47,506 bases of DNA, taken from Salinisphaera sp. (lineage in GTDB: Bacteria > Pseudomonadota > Gammaproteobacteria > Nevskiales > Salinisphaeraceae). Of the stretch, positions 1-47,506 are shown piece by piece. Each line of letters starts with the position of its first letter. The first letter of the stretch is position 1. The translations under genes were made by a program, and so were the position numbers. Where the stretch lies: assembly GCA_027858915.1 (NCBI GenBank), contig JAQIBT010000017.1, positions 1-47,506 on the forward strand. Reading direction: 5' to 3'. The notes beneath the pieces are model-generated. The model saw nothing but the letters and a program-made list of their open reading frames with translations, was not told where the DNA came from and did not search any database.

Positions 1-2301
1 GGCCGTTCGGCTATCGATCTGGTCAAGACCGCCGAGCACACCACCGGTTACGGGCCGATATTCGCGGTGTCGGAAGTCGATGCCGCCATGCGCGAGACCG
101 AGCTCAAGCGCACCAAGACGGTCTGTACCTACTGCGGCGTCGGTTGTTCTTTCGAGATGTGGACCAAGGGCCGCGAGCTGCTCAAGGTCCAGCCGCAGCC
201 AGAAGCGCCGGCCAACGGTATCTCAACCTGTATCAAGGGCAAATTCGGCTGGGGTCATATCAACAGCGAACATCGCCTGACCCAGCCGCTGATCCGCGAG
301 AACGGTGCGTTCCGCGAAGCCTCCTGGGAAGAGGCCTACGCGCTCATTGCGCGGCGCTTCAACGAGATCCGTGACGCCCACGGCCCGGATGCGCTCGCTT
401 ATATCGCTTCCTCGAAATGCACCAACGAGGAAGGCTATCTGATGCAGAAGTTCGCGCGCGCGGTGATGGGCACCAACAATATCGACAACTGCTCGCGTTA
501 CTGTCAGGCGCCGGCGACCGAGGGCCTGTGGCGTACCGTCGGCTACGGTGCGGATACCGGCTCGATTGCGGATATGGAAGCAGCCGAACTGCTGATCGTG
601 GTCGGCGCCAACACCGCAGAAAGCCATCCAGTGATTGCCACCCGCTTCAAGCGCGCCGCCAAGTTGCACGGCCAGAAACACATCGTTGCCGATCTGCGTC
701 GGAACGAGCTGGCCGAACGCGCCGATCTGTTCATCAAGCCGTCGCCGGCGACCGATCTGATCTGGATGAACACGATCTCGAAGTACCTGATCGACAACGA
801 TCTGCACGACAAACAGTTTGTCGACAAGTACGTCAACGGCTTCGAGGACTTCTACAAATCACTCGAGCCGTTCACCTTCGAGTTCGCCATCGAGCGTAGC
901 GGCCTGACGCGAGAGGAACTGCAGAAGGTAGCCGACATGGTGGTTGCAGCCAAGACCATCTGCGGCATCTGGGCGATGGGCGTTACCCAGCACACGATGG
1001 GCTCGGATACCGCGACCGCGCTCTGCAACCTGCTGCTGGTTTCCGGCAACATGGGCCGCAGCGGCACCGGCGGCTATCCGATGCGCGGCCACAACAATGT
1101 TCAGGGCGCGTCCGACTTCGGCAACATGCCCGAGCGTCTGCCTGGCTACGACTTCGTCTCGGACGATAACGCACGCGCGCGCTATGAGAAAGCCTGGGGC
1201 GTGACCCTGTCGACCAACGAGGGCCGCAACAACCACCAGATGGTGCACGATATCCACGACGGCGAGCTCAAGTCGCTGTACGTGGTAGGTGAGGACATGG
1301 GCATTGTGGATTCGGACGCCCAGAATGTGCAGTCGGCTTTCGAGAAGCTCGATTTCTTCGTCGTGCAGGACATGTTCTTCTCGCGTACCTGTGAGTATGC
1401 CGACGTGGTCCTGCCGGGTAGCCCGTCGGTCGAGAAGGACGGTACCTTCACCAGCACCGAGCGCCGTATCCAGCGCATCTACGAAGTCTTCCCGCCGTTG
1501 GGCAACTCCAAGCCGGACTGGAAGATCCTCACCGAGCTGGCTGCGCACATGGGCCACGACTGGGGCTACAGCCATCCCAGCGAGATCATGCACGAGGCAG
1601 CGGGTCTGTCCGACATGTTTGCCGGTGTGCACTACGATCGTCTTGAAGGCTTCAATTCGCAGCAGTGGCCGGTCGCGGCTGACGGTCTGGGGGTGGCCAA
1701 TCTTTATCAGGAGGGTGCCGATCTCAGCTTCCACTTCGACGACAGCAAGGCCAGATTCCATCCGGTGGACTGGACCGAGCCCACCGATCAGGTCGACGAC
1801 GAATACGACCTGCATCTGAACAACGGTCGCCTGCTGGAGCATTTCCACGAAGGCAACATGACCGACGAGACGCCGGGCATCGTGTTCAAGATTCCGGGTA
1901 GCTTCGTGGAGGTCTCCGAGGAGCTGGCCGCCGAGCGTGGCATCGAATCCGGCACGGTGGTTCGGCTGAAGTCGCGCCGTGGGGCGATCAGGGCGTCGGC
2001 GCAGGTGACCGATCGCGTTTTCGGCAAACAGCTCTATATGCCCATGCATGGCAAGAAGAACATCGAAGCCATCAACGTGCTCACCAGCTTCAACGCCGAC
2101 AAGGATACCGATACTCCGGCCTACAAGGAGCTGGCGGTCAATATGGAAGTGCTCCAGGATCACGGCAAGCCGCCACTCAAGCCCAATAACCAGCGTCACA
2201 AGAAGCGCCATCCCACCAGCGGCGTGCAGGTCGATCAGAAATGGGAGCGCGACGATTACAAGCGCCCGCCGAAAATTCGGCCGACGGGCAGTGGTCTATA
2301 G
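1..2301 (+). CDS. Formate dehydrogenase-like molybdopterin oxidoreductase, alpha subunit (5' partial)
   Basis: Catalytic subunit of a molybdenum bis-MGD oxidoreductase of the FdhF/NAD-linked formate dehydrogenase family. The frame is open to the first base, so the gene starts outside the window; a GTG at 67 also opens this frame, but 22 plausible residues precede it, so I treat 67 as internal. Counting from the GTG, a [4Fe-4S] site is formed by C20, C23, C27 and C55 (CTYCGVGC then TCIKGKFGW). The Mo-binding segment is NCSRYCQAP with the likely Mo-ligand Cys at 146. The next residue is Gln, where classical formate dehydrogenases have His (VCHSP). The C-terminal molybdopterin-dinucleotide domain follows (LLEHFHEGNMTDETPG). 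A DUF1641 gene starts 32 bp downstream, as in Bacillus yrhE-yrhD. The family is clear; formate as substrate is inferred. Confidence 0.9.
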   Translation, partial: GRSAIDLVKTAEHTTGYGPIFAVSEVDAAMRETELKRTKTVCTYCGVGCSFEMWTKGRELLKVQPQPEAPANGISTCIKGKFGWGHINSEHRLTQPLIRENGAFREASWEEAYALIARRFNEIRDAHGPDALAYIASSKCTNEEGYLMQKFARAVMGTNNIDNCSRYCQAPATEGLWRTVGYGADTGSIADMEAAELLIVVGANTAESHPVIATRFKRAAKLHGQKHIVADLRRNELAERADLFIKPSPATDLIWMNTISKYLIDNDLHDKQFVDKYVNGFEDFYKSLEPFTFEFAIERSGLTREELQKVADMVVAAKTICGIWAMGVTQHTMGSDTATALCNLLLVSGNMGRSGTGGYPMRGHNNVQGASDFGNMPERLPGYDFVSDDNARARYEKAWGVTLSTNEGRNNHQMVHDIHDGELKSLYVVGEDMGIVDSDAQNVQSAFEKLDFFVVQDMFFSRTCEYADVVLPGSPSVEKDGTFTSTERRIQRIYEVFPPLGNSKPDWKILTELAAHMGHDWGYSHPSEIMHEAAGLSDMFAGVHYDRLEGFNSQQWPVAADGLGVANLYQEGADLSFHFDDSKARFHPVDWTEPTDQVDDEYDLHLNNGRLLEHFHEGNMTDETPGIVFKIPGSFVEVSEELAAERGIESGTVVRLKSRRGAIRASAQVTDRVFGKQLYMPMHGKKNIEAINVLTSFNADKDTDTPAYKELAVNMEVLQDHGKPPLKPNNQRHKKRHPTSGVQVDQKWERDDYKRPPKIRPTGSGL

Positions 2302-2333
2302 GTCGATGCGGCCCGTTTTCGAGGAAACAAACC

Positions 2334-2843
2334 ATGGCAGAACAGATTCATTTCCGCCCCGAGCAAGCCAAGCGCTTTCGCCCGGAAACCCAAGACGAAC
2401 TCGAACAGCTCGAAGGTCGGATTGCCGAAATCAACGGCTTGCTGGATCAGGTCTATGAATCGGGCCTGATGCGCTGGATAAAGGATTTCGTGGGGGCGAT
2501 GCCGCAGGTATCCCAGATTGCCCTCGACGGCATCAATACGCCCCAGGGCCAGGCCGGCATGCGCAATCTGCTCGTCGTCGCGCAGCAGCTAGGCAAGATT
2601 GATCCCGACCGGCTCGAGCAGGCCTTTGCCGCGGCCAATACCGGCGTCGACAAGGCACGCGCAACCGCCGAAGGCCGACACAACAGCAACTACAATCCAC
2701 CGGGCGTGACCGGCGTATTCAAGCTGCTGCACGACAAGGAGCTATGGAGCGCGCTGGCACCCGTACTGGAAGGCGTGAAAGCCTATTCGGCGGAGCAGAA
2801 GACAGCCGGTGAAAAGAGCGGAGACGACGAGCCTCGGGATTAG
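2334..2843 (+). CDS. DUF1641 family protein, partner of the upstream formate dehydrogenase-like subunit
   Basis: A 169-residue soluble protein carrying the DUF1641 signature in the segment GINTPQGQAGMRNLLVVAQ, with an N-terminal helical region and no signal peptide or membrane segment. DUF1641 proteins typically sit directly after YrhE-type formate dehydrogenase-like alpha subunits, as here, and are thought to be accessory or electron-transfer partners; no biochemical role is established to my knowledge. The ATG at 2334 is chosen because GAGG lies about 10 bases upstream and the reading frame further upstream overlaps the preceding gene. It is probably co-transcribed with the upstream subunit. 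Confidence 0.85.
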   Translation: MAEQIHFRPEQAKRFRPETQDELEQLEGRIAEINGLLDQVYESGLMRWIKDFVGAMPQVSQIALDGINTPQGQAGMRNLLVVAQQLGKIDPDRLEQAFAAANTGVDKARATAEGRHNSNYNPPGVTGVFKLLHDKELWSALAPVLEGVKAYSAEQKTAGEKSGDDEPRD

Positions 2844-2890
2844 AGTCAGCGGCTCGTCGGTAGACGCGGTAATTCAGAATACAAACTATT

Positions 2891-2924
2891 TATCCGCAGA
2901 TTGACGCAGATACGCGCAGATTAG
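2891..2924. repeat. Short period-10 repeat, three CGCAGAT units
   Basis: Three copies of CGCAGAT (CCGCAGATTG, ACGCAGATAC, GCGCAGATTA) are spaced exactly 10 bp apart in the 293-bp gap between the DUF1641 gene and fdsG. Similar 10-bp-periodic stretches occur near 36815 and 39215. The rest of this gap holds a degenerate match (2991-3004) to the end of the 297-bp element at 8464, and nothing else I can recognise. Confidence 0.6.
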
Positions 2925-3136
2925 ATACGAAACAGAAAACCTTGACGGTCTTTATCTGCGCGGAATGCATATCTGGGGCGGCGCATGAGACGGCAACGGG
3001 CCCCAGGACAAGCGATACGTCTTTCGTCTTATCCAAAGGGTGTATTTCGATGCGTATCTCGATCGCGGTACTAATTGGTTGCGGGCAATACAATCGGATG
3101 ACCTTAATAGCGTCCGTGCAAACTGGATATTGAGTG

Positions 3137-3598
3137 ATGACGAACGAATCTATCGACGCCGAAGCGGCGGTGCGCCAGATCTGTGCGGCGTATGCCGACA
3201 GGCAAGGCCCGCTGTTACCGATCCTGCATGCGATTCAGAAAAGCGCCGGGCACGTATCGGACGCAGCAATCGAGGTGATTGCCGACGAACTCAATTTGTC
3301 GCGCGCCGAGGTGTTCGGCGTCGTGACTTTTTATCATGACTTTCATCGCAAGCCCCATGCCACGCACGTGCTCAAGGTCTGCCGTGCCGAAGCCTGCCAG
3401 GCAGTAGGCGGGCGCGAGGTCTGGTCGGCGGCATCGACCGTCGAGGCGCGCGGCGATGTCGGCGTTGAGGCCGTGTATTGCCTGGGCAACTGTGCTTGTG
3501 CGCCGTCGGTTCAACTGGATGGGCGCACATTGGGGCGTATGGATGCTGCCCGTGTCACCGCGCTACTGGTGTCTGGCGGGACCGGAGTGCCGACATGA
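3137..3598 (+). CDS. fdsG: NAD-dependent formate dehydrogenase, gamma subunit (NuoE-like)
   Basis: Small [2Fe-2S] thioredoxin-fold subunit of the cytoplasmic FdsGBAD formate dehydrogenase; it passes electrons within the diaphorase part of the complex. 153 residues, the usual size for FdsG/NuoE. The four cluster cysteines are visible as C82 and C87 (VCRAEAC) and C115 and C119 (CLGNC). An N-terminal helical bundle (residues 1-60) precedes the thioredoxin-like half. A GTG directly before the ATG at 3137 could also serve as start; neither has a strong Shine-Dalgarno. The stop overlaps the fdsB ATG (ATGA), indicating translational coupling. Confidence 0.93.
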   Translation: MTNESIDAEAAVRQICAAYADRQGPLLPILHAIQKSAGHVSDAAIEVIADELNLSRAEVFGVVTFYHDFHRKPHATHVLKVCRAEACQAVGGREVWSAASTVEARGDVGVEAVYCLGNCACAPSVQLDGRTLGRMDAARVTALLVSGGTGVPT

Positions 3599-5133
3599 AA
3601 TATTATGTATCGAAGGACAGCGCAGCCGTCTCGGTTGGCGCGGCAGAGACGGCGGCGGCACTAGACAGGGTGGCTCCTGATGCCACGCTGGTGCGCACTG
3701 GTTCACGTGGCCTGTACTGGCTCGAGCCTCTGGTCGAGGTCGAACAGGACGGTCATCGGATCGGATTCGGTCCACTGGCGTCGAGCGAAGTGGAGTCGGT
3801 TGTAACCGCAATACAGGCCGGTACATCGTCCGCGCATCCGCGCTACGTGGGTGACATCGACGAACTGTTGCGCAGCCAGGGCCAGCGCCGACTCACTTTC
3901 GCACGCTGCGGCGTGATCGACCCGACCGATTGGGATGATTTCGTAGCGCATGGCGGCTCGGCCGGATTGCGTATGGCTCTCGAACAGGATGGCCAGACGA
4001 TTGTCGACGCGGTCAAGACATCTGGCTTGCGCGGTCGGGGTGGCGCGGGCTTTCCGACCGGTATCAAGTGGCAGACCGTGCACGATACGCCGTCCACGCC
4101 GAAGTATGTGGTGTGCAACGCCGACGAGGGTGATTCGGGCACCTACGCCGACCGTATGATGATGGAAGGTGACCCGCTCACGCTGCTCGAAGGCATGACG
4201 ATCGCGGCGGTCGCGGTCGGCGCGACCCGCGGCTATATCTATCTGCGTTCGGAATATCCCGACGCCGAACGCACGCTCAAGCGTGCAATCGAGGTGGCGC
4301 ATGAAGTCGGGATGCTTGGCGACGACATCCTCGGTTCTGGACGGGCGTTCGACGTCGAGCTGCGTATGGGCGCCGGCGCGTATATCTGCGGCGAGGAGAC
4401 CTCGCTGCTGGAGTCTCTGGAAGGCAAGCGCGGCGTGGTGCGCTTCAAGCCGCCGTTGCCTGCGGTGCAGGGTTTTCTCGGCCAGCCGACGATGATCAAC
4501 AACGTCATCACGTTATGTAGTGTGCCAGCGATCATGGCGCAGGGTGCCGAGCATTACGCCAGCTTTGGCATCAACAAATCGCGTGGCACGCTGACCGTCC
4601 AACTCTGTGGCAACGTCGCGCGTCCCGGGCTCTACGAGATGCCGTTTGGTGTCACGCTGGATCACGTCATCAACTCACTCGGCGGTGGCGCGCGCAGCGG
4701 TCGGCCGGTGCGTGCGGTCCAGGTCGGCGGCCCGCTGGGCGCCTATCTGCCGCAGGCATATCTCGATACGCCGCTTGGCTATGAGGAGATGGCAGAGAAG
4801 AAGAGCATGATCGGGCACGGCGGCGTGGTGGTCTTCGACGACACGGTCGATATGGCACAGCAGGCACGTTTTGCGATGGAGTTCTGCGATCTGGAATCCT
4901 GCGGCAAGTGCACGCCTTGTCGCGTCGGCTCGGTGCGGGCCCAGGAAGTCATAGATCGCATCGTCGCCGATGATGATCGCGCGGGCAATCTCGATCTGCT
5001 CCGTGAACTCTGCGATACGATGATCAACGGATCGCTATGCGCGCATGGCGGCATGGCACCGTTCCCGGTGCTGTCCGCGCTGAATCATTTTTCCGAAGAC
5101 TTCGGCACGCGCGAGCCCGCCGAAGTCCAATAA
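3595..5133 (+). CDS. fdsB: NAD-dependent formate dehydrogenase, beta subunit (NuoF-like, FMN/NAD binding)
   Basis: Flavoprotein subunit that transfers electrons from the Fe-S chain to NAD+. 512 residues: an N-terminal thioredoxin-like extension (about 1-100), the NuoF-type NADH/FMN domain with GRGGAGFPTG (147-156) and GAGAYICGEETSLLESLEGKRG (from 259), an SLBB-like segment, and a C-terminal [4Fe-4S] site formed by C436, C439, C442 (ESCGKCTPC) and C482. The ATG at 3595 overlaps the fdsG stop by 4 bases. A longer reading with an upstream start at 3478 would run through fdsG and is rejected. The next gene, fdsA, is separated by 180 bp that are almost entirely a repeat element. Confidence 0.95.
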   Translation: MKYYVSKDSAAVSVGAAETAAALDRVAPDATLVRTGSRGLYWLEPLVEVEQDGHRIGFGPLASSEVESVVTAIQAGTSSAHPRYVGDIDELLRSQGQRRLTFARCGVIDPTDWDDFVAHGGSAGLRMALEQDGQTIVDAVKTSGLRGRGGAGFPTGIKWQTVHDTPSTPKYVVCNADEGDSGTYADRMMMEGDPLTLLEGMTIAAVAVGATRGYIYLRSEYPDAERTLKRAIEVAHEVGMLGDDILGSGRAFDVELRMGAGAYICGEETSLLESLEGKRGVVRFKPPLPAVQGFLGQPTMINNVITLCSVPAIMAQGAEHYASFGINKSRGTLTVQLCGNVARPGLYEMPFGVTLDHVINSLGGGARSGRPVRAVQVGGPLGAYLPQAYLDTPLGYEEMAEKKSMIGHGGVVVFDDTVDMAQQARFAMEFCDLESCGKCTPCRVGSVRAQEVIDRIVADDDRAGNLDLLRELCDTMINGSLCAHGGMAPFPVLSALNHFSEDFGTREPAEVQ

Positions 5134-5140
5134 GCCAACG

Positions 5141-5303
5141 TAGTGTCCTATAACGCAAATTTGCTTAACGATTTCGGCGCTTTTTCGCGCCATGCGGCGT
5201 TGCGGCGCCTCGCCATGGCTAAAGCCATGACTCGTTGCCGCGCCTTGCCTGACAAAAAAAATCACACGAACTTTATGTTGCAAACTTACGTTACAGGACA
5301 CTA
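5141..5303. mobile_element. MITE-like inverted-repeat element inside the fds operon
   Basis: A 163-bp segment bounded by imperfect inverted repeats of about 26 bp: the left end starts TAGTGTCCTATAACG, and the right end reads TAGTGTCCTGTAACG on the other strand. The interior holds further inverted repeats around CATGGCTAAAGCCATG, so the transcript would fold into a long hairpin. There is no coding capacity. A second member with the same AGTGTCCTG terminus is at 45526-45702. It lies between fdsB and fdsA; its last base is also the first base of the fdsA Shine-Dalgarno AGGAG. Confidence 0.75.
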
Positions 5304-5313
5304 GGAGCTCATC

Positions 5314-8217
5314 ATGGCAGCGCTCAATTCCATCGACTGCGGTACGCCAAAGCGCGAATCCGATACGCAGATCACGCTCGAGATCGACGGCCGGTCTATC
5401 ACCGTGCCCGAAGGCACGTCGGTGATGCGGGCCGCGCTCGAATCCGGCATCAGCGTGCCCAAGCTGTGTGCCTCGGACAATCTCGAACCCTATGGTTCCT
5501 GTCGTGTCTGCCTAGTCGAAATCGAGGGCCGAAAGGGCTATCCGGCGTCCTGTACGACCGAGGTCGCCGAAGGCATGCAGGTACGCACCACCTCGGACAA
5601 ACTGGGCCAGATCCGGCGCGGCGTGGTCGAGTTGTATCTGTCGGATCATGCAGGCACCAGCCGGGTCGCCGGCGAGCAGGATCAAGCCGGCGACGATGAA
5701 CTGCTTGCTCTGGCGCACGATCTCGGCGTGACTGAAAATCGTTACGGCAAGAGCGGCAGCAATCATCAGAACGCGACGATTGACGCGTCCAATCCTTATT
5801 TCGACTTCGATGCCACACGCTGTATTGTCTGCTCCCGCTGTGTGCGGGCTTGCGACGAAGTGCAGGGCACGTTTGCGTTGACCGTGGACGGGCGCGGCTT
5901 CGCGTCGATGATCAGCGCCGGGACCGACAGCAACGATTTCCTGTCGTCGGAATGCGTATCCTGCGGGGCCTGCGTCCAGGCCTGTCCGACCGAGGCGCTC
6001 ATTGAAAAAAATGTTGCCGCGCAAGGCCTGCCGGACCGCGTCGAAAAGACGACCTGTGCCTATTGTGGCGTCGGCTGCTCGTTCAACGCCGAGCTGAAGG
6101 GCGATCAGGTCGTGCGCATGGTGCCGGCTACAGAAGGCAAGGCCAATCACGGCCATTCCTGCGTGAAGGGCCGGTTTGCCTGGGGCTATACGCATCACCC
6201 GGATCGCATCACGTCGCCAATGATTCGCGAGCGTATTACCGATGCCTGGCGCGAAGTGAGCTGGGACGAAGCCATTGGTTTTGCCGCCGGGCGGATCAAC
6301 GAGATCCGAGAGACACACGGTCGCGGCGCGCTGGGCGCGATTACGTCGTCGCGTTGCAGCAACGAAGAGACCTATCTCGTACAGAAGATGGCACGGGCCG
6401 TGTTCGGTACCAACAACGTCGATACCTGTGCGCGTGTTTGTCATTCGCCGACCGGCTACGGCATGAGTTCCACCTTCGGTACCTCGGCCGGCACCCAGGA
6501 TTTCGACTCGGTCGAACACTGTGACGTCATGCTGGTGATCGGCTCGAACCCGACCGACGCCCATCCGGTGTTCGCGTCACAGATGAAGCGTCGCCTGCGC
6601 GCCGGCGCGCGATTAATCGTCGCCGACCCGCGAGCCATCGACCTCGTGCGCTCGGCGCACGTCGAGGCCGACTATCATCTGCAGCTCAAGCCGGGCACCA
6701 ACGTCGCGCTTATCAACGCAATCGCTTATACGATTCTCGAGGAAGGGTTGGAAAACCGTACTTTCGTCGAGGAACGCTGCGATATCGAGGAATACGAAGG
6801 CTGGCGCGAGTTCATCCTGCGCGACGAAAACAGCCCGGAAGCCACCGAGCAGTACACCGGCGTACCCGCGGCCAGCGTGCGCGAAGCAGCGCGACTGTAT
6901 GCCACCGGCGGCAATGCCGGTATCTATTACGGCCTGGGCGTCACCGAGCACAGTCAGGGCTCAACCATGGTCATGGGCATGGCCAATCTGTGCATGGCTA
7001 CCGGCAACATCGGCCGCTCCGGTGTGGGCCTGAATCCGATGCGCGGGCAGAACAACGTGCAGGGCTCCTGCGACATGGGCTCGTTCCCACACGAGTTCCC
7101 AGGCTATCGCCATGTCTCGATCGACAGCGTGCGCGATATCTACGAGAACGAATGGAACGTCAAGCTCGATGTGGAGCCGGGGCTGCGTATTCCGAACATG
7201 ATCGACGCCGCCACGGAAGGCACGTTCAAGGCGCTCTATATCCAGGGCGAGGATATCCTGCAGTCGGATCCCAACATCAAGCATATTGCTGCCGGTCTGG
7301 AGGCGATGGAGTGTGTCATCGTCCAGGATATTTTCCTGAATGAAACCGCCAGCTATGCCCACGTCTTCCTGCCAGGCTCGACTTTCCTAGAAAAAGACGG
7401 CACGTTCACCAACGCCGAGCGGCGTATCAACCGGGTTCGCAAGATCCAGACCGCGCCGGCCGGTTATGCCGACTGGGAGATCACGCAGCTGCTGGCGCAG
7501 GCGCTCGGCTATCCGATGAACTATGCGCACGCCAGCGAGATCATGGATGAGATCGCCCGAACCACGCCGACGTTTGCCGGTGTGAGCTTCGACAAGATCG
7601 ACGCATTGGGCAGCGTCCAGTGGCCATGCAACGAAGAGCATCCTGAAGGCACGCCTGTCATGCACGTCGATACGTTTGTGCGCGGCAAGGGCAAGTTCAT
7701 GCTCACGCCGTTCGTGCCCACCGACGAACGGGCCAATCGCCGGTTTCCGCTGTTGCTTACGACCGGCCGGATCCTGTCGCAGTACAACGTCGGCGCGCAG
7801 ACACGCCGAACCGCGAATGGCCAGTGGCACGGTGAGGATCTGCTGGAAATCCATCCGTCTGATGCCGAGGTCCGGGGCGTCAAGGACGGCACGCTGGTGG
7901 CGATCGCCTCTCGCATGGGCGAAACTACGCTCCGCGCGCAGATCAGCGAACGGATGACGCCAGGCGTGGTGTATACGACCTTCCACTTCCCGGAAACAGC
8001 CGCCAACGTGGTGACCACCGAGTTCTCCGACTGGGCGACCGAATGCCCCGAATACAAGGTCACGGCGGTGGAAGTCACGCCGTCGCACACCATGTCGGAC
8101 TGGCAGAAGCGCTACATTGCCACGCGTGAGCGCCAGCAGCGGATCGGCGATGCCGGGCCGGCGCCTGTGCGATCGTCGGAAACGGTCGCCGCCGGGTTCG
8201 ACGGCGGTGACAAGTGA
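5314..8217 (+). CDS. fdsA: NAD-dependent formate dehydrogenase, alpha subunit (Mo-bisMGD, multi Fe-S)
   Basis: Catalytic subunit oxidising formate to CO2 in the cytoplasm. 967 residues. In order: a [2Fe-2S] ferredoxin domain with C52, C63, C66 and C80; two [4Fe-4S] clusters with C170/C173/C176/C180 and C214/C217/C220/C224; the [4Fe-4S] of the Mo domain with C248/C251/C255/C283; then the molybdopterin core with the Mo-ligand C376 and the following H377 in ARVCHSPT. Cysteine rather than selenocysteine is used. The C-terminal MGD domain contains LLLTTGRILSQYNVGAQTRR. The ATG at 5314 has AGGAG 6 bases upstream. A repeat element separates it from fdsB. It is paralogous to the gene at the left edge, which has Gln instead of His after the Mo-ligand Cys. 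Confidence 0.96.
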   Translation: MAALNSIDCGTPKRESDTQITLEIDGRSITVPEGTSVMRAALESGISVPKLCASDNLEPYGSCRVCLVEIEGRKGYPASCTTEVAEGMQVRTTSDKLGQIRRGVVELYLSDHAGTSRVAGEQDQAGDDELLALAHDLGVTENRYGKSGSNHQNATIDASNPYFDFDATRCIVCSRCVRACDEVQGTFALTVDGRGFASMISAGTDSNDFLSSECVSCGACVQACPTEALIEKNVAAQGLPDRVEKTTCAYCGVGCSFNAELKGDQVVRMVPATEGKANHGHSCVKGRFAWGYTHHPDRITSPMIRERITDAWREVSWDEAIGFAAGRINEIRETHGRGALGAITSSRCSNEETYLVQKMARAVFGTNNVDTCARVCHSPTGYGMSSTFGTSAGTQDFDSVEHCDVMLVIGSNPTDAHPVFASQMKRRLRAGARLIVADPRAIDLVRSAHVEADYHLQLKPGTNVALINAIAYTILEEGLENRTFVEERCDIEEYEGWREFILRDENSPEATEQYTGVPAASVREAARLYATGGNAGIYYGLGVTEHSQGSTMVMGMANLCMATGNIGRSGVGLNPMRGQNNVQGSCDMGSFPHEFPGYRHVSIDSVRDIYENEWNVKLDVEPGLRIPNMIDAATEGTFKALYIQGEDILQSDPNIKHIAAGLEAMECVIVQDIFLNETASYAHVFLPGSTFLEKDGTFTNAERRINRVRKIQTAPAGYADWEITQLLAQALGYPMNYAHASEIMDEIARTTPTFAGVSFDKIDALGSVQWPCNEEHPEGTPVMHVDTFVRGKGKFMLTPFVPTDERANRRFPLLLTTGRILSQYNVGAQTRRTANGQWHGEDLLEIHPSDAEVRGVKDGTLVAIASRMGETTLRAQISERMTPGVVYTTFHFPETAANVVTTEFSDWATECPEYKVTAVEVTPSHTMSDWQKRYIATRERQQRIGDAGPAPVRSSETVAAGFDGGDK

Positions 8218-8248
8218 CAATGCGATGCTTTACGATCAGGTGTAGATA

Positions 8249-8467
8249 ATGGACAGCCAGAAGATGGTGCATCAGGCGAATCAGATCGCTGCTTATTTCG
8301 AGGTCTACCCACAGCAGCGCGCCGAAGAAGAGGTAGAAACCCATATTCGAAAATTCTGGGAGCCGCGGATTCGTACCCAGCTGATCAATTATCCGGGGGA
8401 TGGGTTGCATCCGCTGGTGCAGAAAGCCGTGGCCGCTCTCAAAAACGATACGGGGCAATCTGCCTAG
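8249..8467 (+). CDS. fdsD: Formate dehydrogenase, delta subunit
   Basis: Small 72-residue acidic protein of the FdsD family, found as the last gene of fds operons. It contains the family segment MVHQANQIAAYFEVYP followed by HIRKFWEPRIRTQL and HPLVQKAV. Its role is reported as assembly or stability of the formate dehydrogenase complex. It starts 31 bp after fdsA. The stop codon TAG at 8465 lies inside the perfect inverted-repeat end of the 297-bp element that follows, so the last residues may have been altered by that insertion. Confidence 0.92.
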   Translation: MDSQKMVHQANQIAAYFEVYPQQRAEEEVETHIRKFWEPRIRTQLINYPGDGLHPLVQKAVAALKNDTGQSA

Positions 8468-8760
8468 GGCCTGTTGCCGTTTCGTGCGAGGCCGCGCCAA
8501 GGGCTGTTTTGCGGCAAGCCGAGGCGCAGCAAGGGCCGTGTAGTCATTCTACATAAGCGCGCTGCAACGCTGTATTGCCGCAAATCGTGATTTGTTGGGC
8601 CCTTGTCCTGAAGGGTTGGGCCTCCCTGAAAAATTCGCGAGGGCCTCAGGCGGCGTTGCAAGTCTTGATCGTGGCCCGCCACGCCCGGCGACTCGCGCCT
8701 TGCCTGAGACGATTTGAGGATTCCAACGCGGCGCTCGCACGAAACGGCAACAGGCCCTAG
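8464..8760. mobile_element. 297-bp non-coding element with perfect 27-bp inverted ends
   Basis: The bases at 8464-8490 (beginning CTAGGGCCTGTTGCC) are the exact reverse complement of those at 8734-8760. The interior has further partly complementary stretches (for example GCCTCAGGCGGCGTTGC facing GCGCCTTGCCTGAGAC) but no convincing gene. This is the shape of a MITE or of a large palindromic intergenic repeat. Fragments matching its end occur at 2991-3004 (degenerate) and 47465-47479 (exact over 15 bp). It directly follows fdsD and could act as a transcript end for the fds operon. Confidence 0.7.
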
Positions 8761-8761
8761 C

Positions 8762-8990
8762 GCGGCCTCATAGCTCGCCATGGGCGCGGGACTGTTCGCG
8801 CCGCCATTCGGCGTAGGTTTTATGCAGCATGTGCGATCGGCAAGGCACCGGCCGATCCGGCGCTTGGAAAAGTCGGGCCTTATATTTCGGCGTTCTGCTG
8901 TTTGCAGTAGTGATCGTCGCCTTTGTGCCGTGGCTCTTTCCACGGATTTCTTTTAGCGCTCTGGTTCTGCCGGCACGCGGCAACACGTAG
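8762..8990 (+). pseudogene. Decayed C-terminus of a TRAP transporter large permease (DctM)
   Basis: No intact frame exists, but the three forward frames read in succession give a typical DctM carboxyl end: MGAGLFAPPFGVGFM (from 8780), then CAIGKAPADPALGKVGPYI in a second frame, then LYFGVLLFAVVIVAFVPWLFPRIS in the third, ending at TAG 8988-8990. The PPFG motif, the CAIGK motif and the final hydrophobic helix ending in PW are family hallmarks. At least two frameshifts are needed, so it is dead. The rest of the gene is missing, and the 297-bp element abuts the truncated side. An intact TRAP system lies 1.7 kb to the right. Confidence 0.6.
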
Positions 8991-9010
8991 ACAGTTTCAA
9001 CTCTTTGTTT

Positions 9011-10075
9011 TTATGGCTTCACGCGCGTAGCCGCAGATTTTGTCGTTCCCCGCACGATCAGAGTCGTTTCAACTTCTGTATGGGGCAGCGTCGTCTCGCC
9101 GTGGATGCGTTTCACGAGGAAATCTGCGGCCCTGGTGCCCATTTCTGCCGATGGCACGTTGACTGTTGTCAGGCCGGGTTGAAGATGCGCGCTGATGCTC
9201 AGGTCGTCGAATCCGGTAATCGAAATGGCTTCTGGAACCGCCAGGCCGCGCGATTGGCATTCGAATATTGCGCCAATCGCCAGCACATCGTTGCCGCCGA
9301 TCACCGCGGTCGGCGGTTGCGCGCAGCGACTCAGCAACTCACGCATGCCGTTTCGGCCATCCGCGATGCCGTAGTGCTGCTCGACTAATCGCTGCGCTTT
9401 CAATTCGCTGCCAATCGCAGCGAGCGCGGCCCGTACGCCTTTGATACGGGCCTGGGCCCGATCGTTGCCTTGGCTGACACCCGCGATCATTGCAATATCG
9501 CGATGGCCAAGGTCGATGAGGTATTCGGTGAGTCGGCGTGCGGCACCTTCGTTGTCGAATCCGATGCAGGGATGATCGGACGCGGCGCGATACGTCCAGC
9601 AGTTGACGAACGGTAACCGGTACCGCTCAAGCAGACGATACAACGCTGGCGCGTGTGCTTCACCGACCAGCATCAGCCCTTGCACGCCGTGGCTGAGCAA
9701 TGCGTGCGCCTCCTGAACTTCCTGATCCGGATCATATTCGGACGCCGCCACAAGCAGCGTGTAGCCTATTTGCGCCAGCCGGCGCTGAAGCGCACTGATG
9801 CCGCTGGCGAATATGGCGTTGTCGAGCGTAGGCACGATGGCACCGATGGCCCGACTCTGACGCGTGGCCAGAGCGCGCGCGGCGCCGGACGGAATATAAC
9901 CGAGCTCTTCTATGGCGGCTTCGATCCGTCGGCGCGATTCCGGACGCACCATATCGGGTGAATTAATGGTGCGCGAAACCGACGCGGTCGAGACGCCGGC
10001 GTGTAGTGCGACATCGGTAATGCTTGCGTTGCGGTGGCTACGTTTTGGGGCTTTCACTTTAAGGGGGCCAGTCAT
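9011..10075 (-). CDS. LacI-family transcriptional regulator (probable regulator of the DHPS operon)
   Basis: DNA-binding repressor with a periplasmic-binding-protein-like effector domain. 354 residues: helix-turn-helix ASITDVALHAGVSTASVSRT (about 17-36), hinge GYIPSGAARALATR, then the sugar-binding-type core from SRAIGAIVPTLDNAIFA to the end. Full length for the family. It is transcribed away from the TRAP/hps operon across a 276-bp AT-rich spacer. Two 14-bp sites of the LacI/GalR operator type (TGTAAGCG-N6) lie before that operon and before hpsN, and this protein is the obvious candidate to bind them. The effector, perhaps DHPS or an intermediate, is inferred from context only. Confidence 0.93.
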   Translation of the reverse strand: MTGPLKVKAPKRSHRNASITDVALHAGVSTASVSRTINSPDMVRPESRRRIEAAIEELGYIPSGAARALATRQSRAIGAIVPTLDNAIFASGISALQRRLAQIGYTLLVAASEYDPDQEVQEAHALLSHGVQGLMLVGEAHAPALYRLLERYRLPFVNCWTYRAASDHPCIGFDNEGAARRLTEYLIDLGHRDIAMIAGVSQGNDRAQARIKGVRAALAAIGSELKAQRLVEQHYGIADGRNGMRELLSRCAQPPTAVIGGNDVLAIGAIFECQSRGLAVPEAISITGFDDLSISAHLQPGLTTVNVPSAEMGTRAADFLVKRIHGETTLPHTEVETTLIVRGTTKSAATRVKP

Positions 10076-10293
10076 TTGCTGAAGTTTGGCTCATTTGCGC
10101 AGCGCTGTCATTTGCCGAGCGTGTAGCAAGTTAGACGTTGGTGGCAGGTCAGTCGGTCTGCGCACTCATCCGAAAGTTGTACTGAATAACAAAAATCAAT
10201 AAATAAAATATTTAAAACAATAATTTATATAATCTTATGAGCCCCTTGAGCGTTTGTTGGCAGAAATATTTCGCTGTCAGGGCCAAAACGTGG

Positions 10294-10322
10294 TTGACAA
10301 AACGTGAGAGTTTGTGGATATT
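10294..10322 (+). promoter_or_regulatory. Sigma-70 type promoter of the TRAP/hps operon
   Basis: A perfect TTGACA at 10294-10299 and GATATT at 10317-10322 are separated by 17 bp. The predicted start site near 10329 falls inside the LacI-type operator at 10326-10339, the usual geometry for repression. The upstream spacer (10076-10290) is AT-rich and otherwise featureless. Confidence 0.6.
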
Positions 10323-10325
10323 GAA

Positions 10326-10339
10326 TGTAAGCGTTTTCA
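10326..10339. promoter_or_regulatory. LacI-type operator O1
   Basis: TGTAAGCGTTTTCA fits the general LacI/GalR-family operator pattern TGNAANCGNTNNCA. It sits immediately downstream of the predicted -10 and upstream of the first gene of the operon. A second copy is at 13830-13843. The adjacent lacI-type gene is the likely source of the binding protein. Confidence 0.65.
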
Positions 10340-10351
10340 TTGAGCGGTGAT

Positions 10352-10612
10352 ATGCAGCTTTTGCGATCCGGTCGAGCGATTCTGGAGAGGGCCTGGCTGA
10401 TTGCCTTCTGGTGCAGCGCTGGGCTGTATGTCCTTGTCATCCTGCTGGGGAAGCTGGGCGGAACACTACCGGCTGCCGTTTCTCGATGGCTGCCAGACAA
10501 CGCACTACAGTTTCTGTTGCTGATGGCGGTTTCAATTTTTCTTGTCGCGGCAGCGCTGGCCGCGGAACGCCGGGAAGACGCGTCAGATTCCCGATCCGAC
10601 GCGGATCGTTAG
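10352..10612 (+). CDS. Small two-helix membrane protein of unknown function, first gene of the TRAP/hps operon
   Basis: 86 residues from the ATG at 10352 (a TTG at 10340 in frame is less likely because it overlaps the operator). Two hydrophobic segments are visible, about residues 15-35 (LIAFWCSAGLYVLVILLG) and 48-67 (ALQFLLLMAVSIFLVAAALAA), followed by a charged tail rich in Asp, Arg and Ser. I do not recognise a family. It lies between the repressed promoter and the DctP gene and is in the same direction, so it is probably co-expressed with the transporter. It could be an extra transporter subunit or a membrane chaperone; this is inference. Confidence 0.6.
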   Translation: MQLLRSGRAILERAWLIAFWCSAGLYVLVILLGKLGGTLPAAVSRWLPDNALQFLLLMAVSIFLVAAALAAERREDASDSRSDADR

Positions 10613-10659
10613 ATAGTCACTAAACAATAATCGCTAACGCGAAAGCAGGAGGATCACTC

Positions 10660-11826
10660 ATGGGACGCAGCAAGGATTCGAGAGAGTTGACCGAGGGCCT
10701 GGGCTCGCCCGACAGGCGGCGATTTCTGTCCGCCGCCGGCCGCTACGGGTTCACCACCGCTGTCATTGCTGCTACAGGCGGACTACTGACGTCGACATCG
10801 GCACTTGCCGCGGTTTCCCGCGAGGAGCAGCAGCGGCAGAGAACAGCCAAATACACGATGAATCTGGCGACCGCCTATATCGTCGGTGCGTCGCGCAGCT
10901 ACCCGATCATGCAGCTCAATCTGAAGGACAATATCGAGAACATGACGCGTGGCAAGGTCTACGTGAAGCTTGCGCCTGGCGGCCAGCTCGGTACTGGCAC
11001 GGCGCTTGTCAACAAGGTCCAGAGCGGCACAATTCAGGGCGCCCAGCATTCCCTGTCAAATTTTGCGCCGTTCGCACCGGAAGCGGATCTGATCAACCTC
11101 CCCTATTGGTGCGGTGCCAGTCAGCAGTTCGTGAACCTGGTCACATCCAAGACGTGGCAGGACACAATCAATCCGAAGCTGGAAAGCCACGGCTTCAAGT
11201 CGCTGATGTACGTGGTCATCGACCCGCGCGTCATTGCCCTTCGCAAGGGCGGTAATGGGCCGATCAAGACGCCGGACCAGATGCACGGCATCAAGTTTCG
11301 CGTGCCGGGATCCGAGATTTTGCAGAAGGTCTATAAATTGATGGGCGCCAATCCGACGCCAATCGCCTGGGGCGAGACGACTGCGGCGATCAAGGAAGGC
11401 GTTGCCGACGCGCTCGATCCATCGGTCAATGCCCTCTATGTATTCGGATTCAAGGATGTCTTGTCCTGGGTGACGTTCGACGAGGCAGTGCCCGATGCAC
11501 AGATCTATTCCTGCAATCTGAAATGGTTCAAGAGTCTTCCGGGCGATGTTCAGCAGGGAATTGAGCAGGCCGGTGACATCACATTCCGCCAGAATTTGGC
11601 TCAGGTGCCGGCATCACGAGCCTATGCCATGCAGGAGCTGCAGAAGGCCGGTGTGCAGTTCTATACGCCCAACGACCATGAGATGGCCCAGTGGAAGGCA
11701 TCCTGTGGCCATCAGCTCAAGACATGGGACGACACCAAGAAGAAGCTCGCCGGTTCGCTGGACAAGTTCGATGAGTTCGTCGCCGCCACGCATAAGCAAG
11801 GCACCTACTACGTAGCCGACGTATGA
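10660..11826 (+). CDS. TRAP transporter solute-binding protein (DctP type), probable DHPS binding
   Basis: Periplasmic substrate-binding component of a tripartite ATP-independent transporter. 388 residues. The N-terminus has a twin-arginine-like export signal (SPDRRRFLSAAG followed by a hydrophobic stretch ending SALA). The body has DctP-family features such as GGQLGTGTALVNKVQSGTIQG and KTPDQMHGIKFRVPGSEI, containing the conserved Arg that usually binds an acidic group. AGGAGG lies 11 bases before the ATG. The stop overlaps the start of the small permease (ATGA). Its position with hpsNOP suggests DHPS as substrate, equivalent to the HpsKLM transporter genes; the ligand itself is inferred. Confidence 0.9.
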   Translation: MGRSKDSRELTEGLGSPDRRRFLSAAGRYGFTTAVIAATGGLLTSTSALAAVSREEQQRQRTAKYTMNLATAYIVGASRSYPIMQLNLKDNIENMTRGKVYVKLAPGGQLGTGTALVNKVQSGTIQGAQHSLSNFAPFAPEADLINLPYWCGASQQFVNLVTSKTWQDTINPKLESHGFKSLMYVVIDPRVIALRKGGNGPIKTPDQMHGIKFRVPGSEILQKVYKLMGANPTPIAWGETTAAIKEGVADALDPSVNALYVFGFKDVLSWVTFDEAVPDAQIYSCNLKWFKSLPGDVQQGIEQAGDITFRQNLAQVPASRAYAMQELQKAGVQFYTPNDHEMAQWKASCGHQLKTWDDTKKKLAGSLDKFDEFVAATHKQGTYYVADV

Positions 11827-12377
11827 CCGCCAAGTCTGCGCTTGCTGGGCGGCAATCCAGGCTTCGAGCGGTTCTTGGCGCGCTGGACCGCAACGGCGAG
11901 CGATGGTTGCTGCTCGTATTCTACGTCGCCATCGTGCTGATCGTGACCAGCGAAGTGGCTCGCCGCTTCCTGTTGGCCGATTCGTCTGTATGGGGTGGCG
12001 AAGCGTCGCGGTTTCTATTCATTTATCTGGCGTGGGTGGGGGCGTCAGCCGCGGTGCGCGAGCGTAGCCATATTCGTATAGATGCCGTGCTGCAATGGCT
12101 GCCGCCGCGCGGCAAGTCGACCGTGCTGATTTTTGGCGATCTCATGACGCTTGTGCTGGCGATCATTGCAGTCTACTGGTCGCTGTCGCCGCTAGAGACA
12201 TCGTGGCAGTTCGGCTCGGTGGCTGAAGCGCTTCAGGTCAGTCGGGTCTGGTTTCTAGCTGCCGTGCCGCTTGGGTTCGGGATGATGATATTCCGATTGC
12301 TGCAAGCCATTCTTCGTGACGTATCCGATCTGCGCACGGGCCGTGAGCCGTTTGAAGGCAGCAAGCTTTTTGATTGA
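11823..12377 (+). CDS. TRAP transporter small permease (DctQ type)
   Basis: Small membrane subunit of the TRAP system. 184 residues with four predicted transmembrane helices, including WLLLVFYVAIVLIVTSEVARRF and the family segment EASRFLFIYLAWVGASAAVRERSHIRID. The ATG overlaps the DctP stop by 4 bases. It is followed by a 102-bp spacer that carries a possible 25-codon leader peptide coupled to the large permease. Confidence 0.92.
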   Translation: MTAKSALAGRQSRLRAVLGALDRNGERWLLLVFYVAIVLIVTSEVARRFLLADSSVWGGEASRFLFIYLAWVGASAAVRERSHIRIDAVLQWLPPRGKSTVLIFGDLMTLVLAIIAVYWSLSPLETSWQFGSVAEALQVSRVWFLAAVPLGFGMMIFRLLQAILRDVSDLRTGREPFEGSKLFD

Positions 12378-12405
12378 GAGACGCCAATTGGAGTGTGACG
12401 CAGCC

Positions 12406-12483
12406 ATGATTGGAACATTTTACTGGCTCTTGATGAGCCGAGATCCCGATGGCGCAACGCGCGCTGGAAGGGCGCCTGAATGA
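12406..12483 (+). CDS. Possible 25-codon leader ORF coupled to the large permease
   Basis: A short frame with GGAG 12 bases before its ATG encodes MIGTFYWLLMSRDPDG... and ends with a TGA that overlaps the ATG of the DctM gene (ATGA at 12480-12483). The arrangement would couple translation of the large permease to reading of this leader. No homology is recognisable, and a chance frame in a 100-bp gap is possible. Confidence 0.3.
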   Translation: MIGTFYWLLMSRDPDGATRAGRAPE

Positions 12484-13787
12484 ACGCGCTCATGTATGCA
12501 CAGCAGGCAGCTACGCTGGGATGGGGCTTCTATGGGCCGCTGATCGCGATGGTCGTGCTGATGCTGCTGGCGGTGCCGATCTGGGTCGTTATCGGTCTGG
12601 GCGCCAGCGCTATGCTCTACTTTACCGGCGTGCTGCCGCTGTCGCTGTTCGGCGAAGCCCTTTTCGACGGCATCAATTCGTTTGCACTCATTGCGATTCC
12701 GCTGTTCATCCTGACCGGCGATCTGCTGGTTCGCACTGGGTTGTCGACGAAACTGCTGGATCTGGCCGAAGCGACCGTAGGCGGTGCGCGCACGGGTCTT
12801 GGATCGGCCACGGTTCTGGGCGCAGGATTCTTTGCCTGTATTTCTGGATCGGATGCAGCCGATACCGCGGCGATCGGGCGGATAACGCTGGACCGGCTGG
12901 TCGCGCGTGGCTATCCGGAAGCCATGGCCTGTGCGCTGGTGGCAGCCGGCTCATGTACCGGAGTGCTCATCCCGCCGTCGATTTCCTACATCATCATCGG
13001 GCTCATCCTGGGCCAGTCGGTGGCGACATTGTTTCTCGCGGCCGCGGTGCCCGGGGTAGTCGTGCTCGTGACTATCCTCTTCACGAATGTGCTGCTCAAC
13101 CGTATCAACGGCTACGAGAATGCGAGCGACAGGTTCTCGCTCAGGCGCTGGCTGCGCGCCCTCTGGGCGGCTCGATACGGGGTGATGATTCCGTTCATTA
13201 TTCTGGGCGGAATCTACTCGGGTATCTTTACGCCGACCGAGGCAGCCGCGATTGCGGTGAGCGTCACGATCGCCGTCGGCTTTGGCCAGGGTACGCTGCA
13301 TCTGCGCGACCTGCCGCGCATTCTTGAGAGTTCGGCAAAGGTCAATGGCGTCATCCTGCCGATCATCGCCATGTCGTTGCCGTTGGCGCAGACCCTGGCC
13401 AGTCTCGATATACCGCAGACGTTCGTAAGCGGCATGACCGGTCTGAGCGACAATCCAACCGTGCTGATCCTCATCATGATCGGCATCCTGCTCGTAGCCG
13501 GCTGCGTGATGGAGACCACCCCGAATATCGTGATCCTGGCACCGCTGCTGCTACCGCTCGCGCGCAACATCGGTATGAACGATATTCATTTCTCGATCGT
13601 GATGATTACCGCGCTCGGCGTCGGCTTCATCACGCCGCCGTTCGGCCTGAATCTGTTTGTGGTATCGAGCCTGCGAGGAACGCCGGTGATGAGCGTCGCG
13701 TGGTACGCCGCGCCGTTCGTGTTTGCCATGCTGCTGGCCTTGCTGGTGATTGCGTTCGTGCCGCAGCTATCGCTATGGGCTTTCTGA
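12480..13787 (+). CDS. TRAP transporter large permease (DctM type)
   Basis: Main translocation subunit of the TRAP system. 435 residues and about 11-12 transmembrane helices, with family motifs SFALIAIPLFILTGDLLVRTGLS, FACISGSDAADTAAIG, GVLIPPSISYIIIG and the C-terminal GVGFITPPFGLNLFV. The length is typical. It uses the ion gradient (normally Na+) for uptake. The gene is followed by a 72-bp spacer holding the second LacI-type operator and then hpsN, so the enzyme genes may have their own promoter. Confidence 0.94.
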   Translation: MNALMYAQQAATLGWGFYGPLIAMVVLMLLAVPIWVVIGLGASAMLYFTGVLPLSLFGEALFDGINSFALIAIPLFILTGDLLVRTGLSTKLLDLAEATVGGARTGLGSATVLGAGFFACISGSDAADTAAIGRITLDRLVARGYPEAMACALVAAGSCTGVLIPPSISYIIIGLILGQSVATLFLAAAVPGVVVLVTILFTNVLLNRINGYENASDRFSLRRWLRALWAARYGVMIPFIILGGIYSGIFTPTEAAAIAVSVTIAVGFGQGTLHLRDLPRILESSAKVNGVILPIIAMSLPLAQTLASLDIPQTFVSGMTGLSDNPTVLILIMIGILLVAGCVMETTPNIVILAPLLLPLARNIGMNDIHFSIVMITALGVGFITPPFGLNLFVVSSLRGTPVMSVAWYAAPFVFAMLLALLVIAFVPQLSLWAF

Positions 13788-13791
13788 CTTA

Positions 13792-13820
13792 TTGATTCAG
13801 TTATTCTGAAGAACTAATAC
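13792..13820 (+). promoter_or_regulatory. Possible weak promoter of the hpsNOP genes
   Basis: TTGATT at 13792-13797 and TAATAC at 13815-13820 are 17 bp apart in an AT-rich 72-bp gap, just upstream of the second LacI-type operator. The -10 match is poor, so this is tentative. Confidence 0.3.
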
Positions 13821-13829
13821 AATTATTAA

Positions 13830-15925
<2,096 letters not shown>

Positions 15926-15939
15926 CCGGAGAACCCGCA

Positions 15940-16941
15940 ATGAAAGCGCTCGTCTATACCGCGCCTTTTGAAATGCAGTACCGGGATCAGGACCCACCCG
16001 TTCACGATCCCGGCCAACACGCTGGCGATGTGATTGTCGACGTGCAGGCAGCCGGAATCTGCGGTTCGGACATGCACGCCTTCCACGGGCAAGACCCACG
16101 GCGCAATCCGCCGCTGGTGCTCGGCCACGAAGTGGCAGGAATATGTCAAACCGGCGTCCATGCAGGACAGCCCGTGGCGATCAATCCGTTGATCAGCTGC
16201 GGACAGTGTGAATACTGCGGGCAGGGGCGTTTCAATCTGTGTCCCGAGCGGACCATGATCGGCATGACGCGGCCGGGTGCGTTCGCCGAGCATGTCGCGA
16301 TACCCGAGCGCAATCTGTTCGTGTTGCCGTCGCAGATGAATCCTGTCCATGCGGCGCTGGCTGAACCGACCGCCACTGCGGTGCACGCCCTGAATCTGGC
16401 CAACCGTGCGGCGGCGCGGCCGTTGGCCGAAGCACGAACAGCCGTGATCGGCGGCGGTGCGATCGGTTTGATCAGTGCACTGTTGCTGCGCTCGTACGGG
16501 GCACGTGATCCGCTGATCTCCGAGCCGAATCCACTACGCCAGGCAACCGCTGCCAAGTCCGGCATGGATAATCTGCACGATCCGGGTAAAAATACGTTGC
16601 CCGACAACCGCTTCGATCTGGTGGTTGATGCCGTGGGTTCGGCGGTCACGCGCCGCGTGGCTATATCCGCTGTGCGCCCCGGCGGCGTTGTCTTGAGTAT
16701 TGGCCTGCAGGAGTCCGGCGGCGAGCTGGATGCCCGCAAACTCACCCTGGGCGAAATCAGTCTGCTGGGCTGCTATACCTATACGCCGGCCGACGTTCAG
16801 GCTGCGTTGTCGGCGCTGGCCGACGGAGCGCTCGGCGATCTGGAATGGGTGGAAACACGTCCGCTGTCCGAGGGCGCCCGGATGTTTGGTGAACTCGACC
16901 AGGGTCGCGTCGCCGCTGCCAAGGTGGTATTGATTCCATAA
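15940..16941 (+). CDS. hpsP: Zinc-dependent medium-chain alcohol dehydrogenase, probable DHPS 2-dehydrogenase
   Basis: 333-residue MDR enzyme. Catalytic zinc ligands are C41 (GICGSD) and H63/E64 (GHE). The structural zinc site has C87, C90, C93 and C101. The Rossmann motif GGGAIG is present (AVIGGGAIGLISALLL). It starts 14 bp after the SDR stop and ends the rightward operon. Together with the SDR it would epimerise DHPS via the ketone, so that both enantiomers reach HpsN. Family and residues are seen directly; the substrate comes from the cluster context. No terminator is obvious in the 31 bp before the convergent gene remnant. Confidence 0.82.
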   Translation: MKALVYTAPFEMQYRDQDPPVHDPGQHAGDVIVDVQAAGICGSDMHAFHGQDPRRNPPLVLGHEVAGICQTGVHAGQPVAINPLISCGQCEYCGQGRFNLCPERTMIGMTRPGAFAEHVAIPERNLFVLPSQMNPVHAALAEPTATAVHALNLANRAAARPLAEARTAVIGGGAIGLISALLLRSYGARDPLISEPNPLRQATAAKSGMDNLHDPGKNTLPDNRFDLVVDAVGSAVTRRVAISAVRPGGVVLSIGLQESGGELDARKLTLGEISLLGCYTYTPADVQAALSALADGALGDLEWVETRPLSEGARMFGELDQGRVAAAKVVLIP

Positions 16942-16972
16942 GACTGTTTGCAGCTGCAGCCCTGTCTCGGCG

Positions 16973-17425
16973 TCAGTCGAATTCCAGATGGGCGCGTAGT
17001 GCCGCGAACAGGTCGGCCGTGCGCTCGATGCCGATGCCGGGCGTGTCGGGCAGCGAGGTGTGGCCGTCGGCGATCGGAATATCGTCGGCAAAGCCTCCAA
17101 ACGGCTGAAATACGGCCGGGTAGGATTCAGTGCCGCCGATCTTCCTCTTGACCACGCGATAGCCGGCTGCGTCGTCGAGCAGCGTGTCTGGCTCGGCCGC
17201 CCGCAAGCGCGGAATCAACCGGCTACGCAGAATACCCTGCTGGGCGTAGCGCCCGTTGGAATAAAAGCCGCAGCCGATGACCGGAACCCCGTCGCGCACA
17301 ACATCAGTGACGATGGCGACCAGACTGATGGTCATCTGTGAGAAATCGATGACGGCGTTGCGAATTGGTGAAGCGATTGGCGCTACCGCGTCGCGGATTT
17401 CGATAATACGCGAGACAGGTTTGAC
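16973..17425 (-). pseudogene. D-tartrate dehydratase-type enolase superfamily gene with two internal in-frame deletions
   Basis: The frame stays open but encodes only pieces of a roughly 390-residue MR/MLE enzyme. The N-terminus (RIIEIRDAVAPIASPIRNAVIDFSQ, then MTISLVAIVTDVVRDG up to LLDDAAG) is joined to the catalytic-Lys strand (YRVVKRKIGG) and then directly to the C-terminus (ESYPAVFQPFGGFADD...LPDTPGIG). The central barrel with the metal-binding Asp/Glu residues and the catalytic His is missing. I recognise the pattern of Bradyrhizobium-type D-tartrate dehydratase. The upstream part has no normal start and begins just after a stop, adjacent to the tctB end; an internal ATG at 17335 opens a 120-codon frame. 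The product cannot be an active dehydratase. Confidence 0.75.
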
Positions 17426-17428
17426 CTA

Positions 17429-17950
17429 TCAGAATGGCAATGTGAACCAGGCCGGCTCAGGCAGCGGCACCTGAAACATGTGCAAAAAGATGTAATAGAA
17501 ACCAAGCACGACAACCACGCCGCTGAGCGGATAGAGCAGTCGCCGCGCCGGGGTCCAGCGCTCGTACATGGCGACCGCCATGATGGCGATGTAGGCTGCA
17601 AGAGCCGCGATCACGAACCCGATATACGGCATGGCGAGCGTGGCCAGTACCATCGCGGCCAGCAGCCCGATCTGGCGCGCAATCGAGCCGATGGGCTGGC
17701 GGGCTTCAGGAGTGGCCCGCCCGAGCAGGTTGCGCACGATCACCAGCAGACAGAAGAGCACCATCAGGCCGATGACAGTGCGCGGGAACATCACGGCTTG
17801 AGGGCTGGGCGCATTGCGAATCTGCCACCAGCCGATCGCGCCGATGACGATGAAGATCAGCGCGCCGATCGTGCCGCGCACGTCGCGTGTATCGCTTTTC
17901 GACAGACCGTTCCCCTGGCTGTTACCCGTGCCGTTGTCCCGATCAGCCAT
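17429..17950 (-). CDS. tctB: Tripartite tricarboxylate transporter, small membrane subunit (TctB type)
   Basis: Small permease of a TTT-family uptake system. 173 residues from the ATG at 17950, which has GGAGG 9 bases upstream. The hydrophilic start (MADRDNGTG...) is followed by four hydrophobic segments, including GTIGALIFIVIGAIGWWQI and LLYPLSGVVVVLGFYYIFLHMFQVPLP, the typical TctB C-terminus. It overlaps the end of the TctA gene by 8 bases. In Chromohalobacter salexigens an equivalent transporter (SlcHFG) sits with sulfolactate genes, so sulfolactate is the likely substrate here. Confidence 0.9.
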   Translation of the reverse strand: MADRDNGTGNSQGNGLSKSDTRDVRGTIGALIFIVIGAIGWWQIRNAPSPQAVMFPRTVIGLMVLFCLLVIVRNLLGRATPEARQPIGSIARQIGLLAAMVLATLAMPYIGFVIAALAAYIAIMAVAMYERWTPARRLLYPLSGVVVVLGFYYIFLHMFQVPLPEPAWFTLPF

Positions 17951-19454
17951 GCTTTGGTCCTCCGGCATTGCGCCGCCGCAGCATGCCCGCCACAAGCGGA
18001 TAGAACAGCGATAGCAGAATCAGGATCACGATGCAGATTGCCAGTGGCCCAGACAGAAAAATCGACAGCGGATCGCCGGTAGCACCGCCGATCATCCACC
18101 CTTGTACAAAGCCTTGCTCGGCGATCGGCCCCAGAATCAGACCAAGTACGATCGGCGACGGCTTGAAGCCCAGTCGGTCGAGAAACCAGCCGATCACGCC
18201 GAGCACGATCATCACGATCACGTCTGACACCGAATTACGGATGGCAAAGGTGCCGATGATGGTCATGAACGCTACGATTGGCACCAGCACGGCTTTGGGA
18301 AAAGTCACGATAGACTTGAAGGCGTAGCGGCCGATCAGCAGACCGATCGGCAGCATCAGCAGCGTGGCAACAAACAGACCGTAGATGAACGTATAGACGA
18401 TCGTTCCGCTACCCGAAAACATCGCAGGGCCGGGTTGAATTCCCTGGACCAGCAGTGCACCGAGAATCACCGCGTCTGGCGGCGTACCGGGAATACCCAG
18501 CACCAGTGTCGGTATCATGCCGCCGCCGACGGTGGCGTTGTTGGCGGACTCGCTGGCCTGTATGCCGCGCGGCTCGCCCTGGCCGAAGCGCTCTGGCGTT
18601 TTGGATGCGCGCCGGGCCTCGGAGTAGGACACCAGACCAGAAATCGAGCCGCCGGCACCGGGCAGAATGCCGACGAACGCGCCGATCAACGACGAGCGGA
18701 TCAGGTTGACGATGCCGGAGACACACAGCCGGATTGCCTCGGGAAGCCGGAATCCGCGTGAGGCTTCCTGCAGCTCGAGATGGCGCTCGGGCCTTGCGAC
18801 CAGATCGATCAGTACCGGGATGCAATACAGCCCGATCAACCCTGACACCACGTCGATGCCGCCAAGCAGGGTGGTGGAACCAAAGGTGAATCGCGGCATG
18901 CCGCTGATAGGCGCCACGCCGACGCAAGACAAGAGCAGGCCGAAGGACGCGCCGATCAGGCCCTTGAGCAGCTGACCGGAAGAAATCGCCGAGATCAGGG
19001 TCAATCCGAAAATCGCCAGCCAGAAGTACTCGACCGGTCCGAAGGCCAACGCGACGTTGGCTAGAGGCGGCGCCAGAAATAGCAAGACGGCTGCGCCCAC
19101 CAGGCCACCGAATACGCTCGACAGACAGGCAATGGTTATCGCCAGATCGCCGTCGCCGCGCTTGGCCATGGGAAAGCCATCAAACGTCGTGGCAATGGCC
19201 GACGGCGTGCCCGGCGTGTTCAGCAGAATGGCGGAATAGGCACCGCCGTAGACCGCGCCGGTATAGATCGCGCCCATCAACAGCAGCGCTGTAGCCGGGT
19301 CCATGGAAAACGTCAGCGGCACCAGCACGGCGATTGCCATGGTCGCCGTCAGTCCAGGGATTGCGCCTAGTATGGTGCCGGCAGCCACGCCAACCACCAT
19401 CAACAGCAGGTGGAGCGGTGTCAGTGCTGCCAGAAGCTCGTTGAAGTGCGCCAT
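17943..19454 (-). CDS. tctA: Tripartite tricarboxylate transporter, large permease (TctA type), probable sulfolactate uptake
   Basis: 503 residues with about 12 transmembrane helices. TctA hallmarks are GAIPGLTATMAIAVLVPLTFSM near the start, YGGAYSAILLNTPGTPSAIATTFDG, and the internally repeated FVGILPGAGGSISGLVSY and GIPGTPPDAVILGALLVQGIQPGP. The length is normal. It works with the TctC binding protein encoded just upstream and with TctB. A 9-bp-stem hairpin separates it from tctC. The context of SuyAB, SlcC and ComC in the same operon points to sulfolactate rather than citrate. Confidence 0.93.
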   Translation of the reverse strand: MAHFNELLAALTPLHLLLMVVGVAAGTILGAIPGLTATMAIAVLVPLTFSMDPATALLLMGAIYTGAVYGGAYSAILLNTPGTPSAIATTFDGFPMAKRGDGDLAITIACLSSVFGGLVGAAVLLFLAPPLANVALAFGPVEYFWLAIFGLTLISAISSGQLLKGLIGASFGLLLSCVGVAPISGMPRFTFGSTTLLGGIDVVSGLIGLYCIPVLIDLVARPERHLELQEASRGFRLPEAIRLCVSGIVNLIRSSLIGAFVGILPGAGGSISGLVSYSEARRASKTPERFGQGEPRGIQASESANNATVGGGMIPTLVLGIPGTPPDAVILGALLVQGIQPGPAMFSGSGTIVYTFIYGLFVATLLMLPIGLLIGRYAFKSIVTFPKAVLVPIVAFMTIIGTFAIRNSVSDVIVMIVLGVIGWFLDRLGFKPSPIVLGLILGPIAEQGFVQGWMIGGATGDPLSIFLSGPLAICIVILILLSLFYPLVAGMLRRRNAGGPKHG

Positions 19455-19477
19455 ATGGTTTCTCGCGAGAGCCGTAG

Positions 19478-19500
19478 CGGCCCGGCATGAAGCCGGGCCG
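19478..19500 (-). promoter_or_regulatory. Intercistronic hairpin between the binding protein and permease genes
   Basis: A perfect 9-bp stem (CGGCCCGGC pairing with GCCGGGCCG) with a 5-base loop lies in the 55-bp gap between tctC and tctA, without a U-tract. Such hairpins after solute-binding-protein genes usually stabilise the upstream mRNA, so that the binding protein is made in excess of the permease. Confidence 0.55.
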
Positions 19501-19509
19501 TACCGACGA

Positions 19510-20490
19510 TTACTTGGTCAGACCGGCTTTATTGGCGAGTTGCTTGTAATACGCTTCTTTCTGCTTCATGAACGCATCCATCTTGCCGTACGGCACGTTC
19601 AGCAGCACGAAGCCGCGCTTGTCCATCTCATGCTTGAATTTCGGGTTGGCGTTGATCTTGCCGATCAGATCCGACAATTTCTGTCGAATCGGCTCGGGTG
19701 TGGATTTGGGCACGCCTATCCCTCGATACGTTCCGCCGACCATGTCCAGGCCTTTTTCCTTGAACGTTGGTACGTTGGGAAAGATGTCCATGCGCTTTTT
19801 GGTAGCGAGCGCCAACAGGCGCACTTCGCCGGGATGATTGGCAGCCACCGTGCTGTAGCCCCATTCGGCCTTGACCTGTCCGCCGCGCAGCGCGGTATAG
19901 GCTGCACCGGTGCCCTTGAACGGGATGTAGGTGGTGGTGGTGCCGGTGAGGTTATCGAAGCGGACGTTGGCCAGTTGGTTGGCTGTGCCGGTACCCGAGC
20001 CACTCATGGTCAGCCGGCCTGGATTTTTCTTGGCATAGGTAATGAAGTCTTCCAGGGTCTTGAATGGACTGTCCTTGGGCACGACAATTGCATCCGGCGT
20101 GTACTCGAACATATACACGTTGGTGATGTCTGCTGTCTTGAAGCCGACGTTGCCCATCAGCGGCTTGACGATGATATGCGGCAGGTTGGTGCCCATGATC
20201 GTATAGCCGTCGCCCTTCATGGAATTGAGCTGGGCCCAGCCGACCGCGCCGCCGCCGCCAGATTTGTATTCTATAACCGTGTTCTGGCCGGTCATCTTCT
20301 CGAAGAACGGTTGCTGCAGCCGTGCGGTGATATCCGATTCGCCGCCGGGACCAAACGGGATGACGTAGTGCACCGGCTTGGACGGGTAGTTCGAGGCCGA
20401 GGCGGCCCAGGCGTTGCCGCCAGCCAGAGCCGCGACGATGATGGCGGCAGCCGACAGGCCGATCTTCGTTATGGAAGTTTGAGTTTGCAT
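19510..20490 (-). CDS. tctC: Tripartite tricarboxylate transporter solute-binding protein (TctC/BUG family)
   Basis: Periplasmic binding protein of 326 residues. The chosen ATG at 20490 has a strong AAGGAGG 10 bases upstream and begins a clear signal peptide (MQTQTSITKIGLSAAAIIVA...AWA). The mature protein opens with the BUG-family segment YPSKPVHYVIPFGPGGESDITAR. A longer open frame to 20673 lacks a good start and is rejected. It lies between comC and the permease genes. It corresponds in position to SlcH of known sulfolactate clusters; the ligand is inferred. Confidence 0.92.
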   Translation of the reverse strand: MQTQTSITKIGLSAAAIIVAALAGGNAWAASASNYPSKPVHYVIPFGPGGESDITARLQQPFFEKMTGQNTVIEYKSGGGGAVGWAQLNSMKGDGYTIMGTNLPHIIVKPLMGNVGFKTADITNVYMFEYTPDAIVVPKDSPFKTLEDFITYAKKNPGRLTMSGSGTGTANQLANVRFDNLTGTTTTYIPFKGTGAAYTALRGGQVKAEWGYSTVAANHPGEVRLLALATKKRMDIFPNVPTFKEKGLDMVGGTYRGIGVPKSTPEPIRQKLSDLIGKINANPKFKHEMDKRGFVLLNVPYGKMDAFMKQKEAYYKQLANKAGLTK

Positions 20491-20590
20491 GAGCTGATCT
20501 CCTCCTTGAGTGTTTGTTATGTCGTGCGCGTTGCCTGCCAGGGATCGCCAAGGCAACCGTTCAAGTCGCATCTTGTTTTTTATAGGTTCA

Positions 20591-21598
20591 TCAAGATTCG
20601 GCTCTTCGCCGAATCTCCGCCAGTAGCGTTTCGTCGACTTCGATTCCTGCAGTGATACGCTGCTCGCGCTCAACGCGACGGCGTAATCCGGGCAGGCGCG
20701 TGCCGGGCTGATCGCTGATCGCGGTCAGCAGGGTTTCCAATCGTGCGCCGAAGCCGGGCCCAGCCAGCGGGCCGGGATCGATCAGCAAAAAACTCTGGCC
20801 GATGTCCGGCGGCGGGCCGTCGGCGTTGAAGAACGAACTGGCTTCAAACGCATAGCTGGAGCCGGTTAGCGCGGCAGCCATGATCTCCACCATCAGGGCC
20901 AGGGCGCCACCCTTGGCGCCGCCCATCGGCACCATGGTGCCAGCCAGTGCGGCCTCGGCGTCGGTGGTCGGTTGACCTTGGGCGTCGAGCGCCCAGCCCG
21001 GCGGAATGGGCTCGCCGCGTTGTTTGGCCACCATCACCTTGCCGCGCGCCACGGTGCTCAGCGACAGATCGATCACGATCGGCCCGTTGTCTGCTCGCGG
21101 CACGGCAAAGGCGATCGGGTTGGTGCCGAACAGAGCCGCGCTGCCGCCCCAAGGCGCCATGGCTGCCGGCGAGTTGGAAAAACCCAGGCCGATCAAACCC
21201 GCATCGGCAATGCGCTCGACGTGATGGCCAAGCACGCCGGCGTGATGCGAATGAGCGATGCCCACGACGCAGGCACCGGTCGCGCCGTCGTGTATTTTGG
21301 CGATCGCAGCACCCAGACCGTGGCGAATCGCGGGGAAAGCAAAGCCGTGGCCGGCATCGACCCGAACCGTCGCAGCCGTCTCATACGTGATGCAAGGCTC
21401 GGCAGCGCCGTCGACCTTGCCGCTGGAAGCCTGATCGGCATAGGCCGCCAGGCGCGACAGCCCGTGCGAGGTCAGACCGTCGAGTTCGGCGGCGATCAAT
21501 GCCTCGGCGACGATATTGGCATTGGTGGGCGTGGTCTTGGCGTTCTGCAGCGCCTGGCTGCACAACGCGCGCAGTACCGCAGCGCTCAGCCGGCTCAT
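20591..21598 (-). CDS. comC: (R)-sulfolactate dehydrogenase, LDH2/malate dehydrogenase type
   Basis: 335-residue member of the MDH2/LDH2 family, NAD(P)H-dependent 2-hydroxyacid dehydrogenases unrelated to Rossmann lactate dehydrogenases. Family features are LDGLTSHGLSRLAAY (about 40-53), the catalytic-His segment AHSHHAGVLGHHVE, GTNPIAFAVP and GGAKGGALALMVEIMAAALTG. Its ATG overlaps the slcC stop by 4 bases. In sulfolactate degraders SlcC oxidises (S)-sulfolactate to sulfopyruvate and ComC reduces it to the (R)-form, which is the substrate of SuyAB; this adjacency fits exactly. Without the context it would be called only a malate/lactate dehydrogenase. Confidence 0.85.
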   Translation of the reverse strand: MSRLSAAVLRALCSQALQNAKTTPTNANIVAEALIAAELDGLTSHGLSRLAAYADQASSGKVDGAAEPCITYETAATVRVDAGHGFAFPAIRHGLGAAIAKIHDGATGACVVGIAHSHHAGVLGHHVERIADAGLIGLGFSNSPAAMAPWGGSAALFGTNPIAFAVPRADNGPIVIDLSLSTVARGKVMVAKQRGEPIPPGWALDAQGQPTTDAEAALAGTMVPMGGAKGGALALMVEIMAAALTGSSYAFEASSFFNADGPPPDIGQSFLLIDPGPLAGPGFGARLETLLTAISDQPGTRLPGLRRRVEREQRITAGIEVDETLLAEIRRRAES

Positions 21599-22530
21599 GT
21601 CGTCGCCTCGCTGAGTGCACGAAGCATGTTGTCTACCGTCACCTGGCTCACCCGCTGGTTCGACTGCTCCGTCACGCCGGCGATATGCGGCGTCAGCAGG
21701 ACGTTGTCGATTCCTGCATAGGCTGAGTCGGCGGGCAACGGTTCGTGTTCGAACACATCAATTGCGGCGGCCGCAATTGTCCCACCTCGCAGTGCCGCGG
21801 CGAGTGCGATGTCGTCTACGACGCCCCCGCGAGCACTATTGATGAGCACGGCAGATGTCTTCATCTGCCGTAGCGCCTCGGCATCGATCAGATGCCGGGT
21901 GGCGGATATCAGTGGCACGTGCAGACTGAGCACATCGGCTTCGGCCAGCAGCGTATCGAAAGCCACTGGCGCGACGTTGTGATCGCGCCAGCAGCTGTCA
22001 TCGTCAGAGATATTGGGATCATGAGCGATGACGCGCATACCGAAGGCGGACGCGCGTGCGGCTACCTGTCGGGCAATCCCGCCGAAGCCGGCCAGCGCCA
22101 TGGTCTGACCGGCCACTTCGCGCCCGATCAGGGCCGAGCGCGGCCAGTGGCCTGCGGCTACCGTTGCGCTCGACGTATAAGCGCCGCGATGCAGCATCAA
22201 CGCCGCAGCGATCACGTATTCGGCGACCGCCACATCGTTCGCACCGGTTGCCGGCAGCACGCGTATCCCGCGTGCCGCACAAGCCTCCAAGTCGATATTA
22301 TCGAGCCCGACGCCAAGCCGCCCGACTGCCTTCAGAGAAGGCGCTGCGTCGAGCAGCTCGACATCGACCTGTGAGCGGTTGCGCACGATCAGGCCGCAAG
22401 CCGCTGTCAGCGAATCCAGCAAGCGCGCCCGGTCGTCGACGAGCGTGGGATCGAAACAGACATCGAAGCGTGCTCTAAGCGCTTCGAGCGGTTTCTCATC
22501 CATAAACTCGGCAATTATGATGTCGCTCAC
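21595..22530 (-). CDS. slcC: (S)-sulfolactate dehydrogenase, D-isomer-specific 2-hydroxyacid dehydrogenase family
   Basis: 311 residues from a GTG at 22530, which begins SDIIIAEFMDE; an ATG nine codons later is the alternative. The Rossmann motif is in LAGFGGIARQVA, and the family triad is visible as Arg in NSARGGVVDD, Glu in DVFEHEPLP and His in LTPHIAG. The fold is that of phosphoglycerate dehydrogenase without the regulatory domain. It lies between suyB (17 bp) and comC (4-base overlap). The likely reaction is NAD-dependent oxidation of (S)-sulfolactate to 3-sulfopyruvate. A longer frame reaching 22851 runs into suyB and is rejected. Confidence 0.87.
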   Translation of the reverse strand: MSDIIIAEFMDEKPLEALRARFDVCFDPTLVDDRARLLDSLTAACGLIVRNRSQVDVELLDAAPSLKAVGRLGVGLDNIDLEACAARGIRVLPATGANDVAVAEYVIAAALMLHRGAYTSSATVAAGHWPRSALIGREVAGQTMALAGFGGIARQVAARASAFGMRVIAHDPNISDDDSCWRDHNVAPVAFDTLLAEADVLSLHVPLISATRHLIDAEALRQMKTSAVLINSARGGVVDDIALAAALRGGTIAAAAIDVFEHEPLPADSAYAGIDNVLLTPHIAGVTEQSNQRVSQVTVDNMLRALSEATT

Positions 22531-22547
22531 ACTTGAATCCGAACCGA

Positions 22548-23714
22548 TCAGGCGCTGCGATACAGCTTGGTGAGCACAAACTCCTTGTGCCCGAGTGCTT
22601 CGGCCGAGGTCAGGCGGCCATTGCAGGTTTGCAGCACGGACTCGATCAACGCATCGCCGGCTTGGTCGAAATCCATTTCGCGACGCACGATGCCGGTGAC
22701 GTCCAGATCCATGTGCTCGGCCATGGTGCGCACCGTGCGCGGATTGGCCGACAGCTTGATCACCGGCTCGATCGGGTTGCCGATGATGTTGCCCTGGCCG
22801 GTCGGGAACAGATGCACGACGAATCCGGCGGCACACATCAGGGTCACGCATTCGGCCGCGGCCGACGACGTATCCATGAAGTACAGGCCTGGCCCCTTGG
22901 CCGGCTCCTCGGCTGGCTCGAGCACGTCGATATATTTCGTGTGCTTGCCGATCTTGGCCAGATTGCCGAAGGCTTTTTCCTCGATCGTTGATAGGCCGCC
23001 CTCGATATTGCCCTTGGTTGGCTGGGATTCGGACAGATCGTTGGTCTTGTGGCGGTTGATGAAGTCGTTGTAGCTGCCCCAGGTATCCAGGAATTTCTGC
23101 TTGGTGGCCTCATCGGCCGCCCGCTCAGCGCAGACGTGCTCCGCGCCCGTGATTTCGGATGTTTCGCCGAAGCACATGGTGGCACCCAGAGGCACCAGCT
23201 TGTCCATGAGGTTGCCGACCGTAGGGCAGGACGCCAGCCCGGACGTCGTATCGGACTCGCCGCACTTGGTCGAGATCCACAGTTCGTCGATGCTGCATTC
23301 CTCGCGCTGCTTTTCCGAGGCGTCCTGAACGAACTTCTTGGCGGTCCAGGAAGCGCGCGCGATGGTGTCGATATCACCGTGCTGCTCGATCGCGAACCCC
23401 TCGACCGGCTTGCCGGTCTTGGCAATGCCGTCGACCACCCGCTGGGTCCAGCCCGGCTCGATGCCGATGACCACCACTGCCGCCACGTTCGGGTTGGAAC
23501 CGGTGCCGATCAGGGTACGGAAATGCAGGTCCAGATCAGCGCCGAACTGCAGTCGGCCGTAGGGGTGCGGGATCGCCTGCGTGCCCTTGATGTTGTTGGC
23601 CACGGCCTCGCAACAGGCATTCGAAATATCGTCTAGCGGCAGGATGATGACGTGGTTGCGGATACCGACGCGACCGTTCTCGCGCCGATAGCCCAGAAAT
23701 GTGTGTTGGCTCAT
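22548..23714 (-). CDS. suyB: (R)-sulfolactate sulfo-lyase, large subunit
   Basis: 388-residue protein of the altronate/galactarate dehydratase (UxaA C-terminal) superfamily. It begins [24 protein letters not shown], typical of the family, and keeps conserved cysteines in [12 protein letters not shown] and ASCPTVG plus the C-terminal [23 protein letters not shown]. With SuyA it cleaves (R)-sulfolactate to pyruvate and sulfite. The ATG at 23714 follows the suyA stop by 2 bases. Having the SAF-type small subunit as a separate gene, together with SlcC and ComC next door, separates it from sugar-acid dehydratases. Confidence 0.9.
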
Positions 23715-23716
23715 GG

Positions 23717-24001
23717 TTACCACCGCTTGGTCTTGATGTTGTGGACGTGGACGTGATCACCCTTGGCAATCGCAGCGACCGCGCGGCCGATGTCGTTCTC
23801 GTACTCGATGATCGTGTCGTCGTTGGCGATATCGGCCAGCGCGATCTTGTGGCCGATCGGGATATCGTGATTGGCCTTGATCTCGATCGTGTCGTTGTTT
23901 TCCATCAGCCAGCCGGACAGCGTCTGCCCTGCGGTGATCCCTTCGACCACCACAACGCCGACCTTGTCGACCTCGTTGTGGACCAGGAAGTGCGTTTCCA
24001 T
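23717..24001 (-). CDS. suyA: (R)-sulfolactate sulfo-lyase, small subunit (SAF domain)
   Basis: 94 residues with the SAF fold of UxaA N-terminal domains: [22 protein letters not shown], then [16 protein letters not shown] and a C-terminal [12 protein letters not shown]. It forms the active enzyme with SuyB; desulfonation of sulfolactate gives pyruvate, which enters central metabolism, and sulfite. AAGGAG lies about 12 bases before the ATG at 24001. It is the first gene of the seven-gene leftward operon, and its promoter faces the divergent GntR regulator. Confidence 0.9.
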
Positions 24002-24081
24002 CGCTAATTGCTCCTTGTTTGGTGACGGCCTTGTGTATTCGGATGGGCTCGTGAAGTCGTCAAGCCGCGTCCGTCTGGTCC

Positions 24082-24111
24082 TTTGTAATATGTCTTATAT
24101 AAGACTGTCAA
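24082..24111 (-). promoter_or_regulatory. Promoter of the suyAB-slcC-comC-tctCAB operon
   Basis: On the minus strand a perfect TTGACA (24111-24106) is followed, 18 bases on, by TACAAA (24087-24082), or by TTACAA with 17-bp spacing. The palindrome at 24092-24105 fills the spacer, a placement that lets a repressor exclude RNA polymerase. Confidence 0.55.
24092..24105. promoter_or_regulatory. Palindromic operator between suyA and the GntR-family regulator
   Basis: GTCTTATATAAGAC is a perfect 14-bp palindrome in the 164-bp divergent region. Its size and symmetry suit a HutC-subfamily GntR dimer, and the divergent regulator gene is the natural candidate. It overlaps the leftward promoter spacer and could control both directions. 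Confidence 0.65.
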
Positions 24112-24165
24112 CTATAGCGCGCTGCGCTATGCTTCCCGCGACCGCTTATTGCCGAGGGCTGGTTC

Positions 24166-24897
24166 ATGACCAAGACTGCATCGCCAAGCTATCAACCGCT
24201 TTACACGCAGATCAAGACGCTTCTGGTCAACCGGTTGGCAAGTAACGAATGGCCGCCGGGTAGCGCGTTGCCCAGTGAGATGGCGCTTGCCGCGGCCTAT
24301 GACGTCAGCCAGGGCACGGTACGTAAAGCGTTGACAGCGATGGAAAAAGAGCATCTGGTCGAGCGTCGACAAGGCCGTGGGACGTTCGCTGCGCGTCACA
24401 GCCAGCAGCGTTCACTGTTTCAGTTCTTTCATCTCATCGGGCAAAACGATGAACGTCAATTGCCGGACAGCCGCGTTATCAGCTGTGCCAGCGTCAAGGC
24501 CACGGCGACTGAGTGCGTCGCACTGGATCTGGAGCAGGGGGCCGCCGTGACGCGCATCAAACGCGTCCGCGAGCTCGACGGCCGGCCGGTGATCAGCGAA
24601 TTGCTGTCCGTCCCGACGGCACTGTTTCCTGGTCTGGAGCGGCGCCCGATCGAACAGGTACCCAATACCCTCTACGAATTCTTCCAGGCGGAATATGGCG
24701 TGATGGTGGTACACGCCAGCGAGCGGCTGCGGGCCGTGTCGGCATCGGCCATTGATGCCGAACTGCTGCACGTGGACATCGGCACGCCGCTGCTGGCCAT
24801 CGACCGGCGTGCCCTCAATATCGAGAACCGGCCAGTGGAATGGCGGATGAGCCATTGCCATACTGCCGATCACTACTACTTCAATGAACTGGATTAG
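24166..24897 (+). CDS. suyR: GntR/HutC-family transcriptional regulator of the sulfolactate operon
   Basis: 243 residues: an N-terminal GntR winged helix (PLYTQIKTLLVNRLASNEWPPGSALPSEMALAAAYDVSQGTVRKALTAM-type segment, about 10-60, with the wing ERRQGRGTFA) and a C-terminal UTRA effector domain (about 95-240). It is transcribed divergently from suyAB with a perfect palindrome between them. SuyR regulators in known sulfolactate clusters occupy this position. The ligand is probably sulfolactate or a related sulfonate, which is inferred. There is no link to histidine use despite the HutC subfamily name. Confidence 0.85.
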   Translation: MTKTASPSYQPLYTQIKTLLVNRLASNEWPPGSALPSEMALAAAYDVSQGTVRKALTAMEKEHLVERRQGRGTFAARHSQQRSLFQFFHLIGQNDERQLPDSRVISCASVKATATECVALDLEQGAAVTRIKRVRELDGRPVISELLSVPTALFPGLERRPIEQVPNTLYEFFQAEYGVMVVHASERLRAVSASAIDAELLHVDIGTPLLAIDRRALNIENRPVEWRMSHCHTADHYYFNELD

Positions 24898-24956
24898 CAC
24901 CGAAGCGGTGGCAACAAGTCTCGATAACGCTGAAAACCGTCGTTATCGCAGCGAAT

Positions 24957-25904
24957 TCATATTATTCCGCCAACGCGCAGTACGAATATGCCGGCAGACA
25001 TGGTCACACTGGCTGCCAGGGTGGTCAGCGCCACGATATTTGCGGCCAGCCTCGCATCGCCGCCCATCGCTTCGACCATGATGAAGCTGGCCGCCGAGGT
25101 CGGGCAGGCAAAGAACACAAACATCATCCCGAGCTCGCGCGGCGCAAATCCCAGCAGCCAGCCGACGATCACGGCCGCACCGGGCAGAATCGTCATCTTG
25201 ACTGTCGCAGCTGAAAACGCGACCCCGCGAGCATCGTAGAGAGCCCGCACCGAGAGCGCTCCGCCGATGCAGATCAGCGCGAGAGGCAGGGTGAGTTGGG
25301 CGAAATATCCGCCGGTCGTCATGATCCATTTCGGCATCGGTAGGCCGATGGCGGCAACGAAAACCGAAATCACGGTCGCAAGAATCAGCGGGTTGGTGGC
25401 CACACTGCGCGAAATCGAGCGCCAATCCGTATCCTGTCCCGGCTGATACCAACTCAGCACGATCACTGCCAGCACGTTGTACATGAGCAGGGCTTCGCCG
25501 AGCAGTACGCTGCCGACGGCCAGGCCAAAATCGCCGTACATGTTCTGGGCCAGCGCCAGGCCGACGATGCCGCCGTTGCAGCGAAAGGCGCCCTGTACGT
25601 AGACGCCGCGCTGGATTTCCGGCACGCGCCAGATCGCCCACAGCCAGATCAATACGAAGCTGGCCAGGGTGGCCAGTCCGAAATAAAGGATCATGGCTGG
25701 GCGAATCGCTTCGCCTAGATCGGCGCCTACGATGCTGACGAAGATCAGAGCCGGCATGCTGCCCTTGAACACGATCTTCGACGCCGCGCTCACGAAATCC
25801 TCGCCAATCCAGCCGGCGCTTCGCATGCCGATGCCAATGAATACCAGCGAAAAGACCGGCAGGGTGACGTCAAGCGTCTGGATGAAGATCGCGGACAGAT
25901 TCAT
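24957..25904 (-). CDS. AEC-family membrane carrier (auxin efflux carrier family)
   Basis: 315 residues with about 10 transmembrane segments. It begins FIQTLDVTLPVFSLVFIGIGMRSAGWI, the typical AEC start, and has a second hydrophobic half beginning near ATNPLILATVISVFVAAIGLPMP. AEC proteins export or exchange small organic anions such as malate or malonate. It converges on the suyR gene at the edge of the sulfonate island. It could carry an organic acid or help dispose of an anionic product, but nothing in the sequence tells which. It is monocistronic as far as can be seen. Confidence 0.85.
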   Translation of the reverse strand: MNLSAIFIQTLDVTLPVFSLVFIGIGMRSAGWIGEDFVSAASKIVFKGSMPALIFVSIVGADLGEAIRPAMILYFGLATLASFVLIWLWAIWRVPEIQRGVYVQGAFRCNGGIVGLALAQNMYGDFGLAVGSVLLGEALLMYNVLAVIVLSWYQPGQDTDWRSISRSVATNPLILATVISVFVAAIGLPMPKWIMTTGGYFAQLTLPLALICIGGALSVRALYDARGVAFSAATVKMTILPGAAVIVGWLLGFAPRELGMMFVFFACPTSAASFIMVEAMGGDARLAANIVALTTLAASVTMSAGIFVLRVGGII

Positions 25905-26057
25905 GGCGGTGGGGAGATCGTCGAGCCAGGCGCGCAGGGCGCCAGCGAGGCGCGATTATAGCGGTGCGGTCGCTGTGCGATACAGTTTTTTTCGGCGACA
26001 AAAGACGCCGCCCTAGACGCCGCCCTGTTGCGTTCACAGGTGCGCTATCTTATCGCC

Positions 26058-26918
26058 ATGCCGCACGCCATCCACAGCCGCCCCTCTATCGAATCCGCAG
26101 CCGATGCCGGTCGGCTGCCGACGCCGATCCTTGCATTCGAACAAGGCGCGTTGGTCGCGCGCGACGACGAACTGGCGGTCGAGCGCGCGCTGGAGATTCA
26201 CGTAGCCGGCGCCCGACCGCTGATCACCATGCGCACGCCGGGCGACGACCGCGCACTCGCGGCCGGCCTGCTGTACGGGGAGGGCGTGATCAACACGGCG
26301 GACGATATCGTCTATCTCAAGCACTCTCCGGACGAGCCCGACGTCATCCGCCTGATGCTCAAACCATCGGCAAGGGCGCGTCTGGACCGGATTGAACGCA
26401 GCACGGTAGCAACCAGTGCCTGCGGTGTTTGTGGCAAGCCGAGTTTCTCGCCGCCGCGTTCGCCGCCTACGGCTGAGCACGCGTCCGAGCTGCCTGCCTT
26501 GTCCGCGGCCCGCCTGCTGACCCTGCCGGCTGCGTTGCGGTCCGGCCAGGGCGTCTTTTCGGCCACCGGTGGTCTGCACGCGGCAGCGATCTTCAATGCC
26601 GCCGGGCAGCTGATCGATCTGTGCGAAGACGTAGGGCGACACAACGCGCTCGACAAGCTCGTAGGCGCAGCCCTGCTTGATGATCGACTGCCATGGCGTG
26701 ATCGTATTCTGTTGCTGTCCGGCCGGGCCAGCTATGAACTGTTGCAAAAGAGCGTCATGGCGGGCTTGACGATGGTATGCGCGCTATCCGCTCCCAGCAG
26801 CTACGCGGTGGCGCTCGCCCGTGAATTCGATATTACGCTGGTGGGTTTTTTACGCGGCGATCGCTTCAACATCTATGCAGGTGAACACCGGATCATCGGC
26901 GACCACGAACTCCGATGA
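26058..26918 (+). CDS. fdhD: Formate dehydrogenase accessory sulfurtransferase FdhD
   Basis: Maturation factor that carries sulfur to the molybdenum centre of formate dehydrogenases. 286 residues from the ATG at 26058; an in-frame TTG at 26028 is possible, but neither start has a clear ribosome site. The sulfur-handling motif ACGVCGKPS holds C122 and C125. Other family segments are GLLYGEGVI, FSATGGLHAAAIF, EDVGRHNALDKLVG and GRASYELLQKSVMAG. The client enzymes are presumably the two formate dehydrogenases at the left of the window; in many genomes this gene (fdsC) is inside the fds operon, whereas here the sulfonate island lies between. Confidence 0.93.
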   Translation: MPHAIHSRPSIESAADAGRLPTPILAFEQGALVARDDELAVERALEIHVAGARPLITMRTPGDDRALAAGLLYGEGVINTADDIVYLKHSPDEPDVIRLMLKPSARARLDRIERSTVATSACGVCGKPSFSPPRSPPTAEHASELPALSAARLLTLPAALRSGQGVFSATGGLHAAAIFNAAGQLIDLCEDVGRHNALDKLVGAALLDDRLPWRDRILLLSGRASYELLQKSVMAGLTMVCALSAPSSYAVALAREFDITLVGFLRGDRFNIYAGEHRIIGDHELR

Positions 26919-27184
26919 GCCTCGGGAGCGCAGCGAGGTGAACGAGCCGCTACCTGATACGCTCGATGCGCGGCTCGGGGCGATCGCGCAGGCCAGCGCC
27001 GCCAGACAAATGCCCGACCTACTACTGTTGAATATTGGGGCGCTGACTCTGATTTCCCCAAGTCTGGTGAGCGGCGCCGCCGGTGCGTTGAGCACGGTCT
27101 GGCCTGTCTCTATCGGTCGTTCGTTGCTTGTTAGCAAGGCATGTCGCCCCTACCGTCAGAGCACAATTCAAACTGCAGATTGCC

Positions 27185-28210
27185 ATGAGCGATCGACCCG
27201 ATAATCGCCAGTTTCGTCTGGCACGCCGTCCGAAAGGTCTGCCAGAGCGCGATGACTTCGAACTGAAACACGAGCCACTACGCGCCGCTGAGACTGGCGA
27301 GGTGCGCGTGGCGGTGGATTTCATCTCGCTCGACCCGGCCATGCGCGGCTGGATGAACGAAGGCCGCTCCTATATCAAGCCGGTAGGTATCGGCGAAGTG
27401 ATGCGCGCCGGCGCGGCCGGTACCGTCATCGATTCCGAGCATGACGATTTCCAGCCGGGCGACAAGGTCACCGGCAATCTGGGCGTCCAGACCCATTGTG
27501 TGTTTCCTGGCGATCAATTGCGCAAGGTCGATACCCAACTGGCCGAGCTGCCGGTCTATCTCGGTGCCCTCGGCATGCCCGGCATGACCGCTTATTTTGG
27601 CCTTCTCGAAGTCGGCGCGCTGGCTGAAGGCGATACCGTCCTGGTGTCGGCGGCGTCCGGCGCGGTAGGCGCCCTGGTGGGCCAGATCGCCAAGAAAAAG
27701 GGCTGCCACGTCGTCGGCATTGCCGGCGGGCCGGACAAATGTGGTTATATCGTCGATGAGCTGGGTTTTGACGCGGCTATCGATTACAAAGCCGATGACG
27801 TGATGGCCGGTATTCGCAGCCATTTCCCCGACGGCATCGATGTCTATTTCGACAACGTGGGCGGCGAGATGCTGGACGCAGCACTCGCCAATCTGCGGCT
27901 GAATGCCCGCGTGGTGATCTGCGGGGCGATCTCGCAGTACAACGTCACTGGCAATGTTGGCGATACCGCCTATGCGCCGAAGAACTATCTGTCGTTGCTG
28001 GTCAATCGGGCACGTATGGAAGGTTTTATCGTGTTCGACTTCACCGATCGTTATCCGGAAGCCGCAAAGCAGATGGCGCAATGGATTGCGTCCGGTGATC
28101 TGAAGCACCGCGAGGATATCGTCCACGGTTTCGAGACGTTCCCGGAGACGCTGCTCCGGCTGTTCTCGGGCGAGAACTTCGGCAAGCTGGTGCTGGCTGT
28201 CGACGACTGA
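27185..28210 (+). CDS. NADP-dependent medium-chain oxidoreductase (CurA/alkenal reductase type)
   Basis: 341-residue zinc-free MDR protein of the NADPH-dependent double-bond reductase group (CurA, leukotriene B4 12-hydroxydehydrogenase-like). It opens RQFRLARRPKGLPERDDFELKH, a family signature, and has the cofactor motif VSAASGAVGALVGQIAKKKG and VYFDNVGGEMLDAAL. It probably reduces reactive enals or enones. The ATG at 27185 is chosen by homology; the 266 bp before it contain no recognisable gene. A strong terminator follows within 20 bp, so it is monocistronic. Confidence 0.9.
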   Translation: MSDRPDNRQFRLARRPKGLPERDDFELKHEPLRAAETGEVRVAVDFISLDPAMRGWMNEGRSYIKPVGIGEVMRAGAAGTVIDSEHDDFQPGDKVTGNLGVQTHCVFPGDQLRKVDTQLAELPVYLGALGMPGMTAYFGLLEVGALAEGDTVLVSAASGAVGALVGQIAKKKGCHVVGIAGGPDKCGYIVDELGFDAAIDYKADDVMAGIRSHFPDGIDVYFDNVGGEMLDAALANLRLNARVVICGAISQYNVTGNVGDTAYAPKNYLSLLVNRARMEGFIVFDFTDRYPEAAKQMAQWIASGDLKHREDIVHGFETFPETLLRLFSGENFGKLVLAVDD

Positions 28211-28230
28211 TCGGCCGACACGGGACCCTA

Positions 28231-28276
28231 TGCCCCGCCCGCCATCCAGCCGATGGGTCGCGGGCGGGGCATTTTT
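28231..28276 (+). terminator. Rho-independent terminator
   Basis: A 12-bp GC-rich stem (TGCCCCGCCCGC pairing with GCGGGCGGGGCA) followed by TTTTT, 20 bp after the oxidoreductase stop. Confidence 0.9.
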
Positions 28277-28298
28277 CCACTGAAATAGGCTTATCCGC

Positions 28299-29255
28299 TC
28301 AGGCCGACGCGTCTGGGGCCGCGCGCCGTCTTCCCCGAGAGTTGACCAGCAAGAGCCCGGCGAGAATAGCCAGTCCGCCGAATGCGAAATTCAGCGAGAT
28401 CGGATCGCCCAGGAGAACCACGCCGAAGCCGACGCCGAAAATCGGCGAGAGGAAGGCAAATATGCCCAGCCGCGAGGCCAGATACCGGCGCAATAGCCAG
28501 AACCAGACCAGAAGAGCCGCAAAAGACACGATGAAGGACTGAAACGACAGGCTCGCCCAGGCCAGCGGTGTCATCTGGATAGCGTCGAGGTCGCCAAGCA
28601 AGCCGGCCGCCGGTAGCAGCAGGGCGCCAGCCACGATCAGTTGATAGGCGATGGTGCGAAGCGGTGGCGCTTCGGACAACGTACTGGTGCGCAGCGCAAG
28701 CGTGGTCGCTGCCCAGGACAGCCCCGCGGCCACGCCCAGCGCATCGCCGATCAGCACGCGCCCCGACACGTGCGCGCTTGGCGCCAAGGCGACGATCAAT
28801 CCGGCAAAAGACAGCGCCACGCCGGCCCAGTGGCGCGGGCCCAGATGTTCTCCAGCCACGAAAAAATGCAGCCCGATCGCAGCGAATACCGGCGCGGTAT
28901 AGAGAAAGACCGACATATGCGAGGCGTAGGTGTAGTTCAGTCCGAGTGCCACGAAAGCGAATTCCAGCGTGTAGCCGATGCCCACCACGAGACCCGGGCC
29001 AAATTGGTCGGGCACCCAGAGCGCAATGCCGCGCCAGCGCGCCGCCGCTACCACCAGAACGAGGGCGGCCACCGAGCGAATGCCGATCTGTGCCAGCGGA
29101 CTGATCGCGTCGGCCACCGACTTGATAGCCACCTGCTGGAAGCCGATTGCCAGACAGAACAGGATCATCAGCCCGGCAGCCTGGGCGTCCAACGGCTGGC
29201 GTATGGCCTGCGCCGGCTTCGTGCCGGCCGCGGCTCCCGCGGTTCGATGATTCAT
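28299..29255 (-). CDS. EamA/DMT-family transporter
   Basis: 318 residues from the ATG at 29255, with about ten transmembrane helices in two EamA repeats: the first from [21 protein letters not shown], the second from [22 protein letters not shown]. Proteins of this family export amino acids or other metabolites; the substrate cannot be told from the sequence. An open frame extends upstream to 29471 across the arn promoter region but has no homology there and is rejected. It is divergent from arnB. Confidence 0.88.
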
Positions 29256-29355
29256 GATGGGCCCTGGAAAGGAGCGGCGTGCGCAGCCAACTGACGTTTG
29301 GTTAACGTTGTGCGCGTATCGTAAGATACCTGAGCATTTTTTATCAGGGCTACTT

Positions 29356-30519
29356 GTGCAAGACGGCTCGGATCTGCCGTTCCTGCCGTTTTCACGGCCG
29401 TCGATCGGTGAGTCAGAAATATCGGCTGTGTCCGCGGTACTGCGCTCCGGCTGGATCACTACAGGCCCCAAGAGTCAGGCGCTCGAGCAGATGTTCTGCG
29501 ATCGCTTCGGCTGTCGGCATGCCGTGGCCGTGTCGTCGGCCACCGCGGGCATGCACTTGATGCTCGTGGCGCTGGGTGTCGGGCCGGGCGATGAGGTCAT
29601 CACGCCCTCGCAGACCTGGGTTTCCACCGTGAACCTGATCTGCCTGCTGGGTGCTACGCCGGTATTCGTGGACGTGGATCGGCATACACTGATGGTCAAC
29701 GTCGGCGATATCGAAGCCGCGATCACGCCGCGTACCAAGGCCGTTGTGCCGGTGCATTATGCCGGGGCGCCGGTCGATATCGACCCGATTCGTCAGCTGG
29801 CTGCTCGCCGGCAGATTCACGTCGTCGAAGATGCGGCCCATGCCGTGGGCACGACGTATGCCGGACGCTGGATTGGCGAAACCGGCACGGCCATATTCTC
29901 CTTCCATGCGATCAAGAACATGACCTGTGCCGAAGGCGGTCTGGTCGCCACCGACGATCCGGCGTTGGCAGACCGCGTGCGCAGCCTGAGATTTCATGGT
30001 CTGGGCGTGGACGCCTACGATCGCGATACGCACGGGCGCAAACCGCAGGCTGAGGTGCTCGAGCCGGGCTTCAAGTACAATCTCGCCGACATCAACGCAG
30101 CGATTGCGCTGGTTCAGCTGGATCGCTTGCCAGAGCTTAACGCCCGTCGCGCCGATCTGGCCTCGCATTATCGACGCCTGCTTGCTGGCCTGCCATTCAG
30201 GCCGCTGTCTGTCCCCGAGTATCCGCACGGGCACGCCTGGCATCTGTTCATCGTGCGTATCGATGAGCCGGCAGCCGGCATGGACCGCGAGGCATGCATG
30301 GCAGCATTAAGAACACACGGCATAGGAACCGGCATCCATTTTCGCGCGGTGCATACGCAGAAATATTATCAACAGCAGTTCCCCGACCTGTCGTTGCCGA
30401 GTACCGAATGGAACACGACACGATTGTTCAGCCTGCCGCTCTTCCCCGATATGACAATCGCAGATGTCGAACGGGTGGTGGGCGCACTAACCAAAATTCT
30501 GGAAAAAGCCCATGAATGA
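29356..30519 (+). CDS. arnB: UDP-4-amino-4-deoxy-L-arabinose aminotransferase
   Basis: PLP enzyme that aminates UDP-4-keto-pentose using glutamate in the L-Ara4N lipid A pathway. About 387 residues. The chosen GTG at 29356 gives a start ([15 protein letters not shown]) that lines up with E. coli ArnB. Strongly conserved segments are [44 protein letters not shown] and [13 protein letters not shown], with the PLP lysine in AIKN. It is the first gene of a complete, tightly overlapping arn operon; its stop overlaps arnC by 8 bases. The frame is open to 29254, but the extra N-terminus has no counterpart. Confidence 0.95.
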
Positions 30520-31501
30520 GTCGCGGGACATCCGCTTGGTGTCGATCGTCATTCCCGTGTTCAACGAGGCCAGCGGGCTGGTTGAATTACTGGCCCGGAC
30601 TGAAGCGGCCTGCAACACGCTGACGCAGGATTACGAGATCATTCTGATCGACGATGGCAGCCGCGACGGCTCGGTGGACCTCATCAGCGAGGCAGCCGCG
30701 CGGCCTGACAGTCGCGTCGTGGCTGTCATGCTCAATCGCAACTACGGCCAGCATGCGGCGATCATGGCCGGCTTCGAACAGGTTCGTGGCGATCTGGTCG
30801 TCACGCTGGACGCCGATCTGCAGAATCCGCCCGAGGAAATTCCGCGGCTGGTCGAAGCCGCCGCCGGCTACGACGTAGTCGGTACCGTGCGCGCCAACCG
30901 CCACGATTCCTGGGCGCGCACGCTGCCTTCACGCCTGATCAACTACGCGGCCAAGAAATCCACCGGCGTACAGATGCACGACTACGGCTGCATGTTGCGT
31001 GCGTATCGCAAGCCGATCGTCGACGCCATGCTCGAATGCCACGAGCGCAGCACCTTCATTCCGATTCTGGCCAACAGCTTCGCTCGCTCGACCACGGAGA
31101 TCGACGTGGCGCACGCCGAGCGCGAGCACGGCGATTCCAAATACACGCCCATGCGGCTGATCAATCTAATGTTCGATCTGGTCACCTGCATGACCACGGC
31201 CCCTCTGCGTCTGCTGAGCATAGTAGGCATCGTCGTCGCTTCGCTCGGTTTCCTGCTCGCCGTGATATTGATCGTCATGCGCTTGGCGCTGGGTCCCGCC
31301 TGGGCGGTCAACGGTGTGTTTACCCTGTTCGCGGTGTTGTTTACTTTTGTGGGCGCACAGTTCATCGCCATGGGGCTGCTGGGCGAATATATCGGCCGCA
31401 TGTACAACGACGTACGCGCGCGACCCCGCTATTTCGTGCAGGAAATCGTCCGCGGTGATGCTGCCGAGTCGGCCGATACCCAAACCAGGTATGCATCATG
31501 A
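30512..31501 (+). CDS. arnC: Undecaprenyl-phosphate 4-deoxy-4-formamido-L-arabinose transferase
   Basis: GT2-family inner-membrane glycosyltransferase that moves Ara4N-formyl from UDP to undecaprenyl phosphate. 329 residues: the catalytic domain starts [13 protein letters not shown] with IDDGSRDGS and the metal-binding [11 protein letters not shown], and two C-terminal transmembrane helices follow ([19 protein letters not shown] and [21 protein letters not shown]). It overlaps both neighbours (8 bases with arnB, 4 with arnA). Confidence 0.95.
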
Positions 31502-33486
31502 AAGCTGTCGTTTTTGCCTATCACGATATCGGCTGTACCGGTATCCGAGCACTGCTGGACGCAGGATTCGATATACCGCTGGTGATCACCTACCGAGACG
31601 ATCCCCACGAGGCCGTGTTCTTCGAATCGGTCGCCCGTCTGTGCGCCGAGCGGCATATTCCGGTACATGCGCCGGCCGACGTGAATAACCCGGTCTGGGT
31701 GGAGCGTATCCGTGAAGCCGCGCCGGATTATATTTTTTCGTTCTACTACCGAGACCTGCTGAAACCGCCACTGCTCGAGATTCCGACGCGGGGCGCCTAC
31801 AACCTGCACGGCTCATTGCTGCCGGCCTATCGCGGTCGGGCGCCGGTTAACTGGGCGCTGGTTCACGGCGCGCAGGAAACCGGGGTGACGCTGCACCAGA
31901 TGGTCGACCGGGCCGATGCCGGCGATATCGCAGCCCAGCGGCCGGTGGCGATTGCCGACGACGATACCGCCCCCAGCCTGCATCGCAAGATGAATCAGGC
32001 AGCTGGCGAATTGCTCGCCGATTGTCTGCCGGCCTTCATTCGTGGCGACGTGACGCTGACTTCGCAGGACGAGTCGCGCGCCAGTTATTTCGGCCGGCGG
32101 ACAGCCGACGACGGAGCGCTGGACTGGCATCGCTCGGCGCGCGAACTGCACAACCTGACACGAGCCGTCACCCAGCCTTATCCGGGCGCGTTTACGTTCG
32201 CGGGTGATCGTCGGCTGCTGGTCTGGGAGACAGCGGTGGTCGAGCAGGTAACGCCGGCCGAACCCGGCGTCATCATCGACATCGACCCGCTACGCGTTGC
32301 CTGCGGGTCGGGCGCGCTGGAGATTCGTTGCGGTCAGACCGTCGACGGCCTGCCGATGGCCGGCGATCAGCTGGCGCGCGACGCCGGCCTGGTGCCGCAG
32401 ATGCGTCTGGGCCCCGCGGCCAGTGACATCGCGCGCCAGCGTAAATTGATCAAGGTGCTTATCCTGGGCGTCAACGGCTTCATCGGTAATCATCTCACCG
32501 AACGCCTGCTCAATGCCGGGGGCTATGAAGTCTACGGCATGGATATCGGCTCGCACGCCATCGCACGTTTTATGCAGCGGCCGGATTTCCATTTTGTCGA
32601 AGGCGATATTTCCATCCACAACGAATGGTTGGAATACCACATCAAGAAATGTGATGTTGTCGTGCCGCTGGTAGCGATTGCCACGCCTATCGAATACGTC
32701 CGCAATCCGCTGCGGGTCTTCGAGCTGGATTTCGAGGAAAACCTCAAGATCGTTCGCTACTGCGTGAAATACGACAAGCGCATTATCTTTCCGTCGACTT
32801 CCGAGGTCTACGGCATGTGCGACGATGACCGCTTTGACGAAGAAAACTCGAAGCTCATCGTTGGCCCGATTCACAAGCAGCGCTGGATCTATTCGGTCTC
32901 CAAGCAATTGCTTGATCGCGTCATCTGGGCCTATGGCGACAAGAACGAGCTGCGTTTCACGCTGTTCCGACCGTTTAACTGGATGGGCGCGCGATTGGAC
33001 AGCCTGGATTCGGCGCGTATTGGCAGTTCGCGTGCGATTACCCAGCTGATTCTCAATCTGGTGTCTGGTACGCCAATTCAGTTGGTCGATGGTGGCCTGC
33101 AGAAGCGCTGTTTCACCGATATCGACGACGGCATCGAAGCATTATTCCGTATCATCGAAAACCGCGACGACAACTGTAATGGCCAGATCGTGAATATTGG
33201 CAATCCAGACAACGAAGCCAGCATTCGCGAGCTGGCCGAGATGCTGCTGGAAAAATTCGAGGCGCATCCGCTGCGCGACCGGTTCCCGCCGTTCGCCGGG
33301 ATGCGGATTGTCGAAAGCCAGAGTTACTACGGCAAGGGCTATGAAGACGTCTCGCATCGCCGGCCCAGCATCGACAATGCGCGCCGGCTGCTCGGCTGGA
33401 CTCCAACGATTCATATGGAAGAGACCATTGAAAAGACGCTGGATTACTTTTTGACCGACATCGCCAACGGCGAGCAGTTCGTGTGA
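31498..33486 (+). CDS. arnA: Bifunctional UDP-glucuronate decarboxylase / UDP-Ara4N formyltransferase
   Basis: 662 residues, the usual size. The N-terminal formyltransferase (about 1-300) has the catalytic [18 protein letters not shown] and the Asp in VDRADAGDI. The C-terminal NAD-dependent SDR domain (about 320-660) has [11 protein letters not shown] and the decarboxylase residues in [10 protein letters not shown] and SHRRPS. It makes UDP-4-keto-pentose for ArnB and then formylates the amine. Coupled by ATGA to arnC and by GTGTGA to arnD. Confidence 0.96.
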
Positions 33487-34373
33487 TCGAGGCTGGCCTG
33501 CGCATCGACGTTGATACCTTTGCCGGCACTCGCGACGGCGTGCCGCGGCTGCTGGACACGCTGGAAAAACACGGTGTCCGCGCGAGTTTTTTCTTCTCGG
33601 TCGGTCCCGACAACATGGGCCGTCATCTCTGGAGGCTGTTTCGGCCGGCCTTTGCGCGCAAGATGCTGCGGTCGAAAGCGGCCTCGCTCTATGGCTGGCA
33701 GATTGTTTTTGCCGGCACTGCCTGGCCAGGCCGCTCGATTGGCCGACATCTGGGCCAGGTGATCCGCGAAGCCGACAGCGGCCCGCACGAAGTCGGCCTG
33801 CATGCCTGGGACCATCAAGGCTGGCAGGCACGCGTCGGACGCTGGGGCGACGATGAAATCGAGCGCCAGATCCGGCAGGGCACCGATCGTCTGGGCGATA
33901 TTCTGGGCCGTGCCGTGGACTGTTCGGCCACACCCGGCTGGCGCACCAATCAACGGGTAGTCGACGTCAAGCAACGCCTGGGCCTTCGCTACAACAGCGA
34001 CTGTCGGGGCTCGGCGATGTTTCGCCCGCAGCTTGGCGACGGTGGCCTGGGCACGCCGCAGATCCCGGTCGATCTGCCGACCTACGACGAAGTGGTGGGG
34101 GCGGACGTGCGGCCAGAAGATTTCAACGATTTCATCCTCGCCCGATTCAAACCGGGTCGGTTGAATGTCTATACCGTGCACGCCGAAGTCGAGGGCGGCA
34201 TCATGGCGAATAACTTCGACGACCTGCTCGCAAGAGCGGCTGATCAAGGCATCCACTTTCGGCCGCTGGGCGAAATGTTGCCGGATGATGTCCGGACGCT
34301 GCCGGCCGGGCGTATCGAGGCAGGTACCGTCGACGGCCGCGAAGGCTGGCTCGGCACCCAGGTGAGTGCGTGA
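33483..34373 (+). CDS. arnD: 4-deoxy-4-formamido-L-arabinose-phosphoundecaprenol deformylase
   Basis: NodB-type polysaccharide deacetylase fold protein of 296 residues that removes the formyl group so that Ara4N can be transferred. Visible motifs are [20 protein letters not shown] (metal/catalytic Asp), [13 protein letters not shown] (metal His residues) and [10 protein letters not shown]. It starts at a GTG overlapping the arnA stop, and it ends overlapping the arnT GTG by 4 bases. Confidence 0.94.
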
Positions 34374-36058
34374 GCCGCGCCGGCGTAGCCCGGCTGGGCA
34401 GTGGCGCAGTCGCGCTGTTTTTTGCCGTCCTCTATCTGCTGCCGCTGAACTTCCGTGGGCTGTGGATTCCGGATGAAACCCGCTATGCGGAGATCAGCCG
34501 CGAGATGCTGGCCTCCGGCAACTGGATCGACCCGCATCTGCTGGGTCTGCGGTATTTCGAAAAACCGGTGGGTGGCTACTGGATCAACAACATCGCGCAG
34601 TGGCTGACTGGCCATCACGCGATCGCCGTGCGCCTGGGGCCGGCGGTGGCCACCGGTATTGGCGCGGCATTGATTTTCTGGCTGGCGCTGCGGCTGTGGG
34701 GCGATCGCGCCAAGGCCGGCGCAGTGGCGTTGGTTTATCTGTCGATGCTACTGGTCTACGGCGTCGGCACCTACGGCGTGCTGGACGCGATGTTCACGGT
34801 TTGGCTGACCGCGGCCATGGTCTGTTTCTGGCCGGCGATCGAGGCGACCACCACGCGCGGCCGTATGACCGCCTATGCGCTGATGGGCGCCTGCTGCGGC
34901 GGCGCGTTTCTTACCAAGGGCTTCATCGGCCTGGCGGTGCCGGTCATTGCGATCCTGCCGTATATGGTTTATCGCCGCCGATTCGTCGAACTGCTGTGTT
35001 TTGGGCCGATCGCAATCGTCGCCGCGGCCGTTGTCAGCCTGCCGTGGGCGTTGGCTGTGCAATGGCAGGAGCCGGACTACTGGCGCTATTTCTTCTGGGT
35101 ACAGAATATTCAGCGCTTTGCCGAGAGCGACGCCCAGCATCCACAGCCGATCTGGTATTTCCTGCCGGTCTTCCTGCTGGGCTGTCTGCCATGGCTGGGC
35201 GTTGTGCCGGCGGCCCTTGGCCGTGCCTGGACCGAGCGCGCCAGCCAGCCGGGCCTGGTTTATGCCCTGTGCTGGTTCCTTTTTCCGCTGATCTTTTTCA
35301 GCCTGTCGAAGGGCAAGCTGGTCACCTATATTCTGCCCTGCTTTGCGCCGGTGGCATTGCTGGTGGGTACCAGCCTGATTGACGGCCTGCGGGCGCAGCG
35401 CACGCGGTCGATTCGCATCAACGCGCTGATCAACGCGATTTTTGGCCTGTTGCTGGTCATTGCGTTGATATGGCTGGCGGTGACGCAGCACGGCCCGGAA
35501 GCGGTGTACGGCCCGGGCGATACGCTGGCCTGGTGGCTGAGTCTGTTGTGTTTTGCCGGCTGGGGGTTGTTTGGGCTTGTGCCGTGGTTCCTTCCGCGCC
35601 GGGCGTGGATGGCCAGCGCGCTAAGTCCGGCGTTGCTGGCTTTACTGCTCGCCTGGGCCACGCCGCATTCGGTGACGGCGTCCAAGCAGCCGGATATGTT
35701 CATTGCCAGAAATGCCGCAGTGCTTTCATCAGCGCGCATTGTCATGGCCGACGATGTCGGTTTGGCCACCAGCCTCGGCTGGAGCCTGAAGCGCAGCGAT
35801 ATCCGAATGTATGACGCAACGGGCGAGCTGTCCTACGGTTTGCGTTACTCCGGAGTGCACGATAAGCACATCGCGGGAAAAGATTTTTCCTCGTGGCTCG
35901 AACAACAGCGCAAGCAAGGCAGCGTAGCGCTGCTGCTGAAAGAAAAGCATGCGCATCGTCGTGTTGACCGCGTTTTGCAATCCTTCCCGCCCGGATATCG
36001 GCGCGTGGTCGGACGTGATCTGATTCTGTTGGTCTATCCGCAGGAACCTGCAGGTTAA
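34370..36058 (+). CDS. arnT: Lipid A 4-amino-4-deoxy-L-arabinosyltransferase
   Basis: GT83 polytopic membrane enzyme of 562 residues that transfers L-Ara4N from undecaprenyl phosphate to lipid A phosphates on the periplasmic face, lowering polymyxin binding. It opens with a signal-anchor helix and the conserved periplasmic loop [34 protein letters not shown], which contains the catalytic DE region. About 12 transmembrane helices and a C-terminal soluble domain follow. The GTG start overlaps the arnD stop; arnE begins 6 bp after the stop. Confidence 0.95.
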
Positions 36059-36064
36059 TCGTCC

Positions 36065-36403
36065 ATGCGTTTGGTGCTTCTCGTAAGCGTGCTTATTTGT
36101 GCCGGCCAGCTGTTGCAAAAGCGCGCTGCCGATGACTGGCGCGGTCGCACGCTGACCTGGCAGGCCAAGCTTGCCTCACCGTGGCTGTGGATGGCCATGG
36201 CCAGTTTGGCGATCGGCATGCTGTTCTGGCTGGTCGCGTTGCAGTCGGTGCCGGTGGGTGTGGCTTATCCCATGCTCAGCCTGAATTTTGTATGGATCAC
36301 GCTGGCGTCGCGTTTTCTCTTTGCCGAGCAGACTGATCTGCGTCACTGGCTTGGCATCGTGCTGATCATCGGGGGCGTGATATGTCTGGCCGGCAAACTG
36401 TAA
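36065..36403 (+). CDS. arnE: Undecaprenyl-phosphate-L-Ara4N flippase subunit ArnE
   Basis: 112-residue small multidrug resistance-like membrane protein with three to four transmembrane helices (MRLVLLVSVLICAGQLLQK at the start; YPMLSLNFVWITLASRFLFAEQ, and HWLGIVLIIGGVICLAG at the end). Together with ArnF it is proposed to flip the lipid-linked sugar to the periplasmic side. It lies between arnT and arnF and overlaps arnF by 22 bases. Confidence 0.9.
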   Translation: MRLVLLVSVLICAGQLLQKRAADDWRGRTLTWQAKLASPWLWMAMASLAIGMLFWLVALQSVPVGVAYPMLSLNFVWITLASRFLFAEQTDLRHWLGIVLIIGGVICLAGKL

Positions 36404-36786
36404 GCGGCTTCCGGCTGGCCGGCGCCAGCGTGTTGCTGGTCAGCTATGCGCAGCTCGCACAGAAGTGGGGCATGGCGCGTCTGCCGCCGGTCGACTCTTG
36501 GGCTACCCAGATCACGGCCCACCCGATGCTGCACGTATGGCCGCTCGTGGTGGTGGGTTCGGGGTTGTTTGCCTATTTCGTTTCCATGCTGTGCTGGCTT
36601 GGCGCACTGGATACGTTGGCGTTGAACCGCGCTTATCCGATCCTCGGGCTGAGCTACGGATTGGTCTATCTGGGGAGTGTGTGGTTACCCTGGTATCACG
36701 AGAATCTCTCACCACAGGCGTTTGTCGGCGTGGGCATGATCTTTATCGGCGTCACGCTGATCAATCTCCCGCGCGCGCGCGAGTGA
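36382..36786 (+). CDS. arnF: Undecaprenyl-phosphate-L-Ara4N flippase subunit ArnF
   Basis: 134 residues with four hydrophobic segments and the same fold as ArnE (LLVSYAQLAQKWGMARLP near the start; LALNRAYPILGLSYGLVYLGSVWLPWYHENLS in the middle; GVGMIFIGVTLINLP at the end). It overlaps the arnE end by 22 bases and is the last gene of the operon. Confidence 0.9.
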   Translation: MSGRQTVSGFRLAGASVLLVSYAQLAQKWGMARLPPVDSWATQITAHPMLHVWPLVVVGSGLFAYFVSMLCWLGALDTLALNRAYPILGLSYGLVYLGSVWLPWYHENLSPQAFVGVGMIFIGVTLINLPRARE

Positions 36787-36813
36787 TCGCCTGCGAAGAT
36801 CGTTTTTTCTCAT

Positions 36814-36845
36814 CTGCCCTAATCTGCCGATAGATGCCGGTAAAT
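36814..36845. repeat. Period-10 repeat between arnF and upp
   Basis: CATCTGCCCT, AATCTGCCGA and TAGATGCCGG form three 10-bp units in the gap before upp. Read on the other strand they resemble the CGCAGAT repeat at 2891, in the opposite orientation. Confidence 0.4.
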
Positions 36846-36870
36846 TTGCTCTGCAAACTGGTGTAAAGCC

Positions 36871-37503
36871 ATGGACGATAATGTAACCGTCGTCGATCAC
36901 CCGTTGATCGCGCACAAACTGACGTTGATGCGGCGCAAGACCGCATCGACCCAGAAATTTCGCAGCCTGCTGCGCGAAGTGGCCCATCTGCTGACCTACG
37001 AGATCACGCGCGATCTGGAGCTCACCACCGAGACGATCGAGACCCCGCTGGAGCAAATGCAGGCACCGGTGCTTGCCGGCAAGAAGCTATGCTTCGTATC
37101 GATCCTGCGTGCCGGCAACGGCTTGCTGGAAGGCATGGTAGACCTGCTACCCTCGGCGCGTGTGGGGCATATCGGCATGTATCGCGACCCCAAGACGCTG
37201 GAAGCCGTCGAGTACTACTGCAAGATGCCCGACGATCTGGCCGGCCGCCGCGTGATCGTGGTTGATCCGATGCTGGCCACCGGCAACTCGGCGATTGCCT
37301 CAATCAGTCATCTCAAGACGCTGGGCGCAACCCATATGAAGTTCCTCTGCCTGTTGGCCGCACCCGAGGGTGTCTCGGCGCTGCGCGCCGCGCATCCGGA
37401 CGTGCCGATCTTTACCGCTGCGATTGACGAACGCCTCGACGACCACGGCTATATCTGTCCGGGGCTGGGCGATGCCGGTGACCGGATGTACGGCACGAAA
37501 TAG
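36871..37503 (+). CDS. upp: Uracil phosphoribosyltransferase
   Basis: Salvage enzyme converting uracil and PRPP to UMP. 210 residues, standard size. It opens [22 protein letters not shown]. The PRPP loop [14 protein letters not shown] is present, as are [17 protein letters not shown] and the C-terminal uracil-binding [17 protein letters not shown]. It is monocistronic as far as visible. No uraA permease gene is adjacent. The next gene is 176 bp away. Confidence 0.95.
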
Positions 37504-37679
37504 GCTATCGTCTGCTCGCAGCGGTTTCTCGAAGGCATCGCCTCGGCCGGCGCCCCCGGCGTGCTGTCCCATCGGAGCCTGGCGTGTTCGACAGCCGGGC
37601 AATCCAGGCGTGATGACGCAGATATTGACAGCGATTGATACAGGGTATCCACTAGATCAAAGCGTGATCAAAAAAACAT

Positions 37680-39191
37680 ATGGCCGGTGCCCGCGAGACG
37701 CAGTTCCCGCAGCGCACGCCGATTCGGGCGAGGGTCGATCACGCGGTCATCATTATCGGCGCCGGATTTTCCGGCATCAACGCTGCGATCGAGCTCAAGG
37801 CGCGCGGCATCCAGGACTTTGTGTTGCTGGAACGGGCCGCCGACGTCGGCGGGACATGGCGCGATAACGTCTATCCCGGCTGTGCCTGTGATGTGCCGTC
37901 GTATCTGTATTCCTATTCCTTTGCGCCGAACATCAACTGGTCGATGACCTATTCCGGGTCGGCCGAGATCCAGAGTTATATCCGCTGCTGCGTCGACCGA
38001 TATGGGCTGACCGATCGGCTGCGCTTTGGTGTAGGCATCGTCAGAGCGGACTTTGATGTGGTCGGCGGTTTCTGGCGGCTGACCGACGCCGCCGGGCGCG
38101 TGCATACTGCGCGCGCTGTGATTTCGGCGATTGGTGGCCTCGTAGAACCCTTGATGCCCGCTTTCGCCGGCATGAACGAGTTCACCGGCGACATCATGCA
38201 TACCGCGCGCTGGAATCAAGACGTAGTGCTGTTCGGCAAGAAAGTTGTCGTGATCGGTACGGGCGCCAGTGCGATTCAGATCATTCCGTCGATTGCCGTT
38301 CAAGTCGCTGATCTGACTGTATTGCAGCGTACCGCACCCTATGTGTTGCCCAAGCTCGACCGCGCTATCCCCTCGGGCGTGAAGCAATGGTTTCGACGCC
38401 TGCCCTGGCTGCATACGCTGACTCGGCGTCTGATCCTTGGGCTTACCGAGGGCGTGATCGGTCCGGCTGTGATCCTGAACGGATTCATGGCGAAGCTGAT
38501 GACGCGCTATGCGCTAAGCCATATGCGCCGGGTGATCAGTGACCCAGCGCTGCGTGAGGTAATGACGCCCGATTACCAGGTGGGCTGCAAGCGCGTGCTG
38601 TTCTCCAGCGCGTTCTACCCGGCTATCACGCAAGACCACGTACATATCGAAACCGTCGGTCTGGAGCGGTTAACGCCTGGTGGTATCCGGCTGGCAGACG
38701 GGCGCGAGATCGATGCCGACGTCATTGTCATGGCGACCGGTTTCAAGGTGAATATCGCGAAATCGCCGTTTCCGATCGTCGGCGAGGACGGCCTGTCGCT
38801 CGAGCAGCGCTGGAGCGCTCCCGGTGGCAAGGCCTACAAGGGGGTGGCCTGCGCTGGCGTGCCCAACTGGTTCTTCATGCTGGGACCCAATACGGGCCCC
38901 GGGCATACATCGATACTCATCTATACCGAGGCCCAGGCGAGCTATATCGCGGACGCGGTCGGCGTGCTGCTCAACCAGAACCTGACCGCACTGTCGGTCA
39001 AGCCGGAAGTGATGTCGCGGTATCACCACAAGCTGCAACGTCGAATGCGCCGAACCTCCTGGACCTCGGGATGCAAGAGCTGGTATCTGGACGAACACGG
39101 TGAAAACCACACCCTGTTTCCGGGGTTGGCCAGCGAATACGCCTGGTCGATGCGGCGGTTCAAGCCGAAGGAGTACGATCTGCGCGCGTGA
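37680..39191 (+). CDS. FAD/NADPH-dependent monooxygenase (Baeyer-Villiger / flavin monooxygenase type)
   Basis: 503 residues. The FAD-binding motif GAGFSG is at 27-32, the NADPH-binding motif GTGASA at 193-198, and the Baeyer-Villiger-type fingerprint F168-x-G170-x3-H174-x3-W178 lies between them (FTGDIMHTARW). The second FAD-related segment ends DADVIVMATGFK. Such enzymes insert oxygen into ketones or oxidise soft nucleophiles; the substrate is not evident. It is followed by a period-10 repeat and a stem-loop shared with the convergent aminotransferase gene. Confidence 0.9.
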   Translation: MAGARETQFPQRTPIRARVDHAVIIIGAGFSGINAAIELKARGIQDFVLLERAADVGGTWRDNVYPGCACDVPSYLYSYSFAPNINWSMTYSGSAEIQSYIRCCVDRYGLTDRLRFGVGIVRADFDVVGGFWRLTDAAGRVHTARAVISAIGGLVEPLMPAFAGMNEFTGDIMHTARWNQDVVLFGKKVVVIGTGASAIQIIPSIAVQVADLTVLQRTAPYVLPKLDRAIPSGVKQWFRRLPWLHTLTRRLILGLTEGVIGPAVILNGFMAKLMTRYALSHMRRVISDPALREVMTPDYQVGCKRVLFSSAFYPAITQDHVHIETVGLERLTPGGIRLADGREIDADVIVMATGFKVNIAKSPFPIVGEDGLSLEQRWSAPGGKAYKGVACAGVPNWFFMLGPNTGPGHTSILIYTEAQASYIADAVGVLLNQNLTALSVKPEVMSRYHHKLQRRMRRTSWTSGCKSWYLDEHGENHTLFPGLASEYAWSMRRFKPKEYDLRA

Positions 39192-39214
39192 AGTGCAAAA
39201 GACCGAAAACGTCT

Positions 39215-39245
39215 CCGCCAATGCACGCGAATCAACGCCAATGGA
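39215..39245. repeat. Period-10 repeat after the monooxygenase gene
   Basis: CCGCCAATGC, ACGCGAATCA and ACGCCAATGG are three 10-bp units of the form CGCSAAT in a convergent intergenic gap, of the same style as the repeats at 2891 and 36814. Confidence 0.45.
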
Positions 39246-39253
39246 TAATCGAG

Positions 39254-39280
39254 CGTGGCGGAGTATCGAACTCCGCCACG
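39254..39280. terminator. Stem-loop between convergent genes (possible bidirectional terminator)
   Basis: A perfect 11-bp stem (CGTGGCGGAGT pairing with ACTCCGCCACG) with a 5-base loop sits between the monooxygenase and aminotransferase stops. Neither side has a clear U-tract, so efficiency is uncertain. Confidence 0.5.
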
Positions 39281-39290
39281 ATGTTCCCGC

Positions 39291-40481
39291 TTATTTCACG
39301 ACGTCGGCAATGGCCTTGCAGACATATTCCAGGTTCTTCGACGACAGTCCGGCGACGTTGGCACGACCCGAACCGACCATGTAGATGCTGTGCTTGTCAC
39401 GCAGAGCGTCGACCTGGTCTTTCGTCAGGCCGGTATACGAGAACATGCCGCGCTGTTCCGCGACATGGGCGAACTGCTCATCCAGCCCGTGTGGCTTCAG
39501 GCCAGCGACAAAATCCTGGCGCAGCTGATTGATGCGGTTGCGCATCTCGTCGAGTTCTTCATGCCACTGGGCGGTCAGTTCTTCCGAGTTGAAGATCGTC
39601 GCCACGATCGCGCTGCCGTGCGCGGGTGGATTGGAATAGTTCTCGCGCGCGGTGATGGCCAACTGCGAGCGCACATCTTCCATTTCTTCTGTGTTGCGGG
39701 CGATGGCAATGAAGCAGCCGGTGCGCTCGCGATAGATCCCGAAGTTCTTCGAGCAGGACTGGGTGACGATCATCTCATCCAGCTGATCGGCCAGCAGCCG
39801 CACGCCGTAGGCGTCTTCATCCAGGCCGTCGCCGAAACCCTGATAGGCAAAATCCACCAGCGGCAACAAATCGCGCTCCTGCACCACGTCCAGCACGGTC
39901 TGCCACTGTTCGTGGTTCAGGTCGAAACCGGTCGGGTTGTGGCAGCAGGCATGCAGCAACACGATGTCGCCGGTCGGAATCTGCTTGAGCGCGTCCAGCA
40001 TGCCCGCAAAGTCCAGCCGGTTGTTCTCGTCGACATACGGGTAGCGCTGGATATCCACGCCGGCGGCTTCGAATACGCCCAGATGATTCGGCCAGGTGGG
40101 GTCGGACAGCCAGATTGACTTGCCCGACAGCTGCGAGGCAATGAAGTCTGCGGCCAGGCGCAGCGCGCCGGTGCCGCCGGGCGACTGGGTCGCGCTCGCG
40201 CGATTGTCCTTCAGCACCTTGCTGTTGGCACCAAACACCGTCTTGAGCACATAGCTGCCGTAGTCAGGGTCGCCGTGCGAGCCGATATAGGCCTTGGTCT
40301 TCTCGTCCGAGATCAATTGCTTCTCGGCCTGCTTCACCGCGCGCATGATCGGCGTCACACCGTTTTCGTCGCGATAGACGCCCACGCCCAGATCTACCTT
40401 GTTGGGGTTGTCGTCCTGCTTGAATTCCTGAATCAGGCCGAGGATAGCGTCACCAGGGACGCGCTGGATCGGTTCGAACAT
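39291..40481 (-). CDS. tyrB: Aromatic-amino-acid / aspartate aminotransferase
   Basis: 396-residue fold-type I PLP aminotransferase of the AspC/TyrB group. The PLP lysine is K245 in SCSKNFGIYRERTG. Other family segments are VDLGVGVYRDENG, SPGGTGALRLAADF, WLSDPTWPNHLGVF and HACCHNPTGFD. It transfers amino groups between glutamate and aspartate or aromatic 2-keto acids; the choice between AspC and TyrB specificity cannot be read reliably. It is monocistronic and convergent with the monooxygenase. Confidence 0.92.
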   Translation of the reverse strand: MFEPIQRVPGDAILGLIQEFKQDDNPNKVDLGVGVYRDENGVTPIMRAVKQAEKQLISDEKTKAYIGSHGDPDYGSYVLKTVFGANSKVLKDNRASATQSPGGTGALRLAADFIASQLSGKSIWLSDPTWPNHLGVFEAAGVDIQRYPYVDENNRLDFAGMLDALKQIPTGDIVLLHACCHNPTGFDLNHEQWQTVLDVVQERDLLPLVDFAYQGFGDGLDEDAYGVRLLADQLDEMIVTQSCSKNFGIYRERTGCFIAIARNTEEMEDVRSQLAITARENYSNPPAHGSAIVATIFNSEELTAQWHEELDEMRNRINQLRQDFVAGLKPHGLDEQFAHVAEQRGMFSYTGLTKDQVDALRDKHSIYMVGSGRANVAGLSSKNLEYVCKAIADVVK

Positions 40482-40644
40482 GATGTGATGCCCTGTCGCG
40501 CGGCGGCGCCTGCCGCCGATGAGTTCGAGTGAGGCGCTATTCTAAACCCAAGGAGCCCGCGCCGTGGGAACCAAGTAACCTCCTGTTGTTCCAACCGCCA
40601 GAGCATGGGCGATAGGCTGTTGCCAATAATCGGAGTTGTGAGGA

Positions 40645-42069
40645 ATGGGGTGGATCAGATGGCTTGGATGTGCGCTGGCCGGCGTGATGGTGGCGTCAGG
40701 GCTGTCTGCCTGCAGCACGACGAGAACGCTCTCGCACGGCCGGTTCGACCGGATTCCGATGGTCGAACCGCACGGCGATCCAGAAGCCCTGGTGCTGCTG
40801 TTGTCCGGACTGCACGGGATTGGGCCGCGCGATCAGGCTCTGGCTCGTGCGCTGGCCAATCAGGGCGGCCTGGTGGCAATGCTGGATACGCCGGCGCTGT
40901 TGCAGAGCCTGGCCGCCGACGGCGACGACTGCAGCTATCCGGACGGCGACCTGGAGAATCTCGGCCATTACATCGAGGCGGCTTATTCGCTGCCCGGTTA
41001 TCGGCCACCGATCCTGGCCGGCGACGATATCGGAGCGACCCTGGCGATGGCCACGCTCGCTCAGGCCAACGACCAGACGTTTGCCGGCGCGATCACCACA
41101 TCCTTCAGCCCCCGGATCAATACCCCAGCGCGCCTATGCAACACCGGCGCGCTCAAGACTCAGGAAGACAAGACGGGCTTTACGGTCGCGCCGGCACCAC
41201 AGCTTGCGGTGCCCTGGTTCGATCAACAAACGGATATACCAGCACGCAATGTGCTGGCGCCCTTCGCCGCCGCCAGTGACAACGCGACGCTGCTTGCGCC
41301 CGGCATACCGCGGGTGAACGCGATGGGCGATCGCCCGCTGGCATTGGCGTTCCATCAGCTGCGGGCACGTCAGGAGGCCGAAGCGACTGCGGCGTTGCCA
41401 GCCAGCGTCGAAGACCTGCCGCTGACCCTGCTCAAGGCAGCGCCCGGCGGTGCGCATCCTCATACGATGGCGATCCTGCTGACCGGCGATGGCGGCTGGG
41501 CCGGTATCGACAAGGATATCGGTGATGCAGTGGCTGCGGCCGGTATTCCGGTGGTGGGCTTCGATACGCTGCGTTACTACTGGAAGTCGCGCTCGCCAGA
41601 AGAGTCGGCGCACGATATCTCGCGCGTGATGCGCTATTACAGCCAACAATGGCATCGGCCCAAAGTGCTGTTGATCGGCTATTCGCGCGGCGCCGATGTG
41701 CTGCCCTTCATCATCAACCGGCTGCCGGCGGATCAGCGTCAATCGATCGAGCGTGCCGTGATGCTGGCGCTCGGCTCGCACATCACTTTCGAATTCGAGA
41801 TCAAATCCTGGTTCGGTTTTTCCGGCGACGGCATACCGGTCACCCCGGAAGCGGCCGCCTTGCCGGCCGGGCTGGGGCTGTGCATCTACGGCACCGACGA
41901 CGACGACAGTATCTGCCAGCGGCTCGACCCGGCCCGGATGCAGCAGATTCCGCTGGCCGGCGGCCATCATTTTGACGGCGGCTATGAAGAGATCGCACGG
42001 CTCATTCTGAATAATCTGTCCCCGGCGGTCGGGATTGACAGGCCCAGCGTGGCGACCACCAAGCCGTGA
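40645..42069 (+). CDS. acvB: AcvB/VirJ-family lipoprotein hydrolase
   Basis: 474 residues with a lipoprotein signal (hydrophobic stretch ending LSAC, lipidated C23). Two alpha/beta-hydrolase-like halves are present: the first (about 40-230) is degenerate, with GDDIGA where a nucleophile elbow would be. The second (about 270-460) is the VirJ domain with LTGDGGWAGID (279-289) and the elbow GYSRGAD with S347, plus the His in PLAGGHHFDGGY. In Agrobacterium AcvB is a periplasmic lysyl-phosphatidylglycerol hydrolase. Here it is followed without a gap by a second, VirJ-only gene. Confidence 0.9.
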   Translation: MGWIRWLGCALAGVMVASGLSACSTTRTLSHGRFDRIPMVEPHGDPEALVLLLSGLHGIGPRDQALARALANQGGLVAMLDTPALLQSLAADGDDCSYPDGDLENLGHYIEAAYSLPGYRPPILAGDDIGATLAMATLAQANDQTFAGAITTSFSPRINTPARLCNTGALKTQEDKTGFTVAPAPQLAVPWFDQQTDIPARNVLAPFAAASDNATLLAPGIPRVNAMGDRPLALAFHQLRARQEAEATAALPASVEDLPLTLLKAAPGGAHPHTMAILLTGDGGWAGIDKDIGDAVAAAGIPVVGFDTLRYYWKSRSPEESAHDISRVMRYYSQQWHRPKVLLIGYSRGADVLPFIINRLPADQRQSIERAVMLALGSHITFEFEIKSWFGFSGDGIPVTPEAAALPAGLGLCIYGTDDDDSICQRLDPARMQQIPLAGGHHFDGGYEEIARLILNNLSPAVGIDRPSVATTKP

Positions 42070-42743
42070 GCCGCCACATCCTGGGCCTGCCGTTGATCGA
42101 CTGTCCATTGCCTGGCGGCACACCGACGAGCGATACGTTCGCGATCTTCTTTTCCGGCGATGGCGGCTGGGCGCGCTTCGAGCGTGGCATTGCACGCCGG
42201 CTGGTGGCTGCCGGCATGCCGGTCGTCGGCTGGAGTGCGTTTCGCTATCTGTGGCGGCAACGCACGCCGGACAGCGTGGCGGCGGATCTGTCGCGCGTCA
42301 TCCAGGCCTACGGCCAGGCCTGGCAATGTCGGCGCGTCGTGCTGGTGGGTTTCTCGCGCGGTGCCGATCTCCTGCCGTTTGCGTTCAATCGCCTGCCGGG
42401 TGTCGAGCAGGCGCGTGTGGTGCAGATCGTGTTACTGGGGATTGCGCCGCAGGTGGCGTTTCGTTATCGGCTGCGCGACTGGCTGCGCATCGGCCGTCCG
42501 CCACCCAGGCGCAATGTGTTGATGGAACTGGCCCAGTTGCCGGCATCGATCACGCTATGCGTGAACGGACAAGACGACACCGAGGCCGCCAGCGATACCG
42601 CGTTGTCGGCCACGGGTATCGAGGTTCAGCACTGGCCGGGTGGTCATCACATCGGGCGCGATCACGTCGGCCTGGCGTGGCTTATCAGCCAGCGCAGCGG
42701 CCATCGTAACGGCCATCGTAACGGCTTGACGCCAAGTCGATAA
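42066..42743 (+). CDS. Second VirJ-domain hydrolase, single-domain, no signal peptide
   Basis: 225 residues corresponding to only the C-terminal VirJ domain of the preceding protein: FFSGDGGWARFER (28-40), elbow GFSRGAD with S97, and a terminal WPGGHHIGRDH. No signal peptide or lipobox is visible from the GTG start, which overlaps the acvB stop by 4 bases, so it may be cytoplasmic unless another start is used. It probably arose by tandem duplication of the VirJ half. The C-terminus carries a 12-bp tandem duplication coding HRNGHRNG. Confidence 0.85.
   Translation: MSRHILGLPLIDCPLPGGTPTSDTFAIFFSGDGGWARFERGIARRLVAAGMPVVGWSAFRYLWRQRTPDSVAADLSRVIQAYGQAWQCRRVVLVGFSRGADLLPFAFNRLPGVEQARVVQIVLLGIAPQVAFRYRLRDWLRIGRPPPRRNVLMELAQLPASITLCVNGQDDTEAASDTALSATGIEVQHWPGGHHIGRDHVGLAWLISQRSGHRNGHRNGLTPSR
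42699..42722 (+). repeat. 12-bp tandem duplication in the second VirJ gene
   Basis: GGCCATCGTAAC occurs twice in tandem and in frame, encoding repeated Gly-His-Arg-Asn near the C-terminus. It is a likely slippage product. Confidence 0.85.
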
Positions 42744-42971
42744 AAACATGCACGCCGGTGAGCCATCGCGGCGCATATCGGGTGCTGTCGAGCCCGGCGC
42801 GATACCCGCGACAGGCAAACCGTTAAGACATCGCATTCTTGCCGCTTATTCAACGCTTTGCCTCGCAGGGGCGCCAGTATCATCGGCTCATGCCCTGTGG
42901 CCCACGTGATACGAGAGGACGTATCGCCGGTGGCTGACGTCTTTTCACTACCTTCGAGGTGAAGCCGCCTG

Positions 42972-44216
42972 ATGTCTTCTGTTCACCACGCTGCGGCTAC
43001 TGAGTTTCTCGGTCTTGCCCCCTTTCTGCGCAAGAGCATCCACAACGTCGATCTGCAGCCTTTGGCTCAGGAGTGGATTGCGCTTGCCGAAGCCAATTCC
43101 GATGACGCCAATCTGTGGATGAATCTGGCCACGCTGATGCTGTGTCTGGGTGCGCGCGAACTGGGCCTGGATATTCAGGCCCAGGCACTGGCAATGCAGC
43201 AGCGTTTTTCCATGCCGGCCGCTCAACAGCCGGCGAGACTGCGTGTCCTGCTGCTGATGGCCCCGGGCGATCTGGCGGCCAACATGCCGCTGGACTGCCT
43301 GCTCGAAGACAGTGACATCGATCTCGAGTACTACTTTGTCCTGCCCTTCGAGGCACTGGAAAAAGCCTTGCTGCCCGACCATGACCTGGTCATCCTGGGG
43401 ATGAGCGATTCCGACGACAATCGACCCATCCTCGAGGCCATCACGCCCGTGCTGAAAGACTGGCCCAGACCCTTGTTGAACAGGCCATCGGCCGTGGCCA
43501 ACACAGAGCGCGAGCGGGCCAGTCAGCTGCTGCAAGGCGTGCCCGGGCTGATAATGCCGCCGACGCTGGCCGTCATGCGTGACGCACTGCAACGCATCGC
43601 GGCCGAAGATACCCCAATCACCGCGGCATGCGAGGGCATGAATTTTCCGGTCATCGTGCGTCCGCGAGACTCCCACGGCGGGCACGGTCTCGCCCGATTG
43701 GACGATCCCGAGATGCTGGCCGAATATCTCGCAGGTATCGACGGCGAGCATTTCACAATCTCTCCGTTCATCGACTATCGCAACGAAGACGGCCTTTACG
43801 CCAAGTATCGGGTGGTGCTGGTCGACGGCGTGCCCTTTGCCAGTCACATGGCAATTTCCGAGCATTGGATGATTCACTACGTCAACGCCGGCATGTACGA
43901 AGATAGCGCCAAACGCGCCCAGGAAGCCGCCTGGATGGCTTCGTTCGATGACTTTGCGGCTCGCCACCAACCGGCCCTCAATGCCATCTATGAGCGCACG
44001 GCGCTGGATTATGTCTGCATCGATTGCGCGCAGACCCGCGATGGCCAACTGTTGGTCTTCGAGGTGGATCACGCCATGGTGGTTCATGCCATGGACTCCG
44101 CCGAGCTGTTCCCTCACAAGCAGGAGCACATGGCCAAGGCAAAGACCGCATTGCGCAATTTCCTGCTGCGGCGTGCCGAGACAGAAGACGCTCGCACCAC
44201 AGGCGAGCCGGCATGA
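42972..44216 (+). CDS. ATP-grasp-like protein with an N-terminal helical (TPR-like) region, function unknown
   Basis: 414 residues, cytoplasmic. The N-terminus (about 1-80) is helical with a TPR-like feel (EWIALAEANSDDANLWMNLATLMLCLGARELGLDIQAQALAMQ). A Rossmann-like segment follows (RLRVLLLMAPGDLAANMPLDCLL). The C-terminal half resembles an ATP-grasp domain: FPVIVRPRDSHGGHGLARL (lysine/arginine strand and glycine-rich loop), then YAKYRVVLVDGVPFASHMAISEHWMIHY and a metal-binding-type LLVFEVDHAMVVHAMD. It would be expected to form an amide or similar bond using ATP. GAGG lies about 12 bases before the ATG. Its stop overlaps the start of the SerC-type gene by 4 bases, so the two are made together. 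The pathway is not known to me. Confidence 0.8.
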   Translation: MSSVHHAAATEFLGLAPFLRKSIHNVDLQPLAQEWIALAEANSDDANLWMNLATLMLCLGARELGLDIQAQALAMQQRFSMPAAQQPARLRVLLLMAPGDLAANMPLDCLLEDSDIDLEYYFVLPFEALEKALLPDHDLVILGMSDSDDNRPILEAITPVLKDWPRPLLNRPSAVANTERERASQLLQGVPGLIMPPTLAVMRDALQRIAAEDTPITAACEGMNFPVIVRPRDSHGGHGLARLDDPEMLAEYLAGIDGEHFTISPFIDYRNEDGLYAKYRVVLVDGVPFASHMAISEHWMIHYVNAGMYEDSAKRAQEAAWMASFDDFAARHQPALNAIYERTALDYVCIDCAQTRDGQLLVFEVDHAMVVHAMDSAELFPHKQEHMAKAKTALRNFLLRRAETEDARTTGEPA

Positions 44217-45313
44217 ATCCGCGTAATGCCATGAACTTCTCCGGTGGCCCCGGGGCGCTACCGGAAAGTGTGCTGCGCGAGGTGCAGCAGGCGATCATGG
44301 AGGTGCCCGAGGTCGGGCTGTCGGTCCTCGGGATCAGCCATCGCTCCGACTGGTTTGCCGGCGTGGTCGAGGAACTGGAGACCAACATTCGCCGCTTGCT
44401 CGGGGTAGGCAACGACTACCACGTGCTGCTGTTGCAGGGCGGCGCGACGCAACAATTCAGCATGGTGCCGATGAGCCTGCTGCCGCCCGACGGCGCACCG
44501 GCAGATTATCTGCATACCGGTTACTGGAGCGGCAAGGTGCTCCCGTCAGCGCGTCGCGAGGGGCCGATACGGGTAGCGTGGAGCGGCGAGCCCGATGGAT
44601 TCCGGCATCTGCCTAGCGACGAAGAGCTCGCGCTGAACGCCGATGCGCCTTATCTCCACTATGTCTCCAACGAGACAGTAGAAGGGCTGCAGTTCCACCG
44701 CCTGCTCGGGCACGACCACGTACTGCGGATATGCGACATGTCGTCAGACTTCCTGTCGCGGCCGGTCGAAGCACAGCGTTTCGGCTTGATCTATGCCCAT
44801 GCCCAGAAAAACGTCGGCCCGGCTGGGGTGACCGTCGTCGTGGTGCGTGATGACCTCCTGGAAGACGCACCGCAAGACCTGCCCGACTTTCTCGACTATC
44901 GCAGCCAAGCCCGCGCGCACTCTATCCTCAATACGCCGCCGGTGTTTGCTATCTACGTGGTCTTGCTGGTCACTCGCTGGCTGATGCAAGAGGTTGGCGG
45001 TCTGGCCGCCATGGCGGCGATCAATCAACAGAAAGCAGCAAGGCTCTACGAAGTGCTGGACGAGAGCCACGGCTTTTACTGTGGGCGAGCGGCGAAGCAG
45101 GATCGCTCGTTGATGAACGTGGCCTTCAACCTGCCAGACCAGGCATTGGAGCAGCGCTTTCTTGCCGAGGCACAGGCCGCCGGCTTCTCCGGGCTCAAGG
45201 GGCATCGGGCTGTCGGCGGCATGCGCGCGTCGATCTACAACGCGGTAACGCTCGAGGCAGTTGAACAACTGGCCGACTTCATGGACAGGTTTCGGCGTAC
45301 TCAGCAGCGCTGA
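44213..45313 (+). CDS. serC: Phosphoserine aminotransferase family protein (SerC type)
   Basis: 366 residues from the ATG at 44213. It opens MNFSGGPGALPESVLREVQ; PLP lysine K199 lies in AHAQKNVGPAG; H43/R44 in SHRSDWF and the C-terminal GHRAVGGMRASIYNA match the phosphate-gripping residues of SerC. It therefore looks able to convert 3-phosphohydroxypyruvate and glutamate to phosphoserine. The coupling to an ATP-grasp-like gene instead of aroA, hisC or serA is unusual and suggests a specialised copy, or supply of an amino-acid substrate to the partner. An upstream in-frame start at 44024 lies inside the ATP-grasp gene and is rejected. Confidence 0.9.
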   Translation: MNPRNAMNFSGGPGALPESVLREVQQAIMEVPEVGLSVLGISHRSDWFAGVVEELETNIRRLLGVGNDYHVLLLQGGATQQFSMVPMSLLPPDGAPADYLHTGYWSGKVLPSARREGPIRVAWSGEPDGFRHLPSDEELALNADAPYLHYVSNETVEGLQFHRLLGHDHVLRICDMSSDFLSRPVEAQRFGLIYAHAQKNVGPAGVTVVVVRDDLLEDAPQDLPDFLDYRSQARAHSILNTPPVFAIYVVLLVTRWLMQEVGGLAAMAAINQQKAARLYEVLDESHGFYCGRAAKQDRSLMNVAFNLPDQALEQRFLAEAQAAGFSGLKGHRAVGGMRASIYNAVTLEAVEQLADFMDRFRRTQQR

Positions 45314-45415
45314 CGCCGATCGAGACGGCCAGTACGCTGTGTTTAGCCATACCGGTCGCCAAGCCCGCGTCGGGCCGACACAATAACGACTTGAGTTCCA
45401 CGGTTTTCTACCCGC

Positions 45416-45525
45416 ATGTCCCATCTGCCCGTTCGTCTAGCCGTCTTCGACGTCAACGGCACGCTCATCACCGATCCATCGCAACGCACGCTGGATGCTG
45501 CCGATATCGCCATCCCCGCGCCGCG
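45416..45525 (+). pseudogene. N-terminal stub of a HAD-like hydrolase gene cut by a repeat element
   Basis: The frame starts SHLPVRLAVFDVNGTLITDPSQRTLDAADIAIPAP. VFDVNGTL resembles HAD motif I (nucleophile Asp, with Asn in place of the second Asp). About 37 codons in, it runs into the inverted-repeat element at 45526 and stops at 45568. The rest of the HAD gene is not visible after the element. Confidence 0.55.
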
Positions 45526-45702
45526 AGTGTCCTGTCACGGGTATTTTGTCGCCCCACATGCCATGTGAAAAAAAGGAGCGCCTGTGTGTCCCAATCACCG
45601 CGTTGCGTTCCTTTGCCATGGCGAGCCATGACGCAGTCGCGCGCCTTGTGCCTGGAACACACAGGCGCTCTGAATACGGCAAAATACCCGTGGCAGGACA
45701 CT
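45526..45702. mobile_element. MITE-like element, second copy of the AGTGTCCTG family
   Basis: A 177-bp segment with about 27-bp inverted ends (AGTGTCCTGTCACGGG left; AGTGTCCTGCCACGGG on the other strand at the right; both followed by TATTTTG). The centre has GCCATGGCGAGCCATGAC, like the CATGGCTAAAGCCATGAC centre of the element at 5141. No target duplication is obvious. It interrupts the HAD-like stub. Confidence 0.75.
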
Positions 45703-45923
45703 GGGCCAGGCCTTGTCGCACTACGTCGCCGCTGGCGGCTGTGTGCATGTCTACACCCAGCAAGACTGGTACGCCTTCGGCCCGGACGCACGTATCGACA
45801 ACGAAGCCAGTGGCAAGGACGCCGCACCCAGCTTCCAGCGGTATGGATCGCGAATACCGTGCATCGCCCTGCATGTACTCGATTTCGCGAGCCATCACCA
45901 AAAAATCATGACCAGCCATGAGG
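45703..45923 (+). pseudogene. Unidentified coding remnant after the element
   Basis: One frame reads GQALSHYVAAGGCVHVYTQQDWYAFGPDARIDNEASGKDAAPSFQRYGSRIPCIALHVLDFASHH with protein-like composition, then fades into an AT-rich stretch that is unlike coding sequence. It has no start of its own and does not continue the HAD-like stub. I do not recognise the family. Confidence 0.35.
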
Positions 45924-46140
45924 GACCGAGCGGTATCAGATTTGACTCAGCGCTGCTTTTTAGCGTGTCCCCGGCCTTCTCAAGGGTGTCGAAAATTATT
46001 ACAAATGGTAGGTCGCCCCCACTGTCAGACTACCTGTCTGTTCCAATGCAGGCCGAGTTCTTTATTTTTTGTCAATTTTATTATCTTGATTTCCAGTCGG
46101 TTGTACATTTTTCCTGACATGCGCCGATAATATTATCGAT
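45924..46140. other. AT-rich non-coding stretch
   Basis: Much lower GC than the rest of the window, with T-rich runs, and no credible gene. It ends in the palindrome CGATAATATTATCG at 46125-46138, just before the sigma-54 promoter. It may be imported DNA or an upstream activating region. Confidence 0.5.
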
Positions 46141-46141
46141 C

Positions 46142-46157
46142 TGGCGCAGGCCTTGCT
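46142..46157 (+). promoter_or_regulatory. Sigma-54 (-24/-12) promoter of the PEP-CTERM gene
   Basis: TGGCGCAGGCCTTGCT matches the RpoN consensus TGGCAC-N5-TTGCW at all but one position and has the required 10 bases between GG (46143-46144) and GC (46155-46156). It is 98 bp before the ATG of the PEP-CTERM protein. Several PEP-CTERM genes are known to use sigma-54 with the PrsK/PrsR two-component system. Confidence 0.65.
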
Positions 46158-46254
46158 TCAGCATTGATACGGGCCGTTTTAATCGAGCCTGGGGAACTAT
46201 AAACAACAAGGCGCCTCCGCAAACAAAGGCGGCCGCGCATCAGAGGTCACGTCA

Positions 46255-46998
46255 ATGTCGTACAAGACGGTTCTCATTACCCCGGTAATCCTAGCTGCAA
46301 TGGCTGTGACCTATTCCGGCGTATCTTCTGCCTCCATCATCTACGATTCCCTGCAGCCGGCGCACGGCACCGGATTCGGGACCCAGGACAACATCCTGAC
46401 GCTGAACAGTAATCTGGCAGCTCTTGGTGGCGTGGAAACAGGCAAGGTCGCCTGGAACGGTACGAAAGACGTCTACAGCGGCGTCCAGGTGGACACCAAT
46501 AGCGGAAAGACCGCTACGTTTTCTTTTGGTGATCTCGGCATCACCAATGCCGGTCAGATTCTGCTGACCTGGAATCCGAATGAAATAGGCAATACGGCTG
46601 GCCAGAAGACACAAGTCGACAGCTTGTTTCTGTCGATTTATGCGCCGGACGGTAGCGTACTTACTAGTCAGTCGCTAGCGGCACCGGTCACGCACCTCAC
46701 GACTCCGGTCAATCCGGGGCTCGGCGGTGACGGCTTTGCTTACCTGCTGGATACGGCGGGCATAGGCAGCGTGAATTCCGCACTGGCCGGCATAGGCGGG
46801 AGCTTCAGCGCCTACAGGCTTGGTCTGGAATCGACTGTGAAATTCGCGGATGCAGGGCCTGATACCTGGATTATCGGTTCGCGGCCGTATGGTGATACGA
46901 GCGTTTCCGAGCCCGGAACACTCGGCCTGCTGGCGCTATCTGTCCTCGGCATAGCTTTCACTAAACTTTATGCCACGAGACGCAGATACCGGGCATAG
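46255..46998 (+). CDS. PEP-CTERM sorting-domain surface protein
   Basis: Secreted protein of 247 residues. It has an N-terminal signal peptide (about 1-27, KTVLITPVILAAMAVTYSGVSSAS) and a C-terminal tripartite exosortase signal: SEPGTLGL (the PEP-type motif), a hydrophobic helix LLALSVLGIAFTKL and the basic tail RRRYRA. The mature part (about 28-220) is Gly/Ser/Thr-rich, with almost no cysteine, and probably a beta-rich extracellular domain; no named domain is recognised. Such proteins are processed by exosortase and often belong to exopolysaccharide-dependent flocs. No exosortase gene is in the window. A sigma-54 promoter lies before it and a terminator after it; GAGG lies about 10 bases before the ATG. 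Confidence 0.88.
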   Translation: MSYKTVLITPVILAAMAVTYSGVSSASIIYDSLQPAHGTGFGTQDNILTLNSNLAALGGVETGKVAWNGTKDVYSGVQVDTNSGKTATFSFGDLGITNAGQILLTWNPNEIGNTAGQKTQVDSLFLSIYAPDGSVLTSQSLAAPVTHLTTPVNPGLGGDGFAYLLDTAGIGSVNSALAGIGGSFSAYRLGLESTVKFADAGPDTWIIGSRPYGDTSVSEPGTLGLLALSVLGIAFTKLYATRRRYRA

Positions 46999-47046
46999 TA
47001 AGGCCGAGCACTGCCGACAGTGATAAAGACTGTCGTATTTGTTTAC

Positions 47047-47077
47047 AGCGGGCGCCTCTGGGCGCCCGCTTTTTTTT
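47047..47077 (+). terminator. Rho-independent terminator after the PEP-CTERM gene
   Basis: A perfect 10-bp GC-rich stem (AGCGGGCGCC pairing with GGCGCCCGCT), a 4-base loop and eight T residues, about 50 bp after the stop. Confidence 0.93.
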
Positions 47078-47123
47078 GACGCGCCAAAACAGAAATTTTA
47101 GTTCTGGAAGCGCGAAGAAATAG

Positions 47124-47330
47124 AGTGAGTTCGAGTATGACGTGTCCCGGAGCGGCACCGAGTGCTACGACATTCACGCCAAAGACGGCAGCAAGGGCGA
47201 CGCACTGATCACGCTCTGTTCAATTCTCGAGATCGATCCGACCGATACCGCTGCCTTTGGCGACGCCAATTCGGTTATCACCATGTTGCGGAATGTCGGT
47301 ATTGGGTTTGCGATGGGGGGTAGGCGAGCT
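47124..47330 (+). pseudogene. C-terminal fragment of a Cof-type HAD phosphatase
   Basis: After an in-frame stop at 47121 the frame reads EYDVSRSGTECYDIHAKDGSKGDALITLCSILEIDPTDTAAFGDANSVITMLRNVGIGFAMGG. The SKGDAL lysine motif, the AFGDANS acidic motif IV and the GIGFAMG end are typical of Cof-family HAD enzymes. The N-terminal motifs and a start codon are missing, and homology ends abruptly after AMGG, so it is a remnant. Confidence 0.7.
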
Positions 47331-47464
47331 AGCCGGTACGCGGCGCTGCGAATCGGCATCTCGATGCGCCGGGTTCTGGGGCGCTGGAAGCGTTGCTCGC
47401 TGGTACGGCGATATAAATCGGCCGTCGCGTTCACGCTGTCGAGGAAATACGGACTCCTGATGGC

Positions 47465-47479
47465 ACGGCAACAGGCCCT
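47465..47479 (+). repeat. Isolated end of the 297-bp element family
   Basis: ACGGCAACAGGCCCT is identical to 15 bases of the right end of the element at 8464-8760. No matching left end is seen in the preceding few hundred bases, so it is a solo end or the start of something beyond the window. Confidence 0.4.
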
Positions 47480-47506
47480 TATCGGGCGCGAGCTTGGTTT
47501 ATTGAT

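Follow-up and report, generated by a model that had tools for sequence, protein, structure and literature searches.

A predicted ATP-dependent ligase with a TPR-like N-terminus and a dedicated SerC-type transaminase are encoded by two overlapping genes of Salinisphaera, a salt-loving type of bacterium, and the pair is conserved in other bacteria. The genome possesses another SerC, related ligases are accompanied by a second set of pyridoxal phosphate (PLP) enzymes, and the ligase family is statistically linked to flagella, without correction for kinship. The reading that we prefer, at a probability of about 0.4, is that a dedicated PLP enzyme would provide an amine that the ligase would join to a carboxylate, often on a surface structure such as the flagellum.

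The gene pair and the predicted fold of its ligase

The window, i.e., the whole stretch of 47,506 nucleotides that was analysed, corresponds to contig C8 of the 4.33 Mb draft genome G000. The four-base overlap reported by the first-pass annotation occurs on the forward strand, between the ligase gene (42972-44216, 414 residues, delineated from its open reading frame, fold model and profile searches) and the complete open reading frame of the SerC-type transaminase (44213-45313, 366 residues), which share the bases ATGA at 44213-44216. In 29 measured loci, with start codons picked by rule as those nearest to the expected place, the distance from the ligase stop to the SerC start ranges from -8 to +93 bases, and the exact -4 overlap was found in 12 of them, the window included. 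This sample consists of the window, locus L015 and 27 of the 29 SerC-associated loci of the survey described below, the two others being L090, with a reversed gene order, and L043, for which the start codon was not found. A plasmid of Paraburkholderia carries the pair with the same overlap and a SerC 51% identical to that of the window, the best among the plasmid matches listed (20 of 44 records). Owing to the conservation of the pair, its tight spacing and this plasmid copy, a chance pairing was rejected. Similarly rejected was a HAD-like phosphatase 3' of the SerC gene, suggested by the start of a short open reading frame (45416-45565) that gave no match in Pfam.

The assignment of the first protein to the ATP-grasp ligases, proposed in the first-pass annotation, stands at the level of the fold but not at that of the Pfam profiles, which match neither an ATP-grasp, a TPR nor any other domain in the window ligase, nor any domain in two of the four scanned relatives. 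Compared to the NCBIfam model TIGR00768 of RimK-type alpha-L-glutamate ligases, the window ligase scored 19.6 bits, under the cut-off of 143.4, and two of its relatives scored 15.0 and 24.2 bits. In a profile search of the PDB sequences, the E-values were 3e-4 for LysX and 4e-4 to 1e-3 for TPR proteins. The AlphaFold model, based on 69 aligned sequences (mean pLDDT 94.3, pTM 0.91), predicts four N-terminal helices followed by the ligase part. The helices (residues 16-75; 43017-43196, forward strand) are compatible with the TPR-like character noticed beforehand, as is the match of the family profile to TPR chains at E 4e-4, even though the Pfam TPR is absent; two distant relatives of the ligase display 10-11 Pfam TPR matches. 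The C-terminal tail of the ligase from Rhizobium tumorigenes gave no match in Pfam.

The ligase part (residues 88-412; 43233-44207, forward strand) superposes on RimK, LysX, ArgX and other ATP-grasp enzymes. Ddl and LysX/ArgX were retrieved by Foldseek with E-values of about 1e-11, and structural superposition ranked RimK (5zct) best, with Z 18.9 and an rmsd of 3.6 over 266 residues (model residues 90-402) at 16% identity, together with LysX and ArgX (Z 18.1-18.4), glutathione synthetase (16.8) and inositol-phosphate kinases (16-17). In this ranking, rows at most one Z unit apart count as tied, and Ddl and others remain within 3 Z units of RimK/LysX. According to the model, the window ligase has the pre-ATP-grasp and ATP-grasp fold of the RimK/LysX type. 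With RimK, LysX and ArgX it shares this fold (Z 18.1-18.9) and a weak sequence relation, but it differs from them by an identity of 12-17% in superposition, a score far below the RimK-family cut-off, an arginine in place of the ATP-site lysine of LysX, the extra TPR-like N-terminus and the SerC or decarboxylase partner. The arginine in question, R230 (codon 43659-43661, forward strand), is invariant in the 69 aligned sequences, as are K278, R280, D351 and E364, D366 being at least 90% conserved; ATP- and Mg-binding residues may occur among them. Since the profile alignment places R230 opposite a lysine of the LysX chain, which we take to be an ATP contact, the nucleotide site appears unusual and the activity of the ligase is not assured.

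A second SerC and two sets of partner enzymes

The transaminase was correctly recognized from the outset as a full-length SerC with intact HR residues. It reaches 609 bits with the subfamily model NF009112 (cut-off 563) and 438.5 bits with NF003764 (cut-off 253), and 428.3 bits with TIGR01364 (serC_1), below its cut-off of 443.6. The SerC of another locus, L027, scored 646.5 bits with NF009112, the SerC proteins of the other loci being assigned to the same group by identity only. Another serC, the housekeeping one, the existence of which the first-pass annotation had left to be checked, occurs on contig C10, 3' of an open reading frame named gyrA-like from a reading of its translation, and encodes a protein 47% identical to the window SerC. 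The view of the latter as the sole housekeeping enzyme was rejected in consequence of this copy on a different contig.

The residues H43 and R44 (44339-44344, forward strand), K199 (44807-44809, forward strand), H331, R332 and R338 are common to the window SerC and 29 housekeeping SerCs; their roles, including that of K199 as the PLP lysine, are those we presume for the family. In contrast, L39, W123, L139, V156 and H196 are shared by 32/32 members of the subfamily and absent from 29/29 housekeeping SerCs, which uniformly possess a glycine instead of H196 and an alanine instead of W123, whereas G40 (31/32 members) is replaced by a glutamic acid in all 29. The subfamily sample consists of the window, L015 and 30 further loci, some of them perhaps incomplete. 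Judging from these residues, the substrate of the second SerC probably retains both a phosphate and a carboxylate, and may differ from the standard one. The window SerC resembles the housekeeping enzyme by the 47% identity and the same K, H and R residues, and differs from it by its separate subfamily NF009112, several fixed changes and the adjoining ligase gene.

A scan of the genome contigs of 84,980 species yielded 344 relatives of the ligase, the best 80 of which were analysed, and a partner was counted when located at most 3 kb from the ligase. These 80 loci include close kin (several from Duganella, Janthinobacterium and Halothiobacillus), two loci on the same contig (L020 and L022) and two that correspond to the same protein (L028 and L143). 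A SerC partner occurs in 29 of the 80 (type A), so that the co-occurrence across genomes on which the first-pass annotation had made its idea depend is borne out. A PLP decarboxylase occurs in 44 loci (type B), accompanied in 33 of them by a PLP protein of class-V fold, and neither partner was found nearby in the remaining 7. Another SerC is present in 24 of the 28 type-A genomes tested (L022, the locus of genome G005, being left out), and the four with a single SerC (G434, G045, G439 and G445) are all MAG records. Among the window's own genome and 30 relatives, the housekeeping SerC was found in 29 and a second SerC in 3, exactly the three that possess the ligase, a match of 22.7 bits in G003 being left out of this count. 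The check for an NF009112 SerC devoid of a ligase covered these 31 genomes and, partly, plasmids. The pair is present in 2 of 13 other genomes of the same genus.

The second SerC could be understood as a spare phosphoserine or phosphohydroxythreonine transaminase of serine or vitamin B6 synthesis, accidentally coupled to the ligase. It has kept the H, R and K residues of the housekeeping enzymes and passes the cut-offs of two phosphoserine transaminase models; however, a SerC adjoins the ligase in 29/80 loci from different groups, the second SerC tracks the ligase among relatives, and the subfamily has changes such as H196, W123 and G40, all of which makes such a spare enzyme quite improbable.

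A dedicated SerC encoded elsewhere in the genomes of the partnerless ligases was rejected as well, as no SerC more than 49% identical to that of the window was found. Eight genomes and one plasmid record were searched; three genomes and the plasmid gave no match, and the five others gave matches only 40-49% identical to the window SerC. For one of the eight, that of L099, the locus survey did place a decarboxylase near the ligase.

The representative type-B decarboxylase matches Pfam Pyridoxal_deC at E 5e-65. The third type-B protein, of about 520 residues, barely matches Pfam (E 0.067) and gave no match in a sequence search of the PDB. Its model (pLDDT 87.3) superposes on NifS with Z 23.3 and on alanine-glyoxylate aminotransferase with Z about 22.4, Foldseek alone ranking group II decarboxylases first, and two of its lysines, K297 and K243, are invariant in 27 sequences. 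On the basis of the model, this protein matches a PLP enzyme of the class-V aminotransferase kind. A PLP enzyme of class-V fold accompanies the ligase always in type A and usually in type B. The locus maps consist of mechanically picked open reading frames, and in four loci (L061, L081, L088 and L094, one of them examined in full) the decarboxylase and the ligase are fused. A quickly built tree of the ligases, drawn without bootstrap, requires 2 changes between types A (33 rows) and B (54 rows), 9 partnerless rows being left out of the count. With two partner types and so few changes, we infer that amine-supplying enzymes have been exchanged around one kind of ligase.

The association with flagellar genes

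Flagellar genes occur in 32 of the 80 ligase loci against 2 of the 53 stretches used as controls (Fisher p 1.2e-6), a comparison that favours the ligase loci since the flagellar query set was drawn from these loci themselves. The controls were taken from genomes that carry the ligase and have a comparable mean length, 7 of 60 being dropped as shorter than 5 kb; many are contig starts, several come from one genome, and one of the two control matches, FlgJ-like, may be an ordinary muramidase. Depending on the type, flagellar genes were found in 24/44 type-B, 7/29 type-A (p 0.008) and 1/7 partnerless loci. Nine neighbours were confirmed by Pfam, namely two FlaG, FliD, FliS, FlgA, two rod/hook proteins, flagellin and a FlgL-like protein of the flagellin family, the remaining names being given by similarity. 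Several kinds (FlaG/FliD/FliS, FlgA-I, FlgJ-L and FliC) recur beside the ligase across bacterial groups.

At the level of whole genomes, a flagellin-family gene is present in 14 of 15 ligase genomes versus 196 of 355 others (p 0.003; 210/370 overall), in a sample of genomes of the class for which at least 90% completeness was asked and with a test that ignores kinship; the marker, PF00669, picks up the hook protein FlgL as well. At most four first-look ligase candidates were scored per genome, so that some ligases may be missed. The sole exception, G132, contains a distant and partial ligase relative and no FliG; two of the 14, G115 and G321, contain partial and distant ligase matches only, and about 2 kb separate the ligase from a flagellin gene in both G347 and G263. 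Similarly, a flagellin-family gene was found in 19 of 20 ligase genomes checked, representing 20 of the 80 loci, some of the matches being weak and FlgL-like. The frequent position of ligase relatives beside genes of the flagellum suggests that the pair may serve to modify proteins of the cell surface, for instance those of the flagellum.

Some observations weigh against the proposal. The window copy lies away from flagellar genes, none having been found by the flagellar gene search across the window or in the same-genus loci L019 and L020; the genomes G000, G005 and G007 all carry flagellin and FliG, and in the closed genome G007 about 66 kb separate the ligase from the flagellin-family gene closest to it. 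Phytohalomonas (L023, genome G041) possesses the pair and yet neither a flagellin-family gene nor FliG, and 7/80 ligases are partnerless. A sigma-28-type promoter before the cassette was not convincing and was rejected: sites with at most two mismatches precede 7 of 82 operon heads, the corresponding figures being 33 of 842 for other open reading frames and 18 of 94 for flagellar ones, as counts without a significance test, and the best site of the window has three mismatches.

The pair could instead make a small soluble conjugate of phosphoserine with another acid, such as a dipeptide-like metabolite, a signal or an antimetabolite, without relation to flagella, the flagellar neighbourhood being a hot spot for insertion. 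The patchy spread (2/13 other same-genus genomes), the plasmid copies, the genome devoid of flagellin-family gene and FliG, the small-molecule ligases among the structural kin (Ddl, DcsG and glutathione synthetase) and the exporter-type genes near some type-B loci (MFS in 4 loci, LysE-type in 4) are in line with such a metabolite. However, diverse flagellar genes recur beside the ligase in different bacterial groups, the TPR-like end and the closest fold, that of the protein-modifying RimK and LysX with Ddl and others at most 3 Z units behind, also count against it, and the exporter families occur in few loci, LysE in close kin only. A soluble product is accordingly regarded as rather unlikely.

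The other neighbouring genes are mostly confined to close kin, e.g., to six Duganella-like loci. They form 70 clusters present in at least 3 loci and 43 present in at least 4, and 23 unnamed clusters of these 43 were compared to Pfam through representatives. Short-chain dehydrogenases were the commonest (15 loci), while a phosphoribosyl-type Glycos_transf_3 and an epimerase-like gene were found in the same four Janthinobacterium-like loci. No nucleotide-sugar-dependent glycosyltransferase was recognized by Pfam among the representatives of the 23 clusters. This result bears on another explanation, in which the ligase would amidate a sugar acid, uronic or otherwise, of the capsule or LPS with phosphoserine or a decarboxylated amine, glycans of flagellin being concerned only in some species. 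Such an amidation would account for Phytohalomonas and has a close chemical parallel in the Cj1436, Cj1437 and Cj1438C enzymes of the Campylobacter capsule (PMC12409886), but the missing glycosyltransferase, a result for the unnamed clusters of four or more loci, tells against it; we consider it unlikely.

A proposed amidation of surface carboxylates

RimK, LysX and ArgX are protein-modifying enzymes that attach an amino acid to a carboxylate, and a transaminase dedicated to a ligase of this kind most simply supplies the amine. We infer all the substrates, the amide chemistry and the target. In the preferred reading, the dedicated SerC-type transaminase would produce an amino acid, very probably phosphate-bearing, i.e., phosphoserine or a close analogue, the latter being considered because of the fixed changes proper to the SerC subfamily. 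The TPR/RimK-like ligase would activate a carboxylate at the expense of ATP and join the amine to it as an amide. This carboxylate would most likely belong to a protein, or to a glycan attached to one, that the TPR-like end would hold, and in most carriers the likeliest target would be the flagellar filament or its glycan. In the related lineage, the PLP decarboxylase, usually together with the class-V-fold PLP enzyme, would provide a ligase of the same kind with another amine. The second partner set and the flagellar statistic argue for the modification of a surface protein or glycan more than for the free amino-acid conjugate.

The involvement of ATP-grasp enzymes in the modification of flagellin is already known, and in Shewanella and Clostridium difficile flagellin is fully modified only if such a gene is present (PMC3765264, PMC5207246). 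In Shewanella oneidensis, loss of the ATP-grasp protein SfmE, encoded in the sfmABCDE operon, shifts the mass of flagellin; the operon also comprises a NeuB-domain protein, a TPP enzyme, a reductase and a methyltransferase, with neither SerC nor decarboxylase, and SfmE is assigned to ATP-grasp_4, which the window ligase does not match (PMC3765264). The type B locus of Clostridium difficile contains the ATP-grasp protein CDR20291_0245, needed for the terminal peptidylamido-sugar of flagellin, which differs from the window ligase by its assignment to another ATP-grasp family (Pfam 13535) and by its partners (PMC5207246). In the amidation of the Campylobacter jejuni capsule, Cj1436 converts serine phosphate to ethanolamine phosphate, Cj1437 leads to serinol phosphate, and the ATP-using Cj1438C joins these phosphorylated amines to glucuronic acid as an amide (PMC12409886). 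This pathway resembles our proposal in its chemistry, as enzymes convert serine phosphate or a triose into a phosphorylated amine and an ATP-using enzyme then forms the amide; the difference is that a capsule and not a flagellum is concerned (PMC12409886).

In view of the chemistry of RimK, LysX and ArgX, of these precedents and of the dedicated transaminase, we favour a reaction in which ATP drives the amidation of a carboxylate borne by a surface protein or its glycan. Both Cj1436 and Cj1437 are PLP enzymes. No paper naming the pair or the ligase family was found in the titles and abstract starts of the open-licence literature, and an earlier amidoligase survey may mention the family. The narrower proposal, that the flagellum-linked TPR/RimK-like ligase amidates carboxylates of the filament protein, or of its glycan, and that the amine is phosphoserine in one lineage and a decarboxylated amine in the other, made in both cases by dedicated PLP enzymes, would represent a new kind of flagellar modification and is put forward tentatively, as somewhat doubtful.

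With the preferred reading, hundreds of ATP-grasp proteins that escape Pfam (344 relatives from a single scan) receive a function open to testing, and the presence of two serC genes in many proteobacteria would be explained. The partner sets, SerC on the one hand and the decarboxylase with the class-V enzyme on the other, offer a natural comparison, in which a difference in mass could reveal the substrate. If the flagellar link is true, the known decorations of the filament would be extended by one in which a dedicated amino acid or amine is attached through an amide bond.

Ligase relatives of variant architecture

Two distant relatives of the ligase, located at L153:7420-9738 and L154:7079-9475 (L-numbers designate loci bearing ligase relatives in other genomes), each display 10-11 TPR matches, and the genomes to which they belong (G347 and G413) carry an ordinary member of the ligase family as well. 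The ligase of Rhizobium tumorigenes (L017:7953-9662) possesses an additional tail of ~165 amino acids, for which a Pfam search returned no match.

Genomic surroundings of the ligase in relatives

A protein of ~311 amino acids, zinc-protease-like in appearance, occurs close to the ligase at L063:9246-10181, L095:9165-10100 and seven more loci, all belonging to Janthinobacterium, Duganella, Massilia and Undibacterium. Of two such proteins submitted to Pfam, one gave a weak match below the cut-off and the other gave none. A search for matches to the window's SerC found zero proteins in three betaproteobacterial MAGs of 4.0-4.4 Mb (G426, G427 and G428, the genomes of L030, L033 and L034).

Genes flanking the pair in the window

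Upstream of the ligase, a VirJ domain (PF06057) was identified by Pfam in both of two neighbouring genes (window 40645-42743), the first of which exhibits an additional N-terminal part with a faint, sub-cut-off likeness to hydrolases. Downstream of SerC, a short ORF (45416-45565) without any Pfam match has a HAD-hydrolase-like motif at its start and then stops; it is perhaps a gene remnant. Farther on, the 247-aa ORF at 46255-46998 contains a PEP-CTERM sorting signal close to its end (PF07589, 21 bits against a cut-off of 20.7).
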